A stretch of 64,000 nt of DNA from Geothrix limicola (GTDB lineage: Bacteria > Acidobacteriota > Holophagae > Holophagales > Holophagaceae), in assembly GCF_030268085.1 (NCBI RefSeq), contig NZ_BSDE01000006.1, forward strand, positions 491-64,490. The letters run 5' to 3'. A program made the position numbers and the translations under genes. A model generated the notes under the pieces. The model did not search any database, had not been told where the DNA came from, and saw only the letters and a list, made by a program, of their open reading frames with translations. Shown here in pieces: positions 1-64,000 of this stretch (its first letter is position 1; each line of letters starts with the position of its first letter).

Positions 1-179
1 TGGCGGGCGATGCGATCAATGCCCTCCTCTGCGGCGCAGGCCACAACCTGAGAAAGATCCTGGCCCGTCTCAGGGTCCTTTTGTACCTGCTGCCGGGGAG
101 GGCCAGTGCCGCTCTCAAGGATTTCCTCGATCAGATTGGCATCCAATCCTTCCCTCAGCCCGCACCTATGCCTGCCTGA
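1..179 (+). mobile_element. 3' end of an IS5-like transposase gene (partial)
   Basis: The reading frame is open from the window edge and stops with TGA at 177-179. The 58 visible residues include GDAINALLCGAGHNLRKIL, which resembles the C-terminus of IS5-family DDE transposases. The DDE catalytic core lies outside the window, so I cannot tell whether the copy is intact. The right end of the element probably lies within about 40 bases of the stop; GGGTTTGTCAGGC near 191 is a possible terminal repeat but cannot be checked without the left end. It sits at the edge of an AT-rich polysaccharide cluster, where IS copies are common. Confidence 0.7.
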
Positions 180-266
180 TTCCTCAACTGGGGTTTGTCA
201 GGCCCGACTAATTCAACCCAGCAGCCGATGACTAAAAACCATCTTAATTAGAGGCTGGCTGTTGCG

Positions 267-288
267 TTCCTTTCGTGCGCGAAAGGAA
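267..288. terminator. Perfect hairpin beyond the polysaccharide operon
   Basis: TTCCTTTCG and CGAAAGGAA form a 9-bp perfect stem around the loop TGCG. It lies just past the stop codon of the last minus-strand gene of the cluster. Neither side has a strong T-run (plus side: a short TTTT about 12 bases away). It may be a weak terminator or an mRNA 3'-end stabiliser. Confidence 0.4.
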
Positions 289-309
289 GCTGAGACTGAA
301 TTTTCGGTT

Positions 310-1170
310 TCATTCGCCTTGAATGATCCTGGCTACATTCTTTTCTATGTTTTCACGCCTTGATGACCCAAATACAATCGCGTCAACACCTTTTGCCTTC
401 ATGGCAAAAGTGAGGCTTTCCTCCGAGCTCAGGGCCCCAGAGGCGAAAATGGACATGGCGATGTTTCTCGATTTCCCAGAGGAGAAAGAATCAAGCACAT
501 CCGCTGGGGATGGGTTCATCCTGAACCCACCGGCATTGAGGTTAGAGCAAAACCAGGGTTCTTTGAGCCCCATCTCATCACATAGAACCTTCACAGCCTC
601 GGGATGATTCATCGTAAAGAATCCTGGAATCACGCCCAACCGATCTGCCACAAAGCTGTGATAGGCCTCGAGTGATTTGGTGTTTCTCAAGCCAAGGAGC
701 AGGTCGAACATGATGTTCAACAAAAAGACCCCGCGAACCTGGAGTCCCTTGCACATCAACAGCTCAACCTCCACCAAGAGCTTCATCAGCCCAGTGAAAT
801 CCCCCACCGCGGAGCGCGCCAGGGCAGACGCCAACCTCAGCTTGGAGACAGGCCCCAGATTAGATAGGACCACATCAACCATGCCGCGCTCTGCCATCGC
901 ATTGGCATACTTGTGGGCATAGGGCAGCGATGGCGTGAAATAGAGCCCTGGAAAGAGGTTGGATCGTTTGATCTCAGCAAAAACGGGATAATAGCGATCG
1001 TGGGTCGTGAACATGAAGTCGCGTACCCCAGCCTCATAGGCCCAGCCAATCACCTCCAGGATCGCATCAGCCTCATCAAACTTGTTGAAGAGCGCTGTGG
1101 CTTTCCCCTGGTCAGAATGATTGACTCCCAGGAATTGATTGTCGCCCAAGATGACGCGCCCATAAGTCAT
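310..1170 (-). CDS. Conserved hypothetical protein of polysaccharide clusters, probably a TIM-barrel enzyme
   Basis: This 286-residue protein has no signal peptide or membrane segment. Its N-terminus contains ILGDNQFLGVNH (residues 7-18), which I recall from uncharacterised proteins encoded beside sugar-modification genes. Further on, alternating hydrophobic strands and helices (VRDFMFTTHDRYY, MVDVVLSNLGP, GVFLLNIMFDLLLG, GVDAIVFGSS) suggest an aldo-keto-reductase or aldolase-like barrel. I cannot assign a reaction. The start overlaps the stop of the upstream oxidoreductase gene by four bases, so the two are probably translationally coupled. It is the last gene of the minus-strand polysaccharide operon in this window. 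Confidence 0.75.
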   Translation of the reverse strand: MTYGRVILGDNQFLGVNHSDQGKATALFNKFDEADAILEVIGWAYEAGVRDFMFTTHDRYYPVFAEIKRSNLFPGLYFTPSLPYAHKYANAMAERGMVDVVLSNLGPVSKLRLASALARSAVGDFTGLMKLLVEVELLMCKGLQVRGVFLLNIMFDLLLGLRNTKSLEAYHSFVADRLGVIPGFFTMNHPEAVKVLCDEMGLKEPWFCSNLNAGGFRMNPSPADVLDSFSSGKSRNIAMSIFASGALSSEESLTFAMKAKGVDAIVFGSSRRENIEKNVARIIQGE

Positions 1171-2198
1171 CGCAGCCCTGCCATTTCAGAAATCGTCTCA
1201 ATCAACTGATCCACGGCCAAGCCATCCGCCAATCGCGCGGGATCCACTTGGCCGCCTCCTCCCTCGACCCTCAAAGGGCGCTTCAGGCAAACGCTGAGAA
1301 AGTCCTCCAGTTGGAGGGTGTATTCCTCACCACGGAGGTAGAAGCTGACCCTCGGCGGAACAATCAGGGCAGCGATTCGCCCACGATCCTCCCCCGTCAG
1401 CCGACTTTTCTCCTTGAAAGAGAAGTGCAGCGCCGAGTTATCGCAGGAGACCTGAGCATATTCAAAATCAATTGAAAAACGGAGGACAGATTTCCGCTTG
1501 CTCGTGTCGCACCAGTCGAGCTTGACTTCACCAGGAACGCCACAGTCGTGCACCCAGTCGAACGCAATTCGGTCATCCGCTCGAGTGGAATGGATATGCC
1601 CCTTCTCTGCCCGCTCGATGGCAGTCACATCTCCAAACAGGAAGCGGCAGAGGTCGATCAGGTGCGGACCATATTCATTCAGGCAACCGCCCCCAGCGGC
1701 AAAATCGCTCCGCCAATTGTTGTCGGGCTTGGTGATCACATTGCCATTCATCTCCGCCTGATAGCGGATCACTGAGCCAAGCTCTCCTGAGTGGACCAAT
1801 TCCCGCAACCTTGAGAAGGTGGCGACATATCTCAGCACAAAGCCAACCTGTGCGTAGACGCCACGCTGCTCCGCCAATTGCATCAGTTCCCGGCTGCGAG
1901 TCACACTCAGTGTGAGCGGTTTCTCGATGAAACAAGGTATGGATCGCTCAAGGGCCATCTTTGCGATGGTGAAATGCGAGGGAGTCGGTGTCGCCACAAT
2001 GACGCCCCTGATTGAATCGCCCCGCGCTTCCAGGGCTTGAGTGACTGAGCCATAAGCCTTGATCCCCATCCGTCGATAGAGGAAACACGTCATTCGGCTG
2101 GCATCGCACACCGCCACGCTGTCAGGTGCAGCTATCTGGCGGGCGATGGTCACATGGGAGAGTCCCATTTTCCCTCCCCCAACCACTAGAATGGCCAC
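1167..2198 (-). CDS. Gfo/Idh/MocA-family sugar oxidoreductase
   Basis: A 343-residue NAD(P)-dependent dehydrogenase. The N-terminus has a Rossmann fold with VVGGGKMG, then GVIVATPTPSHF and the family hallmark EKPL (residues 92-95). A C-terminal alpha/beta domain includes the conserved GGGCLNEYGPHLIDL segment with the catalytic-type HLID. Family members in O-antigen loci oxidise nucleotide-sugar or free-sugar hydroxyls, often as the first step to an amino or keto sugar. The substrate cannot be read from sequence. It is coupled (ATGA overlap) to the downstream unknown gene, suggesting the two act in one modification pathway. Confidence 0.88.
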   Translation of the reverse strand: MAILVVGGGKMGLSHVTIARQIAAPDSVAVCDASRMTCFLYRRMGIKAYGSVTQALEARGDSIRGVIVATPTPSHFTIAKMALERSIPCFIEKPLTLSVTRSRELMQLAEQRGVYAQVGFVLRYVATFSRLRELVHSGELGSVIRYQAEMNGNVITKPDNNWRSDFAAGGGCLNEYGPHLIDLCRFLFGDVTAIERAEKGHIHSTRADDRIAFDWVHDCGVPGEVKLDWCDTSKRKSVLRFSIDFEYAQVSCDNSALHFSFKEKSRLTGEDRGRIAALIVPPRVSFYLRGEEYTLQLEDFLSVCLKRPLRVEGGGGQVDPARLADGLAVDQLIETISEMAGLR

Positions 2199-2241
2199 GA
2201 TTTCACCCCTGAGAAAGAAGTGATCTGAACATAGTGAGTCA

Positions 2242-3375
2242 TCACTTCATCAGCCCGCGCTGCTTCATTTCCGCCAGGGACTGCTCGTAACGGCTCTCCT
2301 TCGGGCCGAGGGACTTCGCCCACGCCACGAATCGCGCAATCCCATCAGCAAAGGAAACCGTCGGGACAAAGCCTAGCCTGTGGTTAATGCGCCCGAGATC
2401 CGCGAAGTTGTGCCGGATGTCGCCCAACCGGAAGTTACCGCTCACCCTCACCGGCACTTCCCGGCCGAAGCATTCCATCAGCTTGCCCGCCACCGTCTGC
2501 ACATCGGTTGGCATCCCCGAGCCGACGTTGTAGATGCCGTGGCCTGCATTCGGATGGGCGATGGCCAGCATCGTGGCCTGCACCACATCATCAATGAAAA
2601 CGAAGTCCCGGCTCTCCAAGCCATCCTCGAAGATGTTGATCGCCTTCCCGTTCATGATCAGGTTTGAGAAGATCGAAAGGATCCCGGTGTAGGGGTTCAC
2701 CAGGGACTGCCCCGGCCCGTAAACATTCTGGTACCGAAGCGCCACCGGCTCGATGCCCAGCAACGGGCAGACCGTCATCACCAACTGCTCCTGCACCTGC
2801 TTCGTGATGCCGTAAACCGAGGAGGGGTGGATTTTCGAGTCTTCATCCGTAGCTACCAGGCGCAACGGTCCGCGGGTGTCGGGATCCAACACCTCGAACA
2901 CCCCGGCTTCCAGGTCCGCCTGACTACGGTGCTTAGGGTAGACTGCCGAACCATCCGAGCGCAGGTACTTACCTTCGCCGTAAATCGAACGGGAGGAGGC
3001 AATAACCATGCGCTTCACGTCGTGCTTCAGGTTGCCCAGCAGGTCCAGCAGCAGTCCCGTGGCGCCGATATTGGCCGACACGTAGCGATCCACTTCGTAC
3101 ATGGATTGTCCAGTGCCCGTCTCGGCGGCGTAGTGTACGACCACGTCCTGCCCTGGCAGGACTTTGAGGAGATCTTCCTTGACCTCAACCGATCCCCGGA
3201 CGAAGCTCACCTTGCCCTTGATGGACTGATACAGCACCGAGGTTTCAGGATCAGCGGAATGCACCTGCTCGGAGAGGTTGTCCAACACAGTGATGGTGTG
3301 GCCCTCCCGGTGCAAACTCTGCACCAGGTTGCTCCCAATGAACCCAGCCCCCCCCGTGATCAGCACCCGTTTCAT
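2242..3375 (-). CDS. NAD-dependent epimerase/dehydratase, possibly dTDP-L-rhamnose 4-epimerase
   Basis: An extended short-chain dehydrogenase of 377 residues. I chose ATG at 3375 because AGGAG lies 7 bases upstream; a start 18 bases further out has no such site. The protein begins MKRVLITGGAGFIGSN (NAD-binding GxxGxxG) and has the catalytic YGITK (YxxxK) and SSRSIYG. A 40-residue insertion between the Ser and Tyr regions (around QADLEAGVFEV) resembles WbiB/Tll-type dTDP-L-rhamnose 4-epimerases, which would fit the rfbABCD genes in the same locus. That specificity is a guess; the superfamily is certain. Confidence 0.85.
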   Translation of the reverse strand: MKRVLITGGAGFIGSNLVQSLHREGHTITVLDNLSEQVHSADPETSVLYQSIKGKVSFVRGSVEVKEDLLKVLPGQDVVVHYAAETGTGQSMYEVDRYVSANIGATGLLLDLLGNLKHDVKRMVIASSRSIYGEGKYLRSDGSAVYPKHRSQADLEAGVFEVLDPDTRGPLRLVATDEDSKIHPSSVYGITKQVQEQLVMTVCPLLGIEPVALRYQNVYGPGQSLVNPYTGILSIFSNLIMNGKAINIFEDGLESRDFVFIDDVVQATMLAIAHPNAGHGIYNVGSGMPTDVQTVAGKLMECFGREVPVRVSGNFRLGDIRHNFADLGRINHRLGFVPTVSFADGIARFVAWAKSLGPKESRYEQSLAEMKQRGLMK

Positions 3376-3431
3376 GCCTGTTCTCCTATGCATTAAGCAG
3401 ACTTTAATTATGTTAAAATAAAGCGATTACC

Positions 3432-4445
3432 TCATGACCTGATGGGTTCTTCCCCCAACAACTCTGACATGAATTCGGCCACCGTGCGCGCCTCACCAGT
3501 CCGGTTGTGACCGAGCAGTGGAACGATATCAGAGGCCAACTTGGCCAGATCTCCATGCAAAGGGAAGTGGAGCGCCTCTCCTTCACGAAAAGAGGGGTGC
3601 TCCAACACGTGGGGATTGTTGGTCACGAGGGACGCTCCCGCACTGCGGGCCTCGAAACAGCGAATCGTCAGGCCTGTCTGCAAGGGGTGCGCATAATCGA
3701 CGGTACACCTCGACTCGAGCAATATCTGGAAGAAATCGTTATAGGCTAGCGGCTTAAAATGGATGTCCTTCCAATACTTCCGATACAGAGCCGGATGGCG
3801 GAAGAAACTCAGAAGGAATGAGAAGGCATTCGGCTCGAAAATATAGATGAATCGTGACCGATCCCTCAGAGCTGTCAGCACTCGATCAGTATAGACCAGA
3901 CGCTGGGAATGGTTTTTCATGATCGCACTGATGTCGTACCGCTTCGACACAGGATCTCTCGGGACCGGGAACGCACTGAAGAGATGAACGAGAGGCAGCC
4001 CGTGATGGGCCGCATCCACGGGATCGAAGGTGGTGAACCGATCCACCTCATGCATCCAATCCAGGGGCGATGGATTGAAGGAGAAGGAGTCGAAGTTGTA
4101 GCCGACCACCCGGCGGCTGATCGTGCGCAGGAAGGCAACCATGTCGCAACCAACCCCACGACCTTTGACGATGAGGATCAGATCAAAGGCTTCCCTCGCC
4201 ACCCCATACTTCCGCTTGTACCCCCTCAGTGTAAGCCAGCGAAGCAAAGTGAGGAGCCTCAACTTCCCGAGGATTTTTCCAAAGATGTTCGTGGGGAACT
4301 CGTCATTTTCGATGACGACGTCCATGCCACGCCGTTCGAGTTCCTGCCCCAAGACCTTCCCGAACCCGTAGAACCCCACTGGCAATATCAGCAGGCAGGC
4401 TGGGCGCCCCATATTGAAATCGTAGGAGGTGCGTGGGTCAGCCAT
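3432..4445 (-). CDS. Glycosyltransferase-like protein, divergent member of a three-gene family
   Basis: A 337-residue cytosolic protein with a GT-B-like layout. Its C-terminal part contains VDYAHPLQTGLTIRCFEA followed by AGASLVTNN, the same nucleotide-sugar-site-like pattern found in the genes at 4438-5436 and 6010-6966. It resembles CgeB/group-1-like transferases. It is much more diverged from those two than they are from each other. The start overlaps the upstream gene by 8 bases, which suggests translational coupling. It probably adds one residue of the surface polysaccharide repeat; donor and acceptor are unknown. Confidence 0.65.
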   Translation of the reverse strand: MADPRTSYDFNMGRPACLLILPVGFYGFGKVLGQELERRGMDVVIENDEFPTNIFGKILGKLRLLTLLRWLTLRGYKRKYGVAREAFDLILIVKGRGVGCDMVAFLRTISRRVVGYNFDSFSFNPSPLDWMHEVDRFTTFDPVDAAHHGLPLVHLFSAFPVPRDPVSKRYDISAIMKNHSQRLVYTDRVLTALRDRSRFIYIFEPNAFSFLLSFFRHPALYRKYWKDIHFKPLAYNDFFQILLESRCTVDYAHPLQTGLTIRCFEARSAGASLVTNNPHVLEHPSFREGEALHFPLHGDLAKLASDIVPLLGHNRTGEARTVAEFMSELLGEEPIRS

Positions 4446-5436
4446 GCTGAGTGCTCGTCAGCTCAGCCTCCGCTCCCGGGCCCAACAGTCGGCGAGTGAA
4501 GGTTTGCACATGGAATTCCTCAAATCTCCGTTCCGGTTCGGCAATCGGTGTCTCAAGGAAAGCTCTGACGCCCTGAAAGTCGAAGCCCTCAAAGCAGTGG
4601 AAGCGATCCGGTGAGTAGAACCAGTCCGTTTCAACCCGCTTGTTGTTGGTGATGATCTTCTTCCCGGCGCAGAGATTTTCGATAGTGCGCATCGTGTAGC
4701 CAGACTGCTGGTGATTGGCATAATCGAAGACAGCAAGAGAGTCTTCGGTCATTCGGGCGAACAACTGAGGCGATATCGTTCGGAAATGTAGTCCCTTGGG
4801 GCGGATGCCCGCCATCAGCAGCCTCCACAAAACCACGGGGCTCACCACGAGGTAGCGGTCAAACTGAATGCCATGATTATCACAATATCCGGCGAATGCC
4901 TGGACGGCCTCATAGCGCTTGAGATTGACGATGTTGCCGACCATGGAAACCGTGAAGGGACGCGCACGGTCATGCCTCGCGGCCTGAATGGGCCTCACGC
5001 AGAACAGGGGCAGATAGCCAAAGCCGTGGCGCTGCGCGTCGTCGTAGTCAAAGGTTAGAACCCGATCGAAGTGAGGGGTGTGCGCCAGGTAGTCATGGTT
5101 GTCCAGGGAATCCCAATTGTAGAGAGTAAACACAGCCTGCGGTTGGGTCTGTCGCAGCCTAGCCAGGTTCTCCAACGAGATTTGATGGGCCTGGAGGAAG
5201 ACCACGTGGTCATACCTCAGAGCTGAGGCGCGATCGATGGCGGCCCGATGGTGGCGATCAAGATAGGCCTGGTAACGCTTTGCAGCGACAGTCTTGAAGA
5301 TCTTGAAAGCCAATGTTCGGGGTTGAATATCCACATTGGTGACATCGAAGCCGGCCAACCTTATTTCATCGAGAATGGCGCGAGTATAGTGATGATAATC
5401 CAAGCCTATAAAAAGAACAGATTTCCGAGAATCCAT
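4438..5436 (-). CDS. Glycosyltransferase-like protein, paralogue B
   Basis: A 332-residue protein clearly paralogous to the gene at 6010-6966 along its whole length. Shared blocks are IGLDYHHYT / IGLNYHNYT, the DIQP motif, HQISLENL / HQMSIENL, LYNWD, YLPLFC, and the C-terminal FDYANHQQSGYTMRTIENLCAG ending in IITNN. The C-terminal pattern fits the donor-binding half of GT-B enzymes. No membrane segment is seen. The preceding gene in transcription order is a decayed acyltransferase, so this gene belongs to the second copy of a duplicated acyltransferase-glycosyltransferase pair. Confidence 0.7.
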   Translation of the reverse strand: MDSRKSVLFIGLDYHHYTRAILDEIRLAGFDVTNVDIQPRTLAFKIFKTVAAKRYQAYLDRHHRAAIDRASALRYDHVVFLQAHQISLENLARLRQTQPQAVFTLYNWDSLDNHDYLAHTPHFDRVLTFDYDDAQRHGFGYLPLFCVRPIQAARHDRARPFTVSMVGNIVNLKRYEAVQAFAGYCDNHGIQFDRYLVVSPVVLWRLLMAGIRPKGLHFRTISPQLFARMTEDSLAVFDYANHQQSGYTMRTIENLCAGKKIITNNKRVETDWFYSPDRFHCFEGFDFQGVRAFLETPIAEPERRFEEFHVQTFTRRLLGPGAEAELTSTQHG

Positions 5437-5486
5437 AAATCACTCCGCACCCATAGCTATTAATTAGCCCCTAACGAATGATGTCG

Positions 5487-5960
5487 TTAATCAAACCAGT
5501 TTCCATCGGGTCGAATTGATTCCCATGTCTTCGCTTCACTATCGTATCGCCTTATCACCCTTGCTTGTGCTTCAACGACCACACAGCAATCAGGAATGTC
5601 GTTAATCATAACAGAATTAGCTTCAATGGCACAATTTCGATCAACGGTCGCTCCATAACGCAAATGTTGTGATCCAGCCAATTACCCGGGCCAATAGTAA
5701 CAGGCTCTTTTCAAGAATTGGTTGTAGTGTGATTGGGACGTCGATATTGCGATAGTCATGTCGGTTGTCGGGAGGGGGGTATAGACCCCATTTGCCGTCA
5801 AAACATGTTCCTCAAGGATAATTCAACCAGTGGCATAGATGTGGTTGAATCGCCCAATTCGGCAACCTTTTCCGATCACCAAGAACAATTCCGCCTCGAG
5901 GGCAGTTCTGTGCCTCAATGGTCCTCCAGGGTGCGGTAGTGCTCCCCGAAATTGTTGGAC
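5487..5960 (-). pseudogene. Decayed hexapeptide acyltransferase, remnant of a duplicated gene
   Basis: Translated in shifting minus-strand frames, this stretch matches the intact acyltransferase at 6996-7604 in the same order. IGKGCRIGRFNHIYAT (about 5833-5880) matches IGEGSCLGRFNHIYAT. HVLTANGVY matches HVLTANNVY, NWLDHNIC matches SWLGHNVC, and ANSVMINDIPD...RRYDSE...SIRPDG (5487-5640) matches the C-terminus. Stops and at least two frameshifts separate the blocks. Similarity fades near 5960, so the upstream limit is approximate. This fills most of the 573-base gap between the two glycosyltransferase genes. Confidence 0.85.
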
Positions 5961-6009
5961 AAGTTTAGAGGGGCACTACGCCTGACCATTCAGCAATTTG
6001 CAAGAGGAT

Positions 6010-6966
6010 TCAAGCACCCATTAAGCGTCGCGTAAATTGATCAATGTGGAAGGATTCAAACACCTCATCGGGGTTCTTTAACGGCACCTTCAGGAATTCG
6101 TCTACCCCAGTAAAATCAAGATCCTTGAAGACGTGGATTCTATCTTCAGAGAAAAAAGGTTCGTCGCGGATACCAGAGTTGTTTGTAATAATTTTTCTTC
6201 CCGCACATAGGTTCTCAATCGTCCGCATGGTATACCCCGACTGACGGTGATTCGCAAAATCGAAGGCAGCTGAAGCTCCCTCGATCAACTCGACGAACTT
6301 TGGCATGGAGATCGAAAATAAGGAAACGTCGTACGGGAGATGGCCATTCTTGAGCAATTGCGTAAAACCGTGCGTACTTGCCACCATGAACGCATGGAAT
6401 GGAATGGCCTTCTGACTGCAATATCGTTGAAATCGCTTGATGGCTTCGTACCGAATTGGGTTCACGATATTCCCAACCGTATAGACGGCCTTCCCACTCC
6501 TGTCGCGCCGCCGTACTCCCTGAAAATCTCGTAGACAAAACAGAGGTAGATAGTGAACACCGAGTGCATTAGCATCTGCTGGATCGAAAGTGTAAATCCG
6601 GTCAAAATATGACATGAACGGTCGATAATCATGGTTGCTAACGGCATCCCAGTTATAGAGAACGAATTCCGATGAGGGATATAATCTTTTCATGGCCTCC
6701 AGGTTCTCGATCGACATCTGGTGCACTTGGATAAACAGCACCATGTCAGTATGTCGATCCTTTTCGCGCTCAAGAATCCCTTTGTGATACAGATCGAGCG
6801 CGGCCTGGTACTTCCACGGGAAGAATTTCCTCATCACCTTTAGTGCGGGCTTACCAGGTTGAATATCGTAAAAACGAACCTCGTGGCCCTGGCGCTCCAA
6901 CTCCCTCACAACCTCCTGAGTGTAGTTGTGATAATTCAGGCCAATTAACAGGATCTTTTTCCTCAT
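6010..6966 (-). CDS. Glycosyltransferase-like protein, paralogue A
   Basis: A 318-residue cytosolic protein, paralogous to the gene at 4438-5436. Its C-terminal half has FDFANHRQSGYTMRTIENLCAG then KIITNN and, after about ten residues, FFSEDRIHVF, a pattern expected of the donor-sugar lobe of GT-B transferases (CgeB/group-1-like). The N-terminal half begins KKILLIGLNYHNYT with a Rossmann-type strand. It lies 29 bases after the intact acyltransferase gene at 6996-7604 and is probably expressed from the same message. Substrates are unknown. Confidence 0.7.
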   Translation of the reverse strand: MRKKILLIGLNYHNYTQEVVRELERQGHEVRFYDIQPGKPALKVMRKFFPWKYQAALDLYHKGILEREKDRHTDMVLFIQVHQMSIENLEAMKRLYPSSEFVLYNWDAVSNHDYRPFMSYFDRIYTFDPADANALGVHYLPLFCLRDFQGVRRRDRSGKAVYTVGNIVNPIRYEAIKRFQRYCSQKAIPFHAFMVASTHGFTQLLKNGHLPYDVSLFSISMPKFVELIEGASAAFDFANHRQSGYTMRTIENLCAGRKIITNNSGIRDEPFFSEDRIHVFKDLDFTGVDEFLKVPLKNPDEVFESFHIDQFTRRLMGA

Positions 6967-6995
6967 TTATAGCCCCTTAACACTTAGATCCAGAA

Positions 6996-7604
6996 TCACA
7001 GAGACTCCACCAGGAAGGTCCCATCCGGAGAGGTTTTTCTCCATTGTTCTGACTCAGTATCGTATCGTCGGATGATGATGGCCGGTACCCCCACAGCTAC
7101 GGAGTAGTCCGGAATATCTCGAGTAACAACAGAGTTCGCGCCAACCACACAATTCCGGCCAATCTTGGCACCAAGCACGCAGACATTGTGTCCAAGCCAG
7201 CTCCCAGCACCGATCTCCACAGTGCGGTTCTGAGTCACAGCCTGTTTGAGGATCGGCTGCGATGGATCTCGGAACCCATGTAGGTTGTCCGAGATATAGA
7301 CATTGTTTGCCGTCAGGACATGCGAGCCGAGAACCACCCGGTGTGTCGCGTAGATGTGGTTGAAACGCCCCAGACATGACCCCTCACCAATCTCTAACAG
7401 GCAATCGGACATTCCAGTCAGAGGCAGGGCCGCCAGAAATGTCTTGTAGGCGATGAAAACCCCATCTCCCAAGATGATATGCTCTGCCCCTTCGACTCCC
7501 GCTGGGAAGAGGATGGATACCTTGCGACCGAATCTTCGGAACCGACGCGCGAACAGGATTCGGAATATCCGCACATAAATAGATCCTGGAAACCGAAACA
7601 TCAT
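6996..7604 (-). CDS. Left-handed beta-helix acyltransferase (O-acetyltransferase type)
   Basis: A 202-residue protein with hexapeptide repeats from about residue 70 (IGEGSCLGRFNHI, VEIGAGSWLGHNVCVLGAKIGRNCVVGANSVVTRDIPDYSVAVGVPA). The final GVPAIIIRRYD is typical of WcaF/NodL-like sugar O-acetyltransferases, and His-type catalysis is expected from LHGF. It probably acetylates a sugar of the surface polysaccharide, using acetyl-CoA. The start overlaps the Wzy-like gene by four bases (7601-7604), so it is translationally coupled. A decayed homologue lies downstream at 5487-5960. Confidence 0.85.
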   Translation of the reverse strand: MMFRFPGSIYVRIFRILFARRFRRFGRKVSILFPAGVEGAEHIILGDGVFIAYKTFLAALPLTGMSDCLLEIGEGSCLGRFNHIYATHRVVLGSHVLTANNVYISDNLHGFRDPSQPILKQAVTQNRTVEIGAGSWLGHNVCVLGAKIGRNCVVGANSVVTRDIPDYSVAVGVPAIIIRRYDTESEQWRKTSPDGTFLVESL

Positions 7605-8857
7605 GGGCGAGCCTCCAACAGAGATGTCTGATTTCCAGTTCCTGTTTGTTTCTCACCGATCAGGAAAGCGCTGAAGAGGATAAACGTGAAAAATGGAGTC
7701 ACGACCAGGGCCTCTCCGAACAATGAGAGAACCAGCCAGCAACCAATCAAAAACCTATGAGGAAGGACCTTTTGGCGGAAGAACCCGATCAGAAACGGCA
7801 GTGAGAGCGGAATCCCGAGCGCATAGAGAATCTGGACTAAGCCATTTGAACTTGGGCGATCTAGAAGTTTGTTAGCATCTAATAGTGTACCTTCGAATCC
7901 CAATCGACCTGAAGCTTCCAGATATCTGCTGGTTTCGAACCCGATTCCCATCCAAGGGTGCTCCATGGCGATCCGCAGCCCGGTATACAGGTCGTATTCC
8001 CGCGACCAGGAGGATCCCTGAGCAGCGCCGAATAATTTTTCCATCACATTCGCGTAAGCGAAGAATACCATCGGGGGCCCCGCCACCAGTAGTGCCGCAA
8101 GCACCACCATCCTTCTACGGATGCTTCCTTGGGAGATCAGTCTCACTCCGATAAATGCAAATTGCAGAAGACAGATGAGAATCCCTGTAGTGGATTGAGT
8201 CAATAAGACCGAGACGCTGGCAAGGATGGCCAATCGGTTCTGGCGAAACCGAAATAACGCTAGGTAGAGTAATAAATTAAGATAGATCTGATAGACACCA
8301 GGCTCATAGAAAAACCCGTCCGGCCGGATTAATCCCGATAGTCCCTCAATGGTGATGTGATAATTAAAAATGCCCAAAAAGGTCAGATAATTTTGCTCAC
8401 CAATCGTGATCGGTATAAACAGAAAACCCAGTGTATGGGCCAACAATACGGTGAGTAAGGCTTGCCACGCCATGGGGACCAGCAACACTCGAAGATCCCG
8501 CTGTAGTGTTCCAGATGCTGTACCTGCATACACTTGCAGGACCACCATGGCAGCGAAGTAGTTACCGCATCGCCCCACCAGAGAAGCCAGGCTGAAGGAT
8601 CCCGGCCTCACCAGGGTTTCGAGAATCAATAGCCCGATAACGAGATACAGATTCCGCATTTGAAGCCAGGACGGCAGAGTCCAGCGGCACAAATGGAGTC
8701 CCACGAGGGAAATCAGCAGCACGACCGGGCCTAGGGGAATGATTTGCATTCCACCGCTGCTCAGAATTGTCAGAAGCAGAAGCCCACGCCGCATCAGTAG
8801 GCCTGCGCCCGGTCTTTCCTTCCGGGCTCTGAGCGTCCCAAGCGAGGGGTTCTTCAC
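7601..8857 (-). CDS. O-antigen/polysaccharide polymerase (Wzy-like)
   Basis: A 418-residue integral membrane protein with about ten hydrophobic helices. A large loop contains RPDGFFYEPGVYQIY, followed by LTQSTTG, then a second loop with GIGFE, a layout typical of Wzy polymerases and O-antigen ligases. In a locus that also has a Wzx-like flippase and a Wzz-like chain-length protein, polymerase is the more likely role: joining lipid-linked repeat units at the periplasmic face of the inner membrane. It has four-base ATGA overlaps with both neighbouring genes. Confidence 0.8.
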   Translation of the reverse strand: MKNPSLGTLRARKERPGAGLLMRRGLLLLTILSSGGMQIIPLGPVVLLISLVGLHLCRWTLPSWLQMRNLYLVIGLLILETLVRPGSFSLASLVGRCGNYFAAMVVLQVYAGTASGTLQRDLRVLLVPMAWQALLTVLLAHTLGFLFIPITIGEQNYLTFLGIFNYHITIEGLSGLIRPDGFFYEPGVYQIYLNLLLYLALFRFRQNRLAILASVSVLLTQSTTGILICLLQFAFIGVRLISQGSIRRRMVVLAALLVAGPPMVFFAYANVMEKLFGAAQGSSWSREYDLYTGLRIAMEHPWMGIGFETSRYLEASGRLGFEGTLLDANKLLDRPSSNGLVQILYALGIPLSLPFLIGFFRQKVLPHRFLIGCWLVLSLFGEALVVTPFFTFILFSAFLIGEKQTGTGNQTSLLEARP

Positions 8858-9549
8858 TCTCGCTCCGGGGGCACCGAGTCGGCATCACTGTCCCTACCAA
8901 GATTGGGCAATCCCTCCATGGCAATGAAATCAGAAACACTGAAGAAGGTTGGGAGGCGCTCTGCCAATTTGCCCTCTTCCCAGTTCCACCATTCCGATGC
9001 CAGCAACGTAGCGATAGCCTGCTCAGAAAAACGATATTTAAGATGACATGCAGGGTTTCCCCCGACAATTGAATACGGTGCGACATCCTTCGTCACTACC
9101 GAATCAGATGCAACCACAGCCCCAGTCCCTATCCGAACCCCTCGGTGGATGGTGCAATTCATCCCAATCCAAACATCATGCCCAATAATGGGCGGCGGTT
9201 TTTGCGGCTCAGGCACAACCTTGGCTGCAAATCCATACGTCGGATCCGAGATAAATGGATGGGTCGTGACACGATGATAGTCGTGCCCTGATACTCCGAT
9301 TACCGTCTGCCTCGCAATTGAACAATACTTCCCGATCTCAGCCGCCTCGATATAGGCACGCGGTCCACTTATGTATGAATAATCACCGACTGAAACATCT
9401 GGTCCAACTTCTGAACCTGCCCGGATAATTACTTTTCGCCCGATCTCAGCCTTCCAAGACACAAATCTGGACTCAACTCGATGGTTTTTCAGCCAGTTCA
9501 GCAGTGCCCATCGGAATGGCGTCAATACGGCGATGATAAATCTCTTCAT
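8854..9549 (-). CDS. CatB-related hexapeptide O-acetyltransferase
   Basis: A 231-residue xenobiotic-acyltransferase-type protein. The N-terminal helix is followed by hexapeptide repeats (IGRKVIIRAGSEVGPDVSVGDYSYISGP, IGKYCSIARQTVIG), the conserved SGHDYHRVTTHPF with the catalytic-type His, and DVWIGMNCTIHRGVRIGTGAVV. The end of the core, SIVGGNPA, and the following WWNWEE are family hallmarks. It presumably O-acetylates a polysaccharide sugar. It overlaps its upstream and downstream genes by four bases each. Confidence 0.88.
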   Translation of the reverse strand: MKRFIIAVLTPFRWALLNWLKNHRVESRFVSWKAEIGRKVIIRAGSEVGPDVSVGDYSYISGPRAYIEAAEIGKYCSIARQTVIGVSGHDYHRVTTHPFISDPTYGFAAKVVPEPQKPPPIIGHDVWIGMNCTIHRGVRIGTGAVVASDSVVTKDVAPYSIVGGNPACHLKYRFSEQAIATLLASEWWNWEEGKLAERLPTFFSVSDFIAMEGLPNLGRDSDADSVPPERE

Positions 9550-10793
9550 GCCTGGCTCCGTCGTTCATGCCTCTCTCTGAAATACAGCGCGGCAATCATT
9601 CCGGTCGTAAGCATGGCAGCTACTGATTTCACAATCACCACATGCTCAAGCGAAAATTGTTTGGTTGCCACGAGAATCCACAAGCCACCGGTCAAGGAAA
9701 ATATGCCGACCAACCCCTGCCATAGCAAGGGGCCCAATCGCCTTGTCGCGTGATAGTGCAATGAGAAGACGTCACACATAGCCACTGCCATAAAACCTGG
9801 CAATCCAAGAAACACCAAACCAGTATCGGCCTTGAATTTAGATAAGAACATAGTAACAACAGGTTTTATCAGGAAAACAGTCATCAATACGGCCAAAGCA
9901 ATATACCTGATTAAATCTTTTGCGTGTTGTTTCATTATACTTGATAAAGCTAAGAAATCTTCTGTTTCAAATCGCCTCATTGCGGTTGGATAATAAACAT
10001 TCAATAACGAGGCTGGAACAAGAGTGAACACTGATGTATACAAAATAATTATATAATAGTGCCCCAATTGTTCTGGTCCTAGAGCATAAATAATCATCCA
10101 GCGCTCTATCTGGACTGTGAGAATGGCCAGGATTCCCCCGGCAAATGGAATGAATCCTAAAGAAAGAATTCGACGTAACAACTCGCTGGAAAGCAGAAAT
10201 TGAGTTGGCCTCGATACAGGGTAAATAATCAAGGTTAATATCATTGCCAACACAGGTTGTGCAACCAAGGACAACAACGCTACATTGAGATTTCTCCCCC
10301 AGAGACTGGCGGCAATTGCCAGTGATGACATGGCCGCCAAAAGATTAATTAAATTGGATATTCTCAATCTGCCATCGGCCACCAAGCAGTTGGTGTACCA
10401 ATTTGATCCCAAGGTTGCAAGACCCGCAATCAGACTAATGGTGATCGTGCTGAAGTAAAAATTGATACTCTTTATTAAACCAAGTAGTCCCAGGCAAATC
10501 GTTCCAAACACAATTGCAATCACAAAAATAAATGAAGATATTAAATTATTGATTTTTCGATTTTCTTCTAGATTCTGACTGGAATAGAGCCGATATCCAC
10601 CGTTGATTATTCCAAGCTGAAACAATGAAATAAACATAATCATAGTCTGAGCGAGGGCAACCTGCCCCAAATCAATTAAGGCGAGTTTCCGCATGAAAAT
10701 CAGATTTCTCGCAAAAACAACAGCTGCCGTTATTATATTTATAATAATATATTGAATTTTTTTATTGCTAGTAATCTCGACAACTAAATGCAT
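9546..10793 (-). CDS. Polysaccharide flippase (Wzx-like, MOP superfamily)
   Basis: A polytopic membrane protein of 415 residues with about 12 helices, conserved in layout with oligosaccharide flippases (N-terminal ARNLIFMRKLALIDLGQVALAQ). It would move the undecaprenyl-linked repeat unit across the inner membrane. I placed the start at 10793 because the longer frame would overlap the upstream gene and adds a charged, non-conserved stretch. The Shine-Dalgarno site is weak (GGAA, rather far). This is the most AT-rich gene in the window, which is typical of transferred wzx genes. Confidence 0.82.
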   Translation of the reverse strand: MHLVVEITSNKKIQYIIINIITAAVVFARNLIFMRKLALIDLGQVALAQTMIMFISLFQLGIINGGYRLYSSQNLEENRKINNLISSFIFVIAIVFGTICLGLLGLIKSINFYFSTITISLIAGLATLGSNWYTNCLVADGRLRISNLINLLAAMSSLAIAASLWGRNLNVALLSLVAQPVLAMILTLIIYPVSRPTQFLLSSELLRRILSLGFIPFAGGILAILTVQIERWMIIYALGPEQLGHYYIIILYTSVFTLVPASLLNVYYPTAMRRFETEDFLALSSIMKQHAKDLIRYIALAVLMTVFLIKPVVTMFLSKFKADTGLVFLGLPGFMAVAMCDVFSLHYHATRRLGPLLWQGLVGIFSLTGGLWILVATKQFSLEHVVIVKSVAAMLTTGMIAALYFRERHERRSQA

Positions 10794-10855
10794 ATATTGT
10801 TTTAATTTCCGTTCTATGGAACGCAGACATCCTCCATGAGTATGACTTGCAGATG

Positions 10856-12418
10856 CTAACTGATACGAACCTTTCCTCCAGCCTCCAACTTGGCGCGGCT
10901 TCTTTTCTGGTGATTCGACCAAGCCACAGGCGTCCCCTCTCGAATCGCCAGGAGGATGGTCTGAACCTGCTCATCGCTCAACCAATCCTTCAAGGCGCGG
11001 GTTTTCCATACCTGGAAGTCCCACGGATTGAAGTCGGAGAAGATCCAATTACAATTCTGAGTCAAATAAAAGGCGAGCAAGGCCCGCTCCCTGGCTGTGT
11101 CACTGACTACCAGATCACCCGACGCTGCCTGCATGAGGAGTTTTCCATAACTTGCCTGGTCATCAGCCCGGAAGACAAACCCAAGACGCGAATAATAGGA
11201 ACTGGAGGCGGTAATTACAGGCAGCCCCTGAGCCGCAGCCTCGATACCAATGGTCGATGTATAAACGACAACGGCCCTCAGCTTCTTCATCAATTCGTAG
11301 CTGTTGATTTTATCTGCCGCGGAAATGAAATGCAGCCGAGGATGATCCCCAAACCGGTGGAGAAGCATCAACGCATAGTCATCACTGGTTTTCGCGATCG
11401 GGAGCCTTTCGGCAGGATGCTGTCGCACGATCACTGGCACATCCGTGGACTTCAGCAGCAACTCGACGGTCTGCAGAATCCACTCGGTATTGTCTTCAAA
11501 TACGGTATGAAGCCCCAAGGCCGCGGAGTCCCAAGAGGAATTCAGCGCAAGCATGATGGCCCCGTCGAATCGCGCTCCTCCGCCGTCGCTTCCTTGGATC
11601 TGGGATTCAAAGGCATCAACCCCTGCGGCCCGCCGATCCATCTCTTCCTGGGCCTGCCTTCGGGCCAACTCGATGGAAGAAACATTGGAACCATCTCCTT
11701 CTGTAAACAGGCGGAATGCAAGGGGGATGTCTTGCAGTTGGCAAGCCACCCCATTTCCGGCGATCATCACCGTGCCATAGCCCCCTGCGTCGAAACTCCC
11801 GATTCGAATACCTGCCCGATGCGCCAGTTCAGCCCAAAGTCCGGAGGTTCCCCACACGCCACCCGGGATGAACAGCACATCATAACCCCCTGACAGGGTT
11901 ACCTTCCTGATCGCTGGCAAGGCCCTCGCAAATTGATTTTCGTACCGGGCCTTGATCGAAGCTCGGCCCTCTTGCCTCATTTCACCCTTGAGTTCCCACG
12001 TGGCGTTCAACTTGGCGAACCGCCTTACTAGGGCCATGTCGTCCCCAACCACCGCGCCTTCTCGACCCAAAGTGGACAACTTCACCACACGGAATTCCCC
12101 ACGCAGGGCGAGGAGTACACTCTTGACACATCCGAGGATGAACTTGAATCGGAAAGGTCGATCTCCGAAAACGGTATCGTCCAGGATGAACGACACTTGG
12201 CATCCGGATCTCGACAGGAGAAGCCCTGTAGCGAGCGAATACCAGGGAATAAAGGTCCCACCCCAAGGCGTGACCACCACACCAACCCGGACATTCCCTG
12301 GCTGCGGTGTGGTGTCTCGGACGAAGGCCCCGGCCCTTCGAATCATGAGCCCGCTGTCCAGGGCCCACTTCGCTGGATGTAGGCCAACCCATTGTTTGAA
12401 TGCGTCTAGCACGGCCAA
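10856..12418 (-). CDS. Capsule-type polysaccharide biosynthesis protein (KpsS/KpsC-like GT-B)
   Basis: A 520-residue protein. The C-terminal half has IVRQHPAE, then LHFISAADKINSYELMKKL and VVVYTSTIGIEAAAQGLPVI, the pattern of capsule-biosynthesis Kdo-transferase or CDP-glycerol-transferase-like GT-B proteins. The N-terminal half (VGVVVTPWGGTFIPWYSLATGL) looks like an acceptor-side Rossmann lobe. No signal peptide is visible. It is the first gene of the variable part of the locus. Donor and product are unknown. The 203 bases upstream separate it from rfbB. Confidence 0.65.
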   Translation of the reverse strand: MAVLDAFKQWVGLHPAKWALDSGLMIRRAGAFVRDTTPQPGNVRVGVVVTPWGGTFIPWYSLATGLLLSRSGCQVSFILDDTVFGDRPFRFKFILGCVKSVLLALRGEFRVVKLSTLGREGAVVGDDMALVRRFAKLNATWELKGEMRQEGRASIKARYENQFARALPAIRKVTLSGGYDVLFIPGGVWGTSGLWAELAHRAGIRIGSFDAGGYGTVMIAGNGVACQLQDIPLAFRLFTEGDGSNVSSIELARRQAQEEMDRRAAGVDAFESQIQGSDGGGARFDGAIMLALNSSWDSAALGLHTVFEDNTEWILQTVELLLKSTDVPVIVRQHPAERLPIAKTSDDYALMLLHRFGDHPRLHFISAADKINSYELMKKLRAVVVYTSTIGIEAAAQGLPVITASSSYYSRLGFVFRADDQASYGKLLMQAASGDLVVSDTARERALLAFYLTQNCNWIFSDFNPWDFQVWKTRALKDWLSDEQVQTILLAIREGTPVAWSNHQKRSRAKLEAGGKVRIS

Positions 12419-12621
12419 CCCCTCACATCAGGCACAAACGGCTCTGATCATTCCTGGTGAAGCTTCAGATCGCGGGCATCCCATCCATATGCCTTTGTCG
12501 ACCTCATCCGAGACAGATCCTACCCGATCGACCCCTTCCCCATCGAATCAGCCTGAAACACTGGCCGCTGTTTGAGAACAGTGCCTGTCGGTACGAGTCA
12601 ATCGATTGTTCCCGTCCCAGT

Positions 12622-13593
12622 TCAGCCAAGATAATAGCTCACTGTCCACCGGAGTCCGTCAGCGAAGGATGCTTCTGAGGTCCAACCAAGTTCGCGCCGG
12701 ATCCTGCCTGCATCGATGGCATAGCGCCTATCATGCCCGGCGCGATCCTGGACGAAGGTCTTGAGCTTGCGGCTGGTGCCCTCGGGGCGGCCGAGGTGCT
12801 GATCCACCAAGTCACAGAGCAAGTCCACGAGGGCCAGGTTGGTCTGTTCGTTGTCGCCGCCCACACAGTAGGTCTCGCCGGAGGCGCCCTTCAGCATCAC
12901 CGTTTCCAGCGCCGCGCAGTGGTCCTCCACGTAGAGCCAGTCGCGGATGTTCATGCCGTCCCCGTAGATGGGGATCGGTTCGCCCTTGGCCATGCGCGTG
13001 ATCGCCAGCGGGATCAGCTTCTCGGGGTGCTGACGCGGGCCGTAGTTGTTCGAGCAGTTGGTGGTGACTGTGTTCAGCCCGTAGGTGTGGTGGTAGGCCC
13101 GCACGAGGTGGTCGCTGCCGGCCTTGCTGGCGCTGTAGGGGCTGTTCGGCGCGTAGGCCATCTCCTCGTGGAACTTGCCCGCCTCGCCCAGGGAGCCGTA
13201 GACCTCGTCGGTGCTGATGTGCAGGAAGCGACAGTCCTTCTGACCCGCCCAGGCCTGCCGCGCGGCTTCCAGCATGGAGAAGGTGCCCACCACGTTGGTC
13301 TGAATGAAGGCGGCCGGACCGGTGATGCTTCGGTCCACGTGGCTTTCCGCCGCCAGGTGGAACACCTTGGTCACGCCATGGGCTTCGATCAGATGCCGAG
13401 CCAACTCCAGGTTCTGAATATCGCCCACCACCAGCTCGACGCCTTCCAGGCCCTCGATCTGCTTGGGGTCCGCCGCGTAGGTGAGCTTGTCCAGCACCAG
13501 GATGCGATCGCCCGAATGGTTGCGGTGCCAGCGATGCACCAGGTTGCTGCCGATGAATCCGGCGCCGCCGGTGATGAGGATGGTTTCAGACAT
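12622..13593 (-). CDS. rfbB: dTDP-glucose 4,6-dehydratase
   Basis: A 323-residue extended SDR converting dTDP-glucose to dTDP-4-keto-6-deoxyglucose. It has TGGAGFIGSN, HLAAESHVDRSI, STDEVYG, YSASKAGSD (catalytic YxxxK) and TNCSNNYGPRQHPEKLIP, all RmlB hallmarks. It is slightly short: the frame stops directly after the WTVSYYLG segment, whereas most RmlB proteins have another 20-30 residues. It is the last gene of the rfbACDB group, and its 3' end coincides with the start of the AT-richer variable cluster. Confidence 0.95.
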   Translation of the reverse strand: MSETILITGGAGFIGSNLVHRWHRNHSGDRILVLDKLTYAADPKQIEGLEGVELVVGDIQNLELARHLIEAHGVTKVFHLAAESHVDRSITGPAAFIQTNVVGTFSMLEAARQAWAGQKDCRFLHISTDEVYGSLGEAGKFHEEMAYAPNSPYSASKAGSDHLVRAYHHTYGLNTVTTNCSNNYGPRQHPEKLIPLAITRMAKGEPIPIYGDGMNIRDWLYVEDHCAALETVMLKGASGETYCVGGDNEQTNLALVDLLCDLVDQHLGRPEGTSRKLKTFVQDRAGHDRRYAIDAGRIRRELGWTSEASFADGLRWTVSYYLG

Positions 13594-13596
13594 GAA

Positions 13597-13650
13597 GATT
13601 CACCACGGAGACACGAAGGACACGGGAGAAGAGCACGGAGAAAAGAAGAG
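13597..13650. repeat. CACGGAGACACGAAGGACACGG-type short repeat
   Basis: The gap between rfbB and rfbD holds purine-rich near-repeats: CACCACGGAGACACGAAGG, then ACACGGGAGAAG, then GCACGGAGAAAAG. I recall this type of sequence as a widely dispersed intergenic repeat in environmental bacterial genomes. Only this copy is obvious in the window. No gene is seen in this gap. Confidence 0.5.
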
Positions 13651-13674
13651 AGAGATAGACCTAAGGATGGGTGG

Positions 13675-14514
13675 TCAGGCTGGTTCGGGGTGATCCATCA
13701 CTTCCTGGAGGGCCTCGCGCCAATCGGGCATGAGGTCGGGACCGAGGCTGCGGCGTCGCTCGCCGCTGAGCACGGAATAGGCGGGGCGCTTCGCGGGTGT
13801 GGGGTAGTCGGCGGTGCCGCAGGGGCCGAGGTCCACGGTCATCCCCTTGGCCTCAAAGATCGCCTGGGCGAAGCCGTGCCAGGTGGTCTCGCCCTGGCAG
13901 GTCATGTGCACCAGGCCCTTCCAGTCCTGCTCGGCCGCCATCTTGAGTTGACGAGCGAGGGTCCGGCAGGTGGTGGGCGCGCCCCACTGGTCGTCCACCA
14001 CACGCAGGCTGCGGCCCTGGGCCGCGGCGTTCAGCATCGTGTTCAGAAAATTCTTCCCCCAAGCGTCGTAGAGCCAGCTGGTGCGGGCGATGAGGTGCTT
14101 GGAGCAGCGGGTCGCCTGGCGCTCGCCCTCGAGCTTGGTGCGACCGTAGGCGGAGACAGGATTCGTCGGATCCTCCTCGCGGTAGGGCCTCGTGCCCGTG
14201 CCATCGAAGACGTAATCCGTGCTGATCTGGATCAGCCGGGCGCTCTCGGCCTCGCAGGCCTCCGCCAGCCAGCCCACGGCCGTGCCGTTGATGAGCAGAG
14301 CCAGCTCAGCCTCGGATTCGCAGCGATCCACCTGGGTAAAGGCCGCGCAGTTGAGAAGGACCTCGGGCCGGATGTCGGCCACCACGCGCTGGATGGAGTC
14401 CTGCCGGCTGAGGTCCAGCACGGATTCGTCGGGAATGACGAGCTCGTGCCCGGTCCAGATCTGGCGGATGGCGTGGGCCAGCTGGCCGGCCCCGCCGGTG
14501 ACGAGGACGCGCAT
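13675..14514 (-). CDS. rfbD: dTDP-4-dehydrorhamnose reductase
   Basis: A 279-residue SDR that reduces dTDP-4-keto-L-rhamnose to dTDP-L-rhamnose with NAD(P)H. Features are VLVTGGAGQLAHAI at the N-terminus, NCAAFTQVDRCESE, STDYVFDG, YGRTKLEGE (YxxxK) and ARTSWLYD, all RmlD hallmarks. The start codon shares one base with the stop of rfbC (TGATG), so translation is probably coupled. Length is normal. Confidence 0.95.
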   Translation of the reverse strand: MRVLVTGGAGQLAHAIRQIWTGHELVIPDESVLDLSRQDSIQRVVADIRPEVLLNCAAFTQVDRCESEAELALLINGTAVGWLAEACEAESARLIQISTDYVFDGTGTRPYREEDPTNPVSAYGRTKLEGERQATRCSKHLIARTSWLYDAWGKNFLNTMLNAAAQGRSLRVVDDQWGAPTTCRTLARQLKMAAEQDWKGLVHMTCQGETTWHGFAQAIFEAKGMTVDLGPCGTADYPTPAKRPAYSVLSGERRRSLGPDLMPDWREALQEVMDHPEPA

Positions 14515-15014
14515 CAGGCGTGCACTCGGCGGGCCCGTTCGTCCTTCACGAAGGGATTCTCGGGATCGTCCTCGTGGCGGATCTCGTCGATGGGCTCAGC
14601 CTTGCCCTTCCCCATGAATAGCCGGTCGGGGCAGTTGATGACCAATCCTGGTTCTGCACTGATGCAGCGGTAGCAGTGCACCACGCCTTTGGGGATGATG
14701 GCCGAACCCGGGTTGTTCACACCCATGGCCACTTCCATGCGATTGAGGTACGTGGGGCTGTCCGGGCGGTTGTCCCAGAGCGTGAGCTTGAAGTCGCCGG
14801 GGCCCACCCAGCAGAAGAGGTCCGCCTGGTCCACGTGCTCGTGGGGCCCGCGCAGCACGCCGGGCTTCGTGACGCTCACATACGACATCTCGGGGCGGAA
14901 CCAGGCCGGCAGATCGTCGTGCCGGAAGATCTCCGCCAGCCAGCCACGCTCGTCCACGAACTTCTTAAAGGGCGTGATCATCACGCCTTCGATTGGGCCC
15001 TTCTTAAATTCCAT
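14514..15014 (-). CDS. rfbC: dTDP-4-dehydrorhamnose 3,5-epimerase family protein (divergent RmlC)
   Basis: A 166-residue cupin. I chose ATG at 15014 because AGGAG is 7 bases upstream and the encoded protein begins directly with the family fold (ITPFKKFVDERGWLAEIFR). The longer upstream frame lies inside rfbA. The core has GVLRGPHEHVDQADLFCW instead of the usual RGLHYQ active-site block, and KGVVHCYRC near the end. Position between rfbA and rfbD argues for the epimerase step of dTDP-rhamnose synthesis. The altered active-site segment leaves some doubt about the exact reaction. Confidence 0.85.
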   Translation of the reverse strand: MEFKKGPIEGVMITPFKKFVDERGWLAEIFRHDDLPAWFRPEMSYVSVTKPGVLRGPHEHVDQADLFCWVGPGDFKLTLWDNRPDSPTYLNRMEVAMGVNNPGSAIIPKGVVHCYRCISAEPGLVINCPDRLFMGKGKAEPIDEIRHEDDPENPFVKDERARRVHA

Positions 15015-15016
15015 GC

Positions 15017-15760
15017 CTAGCTCCTGCCCGCCGATTGAGGAAACGGTGTCGTCTCGTGGATGGCCAGCTCGTTGGCGTGGGCCAGGCTCGGGAAGGTGCC
15101 CGCGTCCGTCCACCAGCCGTTGAAGGTGCCCGAGGTCATCTGGCCCCGCTCGATGTAGGCGTTGTTCACGTCCGTGATTTCCATCTCGCCGCGGCCCGAA
15201 GGCTTCACGGTGCGGATGATGTCGAAGACCGTTGCGTCGTAGAAGTAGATGCCCGTCACCGACAGGTTGGATTTCGGCGCCTTGGGTTTTTCCTCAATGC
15301 CCAGCACCTTGCCATCCTTCACTTCGGCCACGCCGTAGCGCTGGGGATCCTCCACGGGTTTTAGGAGGATGCGAGCGCCTTTGCCCTGCTTGGCGAAGGC
15401 CTCGGCCTCGGGTTTCAGGCTGTCCTGGAAGATGTTGTCGCCGAGGATCACGCAGATAGGCGAGCCGCCCGCGAAATTCTCTGCCAGTCCCAGGGCCTGC
15501 GCGATGCCGCCCGCCTCGTCCTGCACCTTGTAGGTGAAGCGGCAGCCAAAATCCTTGCCCGAACCCATCAGGGCCACCACGTCGCCCATGTGTTCCGTAC
15601 CCGTCACGATGAGGATCTCATCGATCCCCGCCTCCTTGAGTTTCCACAGCGGGTGCCAGATCATCGGAGCCTGCCCGACCGGCAAGAGATGTTTATTGGT
15701 CACCTTAGTCAGCGGGAAAAGACGAGAACCCGTCCCTCCTGCTAGGACAACGCCCTTCAT
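15017..15760 (-). CDS. rfbA: Glucose-1-phosphate thymidylyltransferase, short form
   Basis: A 247-residue nucleotidyltransferase making dTDP-glucose from dTTP and glucose-1-phosphate. The signature is GVVLAGGTGSRLFPLTKVTNKHLLPV; ILGDNIFQD supplies the metal-binding Asp, and EEKPKAPKSNLSVTGIYFYD and the terminal WTDAGT are also conserved. It belongs to the short RmlA class, lacking the roughly 40-residue C-terminal extension of the enterobacterial enzyme. It overlaps the Wzz-like gene by four bases and precedes rfbC by two bases. Confidence 0.94.
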   Translation of the reverse strand: MKGVVLAGGTGSRLFPLTKVTNKHLLPVGQAPMIWHPLWKLKEAGIDEILIVTGTEHMGDVVALMGSGKDFGCRFTYKVQDEAGGIAQALGLAENFAGGSPICVILGDNIFQDSLKPEAEAFAKQGKGARILLKPVEDPQRYGVAEVKDGKVLGIEEKPKAPKSNLSVTGIYFYDATVFDIIRTVKPSGRGEMEITDVNNAYIERGQMTSGTFNGWWTDAGTFPSLAHANELAIHETTPFPQSAGRS

Positions 15761-16740
15761 TGCGACTCCTGAACAGAAATTTCCGATTCATCATCGGCCA
15801 GTAACTTGACTTTAACCCACTTGCGATTCAGCCATATCCAGCTGCTTACCCCGACAAGCATCGCCACCGACACGACGATTGTCGATCTCGTCGGTTTGCT
15901 TTTCTCGATAGGTAGGTTACCCGAATCCAAGACATTCAGAATGGGAACGTCATTCTTCTCTTCCAGAAGGGCTTGTTCCCGGTTCATAGCAAGGGTGGTG
16001 ACCAGCTGTTGCCGAAGGCGGAGTTCTGTTTCAAGACGGATCCCCGTTAAACGCACGGCGGGGTCGGCACTGCTGAGGTAGTTACGGTTGCCCTCTAGGA
16101 AGCGGCGCAGAACTTCTTCGGCGTCATCCATTTCGTGACGGGCCTCCTTCAGGCGCGCCTCAGCAAAGGTCGCCTTTGCCCCTCCCCTCGTTCTTCCTTT
16201 TTCCTGGAGAAAGACCTCCAGGAGCTTGCCCGTCCTCTGGGCTACGAGCTGGGAAAGTTCTGGGGATTTGGTTTCAGCACTAATCACAATAACCTTGGAT
16301 TTCAAATCCCTGGAGGAAACCAAAATTCCGTCCAGCGCCTTAATTGCTCGATCCGTATTCTTTTGTCCTAGGTAAGAATAGAGAGTACAAGTCTCCAACC
16401 GCTCTGATCCAAACCGCCATAAACGCGAGTGGAACTGAAACTCGGTTCTAAGCAACTGTTCCTTCAACCAACGGCTACTGAGGACGTCCACGAAATTAGC
16501 ATCACTGCTGTCTCCTCCAGGTAAGCTCACACCAAAGGCAGCGGCAGCACTAGCCAGCCCGCCAAGGTTGCCGCCTAGCCCTTTCGATTCCACAGGCAAC
16601 AAGCGGACTTCCGATTTGTAGTAGTTCGGCAGAAAAAGGGTGATCGCCGCTGTTACAAACCCCACCCCAAGGGCCCACTTGATGGGCTTTTTCAGGCTGG
16701 CTTTCAGATCAAAGGGAGGAACTTCCGGCATCTGAGACAT
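15757..16740 (-). CDS. Polysaccharide chain-length determinant (Wzz-like)
   Basis: About 327 residues with two membrane helices: one near residues 22-40 (IKWALGVGFVTAAITLFLPNYY) and one near the C-terminus following the Pro-rich NLPIEKSKPTRS, as in Wzz/PCP proteins. The middle is a periplasmic region with long helices and no C-terminal kinase domain. It would set the chain length of the polymer made by the Wzy-like protein. ATG at 16740 is likely; a GTG two codons upstream (16746) is an alternative. It is the first gene of the rfb/polysaccharide operon. Confidence 0.85.
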   Translation of the reverse strand: MSQMPEVPPFDLKASLKKPIKWALGVGFVTAAITLFLPNYYKSEVRLLPVESKGLGGNLGGLASAAAAFGVSLPGGDSSDANFVDVLSSRWLKEQLLRTEFQFHSRLWRFGSERLETCTLYSYLGQKNTDRAIKALDGILVSSRDLKSKVIVISAETKSPELSQLVAQRTGKLLEVFLQEKGRTRGGAKATFAEARLKEARHEMDDAEEVLRRFLEGNRNYLSSADPAVRLTGIRLETELRLRQQLVTTLAMNREQALLEEKNDVPILNVLDSGNLPIEKSKPTRSTIVVSVAMLVGVSSWIWLNRKWVKVKLLADDESEISVQESQ

Positions 16741-16826
16741 AAGCACCTAGGTTATCAGAACCGGTCAGGTTTACCCCGTTTCACATCTGTCACAAATCCT
16801 CGAAATCAGCAAATTCCCGGCACGAG

Positions 16827-16850
16827 AAAGGCCCGCCGAGGCGGGCCTTT
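16827..16850 (-). terminator. rpoBC operon terminator
   Basis: AAAGGCCCGCC and GGCGGGCCTTT form a near-perfect stem with a tiny loop, 23 bases after the rpoC stop. The 3' arm ends in TTT followed by a mixed CTCG, so the U-tract is short. It separates the RNA-polymerase operon from the rfb operon on the same strand. Confidence 0.8.
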
Positions 16851-16872
16851 CTGGTGCTTTAGGCTACCCCAA

Positions 16873-21111
<4,239 letters not shown>

Positions 21112-21153
21112 GTGGACCTCTCAGGATTCGTCGGGAACGGATGCGGAAGGAGA

Positions 21154-25545
<4,392 letters not shown>

Positions 25546-25906
25546 GGTTCGCTCCAGGTGAAGTTGGCGGAACCTTCTATGGACGGCTCACAGCGAAAAC
25601 GCAGCGGTGAGCCTTGAGCAAAGACGGCTTTGTCCCAGGGCCACGGCCCCGGGAGGGATCACATTCAAGACTGCGGGGCACCCTGATACGGGCCGATGGC
25701 CAACCCGCCACCCATCGGTGGAAGGTGTGGCCCAGAAACGAAGATGGCGCTAAGACGGCGGGCGTTTGGCAACCAGGGGCCTTTATGAGGGCGGAATCCG
25801 AACGGGAATACCGGACGGAAGGAATAATCGTACCACATCCAGACAAAACCGCAAAGCGCAAGGTGCGAGACGCACCCCACGCTTTGCGTTAATGCTCTGT
25901 CGAAAA
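25546..25906 (-). other. rplL-rpoB intergenic region
   Basis: This 361-base gap has no convincing gene. It holds the two-tier hairpin listed at 25850-25888 and, closer to rpoB, a GC-rich untranslated leader. Several short ORFs crossing it have no ribosome-binding site or recognisable product. As in other bacteria, this is where polymerase-gene expression is separated from ribosomal-protein expression by attenuation or mRNA processing. Confidence 0.7.
25850..25888 (-). terminator. Attenuator-like two-tier hairpin after rplL
   Basis: An outer 9-bp stem (CGCAAAGCG with CGCTTTGCG) encloses an inner 6-bp stem (GGTGCG AGA CGCACC). On the transcribed minus strand it is followed by GTTTTGTCTGG, a short U-rich stretch. 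It starts about 20 bases after the rplL stop. Partial termination here would lower rpoBC relative to rplJL. Confidence 0.65.
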
Positions 25907-26284
<378 letters not shown>

Positions 26285-26334
26285 GATGGCCTCCTAAAAT
26301 TCGAAAATGAGGTTTTGGATTCGGGGTTGGGGCG

Positions 26335-26823
26335 CTACTCGCCGGCCTTCTGCTTGCGGATGCCTTCGAGGGCGACCGCCAGACCGGAGATGGGGTACTG
26401 CATGAGGTAGAGCAGCTTGGCGATGAGCACCTCGCGGCTGGGCAGGTCCGCGAGGACCTGGAGCTGCTTGGCGTCGAACAGCTTGCCATCCATGACGCCG
26501 GCCTTGAAGGTCGCCGCAGGATTATCCTTCAGGAAGCCGTTGACGGCCTTGGCCAGCGCGATGACGTCTTCGCTGGTGGTGGCGACGGCACTGCAGCCCT
26601 TGAAGGAATCGCCGAGGGCTTCGAAGGAGGTGTCCTTCACGGCCAGGCGGAGCAGGGTGTTCTTGCTGACGCGGTACTGGGCCTTGCTCTCACGGACGCT
26701 CTTGCGGAAGGAGGTGTCCTTCCCGACCACGAGCCCCTTGAATTCGATCACGACCGCCGAGGTGGCAGTGGAGAACGTGTTCTTGAGTTCGGCGACTTCA
26801 GCGATTTTCTGATTCTTTTCCAT
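26335..26823 (-). CDS. rplJ: Ribosomal protein uL10
   Basis: A 162-residue L10. ATG at 26823 is preceded by AGGAG at the correct distance and gives MEKNQKIAEVAELKNTF; a start 21 bases further upstream would lie inside rplA. The RNA-binding N-terminal domain (VVIEFKGLVVGKDTSFRKSVR) and the C-terminal helix that binds L12 are present. The gap after rplA is only ten bases, so there is no room for a conventional L10-leader RNA in front of this gene. Confidence 0.97.
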   Translation of the reverse strand: MEKNQKIAEVAELKNTFSTATSAVVIEFKGLVVGKDTSFRKSVRESKAQYRVSKNTLLRLAVKDTSFEALGDSFKGCSAVATTSEDVIALAKAVNGFLKDNPAATFKAGVMDGKLFDAKQLQVLADLPSREVLIAKLLYLMQYPISGLAVALEGIRKQKAGE

Positions 26824-26833
26824 GGTCAGTCTC

Positions 26834-27526
26834 CTACTTCTCAACGCTTGCAGTGTTGAGGGTGACCGACGGGCCCATGGTGGAGGCGATATACATCGTC
26901 TTCACGTACTTGCCCTTCGCCGTGGCGGGCTTGGCCCTGTGAACGGCATCGATGAGCGCCTTGGCGTTCTCTTCCAGCTTCTCGACGCCGAAGGAGAGCT
27001 TGCCCACGGGCGCGTGGATGATGCCGGTCTTGTCGACACGGTATTCCACCTTGCCGGCCTTGATTTCCTTGATGGCCTTGACCACGTCGAAAGTCACGGT
27101 TCCGGTCTTGGGGTTGGGCATGAGGCCGCGGGGACCGAGCACTTTGCCCAGACGTCCAACGCCCTTCATCATGTCGGGGGTCGCCACGAGTGCATCGAAG
27201 TCCAGGAATCCGCCGGCGATCTTCTCGACCAGCTCGTCCCCGCCCACGATCTCGGCGCCCGCCGCTTCCGCTTCCTTGATCTTCTCGCCGCCCGCGATCA
27301 CCGCCACACGCATGGTCTTGCCCGTTCCGTGGGGCAGGACGATGGTGCCGCGAACCATCTGGTCCGCGTGCCGGGGATCCACACCGAGCCTCATGTGCAC
27401 TTCAACCGTTTCGTCGAACTTGGCGTAAGCCGTGTCCTTCACGACGGTCAGAGCGTCCTTCAGCTCGTAGGGGCGATCTTCGATCTTGGCCGCGGCAGCC
27501 CGGTACTTCTTTCCAGGTTTTGCCAT
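26834..27526 (-). CDS. rplA: Ribosomal protein uL1
   Basis: A 230-residue L1 of the stalk base. Conserved blocks are [55 protein letters not shown], and the C-terminal [19 protein letters not shown]. In many bacteria L1 also represses its own operon through the rplKA leader. It is separated from rplK by 136 bases that include a terminator-like hairpin. Confidence 0.99.
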
Positions 27527-27599
27527 ATTGGCTCCATTCGAACAATCTCCCGCGATGACGGTCGCGGTGGCCGGGATCGCCGCACGACGCGGCTTTCCA

Positions 27600-27651
27600 A
27601 CAAAAAAACAAAATCAAAAATGAGGTTCGCGTGGGCTTGGGACCCACGCGA
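27600..27651 (-). terminator. Terminator/attenuator between rplK and rplA
   Basis: On the transcribed strand a 9-bp perfect stem (TCGCGTGGG with CCCACGCGA, positions 27627-27651) is followed by ACCTCATTTTTGATTTTG, then a further run of Ts. This is a textbook intrinsic terminator placed inside the operon, 12 bases past the rplK stop, so it should act as an attenuator for rplA and genes beyond, unless antiterminated. Confidence 0.75.
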
Positions 27652-27662
27652 GAAAAGCTGGC

Positions 27663-28094
27663 CTAATCGATGACGTCGACGCCCATGGAGCGGGCGGAGC
27701 CGGCGATGGAACGGACGGCGGCTTCGAGGCTGCCGGCCGTGAGGTCGGGCATCTTCACCTTGGCGATCTCGGCGAGCTGAGCCTTGGTGATCTTGCCGAC
27801 CTTGGTCTTGTTGGGCGTGGCGCTGCCCTTGTCGAGGCCGATCTTCTTCTTGATCAGCACGGCGGCGGGCGGGGTCTTCAGGATGAAGCTGAAGCTGCGG
27901 TCGGCGTAGACGGTGATGACGACGGGCAGCGTAGTGCCCTTCTCCACGGCGGTCACGGACTTCGCGTTGAACTGCTTCACGAACTCCATGATGTTGACGC
28001 CGTGCTGGCCCAGCGCGGGACCGACGGGAGGCGCAGGCGTGGCTTCACCCGCGGGCAGCTGCAGCTTGATGTAGCCAGTGATCTTCTTTGCCAT
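27663..28094 (-). CDS. rplK: Ribosomal protein uL11
   Basis: A 143-residue L11 of the GTPase-associated centre. Conserved [34 protein letters not shown] at the N-terminus and [23 protein letters not shown] in the middle identify it. The C-terminal rRNA-binding domain ends [18 protein letters not shown]. It is first in the rplKAJL-rpoBC block and follows nusG after about 220 bases. Confidence 0.99.
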
Positions 28095-28186
28095 GTTTGA
28101 ATCTCCCGCGGGGGATTCCGGCGCATGCCGGCGACGCCCGCCTTGAGGGTGGCGAGCCTAAATGGCCGCCGACCGGGTTTGAAAAG

Positions 28187-28210
28187 GTCCCGGTCCGAAG
28201 GGACCGGGAC
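28187..28210 (-). terminator. Strong hairpin between nusG and rplK
   Basis: GTCCCGGTCC and GGACCGGGAC make a perfect 10-bp stem; on the transcribed strand the loop reads CTTC, giving a stable CUUCGG-type cap. CTTTTC follows. It lies in a 221-base gap with no gene, about 106 bases after the nusG stop. It may terminate most secE-nusG transcripts; rplK may then have its own promoter in the remaining leader. Confidence 0.7.
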
Positions 28211-28315
28211 TGAAAAGTCTATCAAAAGGGACTGGAAAAGTCTTCAGACGATTAAGAAAATCCGAGTCCAGCTCCGGGGTCCAGCACGCAGCGCGCTTCC
28301 CCGAACCGTTTCGTC

Positions 28316-28948
28316 CTACCGCTTCTCGACCTGGATGAAGTCCAGCTCGACGGGCGTAGAGCGGCCGAAGACCGTGACCATGACCTTGATGGTCGAGCGC
28401 TCTTCGTGGATCTCTTCCACGTCGCCTTCGAAGTTGGCGAAGGGTCCATCGATGATGCGGACCTTCTCGCCCTTTTCGAAGTGGTACTTCGGCTTGGGCT
28501 TTTCCTGGGTCTCTTCGGTGTGGTGCATGATCTGGCGGACTTCCTCATCCGTCAGGGGCGTGGGGCGCTTCTTGTTGGCGCCCACGAAGCTCGTCACCTT
28601 CGGTGTGTTGCGCACGAGGTGCCAGTCGGCATCCGCCATCTCCACCGAGCCGTCGGGCTTGCGCTCCACCTGGATCTGCACGAGCAGGTAGCCAGGGAAC
28701 GACTTGCGCTTCTTGACGACGCGCTCCTTCTTGCCGGACTTGGCGTCGACCTTCATTTCCTCGTAGGTCTCTTCGGGGATCTGGATGTCGCCGAAGTTGT
28801 CGTCGCGCTCTTCCATCTTGATGCGCTGACGGAGGTGCTCCATCACCTTGGCCTCATAGCCGGAATAGGTGTGGATGATGAACCACTTCAGCTCGCGGCC
28901 CTGAGGCTGCGCGGCCGTGTCCTGGGGGGTGCTCACGAGATCGCTCAT
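28316..28948 (-). CDS. nusG: Transcription termination/antitermination protein NusG
   Basis: A 210-residue NusG. The NGN domain has [22 protein letters not shown] and later GYLLVQIQ; the C-terminal KOW domain has [23 protein letters not shown] moderately charged insertion (about residues 55-75, [19 protein letters not shown]) lies in the usual variable position. It binds RNA polymerase and links it to Rho or the ribosome. It is 13 bases downstream of secE. Confidence 0.98.
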
Positions 28949-28961
28949 GTCTGCCTCCGCT

Positions 28962-29156
28962 TCAGCGAGTCTTCATCCACAGCACCGCAAAGCCCTTGGA
29001 GAAGACCCAGTCCACGGACCAGAGGTAGACCCCAACGAACACCGAGACGATGGCCACGGTCCAGGCGGAGGTCATCACCTTCTCCTTGCTGGGCCAATCC
29101 ACTCGATCGAGTTCGGCGAAGAGATCCTTGGCCTGTTGCTTGATGGCACCGATCAC
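28962..29156 (-). CDS. secE: Preprotein translocase subunit SecE
   Basis: A 64-residue single-helix SecE. The amphipathic segment KDLFAELDRVDWPSKEKVMTSAW carries the conserved W-P motif, followed by one membrane helix (VAIVSVFVGVYLWSVDWVF). It stabilises SecY in the inner-membrane translocon. The secE-nusG order after tRNA-Trp is the usual bacterial arrangement. Confidence 0.96.
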   Translation of the reverse strand: MIGAIKQQAKDLFAELDRVDWPSKEKVMTSAWTVAIVSVFVGVYLWSVDWVFSKGFAVLWMKTR

Positions 29157-29226
29157 GATGGACCCCGTGGAAAGGATGTCGATCTGAAAAACCTGGCCCC
29201 GAGCGAGATCGCCGGGGCCGGGGAAT

Positions 29227-29302
29227 TGGCAGGGGAGACAGGTTTCGAACCCGCGACCTGCGGATTTGGAGTCCGCTGCTCTACCAGCTGAGCTACTCCC
29301 CT
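29227..29302 (-). tRNA. tRNA-Trp (anticodon CCA)
   Basis: A 76-base cloverleaf read on the minus strand. The acceptor AGGGGAG pairs with CTCCCCT. The D arm is AGCTCAGCTGGTAGAGC, the anticodon loop CTCCAAA carries CCA, and the T loop is GGTTCGAAACC. The 3' CCA is encoded. It sits between rpmG and secE. Confidence 0.97.
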
Positions 29303-29308
29303 GTGGGA

Positions 29309-29337
29309 CCGCCCGGCGTCTGGTAGGAGCCGGGCGG
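29309..29337 (-). terminator. GC-rich hairpin between rpmG and tRNA-Trp
   Basis: CCGCCCGGC and GCCGGGCGG form a 9-bp stem with an 11-base loop. No T-run follows on the minus strand. Its place just upstream of the tRNA suggests an RNA-processing structure rather than a terminator. Confidence 0.4.
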
Positions 29338-29357
29338 GAAACCCTCGGACCGGAGTC

Positions 29358-29507
29358 TTACTTCGACTCGCGGTGAATCTTGTAACCGCCACAGAAACGG
29401 CAGAACTTGTTGAATTCAAGCTTGCCCGTGGTGGTCTTCTTGTTCTTGGTGGTGCTGTAGTTCTTACGCTTGCATTCCTGGCACTGCAGGTGAATGATGT
29501 CGCGCAT
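29358..29507 (-). CDS. rpmG: Ribosomal protein bL33
   Basis: A 49-residue protein. It begins MRDIIHLQCQECKRKNYST and has KTTTGKLEFNKFC in the middle. Two cysteine pairs (C9/C12 and C36/C39) form the zinc ribbon of the C+ type of L33. A good Shine-Dalgarno site (GGAGG) lies just upstream of the ATG at 29507. The position between tuf and tRNA-Trp is the common bacterial arrangement. Confidence 0.96.
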   Translation of the reverse strand: MRDIIHLQCQECKRKNYSTTKNKKTTTGKLEFNKFCRFCGGYKIHRESK

Positions 29508-29539
29508 TGGGACCTCCTAAGTCGGAGGGCGGTTCTGGC

Positions 29540-30733
29540 TTAGGCCAGGATCTCGCCCACGTTGCCGGCGCCCACCGTGCGACCACCCTCGCGGATGGCG
29601 AACTTCAGGCCCTTGTCCATGGCGATGGGCTGGATCAGCTCAACCGTCAGGGTGACGTTGTCGCCAGGCATCACCATTTCACGGCCGGCCTCGAGCTCGA
29701 TGGAGCCGGTCACGTCGGTGGTGCGGAAGTAGAACTGGGGGCGGTACTTGTTGAAGAAGGGAGTGTGGCGTCCGCCCTCTTCCTTCGTCAGCACGTAGAC
29801 CTGGGCATTGAACTTGGTGTGGGGGGTGATGCTGCCGGGCTTGGCGAGCACCTGACCGCGCTCCACATCCTTGCGCTCCACGCCGCGGAGCAGGATGCCG
29901 GCGTTGTCACCAGCCTGGCCCTGATCCAGGGACTTGCGGAACATCTCGACGCCGGTCACGACCTTCTTGACGGTGTCCTTGAGGCCGATGATTTCGATTT
30001 CCTCGCCGACCTTGACGATGCCCTGCTCGATGCGGCCGGTCACCACGGTGCCGCGGCCGGTGATCGTGAACACGTCCTCGACGGGCATGATGAAGGGCTT
30101 GTCGATGGCGCGGACGGGATCGGGAATGTAGGCGTCGACGGCAGCCATGAGCTCATGGATGCAGGCGCAGTCCGGATGATCGGGCGTCTCGGCGTGATCC
30201 AGGGCCAGACGGGCGGAACCCTTGATGATGGGGATCTCGTCGCCGGGGTACTGGTAAGAGGACAGCAGGTCGCGGATTTCCATCTCGACCAGCTCGGCGA
30301 GCTCGGGATCGGCGATGTCGATCTTGTTCATGAAGACAACGATGTAGGGCACGCCGACCTGACGGGCGAGCAGGATGTGCTCACGGGTCTGGGGCATGGG
30401 GCCGTCGGTGGCGGCGACCACGAGGATGGCGCCGTCCATCTGGGCCGCACCGGTGATCATGTTCTTCACGTAGTCCGCGTGGCCGGGGCAGTCGACGTGC
30501 GCGTAGTGGCGCTTGTCGGTCTGGTACTCGACGTGGGCGGTGTTAATCGTGATCCCGCGGGCCTTTTCCTCGGGCGCGGAGTCGATCTGGTCGTAGGACT
30601 TGGTCTCGCCACCGAACTTCTTGGAAAGCACGAACGTGATGGCAGCGGTCAGCGTCGTTTTGCCGTGATCCACGTGCCCGATGGTGCCGATGTTGACGTG
30701 GGTCTTCGAGCGGTCGAATTTCTCTTTGGCCAC
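29540..30733 (-). CDS. tuf: Elongation factor Tu
   Basis: A 397-residue EF-Tu of standard length. The G1 motif GHVDHGKT, the switch-I region [14 protein letters not shown]3 DCPGHADY and G4 NKID are all present. The C-terminal beta-barrels end [14 protein letters not shown]. It delivers aminoacyl-tRNA to the ribosome with GTP. Only this copy is seen in the window, sitting between tRNA-Thr and rpmG. Confidence 0.99.
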
Positions 30734-30788
30734 GGATACCTCCTGAAGGGTGGGAGAGAAGATGAAGGAGAAGTGCGATGCAAAAAGG

Positions 30789-30863
<75 letters not shown>

Positions 30864-30930
30864 TTTGAACCTTCCCGCCGCGAGGCGGGGGCCTTTCCAT
30901 CAGCCGGGCGGAACCGGCGGACGGGGAGGG

Positions 30931-31007
<77 letters not shown>

Positions 31008-31049
31008 GTAACTCCGTGGACGGGACCCAGTCGTCCCAACAAAGGGGAC

Positions 31050-31136
31050 TGGTGCCGAGAGAAGGATTCGAACCTCCGTAACGCGTTGCGTGGCAGATTT
31101 ACAGTCTGCTGCCATTAACCACTCGGCCATCTCGGC
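31050..31136 (-). tRNA. tRNA-Tyr (anticodon GTA)
   Basis: An 87-base class II tRNA on the minus strand. The acceptor GCCGAGA pairs with TCTCGGC, the anticodon loop CTGTAAA carries GTA, and the long variable arm is typical of tRNA-Tyr. The 3' CCA is encoded. It is the first gene of the tRNA-tuf operon. Confidence 0.97.
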
Positions 31137-31141
31137 ATGCT

Positions 31142-31170
31142 TGTCCAGCGCCCCTCCCGGGGCTTGTCAA
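31142..31170 (-). promoter_or_regulatory. Candidate promoter of the tRNA-tuf operon
   Basis: On the minus strand a perfect TTGACA (31165-31170) is followed after exactly 17 bases by TGGACA (31142-31147), only a few bases before the tRNA-Tyr 5' end. The -35 box is ideal; the -10 box is weak. A perfect TTCCGGA/TCCGGAA hairpin lies upstream at 31175-31192. Confidence 0.45.
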
Positions 31171-31333
31171 TGCCTTCCGGAAGCATCCGGAAAGCTTCCC
31201 GACGGAACCCCTTGGGGCGCCGTGTCAGGGTCACTGCGAGGCAGGGCTTTCCTGACAGGGAACTCGAAAGGTATCACGGCAACGGAACGGCCTCAAGAGG
31301 AAACTTCTCGGCGGCCGAGGTCAAGCGCCCAGG

Positions 31334-32065
31334 TCAAGCGCTGTGCCCGCGCCGCGCGAGCACGCGAAACAAGGTGATGGCGGCCGCGGCGGACACGTTC
31401 AAACTCTCGATGCCGCCGGGCATGGGGATGTGCAGCAGGCCATCGCAGCGCTCGCGGATCTTGAGGTGGAGCCCTTCCCCTTCGGCGCCCATGACAAGCA
31501 CCGTGGCCCGGTCGAAGGCCTCGCCCAGGTAGTCGCGGCTGCCTTCGCCCGCGGCCAGCCCGTAGATCCAGGCCCCAGCTTCCTTCAGGTCATCGAGAGC
31601 GCGGCCCAGGTTCACCACGCGGCACACGGGCACCCGGCCCGCCGTGCCTGCGCTGGCGCGGACGACGGTCTCATTCACGGCGGCGGAGCGCCGCTCCGGC
31701 AGGATCACGCCGTCCACGGCGGCGGCCGCGGCGGAGCGCAGGATGGCGCCCAGGTTGTGGGGATCGGTGACACCGTCCAGCGCCAGCACGAGCGCCGCGT
31801 TGCCCTTGGCCTTCACCGCTGCGGTGACGGCCTCGAAGTCCGTGTAGGCGAAGGGTCCGCCCTCCCCCAGCACGCCCTGGTGCCGTTGTCCCTGAGCCCG
31901 GCGATCCAGGCTTTCCATGGGATCGCGATGCACCACCACGCCGGCGGCACGGGCTTCGGAGACCAGCTTCGCCACGCGGTTGAAGGCGGCGGGAGCGATC
32001 CACAGGCTGTGCAGCTCCCCCCGGGATAGCGCCTCTTCGCAGGCGTGGGGACCCAGGTAGCGCAT
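31334..32065 (-). CDS. rlmB: TrmH/SpoU-family rRNA 2'-O-methyltransferase (RlmB-like)
   Basis: A 243-residue SPOUT methyltransferase. ATG at 32065 directly follows the stop of the upstream gene; the longer frame runs inside that gene. The N-terminal RNA-binding domain (ALSRGELHSLWIAP) precedes the knot with LVLALDGVTDPHNLGAILRSA (motif 1, with N and R), then VLVMGAEGEGL and the motif 3 block HIPMPGGIESLNVSAAAAI. The expected reaction is Gm2251-type methylation of 23S rRNA from SAM. The exact target is inferred from similarity only. Confidence 0.9.
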   Translation of the reverse strand: MRYLGPHACEEALSRGELHSLWIAPAAFNRVAKLVSEARAAGVVVHRDPMESLDRRAQGQRHQGVLGEGGPFAYTDFEAVTAAVKAKGNAALVLALDGVTDPHNLGAILRSAAAAAVDGVILPERRSAAVNETVVRASAGTAGRVPVCRVVNLGRALDDLKEAGAWIYGLAAGEGSRDYLGEAFDRATVLVMGAEGEGLHLKIRERCDGLLHIPMPGGIESLNVSAAAAITLFRVLARRGHSA

Positions 32066-32067
32066 GG

Positions 32068-33438
32068 CTAGAACATCTTCTTGAAGCCGAGGGCCACCAG
32101 GTGCCCCATGCCTTCCATGCGCACCCGGTTGATGGGGGTGGCCACGAATCCCGAGGCGCCCCAGTCTCCCGTCAGGCGGTGGGTGTCCTGGTCTTCGCTC
32201 TGACGGTACTGGTAGCCGATGCTCAGCTCTCCGCCCCACATCTTGTAGCCGGCGCCGAAGGAGAAGGTTGCCGAGTTCGAGCCGCCCAGCAGGGGTTCGG
32301 TGCGGCTTTCATCCACGCTGCGCTGATCGAGGGAAATGCCGCCCCGCAGGGTCCAGAACTTCCCGAGCTCCAGTTCCGCCGAGGCGCTCACGCCCAAGTG
32401 GCTCTTGCCCCTGGGCAGTTCGGCCGGGGCCGAGGTCAGGCCCGAAGGCGTCTGCACCGTCGAAAAGGAAGGCATCTGCAGACTGGCCGAGGTCCATCGG
32501 AGATCCGCTTCCCAGGTCAGGATCGGCATGAAGCGATGGCGCACACCAAGGGTGGTCTGCGAAGGCAGCTCCAGGGTGCCGTGGCCCGGAAGCACCTGAG
32601 CCCGCGCCAGCAGGATTGCGGCCCGGGCTTCTGCGCCCACCGGGGCGGGCCTGAAGCCGTTGTTGCCGTAGAGCCCCAGGTTCGCGTCCCGGAATCCCGC
32701 CTTCATGTCGAGGTCACCCTTGAGTCCGGACTGGTGCGCAAAGCCCAGGGTCCACCGGGGGTTGAGGGCCCAGCGGGCACCAAGGGAGTAGCTGGGCACG
32801 ACCTTGTTCCCGCTCTGACCGACCCGCTGCTCCACGAGTCCATCCACGGCATTCGTCGAGGAGGCCGGAAGGGTCGGATCATCGGGCAGGTTCAGTCGCA
32901 CCACGTGGGTGGATTCGAAGGAGAGGCGCGCGGCCCCCACCCCGATGCCCACGGAGAAGTTCGGATTGAAGGCCCAGGCCGCCTGGAATTCCATCCGCCG
33001 CGCGGACAGATCGAGGCCGTCGCCGTAGTAGCGGCTCGGCGCCGTATCCTCGAACTTCCCATGGCGGAGATAGGGATTGTCGGCCTTCAGGCCCAGGGTG
33101 AGCGTCGAAGAGAGCCGCGTGGCCATGCCGAAGCCACCGATGCTGCGGTTGCGGTCGAAACTGAACCGGGATACCTGGTCGGCCTCGAGGCTCTGCTGGA
33201 AGGATGACGACTCCAGCCCAGCCGCGATGTAGATGCCGCCCTTCTCCTTGAGCGAGGCCAACAGGGCGGGATTAGTGGCTGCGGCCTCCAGGCTGTAGCC
33301 GTAGGCCACCTGTGTGCCGCCGCGCGCGATGCCGGCGGGATCGGCGGCCGGAAGGGCCATGCTTTGAGCGGCCACCGGCAGGGCGCCCACGCCCAGCACC
33401 AGTCCCATTCCCATCACTCCACGAACCACTAGGGCCAT
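32068..33438 (-). CDS. OMPP1/FadL/TodX-type outer-membrane transport protein
   Basis: About 456 residues. ATG at 33438 has GGGAGG 8 bases upstream and gives a clean signal peptide (MALVVRGVMGMGLVLGVGALPVAAQS). The mature protein starts ALPAADPAGIARGGTQVAYGYSLEAAATNPALL, resembling the N-terminal hatch of FadL-like proteins. Alternating aromatic beta-strand segments follow, and the last residue is Phe, as expected for a BAM-assembled barrel. The ligand is probably hydrophobic. Its stop is two bases before the rlmB start. Confidence 0.85.
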   Translation of the reverse strand: MALVVRGVMGMGLVLGVGALPVAAQSMALPAADPAGIARGGTQVAYGYSLEAAATNPALLASLKEKGGIYIAAGLESSSFQQSLEADQVSRFSFDRNRSIGGFGMATRLSSTLTLGLKADNPYLRHGKFEDTAPSRYYGDGLDLSARRMEFQAAWAFNPNFSVGIGVGAARLSFESTHVVRLNLPDDPTLPASSTNAVDGLVEQRVGQSGNKVVPSYSLGARWALNPRWTLGFAHQSGLKGDLDMKAGFRDANLGLYGNNGFRPAPVGAEARAAILLARAQVLPGHGTLELPSQTTLGVRHRFMPILTWEADLRWTSASLQMPSFSTVQTPSGLTSAPAELPRGKSHLGVSASAELELGKFWTLRGGISLDQRSVDESRTEPLLGGSNSATFSFGAGYKMWGGELSIGYQYRQSEDQDTHRLTGDWGASGFVATPINRVRMEGMGHLVALGFKKMF

Positions 33439-33579
33439 ACCCGACGCCTCCCGATACACGCTGCTTGCCTGATGCACGCTTCTTGAATGGCTCGAACCCC
33501 GAAAGGGTTCAAACCCAAGGCTCCAGGATCGCCAAAAGGGGCCAATTCACCAAGAGAAGTGTTCCAAACGGCGCCCGGA

Positions 33580-33870
33580 TCAGTGGTCGGACTCGCCCAT
33601 GAAGCGGACCAGCAGGCGGTCCACCAGCTCCCAGACCTCCAGGAGGGCCGCCAGGCACATCACGAGGCCGAAGCCCAGGGCCAGGGCACGCCCCCAGGGC
33701 CCGGTGATGGCCCGGCAGAAGCCCGGCCAATGCCAGAACAGGGAGGGCAGCTTCAGCCTTCCGTAGAAGGCGAGCGTAGACAGAAGCATCCCGCCCCACA
33801 GCAGGTAGAAGAACCTCAGCGCTCGAAAGAGGACGTCCCAGGCGAAGGGACGGGGTCGGGAAACAGGCAT
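33580..33870 (-). CDS. Small hypothetical membrane protein
   Basis: A 96-residue protein with two or three hydrophobic helices (FFYLLWGGMLLSTLAFYG; ALALGFGLVMCLAALLEVWEL), Trp/Phe-rich, ending in the charged FMGESDH. I do not recognise a family. It lies between the TauE/SafE gene and the outer-membrane protein gene on the same strand. Confidence 0.6.
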   Translation of the reverse strand: MPVSRPRPFAWDVLFRALRFFYLLWGGMLLSTLAFYGRLKLPSLFWHWPGFCRAITGPWGRALALGFGLVMCLAALLEVWELVDRLLVRFMGESDH

Positions 33871-33939
33871 GGAGGGATCAGCATAACCGGGAACGATCCT
33901 TCTGCATGGAGAAGCTCGAAGAGGCCCTCCAACGGTCGA

Positions 33940-34713
33940 TCAGCCCCGGAGCGTCTGCCACCCCAGCCGGAGGATCAGCACGGACACCACGCCGATGAAC
34001 ACGCCGCGCACCCAGCCGCTGCCTTTGCTGAGGGCCACGTGGGCGCCGAGGTAGCCCCCCACCCCGTTTGCGACGGCCATGCCCAGGGCGACGGAGGGGA
34101 TCCAGCTGCCCTGCCACACGAAGAGGCCCATGGCCGTCAGGTTCGAGGCCCAGTTCACGCTCTTGGCCATGGCCGAAGACCGCAGGAAGTCGAACCCGAG
34201 GATGGCCACGAAGAGGAAGATCAGCAGCGAGCCGGTACCGGGACCGAAGAAACCGTCGTAGAAGCCCAGGGCCAGGGCGATGAGGGCCGCGAGGCCGCGC
34301 TGATGCCCCTGGCCGAACCGTGGCGCGTGCAGGTGGCCGAGGTCGGGCTTGAGCAGGGTGAAGGCCAGCATGGCTACCAGGAGGCCCAGCATCACCGGTC
34401 GCAGGAAGTCCCCGTGCATGCGGTAGGTGAGCCAGACACCGCCAGATGCGCCAAGGGCCGAGGCCAGCACCGGCCCGATCATTTCGCGCCACGAGAGCGT
34501 TCCCGAGCGCAGGAACTTCCCCGCGGCCATGGTGGTGCCCGTGCAGGCCACCACCTTGTTCGTGCCGAGCAGGGTGGGCAGCGGCGTGCCCGCCGGCAAC
34601 CCGATCATCAGGGCCGGCACCGTGATCAGCCCGCCCCCGCCCACGACGGCGTCGATGAAACCCGCCAGGAGCGCGGCGAGCGCGAGAAGGGCGAGGGCGG
34701 AAAGGGAAGGCAC
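33940..34713 (-). CDS. TauE/SafE-family membrane transporter
   Basis: A 257-residue protein with about eight helices. The N-terminal AALLAGFIDAVVGGGGLITVPALM and the repeated related motif LGFYDGFFGPGTGSLLIFLF are hallmarks of the TauE/SafE (DUF81) family, proposed to export sulfite, sulfoacetate or related anions. The substrate is not predictable here. Confidence 0.92.
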   Translation of the reverse strand: MPSLSALALLALAALLAGFIDAVVGGGGLITVPALMIGLPAGTPLPTLLGTNKVVACTGTTMAAGKFLRSGTLSWREMIGPVLASALGASGGVWLTYRMHGDFLRPVMLGLLVAMLAFTLLKPDLGHLHAPRFGQGHQRGLAALIALALGFYDGFFGPGTGSLLIFLFVAILGFDFLRSSAMAKSVNWASNLTAMGLFVWQGSWIPSVALGMAVANGVGGYLGAHVALSKGSGWVRGVFIGVVSVLILRLGWQTLRG

Positions 34714-34832
34714 GAAGCAGACATCCTGTTCAATGCCCTCGCCGGACCTCGTCCCACGCGGGCGTGATTCTGACCCTCGCCGGGTCCCGGCTTCGCGCGC
34801 TGCACAGCAGCGTGCTCCGCCACCCGGTGGGG

Positions 34833-35408
34833 TCAGACTTTGAGGATCTCGGCCTCTTTCACCTTCATGGCCTCGTCGATCTCCTTGATGTGGACGTCGG
34901 TCAGCTTCTGGATGTCCTCCAGGGCCTTCTTCGCCGCGTCTTCGGAGATGTGGCCTTCCTTTGCCTTCTCGAGCTTCTTCACGTCCTCATTGGCGTCGCG
35001 GCGGATGTTGCGCACGCCGGTCTTGATCTCCTCGCCCAGGCGGTGGAGCACCTTCACCAGCTCCTTGCGGCGCTCCTCCGTGAGCATGGGGATGGGCAGG
35101 CGGATGACGTTGCCGTCGTTGCCCGGATTGATGCCCAGTTCGGATTTGAGGATGGCCGTCTCGATGGCCTTGATGGCGCTCTTGTCGAAGGGCTGGACCA
35201 CGAGCATGCCCGCCTCGGGCACCGACACGGTGGCCATCTGGTTCACGGGCACCATGGAGCCGTAGTACTCGACGTGCACGTTGTCCAGCAGGCTGGCGTT
35301 GGCCCGGCCCGTCCGGATGGTGGCCATCTCCTTCTTCAGCGCCTCCACGGACGCGTGCATGCGGCGCTTGGTCTCTTGAAGGATGACGTCGGGGGTCTGG
35401 GCGGACAT
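34833..35408 (-). CDS. frr: Ribosome recycling factor
   Basis: A 191-residue RRF (start at the third codon of the open frame is my choice). Conserved blocks are LKKEMATIRTGRANASLLDNVHVEYYG, INPGNDGNVIRLPIPMLTEERRKELVK and RNIRRDANEDVKKLEKAKEGHISEDAAKKALEDIQKLTD. It splits post-termination ribosomes with EF-G. The usual neighbours pyrH and tsf are not adjacent; it is flanked by a TauE/SafE gene and a divergent hydrolase. Confidence 0.98.
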   Translation of the reverse strand: MSAQTPDVILQETKRRMHASVEALKKEMATIRTGRANASLLDNVHVEYYGSMVPVNQMATVSVPEAGMLVVQPFDKSAIKAIETAILKSELGINPGNDGNVIRLPIPMLTEERRKELVKVLHRLGEEIKTGVRNIRRDANEDVKKLEKAKEGHISEDAAKKALEDIQKLTDVHIKEIDEAMKVKEAEILKV

Positions 35409-35507
35409 GGGCACCTCGTGGAGTACAGCCTTCCTTTATACAACACGGGGGCTCCCCCCGCAGGTTCTCCGCTGCGTGCTAGAGTGAGGCACTTTCCCGA
35501 GGTCCCC

Positions 35508-36359
35508 ATGCGCACGCTTCGCCTGCTGGCCCCCTTGGCGTCCCTGACCCTGGTCGCTGCCCCCGCCTCGACGGAGATGGCCCTGACCAGCGCCGACGGC
35601 TTCGCCCTCAAGGGCACGCTCTTCCTCCCCGCCGCGAAGGGCAAGGTCCCCGTCGTGATCCTGGCCCACCAGTTCGGCTCGGACCGCAGCGGCTGGGCGC
35701 CCCTCGCGGAGCGCCTCGCGGCCCGCGGCATCGGCACCCTCGCCCTGGACCTGAGGGGTCATGGCGCCAGCACTCAGAAAAACGGCGCCGAGGTGGCGGT
35801 CTCCAGGGATTTCGCAGCCTCGGCCAAGGCCGTGGGCTTCGAGCACATCCCCGCCGACCTGGCCCAGGCCGCCGCCTGGCTCCGCAAACAACCCGGCGTG
35901 GACGGCCGTCGCATCGGCCTCACCGGCGCCAGCCTGGGGGCTTTCGCCGCGCTGCTCGCCGCCCCCGAGGTGAAGCCCGTGTCCGTACTCTGCCTCAGCC
36001 CCGCCGGAAGCGAGGCCTTCGGGTCGGGGGCCCGCGAAAAGCTGAAGGGCGCCGTGCTTCGCAGCCGCGCCTCGACTCTGATCCTCGCCTCCACCGCCGA
36101 CAAGGAAGCTGCCGAGAACGCCGCCAGCCTGAAGGATCTTCCGGGCGTGGCCCTGAACTTCGTGGAAGGCGACGCCCACGGCTTCGCCTATCTCAAAGAA
36201 CGGGCCGAGCTCATGGCCATCTTCTTCGGGGAATACCTCACCTATCACCACACGGGAGAGGCCGTGGCCACGACCTCCACCAAGTCCGCCGGCACCCCGA
36301 AGAACGTCATCAATGACGAGACCCTGGCCGAACGGACCAAGGGCGAAGCCAAGAAGTAG
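35508..36359 (+). CDS. Secreted alpha/beta hydrolase (dienelactone-hydrolase-like)
   Basis: A 283-residue protein with a signal peptide (MRTLRLLAPLASLTLVAAPAS). ATG at 35508 has GAGGT upstream. VVILAHQFGSDRSGW holds the oxyanion-type His, ALDLRGHGAST follows, then the nucleophile elbow GLTGASLGAF (Ser in GxSxG), and GDAHGF supplies the catalytic His. Probably periplasmic; substrate unknown. It is divergent from frr and convergent with aceA, sharing a bidirectional terminator with it. Confidence 0.85.
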   Translation: MRTLRLLAPLASLTLVAAPASTEMALTSADGFALKGTLFLPAAKGKVPVVILAHQFGSDRSGWAPLAERLAARGIGTLALDLRGHGASTQKNGAEVAVSRDFAASAKAVGFEHIPADLAQAAAWLRKQPGVDGRRIGLTGASLGAFAALLAAPEVKPVSVLCLSPAGSEAFGSGAREKLKGAVLRSRASTLILASTADKEAAENAASLKDLPGVALNFVEGDAHGFAYLKERAELMAIFFGEYLTYHHTGEAVATTSTKSAGTPKNVINDETLAERTKGEAKK

Positions 36360-36363
36360 GCCC

Positions 36364-36392
36364 GGCCGGAGTCGCTTCAAACGACTCCGGCC
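36364..36392. terminator. Bidirectional terminator between the hydrolase and aceA
   Basis: GGCCGGAGTCG and CGACTCCGGCC form a perfect 11-bp stem with a 7-base loop. It lies just after the plus-strand hydrolase stop and just beyond the minus-strand aceA stop. AGAGCTTT follows on the plus side. Confidence 0.75.
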
Positions 36393-36402
36393 AGAGCTTT
36401 CC

Positions 36403-37677
36403 CTAGTGGAACTGCTGCGCCTCGGTGGAACCCACCAGGGCCAGTGTCGACGCCACTCCGCCGCTGATGGCCTGGGCCACCTCGTCGAAGTAGCCGGTGC
36501 CCACTTCGCGCTGGTGCTTGGTGGCCGTGTAGCCACGCTCTTCGGAGGCGAACTCGGCCTCCTGCAGGCGCGCGTAGGCCGTCATGTGCTCGGTGCGGTA
36601 GGCGTTGGCCAGTTCGAACATGCCGTGGTTGAGGCTGTGGAAGCCCGCCAGAGTGATGAACTGGAACTTGTAGCCCATGGCGTTCAGTTCCTTTTGGAAC
36701 GTCGCGATCTCCTCGTCCGAAAGCTTCTTCTTCCAGTTGAAGGAGGGCGAGCAGTTGTAGGCCAGCAGCTTGCCGGGGAACTCGGCGTGCACGCCCTCGG
36801 CGAATTCGCGGGCCTCTTTCAGGTCCGGCGTCGAGGTCTCGCACCAGATGAGGTCGGCGTAGGGCGCGTAGGCCTTGGCCCGGGCGATGGCCATCTGGAC
36901 GCCGCCCGTGATGCGGTGGAAGCCTTCGGGCGTGCGCTCGCCCGTGAGGAAGGGCCGGTCCCGGTCATCGATGTCGGAGGTGATGAGGCGGGCCGAATCG
37001 GCGTCCGTGCGGGCGATGATGAGGGTGGGCACGTCCATGACGTCCGCCGCCAGGCGGGCCGCCACGAGGGTGCGGATGAAGTGGCCCGTGGGGATGAGCA
37101 CCTTGCCGCCCAGGTGGCCGCACTTCTTTTCGCTGGAGAGCTGATCCTCGAAGTGGACGCCCGCGGCGCCCGCCTCGATCATGCCCTTCATCAGCTCGTA
37201 GGCGTTCAGGGGTCCGCCGAAGCCCGCCTCGGCATCCGCGACGATGGGCAGGAACCAGTCGCGGCTGATGCCACCCTCGCCGTGCTCCACCTGGTCCGCC
37301 CGCTGGAGCGCGCCGTTCAGCCGCTTCACGAGGGCCGGCACTGAGTTGGCCGGGTAGAGGCTCTGGTCGGGGTAGGTCTGACCCGACAGGTTCGCGTCGG
37401 CGGCCACCTGCCAGCCCGAGCAGTAGATGGCCTTGAGGCCGGCCTTGGCCATCTGCACCGCCTGGCCGCCGCTGAGGGCACCGAGGGCGCGGGTGGCGTC
37501 GTCGTTCTGGAGCAGCTTCCAGAGCTTGCGCGCGCCCATCTGGGCCAGGGTGTGCTCGATGCGGAGGCTGCCGCGGAGCTTCTTCACGGTCTCGGGACCA
37601 TAGGGTCGGGTGATGCCCTCCCAACGGTGGGTCGAGAAATCGTCTTCGATGGGGGGGATGGGGAAACGGGGGGTCAT
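36403..37677 (-). CDS. aceA: Isocitrate lyase
   Basis: A 424-residue ICL, first enzyme of the glyoxylate shunt (isocitrate to glyoxylate plus succinate). WEGITRPY at the N-terminus, [12 protein letters not shown], and the catalytic [14 protein letters not shown] (Cys in KKCGH) are all present, as are LIARTDAD and [13 protein letters not shown]. Length matches bacterial class I enzymes. No malate synthase is seen in the window. The divergent neighbour is a RamB/ScfR-type regulator. Confidence 0.98.
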
Positions 37678-37716
37678 GGCTACCTCGAAAAGGTTTGGGG
37701 TGGTGTGATGTCAAAG

Positions 37717-37792
37717 ATTGACTTATTCTTTCGCCAGTCAATGAAGAGCTGATTTGATAGGGGTTGAATTGAAAATTTTAGTCAAGTCAACT
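37717..37792. promoter_or_regulatory. TTGACT/AGTCAA repeats between aceA and its divergent regulator
   Basis: ATTGACT (37717-37723) and AGTCAAT (37736-37742) make an inverted repeat with 12 bases between the arms. AGTCAAGTCAACT (37780-37792) adds two more overlapping AGTCAA units. Four copies of one hexamer in a 149-base divergent region suggest binding sites for the adjacent regulator, overlapping the promoters. Confidence 0.5.
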
Positions 37793-37826
37793 TTTGTGAT
37801 TTGTAAATTCATGTAAACGAGGTCCC

Positions 37827-39269
37827 ATGCCCTCCGCCGCCCCCAGCAAGCCTGCCGCGCGCCTCGGCGCCAAGATCCGCCTCCTCCGCCGCCAGGAGGG
37901 CTTGAGCCAGGTCCAGCTGGCCGAGGCCCTGAGCATCAGCCCCAGCTACCTCAACCTCATCGAAGGAAACAAGCGCCCCCTCACGGCCCCCCTGCTCATC
38001 CGCCTGGCCCAGCAGTTCAAGCTGGATCTGAAGGCCCTGGCCCCGGAGGAGGACCAGCGGCTTTCCGACGACCTCATGGAGGTCTTCGGCGACCCCCTGT
38101 TCGAACCCATGGGCCTGCAGGCCCAGGACGTGCGCGAGCTCGTCCAGAACAACCCCCAGCTGGGCCGCGCCGTCTTCGAGCTGTACCGGGCCTACCAGCA
38201 CAGCCAGGACAGCCTCGGCACCCTGTCGGCCAAGCTCAGCGACGGCCAGGGCTACGACCCCGAGGCCACCCGCCTTCCTTCGGAGGAGGTGGGCGACTTC
38301 ATCCAGCAGACCATGAACCATTTCCCCGAGTTGGAAACCGCGGCGGAATCCCTCTGGACCAGCCCCGGACTGGATGAGAACAACCCCTACCCGGGCCTCG
38401 TATCCGCCTTCGAGGCGCGCGGCATCCAGCTGCGCATCCACCGCGTCTCCGAGGGCCCGGGCCTGCTGCGGCGCTTCGATCCGGACCGCCGCACCCTCAG
38501 CCTCTCGGAGCTATTGCCCCAGCGCAGCCGCACCTTCCAGCTGGCCCATCAGCTCGCCCTGCTCGATCACAGCGACCTGCTGGACCGCCTCACGGATCAT
38601 CCGCAGCTGCGCACATCGGCCTCCCGCGGCCTGGCCCGCGTGGCGCTCGCCAACTATTTCGCCAGCGCCGTGCTCATGCCCTACGACCGGTTCTTCCGGG
38701 CGGCCAAGCTCGAGCGCTACGACATCGACATCCTGGCCCGCCGCTTCCAGGCCAGCTTCGAGCAGGTCTGCCACCGGCTGACAACGCTGCGGCGCCCGGG
38801 CGCCGAAGGCGTGCCCTTCCACTTCCTGCGGCTCGACATCGCCGGCAACATCTCGAAGAGCTTCTCGGCCTCGGGCATCCGGTTCGCGCGCTTCTCGGGT
38901 GCCTGTCCGCGCTGGAACGCCCACGCGGCCTTCCTCACCCCGGGCCTCATCCGCACGCAGATCAGCGAGATGCCCGACGGGCGCAAGTACTTCTGCATCG
39001 CCCGCACCCTGCAGAAGGACACGGGTGGCTACCGCGGCCAACACGCCATGCAGGCCGTGGGTCTGGGCTGCGACATGGGCCACGCCAAGGAGCTCATCTA
39101 CGCCGACGGCCTGCGCCTCGATCAGCCCCCCGTGCCCATCGGCGTCACCTGTCGCCTCTGCGAGCGCACGGACTGCGAACAGCGCGCCTTCCCGCCCCTG
39201 CAGCAGGCCTTCAAGGTCGAAGAGAACCTTCGCCGCACCAGCTTCTACGCCCGCATCGAGGGGCAATGA
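37827..39269 (+). CDS. RamB/ScfR-type XRE transcriptional regulator
   Basis: A 480-residue regulator. The N-terminal HTH (residues ~11-68: LGAKIRLLRRQEGLSQVQLAEALSISPSYLNLIEGNKR) is typical XRE. The middle resembles an IrrE/ImmA-like domain (TFQLAHQLALL), with the zinc-peptidase Glu missing. The C-terminal domain ends with a Cys cluster (TCRLCERTDC) as in short-chain fatty acid regulators. RamB-type proteins control glyoxylate-shunt and acetate genes, so the divergent aceA is the likely target. Probably senses a metabolite; the ligand is unknown. Confidence 0.85.
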   Translation: MPSAAPSKPAARLGAKIRLLRRQEGLSQVQLAEALSISPSYLNLIEGNKRPLTAPLLIRLAQQFKLDLKALAPEEDQRLSDDLMEVFGDPLFEPMGLQAQDVRELVQNNPQLGRAVFELYRAYQHSQDSLGTLSAKLSDGQGYDPEATRLPSEEVGDFIQQTMNHFPELETAAESLWTSPGLDENNPYPGLVSAFEARGIQLRIHRVSEGPGLLRRFDPDRRTLSLSELLPQRSRTFQLAHQLALLDHSDLLDRLTDHPQLRTSASRGLARVALANYFASAVLMPYDRFFRAAKLERYDIDILARRFQASFEQVCHRLTTLRRPGAEGVPFHFLRLDIAGNISKSFSASGIRFARFSGACPRWNAHAAFLTPGLIRTQISEMPDGRKYFCIARTLQKDTGGYRGQHAMQAVGLGCDMGHAKELIYADGLRLDQPPVPIGVTCRLCERTDCEQRAFPPLQQAFKVEENLRRTSFYARIEGQ

Positions 39270-39292
39270 AACAACCTGATTTTCGATTAGAA

Positions 39293-39685
39293 CTACTCGA
39301 CTACGGGTTTCCGCTCATAGCGGCGGATATCGAGTTTGGCCCGACCAAAGTTGATTAGAAGGCATATGGGTTTTCCGGTGGCCTTCAGGTAGTTGAGGCA
39401 CTGGGCGGTGTAAAAGTCCGCATGGTCGCGGGTGGCTTTGAGTTCGATGATCACGGCCCCTTCCACGACCAGGTCTGCAACAAAATCGCCCACGACAATG
39501 GCGTCGTAGCGGACTTCGATGCCTTGCTGCTGAATGACGGAGAGGCCAGCCTTCCGCAATTCGTGGGCCAGGGCGTTCTCGTAGACTTTCTCGAGAAAGC
39601 CTGGCCCCAACGAGTTGGCCACCTGGTAGGCACACCCGATGATCCGTTCCGTCAGGGAATCGTCGATGCTCACATCTGGCTCCAA
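39293..39685 (-). CDS. GxxExxY protein
   Basis: A 130-residue protein with the family signature G29-F-L-E32-K-V-Y35. A nuclease-like motif D71 ... E81-L-K83 (D-X9-ExK) suggests the PD-(D/E)XK fold. The family is widely scattered in environmental bacteria, often in many copies, and its function is unknown. It is a stand-alone gene between the regulator and an acyltransferase. Confidence 0.9.
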   Translation of the reverse strand: MEPDVSIDDSLTERIIGCAYQVANSLGPGFLEKVYENALAHELRKAGLSVIQQQGIEVRYDAIVVGDFVADLVVEGAVIIELKATRDHADFYTAQCLNYLKATGKPICLLINFGRAKLDIRRYERKPVVE

Positions 39686-39797
39686 GAAATTGTTAGCCAG
39701 GATGAAGGAGATGAACGGGAATGGGAAAGATGCCTTGTAGTTAAATCCCCTTTATCCCCTTCATCCGGGCAAAAGAAAAACGAGTCGGAATGCGGTT

Positions 39798-40862
39798 TTA
39801 ACCCCGCCCTAGCCGCCCTGCAGGTTCTTCGATCCACCGGTGCACCAGCGCGGCACCGAACACGGCCAATGCCAGCGCCAGGTTGAAGCCCCACTGACCC
39901 GCCAGGTGCGGCGCCACCAGTTTCATGGTGAAAGGGTGCAGCAGGTAGAGGCCGAAGCTCCAATCGCCGAGCCGTGACAGGAGCTTGCCGAACCGGCCTG
40001 GCTCGACGTTTCGCGAGAAGGCCGCGATGGCCACCAGGCCCGTCACCGTCAGCAGGTAGCGGTAGCGGATCCAACCCGTGAGGGCCACCAGGTGATCGAA
40101 GAACTGGGGCGCGGGGCGCAACAACACCCACAACAGCGGAAGGGCCAGGAGCAGTGCCAGCTTGGGTTCAAGCCGCCTTTCCGTGGCTTGATGACATCCC
40201 GCCAACAGGCCGCCCCAGGCCAACAGGAAGACCTGGTTGGGCGCCAGCACGTAGGTGTGGAAACGATTCCAGCGCTCCTGATCCATCACGCCGTGAAGCG
40301 TCGAAGGCAGGCTCCACATCCACAGCCCCAGCGCCAGCGCAAACAGAAAGACCAGTCCACCCCGGGGGCCGGCCTTCTCCCGCAACCAGGCCAGGGCCGG
40401 GTAGGCGAAGTAGAGCAGTGCCACCAGGCCCACGTACCAGCCACCCGTGACCAGGGCATGGTTGGGGTGGATGGCGCCGAAGGTGAGGGTGAGGTTTTCG
40501 AGGATGAAGCGCAGCGAAGGCTCGGGCCCCATGCCCAGGTGGAAGATCACGTTCAAGGCGCAGACCAGGTAGAAGACCGGCGCCAGCCGCAGGAAGCGCC
40601 GCAGCCAGAAGCGGCCGACGCCCTCCTTCTGGATGCGCGGCCAGGAGGCCGTGCGGAAGAGCAGGAAGCCGCTCAGCACGAAGAAGGCCGACACGCCGTA
40701 GTTCCCCAGCTTGGCGATGGCCATGTTCTCGCCCGAACCTGAGCGCGTCAGATCGAACCAGACGCTGAGGTGGTACACCGCCACGCACAGCGCGAGAATG
40801 CCGCGCAGGGGATCCAGCAGGCCGAGGCGCGGAGAAGCGGCTTTCACGGGCACGTCAGCCAA
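39798..40862 (-). CDS. Acyltransferase-3 family membrane protein
   Basis: A 354-residue protein with about ten helices. The N-terminal LGLLDPLRGILALCVAVYHLSVWF contains the family's catalytic-type His, and GVSAFFVLSGFLLFRT, FWLRRFLRLAPVFYLV (RxxR) and the C-terminal YLLHPFTMKLV are all family features. Such proteins O-acylate extracellular sugars or antibiotics. No polysaccharide genes are next to it, so the substrate is unknown. Confidence 0.92.
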   Translation of the reverse strand: MADVPVKAASPRLGLLDPLRGILALCVAVYHLSVWFDLTRSGSGENMAIAKLGNYGVSAFFVLSGFLLFRTASWPRIQKEGVGRFWLRRFLRLAPVFYLVCALNVIFHLGMGPEPSLRFILENLTLTFGAIHPNHALVTGGWYVGLVALLYFAYPALAWLREKAGPRGGLVFLFALALGLWMWSLPSTLHGVMDQERWNRFHTYVLAPNQVFLLAWGGLLAGCHQATERRLEPKLALLLALPLLWVLLRPAPQFFDHLVALTGWIRYRYLLTVTGLVAIAAFSRNVEPGRFGKLLSRLGDWSFGLYLLHPFTMKLVAPHLAGQWGFNLALALAVFGAALVHRWIEEPAGRLGRG

Positions 40863-41049
40863 ACAGCCTCCAGGACTTCAGGGAAACAGGAACACCGATG
40901 AACCTTGATCAGGATAGGGCCCAAGCCGCTCGCTACAGTTTTTCTTTCCTGGAAAGAGGTCCGGACCCAGCTAACCCCATCTCCCGAACCCCTCGTAGCA
41001 CCCTGACCAGCCATCCACGACCTTCCTGTGGACCCTGCCCCGGAGTCCC

Positions 41050-42429
41050 ATGCGATTTGTTCCCGTTTTGATGCTGTCCGCAGCCCTCGGCGGTTTCCTG
41101 CAGGCCCAGGCGCCTGCCTTCCCCTCGGCTCCCGGTGCCACGACGACAGCCGGAGCCATGGATGCCTACCTGCAGACCTTCTTCAAACCCACAGCTCCCG
41201 GCGCCGCCGTGCTGGTGCTGAAAGAGGGCCAGGTTCTGCTGCGCAAGAGCTATGGCCTCGCCAGCCTGGAACTGGGGGTCCCCATGAAGCCGGACTCGAT
41301 CTTCCACGTGGCTTCCGTGGGCAAACAGTTCACCGCCGCAGCGATCTTGCGGTTGGCGGAACAAGGCCAGGTCGACGTGAAAGCCCCGGTCCGTCGCTAC
41401 CTGCCGGAGGTCCCGGCCGCCTGGGCTGCCATCACGGTGGAGCACCTGCTCACCCATACCTCCGGCATCGACAACCTCTGGAACGACCCCGCCTTCCAGC
41501 GCCGCGAGCGGGAAGACCTCAGCCCTGCACAACTCCTCGCGGTGGCCCAGGCGAAGCCGCTGCTTTACGAACCCGGCACCGGTTTCACCTACGCCACCGT
41601 GAACTACACCCTGCTCGCCATGATCATCGAACGGCAGGCTAAACAACCCTATGCCGAGTACGTGGAAGCTCAGTTCTTCAAACCCCTCAGCATGAGCCAC
41701 ACCACCTTCGATCAGACCCCGAACCTCGTGCCCGGCCTCGTGCAGGCCTACGTTTCGGGTCCGAAGCCCGCTCCCTACATCAGCCCCAAACTGGGGTTCG
41801 GGGGTGGTTCCTTCTACTCCACCACCGAGGATGTGGCCCGCTGGACCCTGGCCCTCCAGCAAGGGAAAGTCCTCTCACCTGCCAGCCTCAAAGCCATGAC
41901 CACGGCCTTTTACCTGAAGGACGGTGGGAACACGCATTACGGCTACGGCCTGCGTCCCCACGGAACGCCGGCGAATCCCTACCTTCAAAGCAACGGAGAC
42001 ATTCCAGGTTTCCATTCCGAAGTGGTTTACCAGCCAAAATCGGGCGTGCTTGTCACCATTCTCCAGAACGGCGAAGGCCTGGATATCAGCCTCGACTCCA
42101 TGGCGAAGCGCGTCGCAGCCTTGGCCAACGGAACCCCTCTCGTGGAACCCAAGGCCGTCAGACTGTCTGAAGGTGAGCTCAACCGACTGTGCGGCCAGTA
42201 CGCGAATGGATCCCGGATCCGCACCATCCGACTGGAGAAGGGCCGCCTCGTCAGTGCCTTCCCCAACAGCCCCGCGGATCCCATCTCTCCGCTGTCACCC
42301 ACCGAGTGCTTCTTCGATGAGGAGCCCGATCTCCGCCTCCGCTTCGAACTGAAGGATGGTCGTCCCTCCAGCGTCCTGCTGACATGGGATGACCGGGCCC
42401 CAGGCCCGGTCTACCACCGGATTCCCTAG
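41050..42429 (+). CDS. Secreted serine hydrolase of the beta-lactamase class C/EstB type
   Basis: A 459-residue protein with a signal peptide (MRFVPVLMLSAALGGFLQAQA). The SxxK motif is S89-V-G-K92. The usual YxN second motif reads Y181-A-T, so the Asn is missing although the Tyr is kept; the flanking NYTLLA matches the family. A C-terminal lipocalin-like domain (LCGQYANGSRIRTIRLEKGRL) follows, as in many D-aminopeptidase/esterase homologues. Periplasmic esterase or peptidase is likelier than beta-lactamase. It is convergent with purM. Confidence 0.85.
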   Translation: MRFVPVLMLSAALGGFLQAQAPAFPSAPGATTTAGAMDAYLQTFFKPTAPGAAVLVLKEGQVLLRKSYGLASLELGVPMKPDSIFHVASVGKQFTAAAILRLAEQGQVDVKAPVRRYLPEVPAAWAAITVEHLLTHTSGIDNLWNDPAFQRREREDLSPAQLLAVAQAKPLLYEPGTGFTYATVNYTLLAMIIERQAKQPYAEYVEAQFFKPLSMSHTTFDQTPNLVPGLVQAYVSGPKPAPYISPKLGFGGGSFYSTTEDVARWTLALQQGKVLSPASLKAMTTAFYLKDGGNTHYGYGLRPHGTPANPYLQSNGDIPGFHSEVVYQPKSGVLVTILQNGEGLDISLDSMAKRVAALANGTPLVEPKAVRLSEGELNRLCGQYANGSRIRTIRLEKGRLVSAFPNSPADPISPLSPTECFFDEEPDLRLRFELKDGRPSSVLLTWDDRAPGPVYHRIP

Positions 42430-42432
42430 CGC

Positions 42433-43467
42433 CTAGCGGTAGGTCACCACGCCGGTACCCTTCACCAGGCGACCCATGACCCAGGCAGGTTCTTCGGCTT
42501 TGTGAAGGTCGTTCAGCACGTCCTCGACGCGATCGGCCTTCACCACGAGCACCATGCCCACCCCCAGGTTCAGGGCCTGGCGGGCGTCGTCGATGCCGAG
42601 GCCGCCCTTCTCCATGAGGAAGCGGAAGAGGGCCGGGATCTGCCAGCTGGCCGTATCGATTTCCGCGTTCAGGGTTTCGGGCAGCACGCGGGGGATGTTG
42701 TCCGTGAGGCCGCCACCGGTGATATGAGCCATGGCCACCAGCTTGCCCGCCTTCACGAGGGGCATGACCTGGCTGAGGTAGCTGCGGTGGATGGCCAGCA
42801 ACGCTTCGGCCACGGTGCGGTCGGTGCCGGGTAGCTTGTCGTTCACGTCGAGCTTTTCCAGATCGAAGCAGACCTTGCGGGCCAGGGAGTAGCCGTTGGT
42901 GTGCAGACCCGAGCTGGGCAGGCCGATGAGCACGTCGCCCTCACCCATGGCCTCCAGACGCGGCAGCAGGTCCGCCTCGTCCACCACGCCGACGATGGTG
43001 CCGGCCACATCCACCTCACCCTCGGCGTAGACGCCGGGCATCTCGGCCAGTTCGCCGCCGATGAGGGCCGAGCCTGCATTCTTGCAGGCGGTGGCCATGC
43101 CCTTCACGATCTGTTCGATGACTTCGGGTTCCAGCTGCTGGGCGGCGATGTAGTCGAGGAAGAAGAGGGGCCGGGCGCCCTGAACGAGGATGTCATTGAT
43201 GCAGTGGTTGACCAGATCCTGGCCCACGGTGTCCCAGATGCCGGCTCGGCGGGCTACCTTCATCTTGGTGCCCACGCCGTCCATGCTGCTCACGAGGATG
43301 GGCTTGGCTTCGGGGAAGCGGGCGTCGAAGAGACCGCCGAACAGGCCGATGTCGCTGCGGACGCCGGGGGTCTTGGTGGCCTTCACGTGGGGCTTGATGC
43401 GGCGAAGCGCCTCGTCCTGGCGGTTGATGTCCACGCCGCTGGATGCGTAGCTGACCTTCTGGCTCAT
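42433..43467 (-). CDS. purM: Phosphoribosylformylglycinamidine cyclo-ligase
   Basis: A 344-residue AIR synthetase of purine biosynthesis. ATG at 43467 is preceded by GGGAGG; the longer frame has no support. It begins [21 protein letters not shown] (the Y..AGVD-like motif is YASSGVD here) and has [36 protein letters not shown]-type sequence and [16 protein letters not shown]. It sits alone; no other pur genes are adjacent. Confidence 0.96.
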   Translation of the reverse strand: [344 protein letters not shown]

Positions 43468-43557
43468 GGCCCCTCCCGAATCCTCCATGATCCCACAGGG
43501 CTCTTTCCTCCCCCAGGCCAAACCTCGGGGTGGAAAAGGCCTATCTTGGAGGGTGCC

Positions 43558-44253
43558 ATGGGTCCCCTCGCCGTCGCCTCCCTCGCTCCGGCCACCTTGA
43601 GTGCCGTCAGCCCCCTCCGCCCAGTCCAGAACGTGGGCCAGAACACGGGTGCGGCGCGGGCCACCGCAGTGACGGGACAGGACTTAGCCCAGGACATCTT
43701 CCAGCGGACCTTCCAGGCCGCCGCCACCTTCCCCGTGGCCGAACCCGCCACCGGGACCGCGGGCCTGCTCCAGGACGCCACCGCCTCCCTGCTGGCGGCC
43801 CTGAACGCCCCCCAGCCCGCCGCGGATACGACCACCGCCACCGAGGCTGCCACCCAAGCCACCGCCCCGACGGCCACCAACCCCACGATTGGGGACACCA
43901 CCACGACCACGGCGCCCTCGCCCACGCCGCCCGCCCTCACCCTGACGGACCTGCCGGCGGCCCAGGACAGCCTTGGCACCAGCCTGAGCGCCGATTTCGC
44001 CCTCCAGACCGCCCTTCGCTTCGGCGCGAACGTGCTCGGCGGGACCGCGCCAGCCCAGGCGACCTCCGAGGGCACGGGCCTCGTGCGGGATGCCACCACC
44101 GTCCTTCGTACGGGGAACGTCCAGCCCCATGCGGGCGGCCCGGGCCCCGAGGCCTACCAGCTGCGGAATCCGGCGGCCGTCCAGCAGGCCATCCGCACCT
44201 ACCAGGCACCCCCGGCCCTCGAGCAGCCCGCGGGTCTGGACCTCCTGGTCTGA
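43558..44253 (+). CDS. Ala/Thr/Pro-rich protein of unknown function
   Basis: A 231-residue protein. ATG at 43558 has GGAGG upstream. It is very rich in Ala, Thr, Pro and Gln, with a low-complexity centre (ATEAATQATAPTATNPTIGD) and no Cys, signal peptide or membrane helix that I can see. Short alpha-helical blocks (GQDLAQDIFQRTFQAA, SLSADFALQTALRFGANVL) frame the centre. I do not recognise a family. It is divergent from purM. Confidence 0.6.
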   Translation: MGPLAVASLAPATLSAVSPLRPVQNVGQNTGAARATAVTGQDLAQDIFQRTFQAAATFPVAEPATGTAGLLQDATASLLAALNAPQPAADTTTATEAATQATAPTATNPTIGDTTTTTAPSPTPPALTLTDLPAAQDSLGTSLSADFALQTALRFGANVLGGTAPAQATSEGTGLVRDATTVLRTGNVQPHAGGPGPEAYQLRNPAAVQQAIRTYQAPPALEQPAGLDLLV

Positions 44254-44257
44254 ACTG

Positions 44258-44401
44258 TCAGGACAGCAGGACCCATAGCAGAGCCGCCACGATGACCAGG
44301 ATCCACCAGTGGAGCGCCCGGTTCCCAAGGGCGTACGCGGCCTCACGCGCGGAAGGCGAAAGGGGGGCGGCGGACATGGGGCGGGACGGATCCTCGGGCA
44401 T
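44258..44401 (-). CDS. Small single-helix membrane protein
   Basis: A 47-residue frame starting at 44401 with GGAGG 4-5 bases upstream (a second in-frame ATG lies at 44377). The N-terminal MPEDPSRPMSAAPLSPSAREA is followed by ALHWWILVIVAALLWVLLS, a single hydrophobic helix ending at the C-terminus. Tail-anchored topology is likely. No family is recognised. It is convergent with the Ala/Thr-rich gene upstream. Confidence 0.5.
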   Translation of the reverse strand: MPEDPSRPMSAAPLSPSAREAAYALGNRALHWWILVIVAALLWVLLS

Positions 44402-44515
44402 GAACCCTCCGTCCCAAGGGAGCCGGATCCCTGGTCAAAGGTTGAAGTCGCCCTGAAAACGCCTCATCCTTCCGGTCCGACCTGCCGATGAGCGGGGGTC
44501 GGAAAGGAGGGGCTC

Positions 44516-45010
44516 GTGAACGTGAACGCCATGGGCGCCCTCAGCGCCTATACCTACCAGAGCGCCCTGACGCAGACCGGCAGCACCAACCAGGCCCTCA
44601 GCCAGGCTTTGGCCGCCAGCCAGGCCCAGGTGAACGACCTCAACTCGTTGTTTTCCAGTGACGGCGCCATCGACCCCCTGGCTTCCCTGAGCGGCGCCTC
44701 CGCCCTCCAGGACATGTCGACCCTGACCTATTCCGCCGCGGCGGCCTCGGGCAACGGTTCCACCGCCCTGCAGGCCCTGGTGAATGCCCAGGGCAGCAAC
44801 CTCGGTTCCCTGTTCTCCAGCTCCGACAGCCTCTCCGTATCCGAGGCCGTGCTCTCACCGAGCACCGCCGAGGCGCTCGCGCGGTACGCCTACGACCAGA
44901 GCCAGAACCAGACCGCCTCCACGGCCCAGACTTCTGCCCAGACCGCCGCCCAGGCCGTCGCCTCGGGGCAACAGGCCCTCTTCAATTCGAGCCTGGACCT
45001 GCTGGGCTAG
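44516..45010 (+). CDS. Ala/Ser/Gln-rich protein of unknown function
   Basis: A 164-residue protein beginning with GTG at 44516, preceded by AAGGAGG. Composition is dominated by Ala, Ser, Gln, Leu and Thr (LSQALAASQAQVNDLNSLFSS); it has no Cys, no Trp, no signal peptide and almost no charge. It may form a helical or coiled structure. No family is recognised. Compositionally it resembles the 231-residue protein encoded upstream, though they do not clearly align. Confidence 0.6.
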   Translation: MNVNAMGALSAYTYQSALTQTGSTNQALSQALAASQAQVNDLNSLFSSDGAIDPLASLSGASALQDMSTLTYSAAAASGNGSTALQALVNAQGSNLGSLFSSSDSLSVSEAVLSPSTAEALARYAYDQSQNQTASTAQTSAQTAAQAVASGQQALFNSSLDLLG

Positions 45011-45075
45011 CGGGATCGCCGCACAGGAAAACCAGGACGGCTCGCGCCTGTCCCTGGGCGTAGACTGGCAGCACC

Positions 45076-45639
45076 ATGACCGACCAGCCCTTTGCCCACG
45101 TCGACCGCACCGCATCCGAGGCCGCCGTGAGAGCCCTGCTTCGTGGCCTGGGACAGAATCCTGACGCGCCGGAACTGAGGGATACCCCGGCCCGCGTGGC
45201 CGAATTCTGGGCCGAGCGGCTGGCGGGATATGGCATCGACCTCTCCGCCGAACTGAAGCCCCTGCCCGGCGACCTCGCGCCCGTGCCCGTCATCCTCGAA
45301 CGCATCCCCTTCGTGAGCACCTGCGAGCACCACCTCGCCCCCTTCGAAGGCCACGCGACCATCGGCTACCTGCCCGGGGCGGGCGGCACCGTGGGCCTGT
45401 CCAAGCTCGTGCGCGTGGTGCAGGCCTATGCCTGGCGCCTGCAGGTGCAGGAGCGCATGGCCCAGCAGATCGCCGAGGCCCTCCAGACCTACTTGCGCCC
45501 CGCGGCCTGGGGCGTCCAGCTCCTGGCCGTCCACACCTGCATGGGACACCGGGGCGTGAAAACGCCGGACGTGCCCGTGCGGACCACCCTCCTGGGCGGG
45601 CCCTGGGAAGCGAATCCCCCCGTTCCCTTCCGGATCTAG
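45076..45639 (+). CDS. folE: GTP cyclohydrolase I
   Basis: A 187-residue homologue of FolE, which makes dihydroneopterin triphosphate from GTP. The zinc-site motif STCEHHLAPF, then GYLPGAGGTVGLSKLVRVV and the C-terminal HTCMGHRGVKTPD (third zinc ligand Cys) are conserved. The N-terminal domain is short, as in many bacterial enzymes. It serves folate or tetrahydrobiopterin synthesis. No other folate genes are adjacent. Confidence 0.96.
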   Translation: MTDQPFAHVDRTASEAAVRALLRGLGQNPDAPELRDTPARVAEFWAERLAGYGIDLSAELKPLPGDLAPVPVILERIPFVSTCEHHLAPFEGHATIGYLPGAGGTVGLSKLVRVVQAYAWRLQVQERMAQQIAEALQTYLRPAAWGVQLLAVHTCMGHRGVKTPDVPVRTTLLGGPWEANPPVPFRI

Positions 45640-45643
45640 GACC

Positions 45644-46039
45644 ATGTTCACCGTCAGCTCCGACCCCGACCGCAACCGGCTCTACATCACGCTATCCGGT
45701 TATCTGGAGGGCCCGGAGCGCCAGGAGGTCACGAAGGCGGTTATGGCCGAAGCGGCCAAACTGGCGCCCGGCTTCGACGTGATCACGGACATCACGGGCC
45801 TTCACGCCACCAACAAGGACGGTCTCAAGGATTTCCTCCGCGCCAAGTCCGCCCTGAAGCTCAGGGGCGCGGGGCACACCATCCGGGTGACCCGGATTCC
45901 CCTCAGCCGCATCCAGCTCCAGCGCATTACCGAAGAAGCCGGCTACCAGCAGGATCACGCCGACAGCCTCGAGGAGGCCGACCGGATGCTCGATGCCCTG
46001 CGGGCCGACCGCCGGGTTCGAGCCGATATTGGCTCCTGA
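45644..46039 (+). CDS. STAS-like hypothetical protein
   Basis: A 131-residue soluble protein. The pattern MFTVSSDPDRNRLYITLSGYLEGPERQEV then FDVITDITGL and TIRVTRIPLSRIQLQRI resembles a SpoIIAA/STAS fold without the phosphorylatable Ser context. It starts 4 bases after folE stops, so the two are probably cotranscribed. Function unknown. Confidence 0.7.
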   Translation: MFTVSSDPDRNRLYITLSGYLEGPERQEVTKAVMAEAAKLAPGFDVITDITGLHATNKDGLKDFLRAKSALKLRGAGHTIRVTRIPLSRIQLQRITEEAGYQQDHADSLEEADRMLDALRADRRVRADIGS

Positions 46040-46082
46040 GGATCCGCGCCGCTCGGTCCGGGCCTCCTTTCCACGGTGATCC

Positions 46083-46292
46083 ATGAAACCCACACCCAAC
46101 GACCTTCCGATCTACCGCCTGCTGACGGGCCTCGACGACGCGACCTTCTGCCGCCGGGTGAGCGAAGCCCTGTCCCAGGGCTACGTCCTGCACGGGTCGC
46201 CGGCCCTCACCTTCGATGGGGAGAAGGTGATCGTGGCCCAAGCTGTCGTCTGGCCCCATCCCATCAAGCCCAAGGATGAGTCACCCACCTGA
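46083..46292 (+). CDS. DUF1737-type small protein
   Basis: A 69-residue protein. IYRLLTGLDDATFCRRVSEALSQGYVLHGSPALTFDG is the DUF1737 signature; the C-terminus holds IVAQAVVWP. Members are short, cytosolic and of unknown function. The stop lies upstream of the following signal-peptide protein with no overlap once that gene's start is moved to 46327. Confidence 0.85.
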   Translation: MKPTPNDLPIYRLLTGLDDATFCRRVSEALSQGYVLHGSPALTFDGEKVIVAQAVVWPHPIKPKDESPT

Positions 46293-46326
46293 ACCTTCCC
46301 GCCCCCCGCGCCTTCCAGGAGATCCC

Positions 46327-46776
46327 ATGCGCCGAGCCCTTGTCCCCGCCCTGACCTTCCTTCTCTCCACAGTTCCCGCCTGGGCGGAAGGCGGACTGGA
46401 CGCCTTCCTCCGCCAGGTGAACGTCCAGGCCCGGGCGGATCTGAACGGTTTCTCCGCCAAGGTGAGCGCCCAGTTCGGTGTTCCCGAAGCCCAGGTCCGG
46501 GTCGTGCTCGGCAAGGTGAGCGAGCCAGCGGATGCGTTCATGGTCTTCCAGCTCGGTCAGATGACCCGGCAGCCCACGGAATCCGTGATGCGGGTCTACC
46601 AGACGGGCAAGGGCCGCGGTTGGGGCGCCCTGGCCCAGGAGCTCGGGATCAAGCCGGGCTCGCCGGAATTCCACGCCCTCAAGCGCGGCGATCTGCATTT
46701 CGGCACGGATTCCGGGGATCAGCCGGGCGCCAAGGGGCACGGCAAAGGCAAGGGCCACGGGAAGGGCAATCACTAG
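46327..46776 (+). CDS. Secreted hypothetical protein with a Gly/Lys/His-rich tail
   Basis: A 149-residue protein. ATG at 46327 has AGGAG upstream and gives a signal peptide (MRRALVPALTFLLSTVPAWA). The mature part is helical (FSAKVSAQFGVPEAQVRVVLGKVSEPADAFMVFQLGQMTRQ), and the C-terminus is a GHGKGKGHGKG repeat that could bind metal or polyanions. I do not recognise a named family. Confidence 0.75.
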   Translation: MRRALVPALTFLLSTVPAWAEGGLDAFLRQVNVQARADLNGFSAKVSAQFGVPEAQVRVVLGKVSEPADAFMVFQLGQMTRQPTESVMRVYQTGKGRGWGALAQELGIKPGSPEFHALKRGDLHFGTDSGDQPGAKGHGKGKGHGKGNH

Positions 46777-46788
46777 GGTTCTCCGGCG

Positions 46789-47304
46789 ATGACCATCCTC
46801 CGTGCCCTGCTCGCCGATATCACCACGCTGCAGGTGGAGGCCATCGTCAACGCGGCCAACGGCTCGCTTCTGGGCGGAGGCGGCGTGGACGGGGCCATCC
46901 ACCGCGCCGCGGGGCCCGAGCTGCTGGCGGAATGCCGCGGGCTGGGCGGCTGCCCCGTGGGTGAAGCCAAGCTCACCAAGGGCTACCGGCTGCCGGTGAA
47001 GTACGTCATCCATGCGGTGGGTCCCGTGTGGCGGGGCGGGACCCAGGGCGAGCCCGACCTGCTCGCCTCCTGCTACCGCCGCTCGCTGGAGTTGGCTGAG
47101 GAGCACGGCCTACGCAGCCTCGCCTTCCCCGCCATCAGCACGGGCATCTTCGGCTATCCCGTCGAGGCCGCGGCCACCGTGGCCCTCGAGGCGGTGCGGG
47201 CCCATCTCGCCCGGGGCAGCGGGCTCGAGGAGGTTCTTTTCTGCTGTTTTTCCCCTTCGGACCTGGCCGTCTACGAGCGGCGGCTCCAGACTCGGAGCAC
47301 CTAG
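46789..47304 (+). CDS. Macrodomain protein (O-acetyl-ADP-ribose deacetylase type)
   Basis: A 171-residue single macrodomain. [30 protein letters not shown] is the ADP-ribose-binding signature, followed by YVIHAVGP and [13 protein letters not shown]. Homologues such as YmdB remove ADP-ribose or hydrolyse O-acetyl-ADP-ribose. It begins 13 bases after the secreted protein gene. Confidence 0.95.
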
Positions 47305-47316
47305 ACCGGAGGGGCC

Positions 47317-47619
47317 ATGCACTACCTGCTGATGTACGAGGTCGGCCGGAGCTATCTGGAGCGCCGCACTGAATTCCGCGACGAACACCTGGCGCTCGCC
47401 TGGCAGGCGCACGCACGGGGCGACCTGGTGCTGGGCGGAGCCCTGGCGGATCCGGTGGATGGCGCCGTGCTGCTCTTCCAGGGTGATTCGCCCACCGCCG
47501 CCGAACGCTTCGCCGCGGAGGATCCCTACGTCCTGCACGGGCTCGTGACGCACTGGCGCGTGCGCCCCTGGATCACGGTGGCGGGCACCGACGCGGCCAC
47601 GCCCATCCATCCGGCCTGA
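47317..47619 (+). CDS. YciI-like protein
   Basis: A 100-residue ferredoxin-like dimer-type protein. FRDEHLALAWQAHARGDLVLGGALADPVDGAVLLF matches the YciI family (conserved His and Asp). YciI proteins have been described as possible lactonase- or transport-related enzymes, but no reaction can be assigned here. It follows the macrodomain gene by 12 bases. Confidence 0.88.
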   Translation: MHYLLMYEVGRSYLERRTEFRDEHLALAWQAHARGDLVLGGALADPVDGAVLLFQGDSPTAAERFAAEDPYVLHGLVTHWRVRPWITVAGTDAATPIHPA

Positions 47620-47689
47620 GGCCGAGCCGTCACGGTCGGGTCGGGGGCAGCCCATGGCATCTCCCTCCAGTCCTGGCACAATCGCCCCC

Positions 47690-48004
47690 ATGTCCCTGCC
47701 CACCCCTGAACTGAAGCTCGGTTACGACCTGTTCTCGAAGCTGCTGAACTGGGCGGCCGGGAAGCGGCAATCGAAGCGCCTGGAGGCCCTGAAGTCGGCG
47801 GCCTTCCAGGAGCTGCTCAAGGGCGATGCCGCGAACCTGGACCTGGTGGCCTCGGTGCTCAAAGAGATCCACAAGGCCGCCGACACCTCCGCCAAGGCCA
47901 TCCGCCTGGAAAACCTGTACGACACGGCCACCCATCCTCCCAAGGCTCGCAAGCCGGAACGCCGCCGCAAACCCGTGAAGAAGGACCCGGTCTCCAAGGG
48001 CTGA
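47690..48004 (+). CDS. Hypothetical basic protein
   Basis: About 104 residues from ATG at 47690 (a start 36 bases upstream is possible). Mostly helical, with many Lys and Arg, ending in the strongly basic ARKPERRRKPVKKDPVSKG. The central SAAFQELLKGDAANLDLVASVLKEIHKAAD looks like a small helical bundle. No family recognised; nucleic-acid or phosphate binding is possible from the charge only. Confidence 0.6.
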   Translation: MSLPTPELKLGYDLFSKLLNWAAGKRQSKRLEALKSAAFQELLKGDAANLDLVASVLKEIHKAADTSAKAIRLENLYDTATHPPKARKPERRRKPVKKDPVSKG

Positions 48005-48059
48005 GCGGACCACCAGGACAGGGCCAGTCCCCATGTTGAAATGGAGCCTCGGAGTTCCC

Positions 48060-48275
48060 ATGTCGATCAAGCCGCTCGCAGGTCTGGCCCTCATCGCCCT
48101 CGGGGCGGCGGCGCTGGCCTGGCCCGAACTCAGCTACACGAAGCAGACCCATGACGCCAAGCTGGGCCCCCTGGAATTCACGGTGAAGGAGAAGGACACG
48201 GTGCGCCTCCCCGTATGGCTGGGCCTGGCAGCCATCGCCGGGGGCACGGTGCTGGTCTGGAAGCGGAAGGCCTGA
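48060..48275 (+). CDS. DUF3185-like small membrane protein
   Basis: A 71-residue protein from ATG at 48060 with GGAG upstream. Two hydrophobic segments (PLAGLALIALGAAALAWPEL and PVWLGLAAIAGGTVLVW) flank a charged linker (SYTKQTHDAKLGPLEFTVKEKDTVRL). The layout fits small inner-membrane proteins common in acidobacteria and proteobacteria, function unknown. Confidence 0.7.
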   Translation: MSIKPLAGLALIALGAAALAWPELSYTKQTHDAKLGPLEFTVKEKDTVRLPVWLGLAAIAGGTVLVWKRKA

Positions 48276-48278
48276 ACC

Positions 48279-48815
48279 ATGCGCATCCTCGCCCTGTCCG
48301 GCAGCCTGCGGGCCCAATCCCTGAACACCCTGCTGCTGCGCGAAGCGGCCCGTCTCGCGCCTGAGGGCCTCACCTTCGCCTTCTGGGAACGCCTCGACGA
48401 CCTGCCCCACTTCAGCCCCGAGCGGGACGAGGATCCGCTGCCTGCCTCCGTCGCGGAGCTGCGTGCCCTCATTGCCGAGGCCGACGCCCTGCTCATCTGC
48501 ACGCCCGAGTACATCCACGCCATGCCCGCGGTGCTGAAGAACCTGCTGGAGTGGATCGTGTCGTCGGGCGTGTGCGTAGGCAAGCCCACGGCCGCCTGGA
48601 GCGTGTCGCCCTCCATGGAAGGCGGCGCCAAGGCCCACGCCTCGCTCGTCCACACGCTGGAAGTGATGTCCGCCAAGGTGGCCCACGGGGCTTCACTTAG
48701 CCTCACCCTCGCCCGCTCGGGCCTGGATGGGGAAGAACACTTGAAGGACCCCGCGCAGACGGCCTCCCTGCGCGCTGCCATCCAGGCCCTCATCGATTCG
48801 GTCGAGGCCGCGTGA
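48279..48815 (+). CDS. NADPH-dependent FMN reductase family protein
   Basis: A 178-residue flavodoxin-fold reductase. ILALSGSLRAQSLNTLLLREA is the phosphate-binding start, and TPEYIHAMPAVLKNLLEWI is the FMN-binding signature. Homologues reduce FMN, quinones, azo dyes or chromate with NAD(P)H. It begins 3 bases after the preceding gene and overlaps the next gene by four bases. Confidence 0.92.
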   Translation: MRILALSGSLRAQSLNTLLLREAARLAPEGLTFAFWERLDDLPHFSPERDEDPLPASVAELRALIAEADALLICTPEYIHAMPAVLKNLLEWIVSSGVCVGKPTAAWSVSPSMEGGAKAHASLVHTLEVMSAKVAHGASLSLTLARSGLDGEEHLKDPAQTASLRAAIQALIDSVEAA

Positions 48816-49288
48816 ACGGCGAGCCCTCCGAGATCCGCATCTTCGTGGATGCCGACGCCTGTCCCGTGAAGGATGAGGTCTTCCGCGTGGCCACGCGCTG
48901 CGGCCTGAAGGTGTTCGTCGTCTCAAACTCCTCGCTGCGCCTGCCGCGCAACCCGCTCGTCGAGGCGGTGGTGGTGGCCAAGGGCCAGTTCGACGGCGCC
49001 GACGACTGGATCGTCGAGCAGATCACACACCGCGACATCGCCGTCACGGCCGATATCCCCCTGGCCGCGCGCTGCCTGGAAAAGGGCGCCCGGGTCCTGG
49101 ACGCCAAGGGCCGCGTGTTTTCACCCGATTCCATCGGCGATGCCCTGGCCAGCCGCGAACTGATGGCCCACCTAAGGGCCATGGGCGAGATGGGCGGCGG
49201 CCCCCCGCCCTTCACCGCCCGGGACCGCTCCACCTTCCTGCAGCGCCTGGACGACCTGATCCAGGCGCAGCGCCGCGCGAGGCGCTAG
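48812..49288 (+). CDS. YaiI/YqxD family protein (DUF188)
   Basis: A 158-residue protein starting with GTG at 48812, overlapping the FMN-reductase stop. IRIFVDADACPVKDEVFRVA is the family signature (a PIN-like acidic start), followed by ADDWIVEQITHRDIAVTADIPLAARCLEKGARVLDAKG. It is predicted to be a nuclease-like fold; the reaction is unknown. Confidence 0.93.
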   Translation: MNGEPSEIRIFVDADACPVKDEVFRVATRCGLKVFVVSNSSLRLPRNPLVEAVVVAKGQFDGADDWIVEQITHRDIAVTADIPLAARCLEKGARVLDAKGRVFSPDSIGDALASRELMAHLRAMGEMGGGPPPFTARDRSTFLQRLDDLIQAQRRARR

Positions 49289-49338
49289 ACTCAGGTGAGG
49301 GCCCCGCGGCTTGAACCCTTTTCGTGATCGGATGCGCC

Positions 49339-49509
49339 ATGGCCAGAACGCCCAACTACAACTTCGAGAAGCGGCAGAAAGACCTGGCCCGTCAGAAGAA
49401 GAAAGAAGAAAAGCTGCAGAAGAAGGCCCAGAAGAAGGAAAAGACTGACGAAGAGGGCGGCGAGACTGAAGCCGGTACCGAGACCAGCGAATCGCCCGAG
49501 CACGACTAA
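49339..49509 (+). CDS. Small charged conserved protein
   Basis: A 56-residue protein from ATG at 49339 (a start 15 bases upstream is possible). MARTPNYNFEKRQKDLARQKKKEEKLQKK is a pattern I recall from a widespread family of small basic-acidic proteins. The C-terminal third is acidic (DEEGGETEAGTETSE). Probably unfolded or a coiled coil. Function unknown. Confidence 0.75.
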   Translation: MARTPNYNFEKRQKDLARQKKKEEKLQKKAQKKEKTDEEGGETEAGTETSESPEHD

Positions 49510-49526
49510 CAGGTAGGCAGCACCCC

Positions 49527-50225
49527 TCAGCCCAGCCAGCGCGACAGGCTTGGCGCCAGCAGCACCAGGGCGACGCCGGCGAGGATCATGGTCAGGCTGG
49601 CCACGACGCCTTCTTCGGAACCCAGTTCGCGGGCCTTGGCGCTTCCGGCGGCGTGGGCCGCGGCGCCGAAGAGGGCCCCGCGCGCCATCCGGGAGCGGAG
49701 GGGCAGGAACGCGAGTACCGCCTCGCCAAGCACCATGCCGCAGACGCCCGTGATCACGACGAAGAGGGCCGCCAGGTCCCGCGTGCCGCCCAGCTGCTCC
49801 GTGGCGGCCAGCGCGAAGGGCGTCGATACCGAGCGGGTCAGCAGGCTGCGCGAGAGTTCGCGATCCAGGTGGAAGAGCCGGGCCAGGCCCCAGCTCGTCA
49901 GCAGGCCGAAGACCACGCCTGCGATCACGCCGGCCCCGAGGGAATAGGCGTGGCGCCGGATGAGGGCGCGGTACTCGTAGATGGGCACGCCGAAGGCCAC
50001 GGTGGCGGGCCCGAGGAGCCACAGCAGCCAGCGAGTGTCGGCGAAATAGGTGGCGTAGGGGATGCGGCCCAGCGCCACGAGGAGGATCAGCAGCAGCGGC
50101 GCCAGCACCAGGGGCGCGCACCACCACCAGCCCAGGCGCGCGTAGAGCCGCTTGGCGCCGAGGTAGACACCCACGGTCGCCAGCAGGCAGAAGAGGGCGG
50201 GCAGACTCGAGAGCAGGTGACTCAT
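49527..50225 (-). CDS. lrgB: LrgB-like membrane protein
   Basis: A 232-residue inner-membrane protein; ATG at 50225 overlaps the lrgA stop by four bases. About seven helices. TVAFGVPIYEYRALIRRHAYSLGAGVIAGVVFG, LTRSVSTPFALAATEQLGG and RGALFGAAAHAAGSAKA are LrgB hallmarks. LrgAB/CidAB pairs influence murein hydrolase activity, pyruvate uptake and cell lysis in firmicutes; the role here is not known. Confidence 0.92.
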   Translation of the reverse strand: MSHLLSSLPALFCLLATVGVYLGAKRLYARLGWWWCAPLVLAPLLLILLVALGRIPYATYFADTRWLLWLLGPATVAFGVPIYEYRALIRRHAYSLGAGVIAGVVFGLLTSWGLARLFHLDRELSRSLLTRSVSTPFALAATEQLGGTRDLAALFVVITGVCGMVLGEAVLAFLPLRSRMARGALFGAAAHAAGSAKARELGSEEGVVASLTMILAGVALVLLAPSLSRWLG

Positions 50226-50686
50226 CTGGGATCCCCGCCCTGCCTGAGCCTCAGGCGGCGCTCCCAGCGGAAGACGCGCTCGACGACGAGGGCCGTGCCC
50301 ACCATCACCGCCACCGTGCCCACGAGGATCACCACCAGGAGCTGCCACCCCGCCTTGAGGATCACCGAGGGGTACTGCACCACCGCCACCACGGCGGGAA
50401 TGAAGAAGAGCAGCATCTCCGCCAGCAGCCAGTCCGCTCCTTCCTTGATCCAGGCCAGGGGCAGGAGCCCCGTGTGGAGAAGCAGCACCAGGGCGCCCAG
50501 CGCGAGGACGCTGCCAGGGATCGGCAGGTGCAGCCCGCGCGCGGCCTGATCGGCGGCCCACCAGAGCGCCACCAGCCCGAGCACCTGCACCAGCGCCCGC
50601 AGGCCCGGATGCAGGGTCAGGGCCGAGGTTCCTTCGGGCTCAGAATCGATCGGAGGTGGAGGTGGTTCTTCGGCGGGCCCATTCAC
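50222..50686 (-). CDS. lrgA: LrgA/CidA-like membrane protein
   Basis: A 154-residue protein with a Pro/Glu-rich N-terminus and four helices. GLHLPIPGSVLALGALVLLLHTGLLPLAWIKEGADWLLAEMLLFFIPAVVAVVQYP is the CidA/LrgA signature. It is paired with lrgB through an ATGA overlap. Confidence 0.92.
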   Translation of the reverse strand: MNGPAEEPPPPPIDSEPEGTSALTLHPGLRALVQVLGLVALWWAADQAARGLHLPIPGSVLALGALVLLLHTGLLPLAWIKEGADWLLAEMLLFFIPAVVAVVQYPSVILKAGWQLLVVILVGTVAVMVGTALVVERVFRWERRLRLRQGGDPR

Positions 50687-50758
50687 ACCCCCAGCCTACC
50701 GGAGGCGCCTCATCCCCGGGGCCGGATCGGGGAAGATGGATCTGCGGAAGGAGATCCC

Positions 50759-51199
50759 ATGCAGCCCGAGCGCCCCCTCATTCGCCCCGCCGCAATCGAG
50801 GATGCCGATCGGCTCGCGGACCTCTCAGGCCAGCTCGGCTATCCCGCCTCGCCCGCCGAGATCCTGGACCGCCTCCGCCGGATCGCCGCGCGTGAGGATC
50901 AGCAGGTGCTCGTCGCCCTGCTGCAGGGCCAGGTGGTGGGGTGGGCCCAGGTGGGACGGGCCCTGTCCCTGGAATCGGGCCTGCAGGCCGAGCTGCTGGG
51001 GCTGGTGGTGGACGAGGCCCACCGCGGACGGGGAATCGGCCAGGTGCTGGTGGCCGAGGCCGAAGGCTGGGCCCAAGCCCAGGGGCTGCCCGCCCTGCGC
51101 GTCCGCTGCAACGTCCTGCGCGAGGCCACCCACCGCTTCTACCGCCGCCTCGGGTACAACGAAGCCAAGCGGCAGGTCGTCTTCCGGAAAACCTGGTGA
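50759..51199 (+). CDS. GNAT-family N-acetyltransferase
   Basis: A 146-residue acetyltransferase; ATG at 50759 has AAGGAG upstream. The acetyl-CoA site reads VDEAHRGRGIGQVLVAEAE (R-G-x-G-I/G), then the family's RVRCNVLREATHRFYRRLGY. The substrate is unknown. It is divergent from lrgA. Confidence 0.92.
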   Translation: MQPERPLIRPAAIEDADRLADLSGQLGYPASPAEILDRLRRIAAREDQQVLVALLQGQVVGWAQVGRALSLESGLQAELLGLVVDEAHRGRGIGQVLVAEAEGWAQAQGLPALRVRCNVLREATHRFYRRLGYNEAKRQVVFRKTW

Positions 51200-51323
51200 G
51201 CCGGATTTCCTGAAGGCCAGGTCTCGACATATCGGGAATAGGACTCGCGACCCGCCGGGAATCGCTTCTGCATTCAACCCGTCAAAGAATCTCAAACCAA
51301 TTCAAAAACGGGAGTTATTGCTT

Positions 51324-51339
51324 TGGCACAGAGATGGCT
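51324..51339 (+). promoter_or_regulatory. Candidate sigma-54 promoter of the rubrerythrin group
   Basis: TGGCAC, five bases, then TGGCT (51324-51339) matches the sigma-54 consensus TGGCAC-N5-TTGCW with one mismatch; GG and GC are spaced 10 bases apart, as required. It lies 40 bases before the rubrerythrin start. No enhancer-binding protein is visible nearby. Confidence 0.4.
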
Positions 51340-51378
51340 CTACCTTGATGCCGCCGTTCGCGGCCCACAGGAGACGCC

Positions 51379-51843
51379 ATGTCCTTCACCGAATCCAAGA
51401 CCCACCAGAACCTCAAGGCCGCCTTCGCCGGCGAAAGCCAGGCCAACCGGCGCTACACCTGGATGGCCCAGGTCGCGGAGAAGGAGGGCCTTCCCGAAGT
51501 GGCCGCCCTTTTCAAGCACAGCGCCGATGGCGAAACGGGCCACGCCCTGAAGCACCTCATGTTCCTGGCCGCCCAGGCCGGTGACCCCGCAACGGGCCTG
51601 CCCCTGGGCGACTCGCTCACGAACCTGAAGTCCGCCGTGGCCGGCGAGACCTACGAATACACGGACATGTATCCCGAGTTCGCCCGGGTGGCCCGGGAAG
51701 AAGGCCACACCGAGATCGCCGCCTGGTTCGAAACCCTGGCCAAGGTCGAGCGCTTCCACGCCGGCCGCTTCCAGGACGCGCTCACGCGGCTCCAGTCCGG
51801 CGCCATCTCCGCGCCCGACGCCGACATCGCCAAGCACATCTGA
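51379..51843 (+). CDS. Rubrerythrin, form without rubredoxin domain
   Basis: A 154-residue diiron protein. [16 protein letters not shown] with [12 protein letters not shown] (ExxH), and [14 protein letters not shown] with VERFHAGRF (ExxH), form the four-helix diiron site. The usual C-terminal rubredoxin CxxC pair is absent, so electrons must come from elsewhere. Likely hydrogen-peroxide scavenging. It leads the rubrerythrin-DUF3501-Dps group. Confidence 0.94.
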
Positions 51844-51850
51844 GGCCGCC

Positions 51851-52399
51851 ATGAACCTCGTCTTCGACCCCTCCACCGAGCGCACCCGGTACGAGGCGCG
51901 CCAAGCCTTCCTGGCCCGCCAGGAGGCCCTGCGCCTGGATCTGGCGCTGGGCATCACCTACCAGCCCGAGACCGCCGAAAGCGTCGAGGACCAGGTCGTG
52001 GAGACCCTCTGGGCCGAAGGCCTGACCTTGAAGACCGCGCCGCCCGAGGATGTGGCCGAGGCCCGCGCCTCCTTCGCCGTGCTCGCGCCCCGCCGCGAGC
52101 CCGGCGGCCAGAGCCTCGTCGCCACCTTGTTCCTGGGCTTCCCCGACGAGGTCCGCGAAGCACGGCTGGCGGCCCTCCAGCAGTTCCCCGATCAGCTCGC
52201 GCTGGAGCTGTCGGATGGCTCGCGGGCCTGGCCCCTCGTGGACCGCGGCGCCGCCGGTCCTGAAGACCGGCTGCCGGCGGTGCTCGCCCTGCGCTACTTC
52301 ATTCCGGACGGCTGCCGCATCGCCGCCCTCGTCTCCAATCACGCCGACGTCTCCGGCCGCTGGCCCGCGCCCGCCGCCTGGGAGACCTGGCCTTCCTGA
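51851..52399 (+). CDS. DUF3501-like protein
   Basis: A 182-residue soluble protein. [42 protein letters not shown] and [24 protein letters not shown] match in order what I recall of DUF3501, whose genes typically sit beside a rubrerythrin. It starts 7 bases after the rubrerythrin stop. Function unknown. The Fe-S oxidoreductase usually in such clusters is not present here. Confidence 0.65.
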
Positions 52400-52408
52400 G
52401 GAGATTCC

Positions 52409-52852
52409 ATGAACCACGCCGTCACCGATCATCTGAATGTCGAACTGGCCACCGCCTTCGTGCTGGCCCTCAATGCGAAGCGCTACCACTGGACCGTCAG
52501 CGGTCCGCATTTCCGCGATTACCACCTGCGCTTCGAGGACCTCTACGCCGCCGCGGACGGGACCGTGGACGAACTGGCCGAGCGCATCCGCATGCTGGGC
52601 GGTGTGCCCCTCCACACCCCCTCCCAGATCGAGGCCCGGACCAAGGCGGCCATTTCGAATCCGGCCCTCCAGATGAGTCCCCACACCATGCTGAAGGAGG
52701 CCCTCGGCAACGAGGAGGCCACCATCGCCCTCATGCACGAAGGCATCGAACTAGCCAACGGCGCCGGCGATCCGGGCACCGCAGACCTGCTCACCCGCTT
52801 CGTGCAGGTGCATCAGAAGGAGGCCTGGTTCCTGCGGGAAATGCTCGGTTGA
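52409..52852 (+). CDS. dps: Dps-like ferritin family protein
   Basis: A 147-residue Dps monomer. LNAKRYHWTVSGPHFRDYHLRFEDLYAAADGTVDELAERIRMLGG carries the ferroxidase-site His, Asp and Glu of the dimer interface. No lysine-rich DNA-binding N-terminal tail is seen. It would store iron and quench peroxide-driven Fenton chemistry. ATG has GAGGAGAT upstream. Confidence 0.92.
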   Translation: MNHAVTDHLNVELATAFVLALNAKRYHWTVSGPHFRDYHLRFEDLYAAADGTVDELAERIRMLGGVPLHTPSQIEARTKAAISNPALQMSPHTMLKEALGNEEATIALMHEGIELANGAGDPGTADLLTRFVQVHQKEAWFLREMLG

Positions 52853-52949
52853 TAGCAGACCCGGGCCTGAACATTGTGCCTGTTTCATCCAATTTCCGAC
52901 TTTTTCAGTAAACTACTCGTCCGCGCCCCGCGCACCCAAGGAGATGACC

Positions 52950-53528
52950 ATGGCCTACACCGCCAAGTCCTATGACCACTTGAAGGGCGGCGCCCTGAAA
53001 GGGCTCAGCGACGCCCAGCTCGACCAGCACTTCACGCTCTACAAGGGCTACGTCACCAAGCTGAACGAGATCGAGGAGAAGCTGGCGACGGTGGACAACA
53101 CCAAGCCCAACTACTCCTTCAACGAGTACAGCGAGCTGAAGCGCCGCGAGGCCGTGGCCTTCAACGGCTCCTTCCTCCACGAGCTCTACTTCGAGAACCT
53201 TGGCGCGGACAGCGACGTGAGCGCCGGCCTGAAGGCCGCCCTCGACGCCGCCGGCGGCCAGGACAAGGTCATCGCCGACCTCAAGGCCACGGCCATGGGC
53301 GGCCCCGGCTGGGCCCTGCTCACCCGCAACCGCCGCGACGGCAAGCTGCACACCTACTTCGTCGCCGAGCACCACCTGGGCCTGCCCATCGAGCAGGACC
53401 TGCTCGTGGTGCTGGACAGCTGGGAGCACGCGTTCATGGTCGATTACGGCATCGCCCGCGCGAAGTACCTCGATACGTTCGTTGAAAACATCAAGTGGAG
53501 CGAAGTCTCCAAGCGTTTCGGCAAGTAA
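52950..53528 (+). CDS. sodB: Iron/manganese superoxide dismutase
   Basis: A 192-residue SOD. I chose ATG at 52950 because AAGGAG is 6 bases upstream; an ATG two codons earlier touches the SD. Metal ligands in my numbering from the earlier ATG are H29, H79, D158 and H162 (in DSWEHAFMVDYG). The family is likely cytosolic (no signal peptide). The last 30 codons are repeated downstream at 53692-53785. It ends the oxidant-defence group. Confidence 0.95.
   Translation: MAYTAKSYDHLKGGALKGLSDAQLDQHFTLYKGYVTKLNEIEEKLATVDNTKPNYSFNEYSELKRREAVAFNGSFLHELYFENLGADSDVSAGLKAALDAAGGQDKVIADLKATAMGGPGWALLTRNRRDGKLHTYFVAEHHLGLPIEQDLLVVLDSWEHAFMVDYGIARAKYLDTFVENIKWSEVSKRFGK
53435..53528 (+). repeat. Direct repeat, first copy: sodB 3' end
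   Basis: The final 94 bases of sodB, from the C before ATGGTCGATTACGG to the TAA, are repeated at 53692-53785 with a single mismatch near the stop. Confidence 0.95.
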
Positions 53529-53570
53529 GGACGCGGGCGGCAATGCGCCGCTCAACGCGTGCTCGTGGTT

Positions 53571-53597
53571 GGGCCCCTTCGGGGGCCCGCCTTTTTC
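53571..53597 (+). terminator. sodB intrinsic terminator
   Basis: GGGCCCC TTCG GGGGCCC stem followed by GCCTTTTTC; the U-tract is clear. It lies about 42 bases after the sodB stop. Confidence 0.9.
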
Positions 53598-53691
53598 TTC
53601 CGGTCGCACACCTCCGTCTATCGCACAGCGCCTAGCACTGTGCTCCCAATCGCTTGCCCCTTCAGGGCTGCGCTCTTGGAGACGGAGCCTC

Positions 53692-53785
53692 CATGGTCGA
53701 TTACGGCATCGCCCGCGCGAAGTACCTCGATACGTTCGTTGAAAACATCAAGTGGAGCGAAGTCTCCAAGCGTTTCGGGAAGTAA
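53692..53785 (+). pseudogene. Duplicated sodB 3' fragment
   Basis: 93 of 94 bases match the end of sodB, covering its last 30 codons and stop. The internal Met codon at the fragment start lies a few bases after GGAG, so a 30-residue peptide could be translated, but it lacks all four metal ligands. Probably a partial duplication or the scar of an inserted element. Confidence 0.85.
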
Positions 53786-53821
53786 ACACACGCGGTTGAC
53801 ACCTCTCAGCACGCACTCAAG

Positions 53822-53850
53822 GTGGGGCTCCTTAGGGGCCCCGCTTTTTT
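53822..53850 (+). terminator. Terminator after the duplicated sodB fragment
   Basis: GTGGGGCTCC TTA GGGGCCCCGC forms a 10-bp stem with two G-U pairs, followed by TTTTTT. It sits 36 bases after the fragment's TAA, mirroring the position of the first terminator. Confidence 0.85.
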
Positions 53851-53892
53851 CTTGCGGCGTCATACTCTGGGCATTCTTTTCGGGAGGTCGCG

Positions 53893-54594
53893 ATGGCACA
53901 GAAAGGACATTCATCAGTCGAAGAAGTCCTGCTCGGGCCCGGCCTCTTCCGGTTCCTGAAGGATCTGAAGGCGCACAACGACCGCGAGTGGTTCACCGAG
54001 AACAAGGCGCGGTACGAAGCCGAAGCCCGCGATCCCATGCTGCGGCTCATCGGCGCCTTCAGCGGCCCGCTGTCCGCCATCAGCCGCCACTTCATCGCCG
54101 ATCCGCGCCCCACGGGCGGGTCCATGTTCCGGATCTACCGCGACACGCGCTTCTCCAAGGACAAGAGCCCCTACAAGACCCACCTGGCGGCCCACTTCCC
54201 CCACCGCACGGTGAGCGCGGGAGGCGTCCACGGGCCGGGCTTCTACCTTCATCTGGAACCCGGCGGAAGCTTCGCCGGCGGCGGCCTCTGGCACCCTGAT
54301 GCCGATTCGCTGCTCAAGGTCCGCCAGGCCATCGTCGCCAAGTCCGCGGCCTGGAAGACCCTCCGCAAATCGGGCCTGGAGATCGAGGGCGAGGCCCTCA
54401 TGCGGGTTCCCCAGGGCTTCGCCGCGGACCATCCCTTTGCCGAGGATCTCAAGCTCAAGGACTTCTACATCACCACCGGCTTCACCAACGCCCAGGTGCT
54501 CGCGCCGGACTTCGTCGACCAGGTGGCCGCGGCCTGCCGGCAGGCGGGTCCCCTCGTGGCCTTCCTCTGCAAGGCCCTGGACCTGCCCTGGTAG
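53893..54594 (+). CDS. DUF2461-family protein
   Basis: A 233-residue protein. FRFLKDLKAHNDREWFTENKARYE at the N-terminus and FRIYRDTRFSKDKSPYKTHLAAHF are the DUF2461 (TIGR02453) signature. The C-terminus is the usual FYITTGFTNAQVLAPDFVDQV. Function is unknown. It lies alone, convergent with the MmyB-type regulator. Confidence 0.92.
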   Translation: MAQKGHSSVEEVLLGPGLFRFLKDLKAHNDREWFTENKARYEAEARDPMLRLIGAFSGPLSAISRHFIADPRPTGGSMFRIYRDTRFSKDKSPYKTHLAAHFPHRTVSAGGVHGPGFYLHLEPGGSFAGGGLWHPDADSLLKVRQAIVAKSAAWKTLRKSGLEIEGEALMRVPQGFAADHPFAEDLKLKDFYITTGFTNAQVLAPDFVDQVAAACRQAGPLVAFLCKALDLPW

Positions 54595-54616
54595 CCCATC
54601 TCCGGAACGCCGCAGT

Positions 54617-55471
54617 TCATGCGCGTTTGCGCAGGTCGTCGCCGGCTTCCCGCGCGAGGGCCCGGCAGAGCTCCGCGGTCACGTCGTCCCCGGGGAAGCA
54701 GCACTCGATGTGCAGCTCGTCGAGGGTCACGTCCCGCGGGGTTCCGAAGGTGGTGATGGTGGAGAAGAAGCGGAGCTCCCCATCCCCCTGGTGGAACACC
54801 GTCGTCAGGAGCGGCTGGGGCGCCGAATCGAGCTCGCGCACGCGCCAGCGCGCGGGCACGCCGGGATAGCTCAGGGCCTCGTCCAGCAGCCGCTTCGCGG
54901 TCATGTCCGATGGGGAGGCCGCCACCACCTGGTGCAGGTGGTGGATCAGGTCTCCCGCGACGTCCTCCCAGTTCGCCAGCACGGAGCGCAGGTCCCCGGG
55001 ATCGAAGACCTGTCGGATCATGTTGGCGTGGACGCTGGCCCGGCCGCCCATGACGAAGGTGCCGAATCGCGACGCCGCGCGGTTCGCCCTCAGGATGTCC
55101 CAGTGCCGGTTGAGGACGAAGGCGGGATAGGGTTCCTGCTGCTCGAGGATGTATTCGATGGCCCGGCGCACCCGCGCCAGCTCCGGCGTGCCCAGGGCTG
55201 TCTCGGGGTACTTCGGCGCGTAACCCGCGGCGACGAGCAGGGCGTTGCGCTCGCGCAGGGGCACGTCGAGCGTGTCGGCCAGCCGCGCGATCAGCTCCCG
55301 GCTGGGCTGGGCCTTGCCCGTCTCCACACAACTGAGATGGCGGGCGGACACCTCCGCCTCCAGCGCCAGGTCGAGCTGGCTGAGGCGCCGGGCGGACCGC
55401 CATTCCCGCAGCAGCAGGCCCACGTGCGCCGGAAGGCTGGACTGGGGCGAACGGGATGCGGTGGCCTTCAT
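54617..55471 (-). CDS. MmyB-type XRE transcriptional regulator
   Basis: A 284-residue regulator. The N-terminal HTH (LREWRSARRLSQLDLALEAEVSARHLSCVETGKAQPS) leads into the MmyB-like ligand-binding domain (PAFVLNRHWDILRANRAASRF; later HFRTISTFGT-type block TIATTFGTPRDVTLDELHIECCFPGDD). Ligands are thought to be lipid-like in some homologues. Two palindromes in the 151-base divergent region are likely operators. Confidence 0.9.
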   Translation of the reverse strand: MKATASRSPQSSLPAHVGLLLREWRSARRLSQLDLALEAEVSARHLSCVETGKAQPSRELIARLADTLDVPLRERNALLVAAGYAPKYPETALGTPELARVRRAIEYILEQQEPYPAFVLNRHWDILRANRAASRFGTFVMGGRASVHANMIRQVFDPGDLRSVLANWEDVAGDLIHHLHQVVAASPSDMTAKRLLDEALSYPGVPARWRVRELDSAPQPLLTTVFHQGDGELRFFSTITTFGTPRDVTLDELHIECCFPGDDVTAELCRALAREAGDDLRKRA

Positions 55472-55505
55472 CGGGCCATTATGCGATCCACGGGGATAGC
55501 TGTCA

Positions 55506-55543
55506 TGACCTCGGAGGTCAAGGCGTCCTGACCTCTGCGGTCA
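55506..55543. promoter_or_regulatory. Tandem palindromic operators
   Basis: TGACCTCGGAGGTCA (55506-55520) is a perfect 7-1-7 palindrome. TGACCTCTGCGGTCA (55529-55543) is a second, near-identical site, with centres 23 bases apart. They lie between the MmyB-type regulator and the hydrolase, with the first 35 bases from the regulator's start codon, and so should be its binding sites. Confidence 0.7.
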
Positions 55544-55622
55544 TTGCTCACGGTTTCCGTGCGCTTGACCATGAACCCGCCCCGTCCCCACGTGAAAGGA
55601 CGGGCCCCTTCGAGGAGTCGAC

Positions 55623-56606
55623 ATGCGACGCAGGAACGTCATGGGCCTCACCGCCGCGCTGGTGGCGGTGGGTGCGATCTCGGGCTGTCTTCCCCACCCG
55701 AAACCGGACACGGGTGCCCCTTCCGGCGCTCACGCACCGATGGATGCCGCCGCCTTTCATGCGGCCCGGCGCTTCGCCGAAACGCCTTTTGGCCGGATCG
55801 CCTACGTGGAGAGCGGGTCCGGCCCGGCCGCGCTGTTCCTCCACGGTTTCCCACTCAACGGCTTCCAGTGGCGGGGCGCGCTGGATCGGCTGTCGCCCTA
55901 CCGCCGCTGCATCGCCCCGGATTTCCTGGCCCTGGGCCATACCGAGGTGGCCGCGGGCCAGGGCGTCGCCCCCGCCGATCAGGCCGCCATGCTCGTGGCG
56001 CTGCTGGACAAGCTCGGCGTCGCTTCCGTGGATCTGATCGCCAACGACAGCGGCGGCGCCGTGGCCCAACTCCTGGTGGCCCACCACCCCGAACGCGTCC
56101 GCACGCTGCTCCTGACGAACTGCGACGCCGAGCCCGACTGCCCGCCCCCGGCGATCCGCCCGGTCATTCAAATGTCCAAGGCCGGCACCTTCGTTGATGC
56201 CGTGCTCGGGCCCCAGCTCGCCGACAAGGCCCTGGCGCGCTCCCAGAAGGGCCTCGGCGTGGCCTATTCCGATCCGGCCCACCCCACCGACGAGGCCCTC
56301 GAATGCTACCTGGGCCCGACCCTGAGTTCGGCGAAGAGGAAGGCCGAATGGCACGCCTACGCCATCGCCCTCGAGGCCAACGCCCTCGCGGGCATCGAAC
56401 CCGCGCTCCGGCGCAGCACGGTGCCCGTGCGCATCGTGTGGGGCATGGCGGACACGATCTTTTCGCGCGACAGCCCGGCCTACCTCGATCGCACCTTCGG
56501 CCATTCCCTCGGCGTGCGGCGCCTTGAAGACAGCAGGCTGTTCTGGCCCGAGGAGCGGCCCGACGTGATCGCCGAGGAGGCCCTCCACCTCTGGGGCATC
56601 CGCTAA
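55623..56606 (+). CDS. Lipoprotein alpha/beta hydrolase
   Basis: A 327-residue protein with a lipoprotein signal; the lipobox is ISGC (residues ~19-22). ALFLHGFPLNGFQW gives the oxyanion HG, and the nucleophile elbow is NDSGGA (Ser in GxSxG-like position). A cap-type insertion and HSLGVRRLEDSRLFWPEE complete the family pattern of haloalkane-dehalogenase/epoxide-hydrolase-like enzymes, but with Ser rather than Asp. Likely anchored in the outer or inner membrane facing the periplasm. It is probably regulated by the divergent MmyB-type protein. Confidence 0.85.
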   Translation: MRRRNVMGLTAALVAVGAISGCLPHPKPDTGAPSGAHAPMDAAAFHAARRFAETPFGRIAYVESGSGPAALFLHGFPLNGFQWRGALDRLSPYRRCIAPDFLALGHTEVAAGQGVAPADQAAMLVALLDKLGVASVDLIANDSGGAVAQLLVAHHPERVRTLLLTNCDAEPDCPPPAIRPVIQMSKAGTFVDAVLGPQLADKALARSQKGLGVAYSDPAHPTDEALECYLGPTLSSAKRKAEWHAYAIALEANALAGIEPALRRSTVPVRIVWGMADTIFSRDSPAYLDRTFGHSLGVRRLEDSRLFWPEERPDVIAEEALHLWGIR

Positions 56607-56632
56607 GCCCAAAAATTGCCCGATCCCCTCCC

Positions 56633-56660
56633 CCATCCAAATCTCGGATCCCGGCGTATG
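56633..56660 (+). promoter_or_regulatory. Candidate ECF (SigK-like) promoter
   Basis: CCATCC (56633-56638), 16 bases, CGTATG (56655-56660). The -35 box matches that known for mycobacterial SigK; the -10 box resembles ECF-type sites. It lies about 77 bases before the metallophosphoesterase gene, whose operon ends with a SigK-like sigma factor gene. Confidence 0.35.
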
Positions 56661-56736
56661 CATCTGTGTCCCCCTCCCCACCGGGTGGATGGCGGGAATG
56701 ATGGCCGGGATCCGGGTTCACCCGGGAGGAGGGGGC

Positions 56737-57675
56737 ATGAGTTCGCAGATGGATCGACTGACCTTCATCAAGGCCCTGGGCATCGGTGGCGCGGTGTTCG
56801 CTACCGGGCTGCCGGGCTTCGCGGAAACGCTGGGATCGCCGGCCCAGGCGAAGGCGTCGGACTTCTACTTCGTGCAGTTGACGGATACGCACTGGGGCTT
56901 CGAGGGCGCCAAGGCCAACCCCGATGCGACGGGCACCCTGCCCAAGGCCATCGACGCCGTGAACGCCCTCGACCCTCAGCCCGACTTCGTCATCTTCACC
57001 GGCGACCTCACCCACATCACGACGGATCCCGCGCAGCGCCGCAAGCGCATGGCGGAATTCAAGGCCCAAGCCGCGCGGCTGCGGGCCCCGCAGATCCGCT
57101 ACCTGCCCGGCGAACACGATGCGGGCGATGATCACAGCGAGGCCTTCCGCGAGGCCTTCGGGCCTTCCCGCTACGCCTTCACCCACAAGGGCATCCACTT
57201 CATCGCCCTCGACAACGTGTCCCAGGAGGGCTCCATCCTCGGCGAGGAGCAACTGCGCTGGTTCGCCGCCGAGCTGGATCGCGTGCCGAAGGAGGCGCCG
57301 CTGGTGATCTTCACGCACCGTCCTCTCTTCGACCTCTACCCCGATTGGGACTGGACCACCACCGACGGCGCAAAGGCCCTCGATCTGATGAAGGCCCACC
57401 GCTTCGTCACCGTGTTTTACGGGCACATCCACCAGGAGCATCACCACACGACGGGCCACATCCAGCACCATGCGGCCACCTCCCTGATCTTCCCCCTGCC
57501 CGCGCCGGGATCCGTGCCCAAGCGCGCGCCCGTGCCCTGGGATCCGGAGCATCCCTACCGGGGCCTGGGCTTCCGCCAGATCCACGCCCAGCCCAAACAC
57601 GTGAAGGAGGATCAGCTCGCCCTGTCCGAAAAGGCGCTGGCCGACAGCCTCAAGACCGCGGGGACTCACGCATGA
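56737..57675 (+). CDS. Exported calcineurin-like metallophosphoesterase
   Basis: A 312-residue protein from ATG at 56737 with GGAGG upstream. The N-terminus (RLTFIKALGIGGAVFATGLPGFA) looks like a Tat-type signal with a single Arg. Metal-site motifs are LTDTHWG (DxH), FTGDLTH (GDxx), LPGEHDAG (GNHD with the N replaced by E), FTHRP and FYGHIHQEHHH (GHxH). It should act in the periplasm on an unknown phosphoester. It overlaps the Rieske gene by four bases. Confidence 0.88.
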   Translation: MSSQMDRLTFIKALGIGGAVFATGLPGFAETLGSPAQAKASDFYFVQLTDTHWGFEGAKANPDATGTLPKAIDAVNALDPQPDFVIFTGDLTHITTDPAQRRKRMAEFKAQAARLRAPQIRYLPGEHDAGDDHSEAFREAFGPSRYAFTHKGIHFIALDNVSQEGSILGEEQLRWFAAELDRVPKEAPLVIFTHRPLFDLYPDWDWTTTDGAKALDLMKAHRFVTVFYGHIHQEHHHTTGHIQHHAATSLIFPLPAPGSVPKRAPVPWDPEHPYRGLGFRQIHAQPKHVKEDQLALSEKALADSLKTAGTHA

Positions 57676-58145
57676 CTCCGAAGCCCTCCGAAGATGAAGC
57701 GACCATCCAACCCCGTCGCGCCTTCTGCGCCTCCCTCTGCGCCCTGATGGCCGCGGCCGCCCTGCCCGGCGGGGCCCAGACGCCCGCTTCCGCCGAAAGG
57801 CCGCCAGATCCCCATCCCCTGAAGCTCACGGAGGCCACCCGCGCCCAGATGAGCCCCGGCCGGGTGCTGGACTACCGCAAGCTCGGAGCCTTCTACCTGA
57901 TGGCCGATGCGCTCGGCGTCTTCGCCCTCACGGCCGTCTGCACCCACCGCGGCTGCCTCGTGCTGTCGGAAGGTGCCACGGGCTTCGGGTGCCCATGCCA
58001 CGACAGCGCCTACGATTTCCAGGGCGAAGTCACGGAGGGCCCCGCCCAGTTCCCCCTGAAGCATCTGGCCGTCACCGAAGCCGAACCCGGCGGCCTGCTG
58101 CAGGTGGACGTGTCCACCACCGTGCCCCCTGACACGCGGCTTTGA
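57672..58145 (+). CDS. Tat-exported Rieske [2Fe-2S] protein
   Basis: A 157-residue protein. A Tat signal (PRRAFCASL) precedes the Rieske domain. Ligands C90 and H92 (CTHRGC) and C107 and H110 (CPCHDS), plus the disulfide pair C95-C109, indicate a high-potential cluster. It probably transfers electrons in the periplasm; its partner is not obvious, as the upstream gene is a phosphoesterase and no cytochrome is adjacent. Confidence 0.92.
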   Translation: MTPKPSEDEATIQPRRAFCASLCALMAAAALPGGAQTPASAERPPDPHPLKLTEATRAQMSPGRVLDYRKLGAFYLMADALGVFALTAVCTHRGCLVLSEGATGFGCPCHDSAYDFQGEVTEGPAQFPLKHLAVTEAEPGGLLQVDVSTTVPPDTRL

Positions 58146-58189
58146 TGGGGCTGGCCGAAGCACACGACCGGGGCGAGGATGGAGGCACC

Positions 58190-59281
58190 ATGTCCACGCC
58201 GCCGCTTCCCGCCCCTGCCGGTCCCGCCGGAGAAGAGGACGCGGCCCTGGTCGCGCGGGTGCGCCAAGGCCACGAAGAAGCCCTGCAGCAGCTGCACCGC
58301 CGCTACGCGCCCCTGATCTTCCACCTGGCCTGCCGCGCCCTCGATCGCGCCGCTGCCGAGGAGGTGGTCCAGGACACCTTCCTCGCCCTGTGGCGGCGGG
58401 CCTCCGATTTCGATCCCGCGCGCGGATCCTTCCGCACCTGGCTGGTGAGCATCGGCCACCACCGAATGCTGGACGAACTGCGCTCCCGTTCGCGGCGCCC
58501 CCAGGTCAGCGGCGAGCCCCTGCTGGATCAGGAGGTTCTTTCGGCGGAAGATCCGCTTCCCGATGAAACCCTGTGGCGGGAGTACCAGCGGGAGGCCGTG
58601 TCCGGCGCCCTCGCGGCCCTGCCCGAGCCCCAGCGCGCGGCCCTGCGCCTGGCCTTCTTCGCCGACCTCTCCCACCAGGAAGTGGCGAGGGCCCTGAAGG
58701 TGCCCCTGGGCACGGCCAAGACGCGGATCCGCAGCGGCCTGCGGCTGATGGAGCGCCACCTCGGCGGCCTGGTAGCCTTCCTGCTCGTCGCCCTGGGCGG
58801 CGCGGGCACCTGGGTCTACCGCCGCCACGCAACCGGCGACGCGCAGGAGCAGCGGGCCGTCCACCTCCTGGCCGACAGCCAGACCCGGGCCCTGCGCCTG
58901 CTTCCCGACACGCCCTCACTCGCGCCGGAAACAGGCCTGCACGCCACCTTCCGCGGCGCGCCCGGCGCAGGCCTCGCCGTGCTCACCCTCAGCCATTTCC
59001 CGCAGCCGCCCGAAGGCGCGCATCCCGTGCTTTGGCTACGCAGCGCCCAGGGATGGAGGCATCTGGACCTGCGCGCCCCCGATCCCAATGGGACCTCCCT
59101 CCAGATCCTCGAAGCGCCCTGGATGGCCGAGGCCTGGCCCCTGGAACTGCGCATCACCCTCGAAGCCCGCCCGGCCAGCGAGCCTGCGGGCGCTTCCGTC
59201 GTGGCCTGGAGGGAAGCCGGCGCGACTCAGCCCAACCTTCAGCCCACCACTCAGCCCGCCAATCAGCCCGCATTGCCCTGA
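58190..59281 (+). CDS. ECF sigma factor fused to a membrane helix and RskA-like anti-sigma domain
   Basis: A 363-residue protein (ATG at 58190, GGAGG upstream). Sigma-2 spans ~30-100 (EEVVQDTFLALWRRASDFDPARGSFRTWLVSIGHHRMLDELR) and sigma-4 ~135-188 (LSHQEVARALKVPLGTAKTRIRSGL). A helix at ~191-210 (LGGLVAFLLVALGGAGTWVY) is followed by ~150 residues resembling the periplasmic part of anti-sigma-K factors (GLAVLTLSHFPQPPEGAHPVLWL; later RITLEARPASEPAGASVVAW). The N-terminal cytosolic anti-sigma domain seems absent. The Gln-Pro-rich tail overlaps tyrA by 19 bases. Confidence 0.88.
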   Translation: MSTPPLPAPAGPAGEEDAALVARVRQGHEEALQQLHRRYAPLIFHLACRALDRAAAEEVVQDTFLALWRRASDFDPARGSFRTWLVSIGHHRMLDELRSRSRRPQVSGEPLLDQEVLSAEDPLPDETLWREYQREAVSGALAALPEPQRAALRLAFFADLSHQEVARALKVPLGTAKTRIRSGLRLMERHLGGLVAFLLVALGGAGTWVYRRHATGDAQEQRAVHLLADSQTRALRLLPDTPSLAPETGLHATFRGAPGAGLAVLTLSHFPQPPEGAHPVLWLRSAQGWRHLDLRAPDPNGTSLQILEAPWMAEAWPLELRITLEARPASEPAGASVVAWREAGATQPNLQPTTQPANQPALP

Positions 59282-60309
59282 GCGGACCGCGAGGACCGCA
59301 GCACGGCCCGGAACACCTCTTCCACGCCCTGGGGATCGAGGTTCGAGGCCTTCGCCCATTCCCGCCGCGCCTGCAGCTGGGAGGCCTCGCGCTCGGGATC
59401 GTGGATGGGCAGGTGCAGCTCGGCCTTGGCCCGGCCCGCGCGCAGCACCAGCTCCGTGCGCCGCGCCAGCAGGGCCACCAGCTCGCGGTCCAGCACGTCG
59501 ATGTGATCGCGGACCTCCTGCAGCGCGGGGGACTTGGTGCCCAGATCCGGAATGGAAAGCTGCTCATCGGCGCCGCTGACGGCCGCTTCCGCCAGGCTTT
59601 GGTGGACGGCCGACAGGGCCTCCAGCAGGCCCTCGCGGGCCCCGGCGGCGAAGGGGTTCTGGTTCTGCAGGGCCGCGAAGAGGTGGCCCGCGTCCTCCCG
59701 CACGGATTCGAGCGTGCGCGCGATGGCGTGAAAGGAGGGCGGCGTGAAGGGCAGGTCCGCCCCGGCACCCACGGCCAGCAGGCCCTTGGCGATGAAGAAG
59801 GTGAGCGCGTGGGTCGTGGCCATCACGCGATCGTGATCCTCGGGGTTCTGTCGCAGCACCTGGCAGCCCAGGCTTTGGAAGAGGCTTTGAGCGGCGTCCG
59901 CGGCTGCCGGGTGATGCGAGGAAGGACACAGCACCACCCGCAGGGGCCGCTCGGCGCGCGCCAGACTCACGGGCCCGAAGAGCGGGTGGGTGCCCGCGTG
60001 GGGAATGACCGCGCCGAGGTGTTCTTCCAGCAGGGCGCAGGGCCCCACCTTCACGCTGCAAACGTCGAGGACGAGCTGACCGGGACGCAGACGGGGCCGC
60101 AGTTCCTTCAGCGTTGCGCCCAGCGCCGGCACGGGCATGGCGAGCACGAGGGTGTCGGCCCCGTCGACCAGATCGGCCCGGCTGCCGGCCCGAAGCTCGC
60201 CGGGCACTTCAACCGCGGGATCCCAGGCCCGATATGCATGGCCGGCCTCGCGGAGCAGCGCGCCCAGCGCCCTCCCGAAGCGACCATAGCCCAGGATGCC
60301 GATGCGCAT
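59263..60309 (-). CDS. tyrA: Prephenate dehydrogenase-chorismate mutase fusion
   Basis: A 348-residue bifunctional enzyme; ATG at 60309 has GGAG upstream. Residues ~1-255 are prephenate dehydrogenase: RIGILGYGRFGRALG (NAD site), HAGTHPLFGP with the catalytic His, and HDRVMATTHALTFFIAKGL. Residues ~265-345 are an AroQ-type chorismate mutase (DHIDVLDRELVALLARRTELVLRAGRAK...REASQL). This order is the reverse of E. coli TyrA. It should supply 4-hydroxyphenylpyruvate for tyrosine. It converges with the sigma-factor gene, overlapping it by 19 bases. Confidence 0.93.
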   Translation of the reverse strand: MRIGILGYGRFGRALGALLREAGHAYRAWDPAVEVPGELRAGSRADLVDGADTLVLAMPVPALGATLKELRPRLRPGQLVLDVCSVKVGPCALLEEHLGAVIPHAGTHPLFGPVSLARAERPLRVVLCPSSHHPAAADAAQSLFQSLGCQVLRQNPEDHDRVMATTHALTFFIAKGLLAVGAGADLPFTPPSFHAIARTLESVREDAGHLFAALQNQNPFAAGAREGLLEALSAVHQSLAEAAVSGADEQLSIPDLGTKSPALQEVRDHIDVLDRELVALLARRTELVLRAGRAKAELHLPIHDPEREASQLQARREWAKASNLDPQGVEEVFRAVLRSSRSAQGNAG

Positions 60310-60335
60310 GGAATCTCCAAAGTCAGGAGAAAATC

Positions 60336-60566
60336 CTACCGCAGCAGCTCCCGGATGGCCGCCACCGTCGGCACGTGGCCCTGGCTTTTCACCACGCCAT
60401 CCACCACGAGGCCGGGCGTCGTCATCACGCCCCGGGCCACGATGTCGGGGTATTCGGTGACCTTCACGAGGGTGAAGTCGGCGCCGAGACCCTTCGCCGC
60501 CTCTTCGGTCCGCTCCGCCAGCAGCTTGCATTTGGCGCAGCCGGGGCCCAGCACTTCGATCTTCAT
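60336..60566 (-). CDS. Thioredoxin-fold small protein (redox-active disulfide type)
   Basis: A 76-residue protein. MKIEVLGPGCAKCKLLAERTEEA has the CxxC active site (C10, C13), with GVMTTPGLVVDGVVKSQG following. Such proteins often accompany ArsP-type permeases in ars operons and may reduce or bind a metalloid. It begins 8 bases after the permease stop. Confidence 0.9.
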   Translation of the reverse strand: MKIEVLGPGCAKCKLLAERTEEAAKGLGADFTLVKVTEYPDIVARGVMTTPGLVVDGVVKSQGHVPTVAAIRELLR

Positions 60567-60574
60567 GGGAACTC

Positions 60575-61660
60575 CTACATCAGAAGGTTGAACAGGTAGC
60601 CCACCAGCACGATGCCCACCGCGACGATTCCGAGGAAGACCGCCAGGAGCCGGGGCTTCAGCACCTTGCGGAGGATCACGGTCTCGGGGAGGGACAGGCC
60701 TGTCACCGCCATCATGAAGGCCAGCGCCGTGCCCAGGGCGGCGCCCTTGGCCAGCAGCACCTGCACGATGGGGATGATGCCCGCCGCGTTGGCGTAGAGG
60801 GGTACGCCGATGAGCACGGCCAGCGGCACGCTCCACCAGGCCGAGCGCCCCATGAAACGCGCCAGCAGCTCCGCCGGCACGTAGCCGTGGAGGAAGGCGC
60901 CCACCGCGATGCCCGCCAGGACGTAGAGCCAGACCTTGGCCACGATGTCGCGGGTCGCCTGCAGCGCCATTTCGATGCGCCGTGCGAAGCCCATGGGCGC
61001 GGAAGCTCCGACGGAGGCCTCAAAGGGGATCTCCATCACCCAGGGCTCGAGGTGGCGTTCCATGCGGAGCTTCGAGAGGATCCAGCCCGAGAGGAAGGCC
61101 ACCATCACGCCCGTCACCGTGTAGAGCAGCGCGATGCGCCACCCGAAGAGGCTGAGCAGGAGGAAGAGCGCCACCTCGTTCACCATGGGGGCCGACACGA
61201 GGAAGCTGAAGGTGGCGCCGAGGGGCACGCCCACACGCACGAAGCCGATGAAGAGCGGCACCGCCGAGCAGGAGCAGAAGGGCGTCGCGATGCCCAGCAG
61301 CGAGGCCAGCAGGTTGCCCCAGGCCCCCGTGCGCTTGGCCAGCAGATCGCGGGTGCGCTCGGGGCTGATGAAGGTCTGCACGAAGCTCACGCCCAGCACG
61401 ACGAGCCCGAGCAGCAGCAGCACCTTGGGACCGTCGTAGGCGAAGAAGGCCACCGCCTCGCCCAGGCGGCTGCCCGGGCGAAGGGCGAAGACGCTGAAAG
61501 CCAGCCAGTCCGCCGCAGGCTTCAGGCTGAGATAGATCGCGAACCAGGCCGGAAGGGCGGCCAGCAGCCATCCTCCCGAGGCCCAGAAGCCAGGTCCAGA
61601 GCTCGGTGCGGGGCGAGTCACGGGACCTTCGCAGGCGCAGCTCTTCGTTCCACTTTCCAT
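60575..61660 (-). CDS. ArsP-like permease (DUF318 family)
   Basis: A 361-residue protein with about ten helices and a Cys-rich N-terminus (CACE near the start). IATPFCSCSAVPLFIGFVRVGVPLGATFSFLVSAPMVNEVAL is the family signature with the metalloid-binding-type cysteines. ArsP proteins export trivalent methylated arsenicals. Being next to arsM, this role is plausible. It is separated by only one base from arsM. Confidence 0.88.
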   Translation of the reverse strand: MESGTKSCACEGPVTRPAPSSGPGFWASGGWLLAALPAWFAIYLSLKPAADWLAFSVFALRPGSRLGEAVAFFAYDGPKVLLLLGLVVLGVSFVQTFISPERTRDLLAKRTGAWGNLLASLLGIATPFCSCSAVPLFIGFVRVGVPLGATFSFLVSAPMVNEVALFLLLSLFGWRIALLYTVTGVMVAFLSGWILSKLRMERHLEPWVMEIPFEASVGASAPMGFARRIEMALQATRDIVAKVWLYVLAGIAVGAFLHGYVPAELLARFMGRSAWWSVPLAVLIGVPLYANAAGIIPIVQVLLAKGAALGTALAFMMAVTGLSLPETVILRKVLKPRLLAVFLGIVAVGIVLVGYLFNLLM

Positions 61661-61661
61661 C

Positions 61662-62588
61662 TCAACCTCCGCAGCAGGTGGGCGCGCAGCCGCAGGCCCG
61701 TTCCGAGGCCGTCTTCACGGCTTCCACCTGGATGCTGAGCACGGCGCCCGCGGCGGCCTCCAGTTCCTCGGCGCTCAGCCCCGGATAGCGCTGCCGCGCC
61801 GCTTCCAGGAGTTCGGGAGAGAACATCCCGAGGTCGTAGCGCCGCTCACCCACCACCGAAACACTCTTGAAACCGGCCGCCTCGATGGCCGCCAGGTAGT
61901 CCGCCTTCAGGAGCGCGCCGGAGATGCAAGCGCCATAGGCATCCATATCCTGGGCGATGGCCTCGGGCAGCGGGCGAACCAGCACCAGGTCCGAGACCAT
62001 GAGCCGGCCGCCGGCCTTCAGCACGCGATGGGCCTCGCGGAACACGCGGGGTTTGTCCGTCGTCAGGTTCACGACGCAGTTCGAGATGATGGCGTCCACC
62101 GTGCCATCGGCCACGGGCAGGGTTTCGATGTCGCCCAGGCGGAACTCGACGTTCGCGTAGCCGTGGGTCTTCGCGAGGCCGGTGGCCCGCTCGATCATCT
62201 GGGGCGTCATGTCGACGCCGATGACGCGGCCTTCGGGACCCACACGCTTCGAAGCGAGGAAGGCGTCGAAACCCGCGCCCGAACCCAGGTCCAGCACAGT
62301 CTCGCCGGGCTGCAGCGAGGCCAGGGCGACGGGGTTGCCGCAGCCCAGGCCCAGGTTCGCGCCTTCGGGCACGGTTTCGAGATCCTGAGCCGCGTAGCCC
62401 AATTCCAGGCTCGCCTCACCCGCCGAGCAGCACGAGGACGAGGAGGCTGGAGAGGCCGAGCAGCAGCTTGGCCGCGGCTCGGCCTGGGGGTCCGGGGGTG
62501 TTTGCGCAGCGAGGGACCCCCGGAGGGAATTGGTCACGAAGCCGGCGTAACGCTCGCGGACGGCGGCCTTGATGGTTTGGGAATCCAT
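61662..62588 (-). CDS. arsM: Arsenite S-adenosylmethionine methyltransferase
   Basis: A 308-residue methyltransferase. LDLGSGAGFDAFLASKRVGPEGRVIGVDMTPQMI is the SAM-binding block. Arsenic-binding-type cysteines occur in SNCVVNL and YGACISGAL. The Cys-rich N-terminal insertion (CCSASPASSSSCCSAG) and the C-terminal CGCAPTCCGG give several more cysteines. It methylates As(III) to methylated species, which the adjacent ArsP-like permease could export. Confidence 0.93.
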   Translation of the reverse strand: MDSQTIKAAVRERYAGFVTNSLRGSLAAQTPPDPQAEPRPSCCSASPASSSSCCSAGEASLELGYAAQDLETVPEGANLGLGCGNPVALASLQPGETVLDLGSGAGFDAFLASKRVGPEGRVIGVDMTPQMIERATGLAKTHGYANVEFRLGDIETLPVADGTVDAIISNCVVNLTTDKPRVFREAHRVLKAGGRLMVSDLVLVRPLPEAIAQDMDAYGACISGALLKADYLAAIEAAGFKSVSVVGERRYDLGMFSPELLEAARQRYPGLSAEELEAAAGAVLSIQVEAVKTASERACGCAPTCCGG

Positions 62589-62654
62589 GGCGGTTCCTTT
62601 CGACAGAGCTTTCCCGGGGACGCGAAGGCGTCCAGGACTCGGGAGGATGTGAGG

Positions 62655-63014
62655 TCAGTCCCTGCCGCAGCAGGGCGAAGGCTTGAGCTTGGTGCCGGAT
62701 TTGGTTTCCGATTTGGACTCGGCGCCGCCGGAGCAGCAGTCCTGCCAGAGGTATTCGGTGAGGGCCCGCAGCGTGCCGAAGTCCGCGCGGTACCGCAGCG
62801 TCGTGCCCTCCCGCGCCACCACGACGAGACCCGCCTCCGAAAGCGTGGCCAGGTGGTGGCTGAGGGTGGAGGCCGGGATGTCGAGGCGCGACTGCAGCTC
62901 CCCGGCGGGCGTCCCCGCCTCGGGGCCCTGCACCACGCGGCGCAGGACGGACAGACGCACCGGATGCCCGAGGGCCTTCAGCTGCTCTGCCGCCTGTTCC
63001 ACGCGCCGGGTCAT
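62655..63014 (-). CDS. arsR: ArsR-family repressor
   Basis: A 119-residue winged-helix repressor; ATG at 63014 has AGGAGG upstream. HPVRLSVLRRVVQGPEAG and DIPASTLSHHLATLSEAGLV form the HTH; the wing follows. The canonical ELCVC is absent; metalloid sensing is probably by C-terminal cysteines (DCCSGG and PCCGRD), as in ArsR variants with terminal Cys sites. It should respond to As(III) or methylated As. Confidence 0.93.
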   Translation of the reverse strand: MTRRVEQAAEQLKALGHPVRLSVLRRVVQGPEAGTPAGELQSRLDIPASTLSHHLATLSEAGLVVVAREGTTLRYRADFGTLRALTEYLWQDCCSGGAESKSETKSGTKLKPSPCCGRD

Positions 63015-63030
63015 GGCTTCCTCCTGAGTT

Positions 63031-63086
63031 AATTCTAGAATTGTCGAAATAGTGTGCAAGATCTAATTTCGATTTTTTTCGAAATT
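63031..63086 (-). promoter_or_regulatory. Palindromes upstream of arsR
   Basis: AATTTCGA and TCGAAATT (63065-63086) flank six Ts, and AATTCTAGAATT (63031-63042) is a perfect palindrome. The gap between arsC and arsR is only 71 bases. These are plausible ArsR operators or promoter-linked sites; the first abuts the arsC stop. Confidence 0.5.
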
Positions 63087-63505
63087 CATGAAAGCCAGCC
63101 CCGCTGCTGCCCCAGGCCCTCGAGGCGAGAACGGACCTCGTCGCGGGCCCCACGGAACCGGGCCCTCAGATCCTCGGGCGTCAGCGCGGGATCCTCACTG
63201 GCCGGATCGGGGATGGGCCAGTGCAGCCGTTCGGCCCGGCCCAGGAAGGCGGGGCAGACTTCTTCCGCGCACAGCGTGATCACGAGATCCACGGTGGCGG
63301 GGTCGATGTCGGCCACGGACTTGGACTGATGGGTGGAGGCGTCGATGCCCAGCTCGGCCAGAGCTTCAATCGCATAGGGATTCACGCGGCTGGGGCGGCT
63401 GCCGGCGCTCTGGATGCGGAAGCCCGGGAAGAGCCGGCGCGCCAAGCCCTCGCCCAGCTGGGAGCGGGCGCTGTTGGCGACGCACAGGAACAGAATCGAT
63501 GCCAC
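63086..63505 (-). CDS. arsC: Arsenate reductase (LMW-phosphatase type)
   Basis: A 139-residue Ars[19 protein letters not shown] is the Cx5R active site (C8). TLCAEEVCP carries C79 and C84, resembling the redox pair of thioredoxin-coupled enzymes, and [10 protein letters not shown] supplies the acid. It reduces As(V) to As(III). Confidence 0.92.
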
Positions 63506-63514
63506 GGTCTCACC

Positions 63515-63997
63515 TCAGAGCAGCAGTTCCCAGAAGCCCACGTCGATCCACCGATCAAATTTCCGTCCGGCCTCCCGCATGTGGCCGGATTTCCGGAAGC
63601 CGAGCTTCTCGTGGAGCCGCACGCTGGCCTCGTTGGGCAGGGCCAGGCCGCCCAGGACCAGGTGGAAGCCGCGACGACGAAGCTCCTCCAGGAGGGCCTG
63701 GTAGAGCGCCGTGCCGCGGCCCTGGCCGCCCTGCCCCATGGCGAAGTAGATGGCCGTCTCCGTCGAGTGGCGGTAGGCCGCACGGCTGCGCCAGACGGAG
63801 CTGTAGGTGTAGCCCAGCACGCGGCCCCCTTCCTCCCAGACGAGCCAGGGATAGGTCTCGGTCACCTGGGTGATGCGCGCGGCCATGTCGGCGGCCGTGA
63901 CCGGAACCTCCTCGAAGGTGATGGTCGTGTCGCGGATGTAGGGGTTGTAGATGTCGGCCAGGGCCGGGGCGTCCTCGAGCGTCACGGGGCGGATCAT
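63515..63997 (-). CDS. ArsN-like/phosphinothricin-type GNAT acetyltransferase
   Basis: A 160-residue GNAT. IRPVTLEDAPALADIYNPYIRDTTITFEEVPVT and YAMGQGGQGRGTALYQALLEE follow the phosphinothricin N-acetyltransferase pattern; the C-terminal HEKLGFRKSGHMREAGRKFDRWIDVGFWE is typical. In ars operons these proteins (ArsN1) acetylate arsinothricin. It precedes arsC by nine bases. The start is close to the window edge, so the promoter is not visible. Confidence 0.9.
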   Translation of the reverse strand: MIRPVTLEDAPALADIYNPYIRDTTITFEEVPVTAADMAARITQVTETYPWLVWEEGGRVLGYTYSSVWRSRAAYRHSTETAIYFAMGQGGQGRGTALYQALLEELRRRGFHLVLGGLALPNEASVRLHEKLGFRKSGHMREAGRKFDRWIDVGFWELLL

Positions 63998-64000
63998 GGC

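Follow-up and report, generated by a model that had tools for sequence, protein, structure and literature searches.

The last gene of a three-gene operon of Geothrix limicola, located in the 64,000-nucleotide stretch of DNA analysed here (hereafter the window), encodes an ECF sigma factor, a single membrane helix and an RskA_C-type periplasmic domain within one open reading frame starting with ATG. This chain is probably a membrane-tethered one-protein sigma switch, derived from a SigK/RskA-like pair and freed by stepwise proteolysis. The initial annotation had placed an ECF sigma factor and an RskA-like C-terminal domain in the same protein, with sigma-2 and sigma-4 followed directly by the membrane helix and the outer domain: Pfam, the orthologues and profile-profile comparison confirm the first point, and Pfam together with hydropathy the order of the parts (Table 1).

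Table 1. Features of the fusion gene, its protein and its operon (positions in the window).
Feature	Position	Strand	Basis
Putative ECF promoter CATCC-N16-CGTAT, upstream of the operon	56634..56659	+	conserved at fused loci
Exported metallophosphoesterase (MPE), first gene	56737..57675	+	Pfam Metallophos, E 7.3e-12
Exported Rieske [2Fe-2S] protein, second gene	57672..58146	+	Pfam Rieske, E 2.5e-9; overlaps the MPE stop
GGAGG, Shine-Dalgarno-like, of the fusion gene	58181-58185	+	read directly
ECF sigma - membrane helix - RskA_C fusion, 363 aa	58190..59281	+	ORF, Pfam, orthologues
Sigma-70 region 2, residues 35-103	58292..58498	+	Pfam PF04542, E 3.3e-19
Sigma-70 region 4, residues 135-185	58592..58744	+	Pfam PF08281 (Sigma70_r4_2), E 9.5e-11
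Membrane helix, residues 191-209	58760..58816	+	hydropathy 1.91 over 19 residues
RskA_C periplasmic beta-sandwich, about residues 230-343	58877..59218	+	AlphaFold2, structure alignment, RskA_C homology

The sigma part consists of regions 2 and 4 only, as in ECF factors: Pfam places region 2 and r4_2 above cut-off, with overlapping matches to Sigma70_r4 and Sigma70_ECF, and finds no match to sigma3 in the window protein. The sigma70-ECF model TIGR02937 gives 96.8 bits against a cut-off of 42.9, and the NCBIfam models scoring highest on the sigma part, PRK12519 (135 bits) and the SigK model PRK09646 (126.4 bits for a cut-off of 226), both remain below their cut-offs. The most hydrophobic 19-residue stretch is the membrane helix listed in Table 1, the runner-up reaching only 0.90. 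This helix starts five residues past the Pfam end of sigma4, and the distance counted from the same sigma4 column is 4-7 residues in all 17 orthologues. Positive charge is also present directly after the helix, on its C-terminal side, so that charge does not settle the topology of the protein; the sigma part is assigned to the cytosol, where it has to be in order to function. A model of the full-length protein is of low quality (mean pLDDT 62.3), and no contact of sigma with RskA_C or with the membrane is therefore read from it. The final 19 residues (59222-59278, + strand) form a proline-glutamine stretch (QPN, QPT, QPA) whose length exceeds that seen in the 16 aligned orthologues.

An RskA-type nature of the C-terminal domain is supported by several sequence comparisons. 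In the whole window protein, Pfam matches RskA_C at residues 195-326 (E 0.002, 18.8 bits), and a scan of the C-terminal part alone improves this match to E 3.7e-4 and 21.2 bits, scores that lie under the curated cut-off of 29.4 bits. Among the orthologues scanned, RskA_C is found at E <=0.01 in 15 of 17 (best 2.8e-10) and sigma regions 2 and 4 in all 17, while three orthologues (G073, G020 and G024) pass the curated RskA_C cut-off in the genome scan. Profile-profile comparison aligns the fused family with ten separate RskA proteins over RskA_C (probability 96.8, E 2e-10), and the C-terminal part taken alone still matches separate RskA proteins (probability 93.0, E 3.4e-7), which bears out for residues 190-363 the kinship that the initial annotation had assumed. 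Searched at E 0.001 with a profile of whole RskA proteins, the genome of the window does not return the fusion. In the AlphaFold2 model of residues 190-363, a helix leads into eight strands (mean pLDDT 75.6). Foldseek returns no match to the C-terminal domain at E 0.001, and a sequence search of solved structures no convincing relative (best E 0.69); with VIA-align 2, the nearest solved fold is that of Cu,Zn superoxide dismutase chains (Z 9.4, rmsd 3.0, 101 residues, 10% identity), a likeness of the predicted model that is one of common fold only and would imply no function. This predicted fold (window 58757-59278) may offer a structural hint for RskA sensors in general. RskA_C-like domains also occur in small Geothrix proteins of about 155-164 residues devoid of sigma and anti-sigma parts (L190:1917-2384 and L191:1951-2430 on the - strand, L192:1914-2408 on the + strand), which have a lipoprotein-like start (GCQKMAFW).

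RskA_C is common in the phylum, being found at E <=0.001 in 138 of 396 genomes (fusion genomes included), and 27 of the 30 best-scoring separate RskA_C loci fetched have a sigma open reading frame within the fetched stretch, in a separate reading frame. A profile of the anti-sigma domain, built on columns 1-78 of an alignment of ten RskA proteins (nine of them from these 30 test loci), matches 29 of the 30 loci, 20 of the 21 outside its building set, and four of six loci of cupin type. The same profile finds no anti-sigma domain at E 0.01 in any open reading frame of the fused loci (flanks of 1.5-6 kb) or of the window. The view of the initial annotation that the fusion has neither a cytosolic anti-sigma domain within it nor a separate anti-sigma gene beside it thus holds at this threshold. 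In the genome of the window, the whole-RskA profile has one match, G000:C5:107604-108155, which directly follows a different ECF gene and is most simply the partner of that ECF. The one locus of the 30 that the anti-sigma profile does not match (L153:1333-1977, + strand) encodes a membrane protein in which RskA_C occurs but the anti-sigma domain does not, and no sigma open reading frame is present in the fetched stretch.

The fusion is matched over nearly its full length in 19 of the 93 genomes of the class, namely 15 close ones within the genus and four more distant ones (G020, G073, G075 and G077), and its identity to the window protein is 46-76% in the other 18. Its distribution within Geothrix is patchy, as 16 of 47 genus genomes carry it, some genomes being incomplete. 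At the scale of the phylum, where at most five candidates were scored per genome and a fusion could be missed, a full-length match is present in at least 10 of 396 genomes, nine from the same family and one (G340) from another family. A single scan of genome contigs that was not confined to Acidobacteriota, and that needs near-exact peptides, yielded eight loci, and in a plasmid collection none of 500 matching records contains 80% of the fusion. Computed for 66 within-genus pairs, dN/dS has a median of 0.15 for sigma2, 0.17 for the linker, 0.13 for sigma4, 0.43 for the membrane helix and 0.35 for RskA_C (maxima for single pairs of 1.15 for the helix and 0.63 for RskA_C), and, as the median is below 1 in every part, the chain is maintained as a whole. 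The survey of related genomes proposed by the initial annotation therefore returns the same fusion, with intact frames in the 19 class genomes and in G340, and these frames together with the dN/dS medians rule out a frameshift joining two genes. Two other candidates were discarded: an internal start producing a separate RskA_C protein, for which Met187 lies near the junction but is not conserved (aligned relatives differ there), and an apparently broken fusion in G076 (11-351, four stops), where an unrelated ECF gene actually precedes a separate gene with an anti-sigma domain.

The fusion gene is preceded in its operon by genes for the MPE, whose start was picked by a conserved Shine-Dalgarno sequence and ATG, and for the Rieske protein. 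The MPE gene lies upstream of the fusion in all 18 other class fusion genomes and in G340; the Rieske gene occupies the same place at four divergent fused loci (L092-L095), close relatives have a gap of matching size at this position, and in G340 an exported cupredoxin-like gene replaces it. Inspected by eye at 21 loci (L075-L095), the gene following MPE encodes a Rieske protein in four cases, a cupredoxin-like protein in 14 and a cytochrome c in three, all exported-looking. Relatives of MPE in other Acidobacteriota are adjoined by separate ECF and anti-sigma genes at L081, L082, L086, L089 and L091, these genes being divergent at all of these loci except L089, and the five anti-sigma proteins have the motif DRHTVKPWF in common. 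An ECF match is also found at the MPE-relative loci L075 (Cupriavidus) and L078. Since ECF genes are seen beside MPE relatives, this type of operon repeatedly accompanies them. On the other side of the fusion, a prephenate dehydrogenase/chorismate mutase gene (59263-60531, - strand) shares 19 bases with its 3' end in a tail-to-tail overlap; most stretches fetched from close relatives contain this gene, whereas those of the four distant fused loci L030-L033 do not. A likely arsenic gene cluster lies at 60575-63505 (- strand), with an ArsP-type permease recognised by Pfam and, by eye, a methyltransferase, an ArsR-like regulator and a phosphatase-like reductase.

The putative promoter CATCC-N16-CGTAT occurs once in the 64-kb window, for 0.03 expected. 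The motif or a near form (AATCC or GATCC; TGTAT or CGTAA), always with the 16-base spacing, lies upstream of MPE in 14 of 14 aligned fused loci; the exact motif is at the operon position in all 15 close fusion genomes of the genus, and it is missing at two MPE relatives without the fusion (L076 and L077). It presumably resembles the -35 element of mycobacterial SigK (CCATCC). Among unfused relatives, 39 upstream stretches were scanned, leaving out L115 (one base short) and the truncated L130 and L154: the strict motif is found before 15 of them, 47-85 bases before the sigma domain, and the relaxed form before 16. Controls on the same stretches give a mean of 0.11 after shuffling (maximum 2) and none for reversed or complemented sequence. 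The reverse-complement control gives seven of 39, three of them near a forward site, and such copies may represent divergent target promoters. Ahead of the unfused sigma at L107, L112 and L126, copies of the motif stand on opposite strands at a distance of about 50 bases, as if a divergent gene were under its control too. As the motif is common to the fused operons and to the upstream regions of these 15 unfused relatives, it suggests that CATCC-N16-CGTAT is the predicted promoter of the family itself, and hence that the family may be autoregulated. Genome-wide, 60 exact copies are found in the 15 fusion genomes against 61 in the 31 genus genomes without the fusion (G020, whose promoter reads TGTAT and which has no exact copy, being excluded). 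After removal of the operon copy this represents 3.0 copies per fusion genome versus 2.0 per non-fusion genome, so that no target in a wider regulon is claimed.

Where does the fusion come from? In a tree of 73 sigma domains (rows selected for their resemblance to the fused family, identical rows and the truncated L130 and L154 omitted, and labels set from the neighbouring anti-sigma gene), the fused sigmas, 17 in all, group together in a single clade (SH-aLRT 95), which supports one origin. The fork of this clade is unresolved between a 40-row group (support 87; 36 RskA-paired, three other and one cupin-paired), an eight-row cupin-paired clade and three single rows, and the other ECFs of the window genome are placed outside it; this tree of sigma sequences leaves open whether the sister group is RskA-paired or cupin-paired. 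The cupin-paired clade contains the best-scoring single sigmas of the family (L034-L037 and L040-L043), seven of which are followed, by eye, by a cupin-type anti-sigma gene (which we take to be ChrR-like), the eighth locus being cut off. Domain content, profile scores, the promoter in common and the RskA_C gene adjoining 17 of the 20 best-scoring unfused loci fetched point to a descent from a SigK/RskA-like pair, which would have involved gene joining and loss of the anti-sigma domain. Within the class, the top unfused matches by identity (up to 43%) include cupin-paired sigmas, which counts against this descent, and the argument is carried by the RskA_C homology and the cleaner promoter count. 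G340 carries both a fusion (contig 24) and a normal sigma/RskA pair (contig 46).

Fused membrane-bound ECF sigmas are already known, in IutY and in groups ECF48, ECF52 and ECF53. IutY of Pseudomonas putida (an ECF243 hybrid) is the closest in layout, sigma2-sigma4, one membrane helix and the periplasmic domain of an anti-sigma factor forming one chain: its published descriptions give a cytosolic sigma, one membrane segment and a FecR-like periplasmic domain, with Prc trimming the outer part and RseP freeing the sigma (PMC9249621, PMC5411451). Truncations of IutY that retain the membrane helix are reported to need RseP for activity, and the tethered forms to be undetected in an rseP mutant, so that their loss of activity may partly reflect instability (PMC5411451). 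IutY is described as having a FecI-like sigma, a FecR-like domain and control through the TonB-dependent receptor IutA, whereas the Geothrix fusion has an RskA_C domain (no FecR match in the window protein at E up to 1 with Pfam), a sigma scoring best with RskA-paired sigmas, and an operon with MPE and Rieske genes. The SigK-RskA systems (ECF18/ECF19; Mycobacterium tuberculosis, Yersinia) similarly have RskA_C after the membrane helix, but are made of two proteins, in contrast to a single chain without detected cytosolic anti-sigma domain. In the account available for M. tuberculosis, sigK is autoregulated, the cytosolic part of RskA alone inhibits SigK, and RskA both inhibits and activates, the signal sensed by its outer domain being given as unknown (PMC7509140). 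The cysteine pair of SigK (C133 and C183 equivalents) is absent from the window protein, whose sole cysteine is C48; as the pair is reported in 94% of ECF18 and only 56% of ECF19 (PMC7509140), its absence remains compatible with ECF19. A review catalogues ECF groups whose C-terminal extension is bound to the membrane (PMC8999054), and for ECF52 (SCO4117), ECF48 and ECF53 of Actinobacteria, which likewise have such a fused extension, proteolytic release is described as proposed (PMC5826349, PMC8999054). The extension of these groups keeps a zinc-finger domain and other outer domains, none of which is seen in the Geothrix fusion: zf-HC2 has no match in the window protein at E up to 1, although this library does detect zf-HC2 in L127, a separate RskA. 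Pro-sigmaK of Bacillus subtilis is also described as a sigma activated by a site-2 protease (SpoIVFB), but it is not an ECF, and it has an N-terminal pro-sequence as anchor and no sensor domain.

In the mechanism that we propose, the sigma would be held off by its membrane anchor and unable to form a productive holoenzyme at promoters, since the DNA-reading helix of sigma4 runs almost directly into the membrane helix. An envelope signal would act on RskA_C, possibly via a partner, and make it accessible to a site-1 protease; the membrane helix would next be cleaved by a protease of the RseP type, releasing the sigma, which would recognise CATCC-N16-CGTAT and raise the MPE/Rieske/fusion operon in a positive feedback. 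An envelope redox or metal condition is our guess for the signal, from the exported MPE and redox proteins. Homologues of RseP (210.9 bits over a joined frame) and Prc (296 bits) are present in the genome, both over curated cut-off. In 14 control genomes, RseP is matched in all (nine over cut-off) and Prc in 11 (eight over cut-off), and, both being near-universal in bacteria, their presence proves little.

Other readings of the same chain have to be weighed against stepwise release. The tethered sigma could act uncut at the membrane, as do the membrane-bound one-component transcription factors ToxR and CadC, with RskA_C sensing and altering the shape or oligomeric state of the sigma; the conservation of the chain in one piece fits this possibility, and cleavage is only predicted, but a linker of 4-7 residues leaves little room for RNA polymerase, and IutY, which has the same layout, depends on RseP, and we regard uncut action as rather unlikely. 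It is also improbable, in our estimate, that the fused sigma is held by a separate anti-sigma protein, either unlinked or not recognised as such, RskA_C being only an anchor or a signal relay. Such a protein could be sought in the anti-sigma-domain protein of RskA type encoded elsewhere in the genome, and divergent anti-sigma domains can evade profiles (two of the six cupin-type loci were missed); yet the product of G000:C5:107604-108155 is more simply assigned to the ECF preceding it, and the fused loci examined have no anti-sigma-domain open reading frame nearby.

A decaying C-terminal remnant, leaving the sigma controlled only by transcription of the operon, would account for the weaker conservation of RskA_C relative to the sigma part (dN/dS medians of 0.35 and 0.13-0.15) and for its score under the Pfam cut-off in the window protein, but dN/dS over this domain does not exceed 0.63 in any of the 66 pairs, and the domain is present in all 17 aligned members, one of them from another family, making decay very improbable. 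The chance that an assembly or sequencing error has joined two real genes is practically negligible, given a chain intact at 40-76% identity in the 19 class genomes and G340, and lacking the anti-sigma domain that would be expected between two real genes. Release by proteolysis of a sigma tethered through its own membrane helix thus remains our preferred reading.

The proposal of the initial annotation that the protein is a one-component version of SigK-RskA is supported, with a qualification: the domain is of RskA type and descent from a pair fits, whereas the layout itself already exists in IutY, with demonstrated release. A 2019 title by Pinto reportedly speaks of 'one-component systems of the sigma universe'. 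A literature search that did not extend to the main ECF classification turned up no description of RskA_C joined to an ECF sigma with the anti-sigma domain missing, and absence from print is thus not established. On the basis of these comparisons, the Geothrix fusion looks like a second, independent origin of the sigma-membrane helix-sensor layout. We give about even chances to the more specific idea that an ECF sigma of RskA-paired type has shed its inhibitor protein entirely and is kept off only because its DNA-reading helix is fixed to the membrane, the membrane anchor being itself the anti-sigma device and RskA_C the sole receptor, an IutY-like solution reached independently and controlling an exported phosphoesterase-redox operon. 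With a natural outer domain acting on a sigma without an inhibitory domain, the two roles of RskA would be separated, and the predicted promoter and three-gene operon would make the signal searchable with one reporter.
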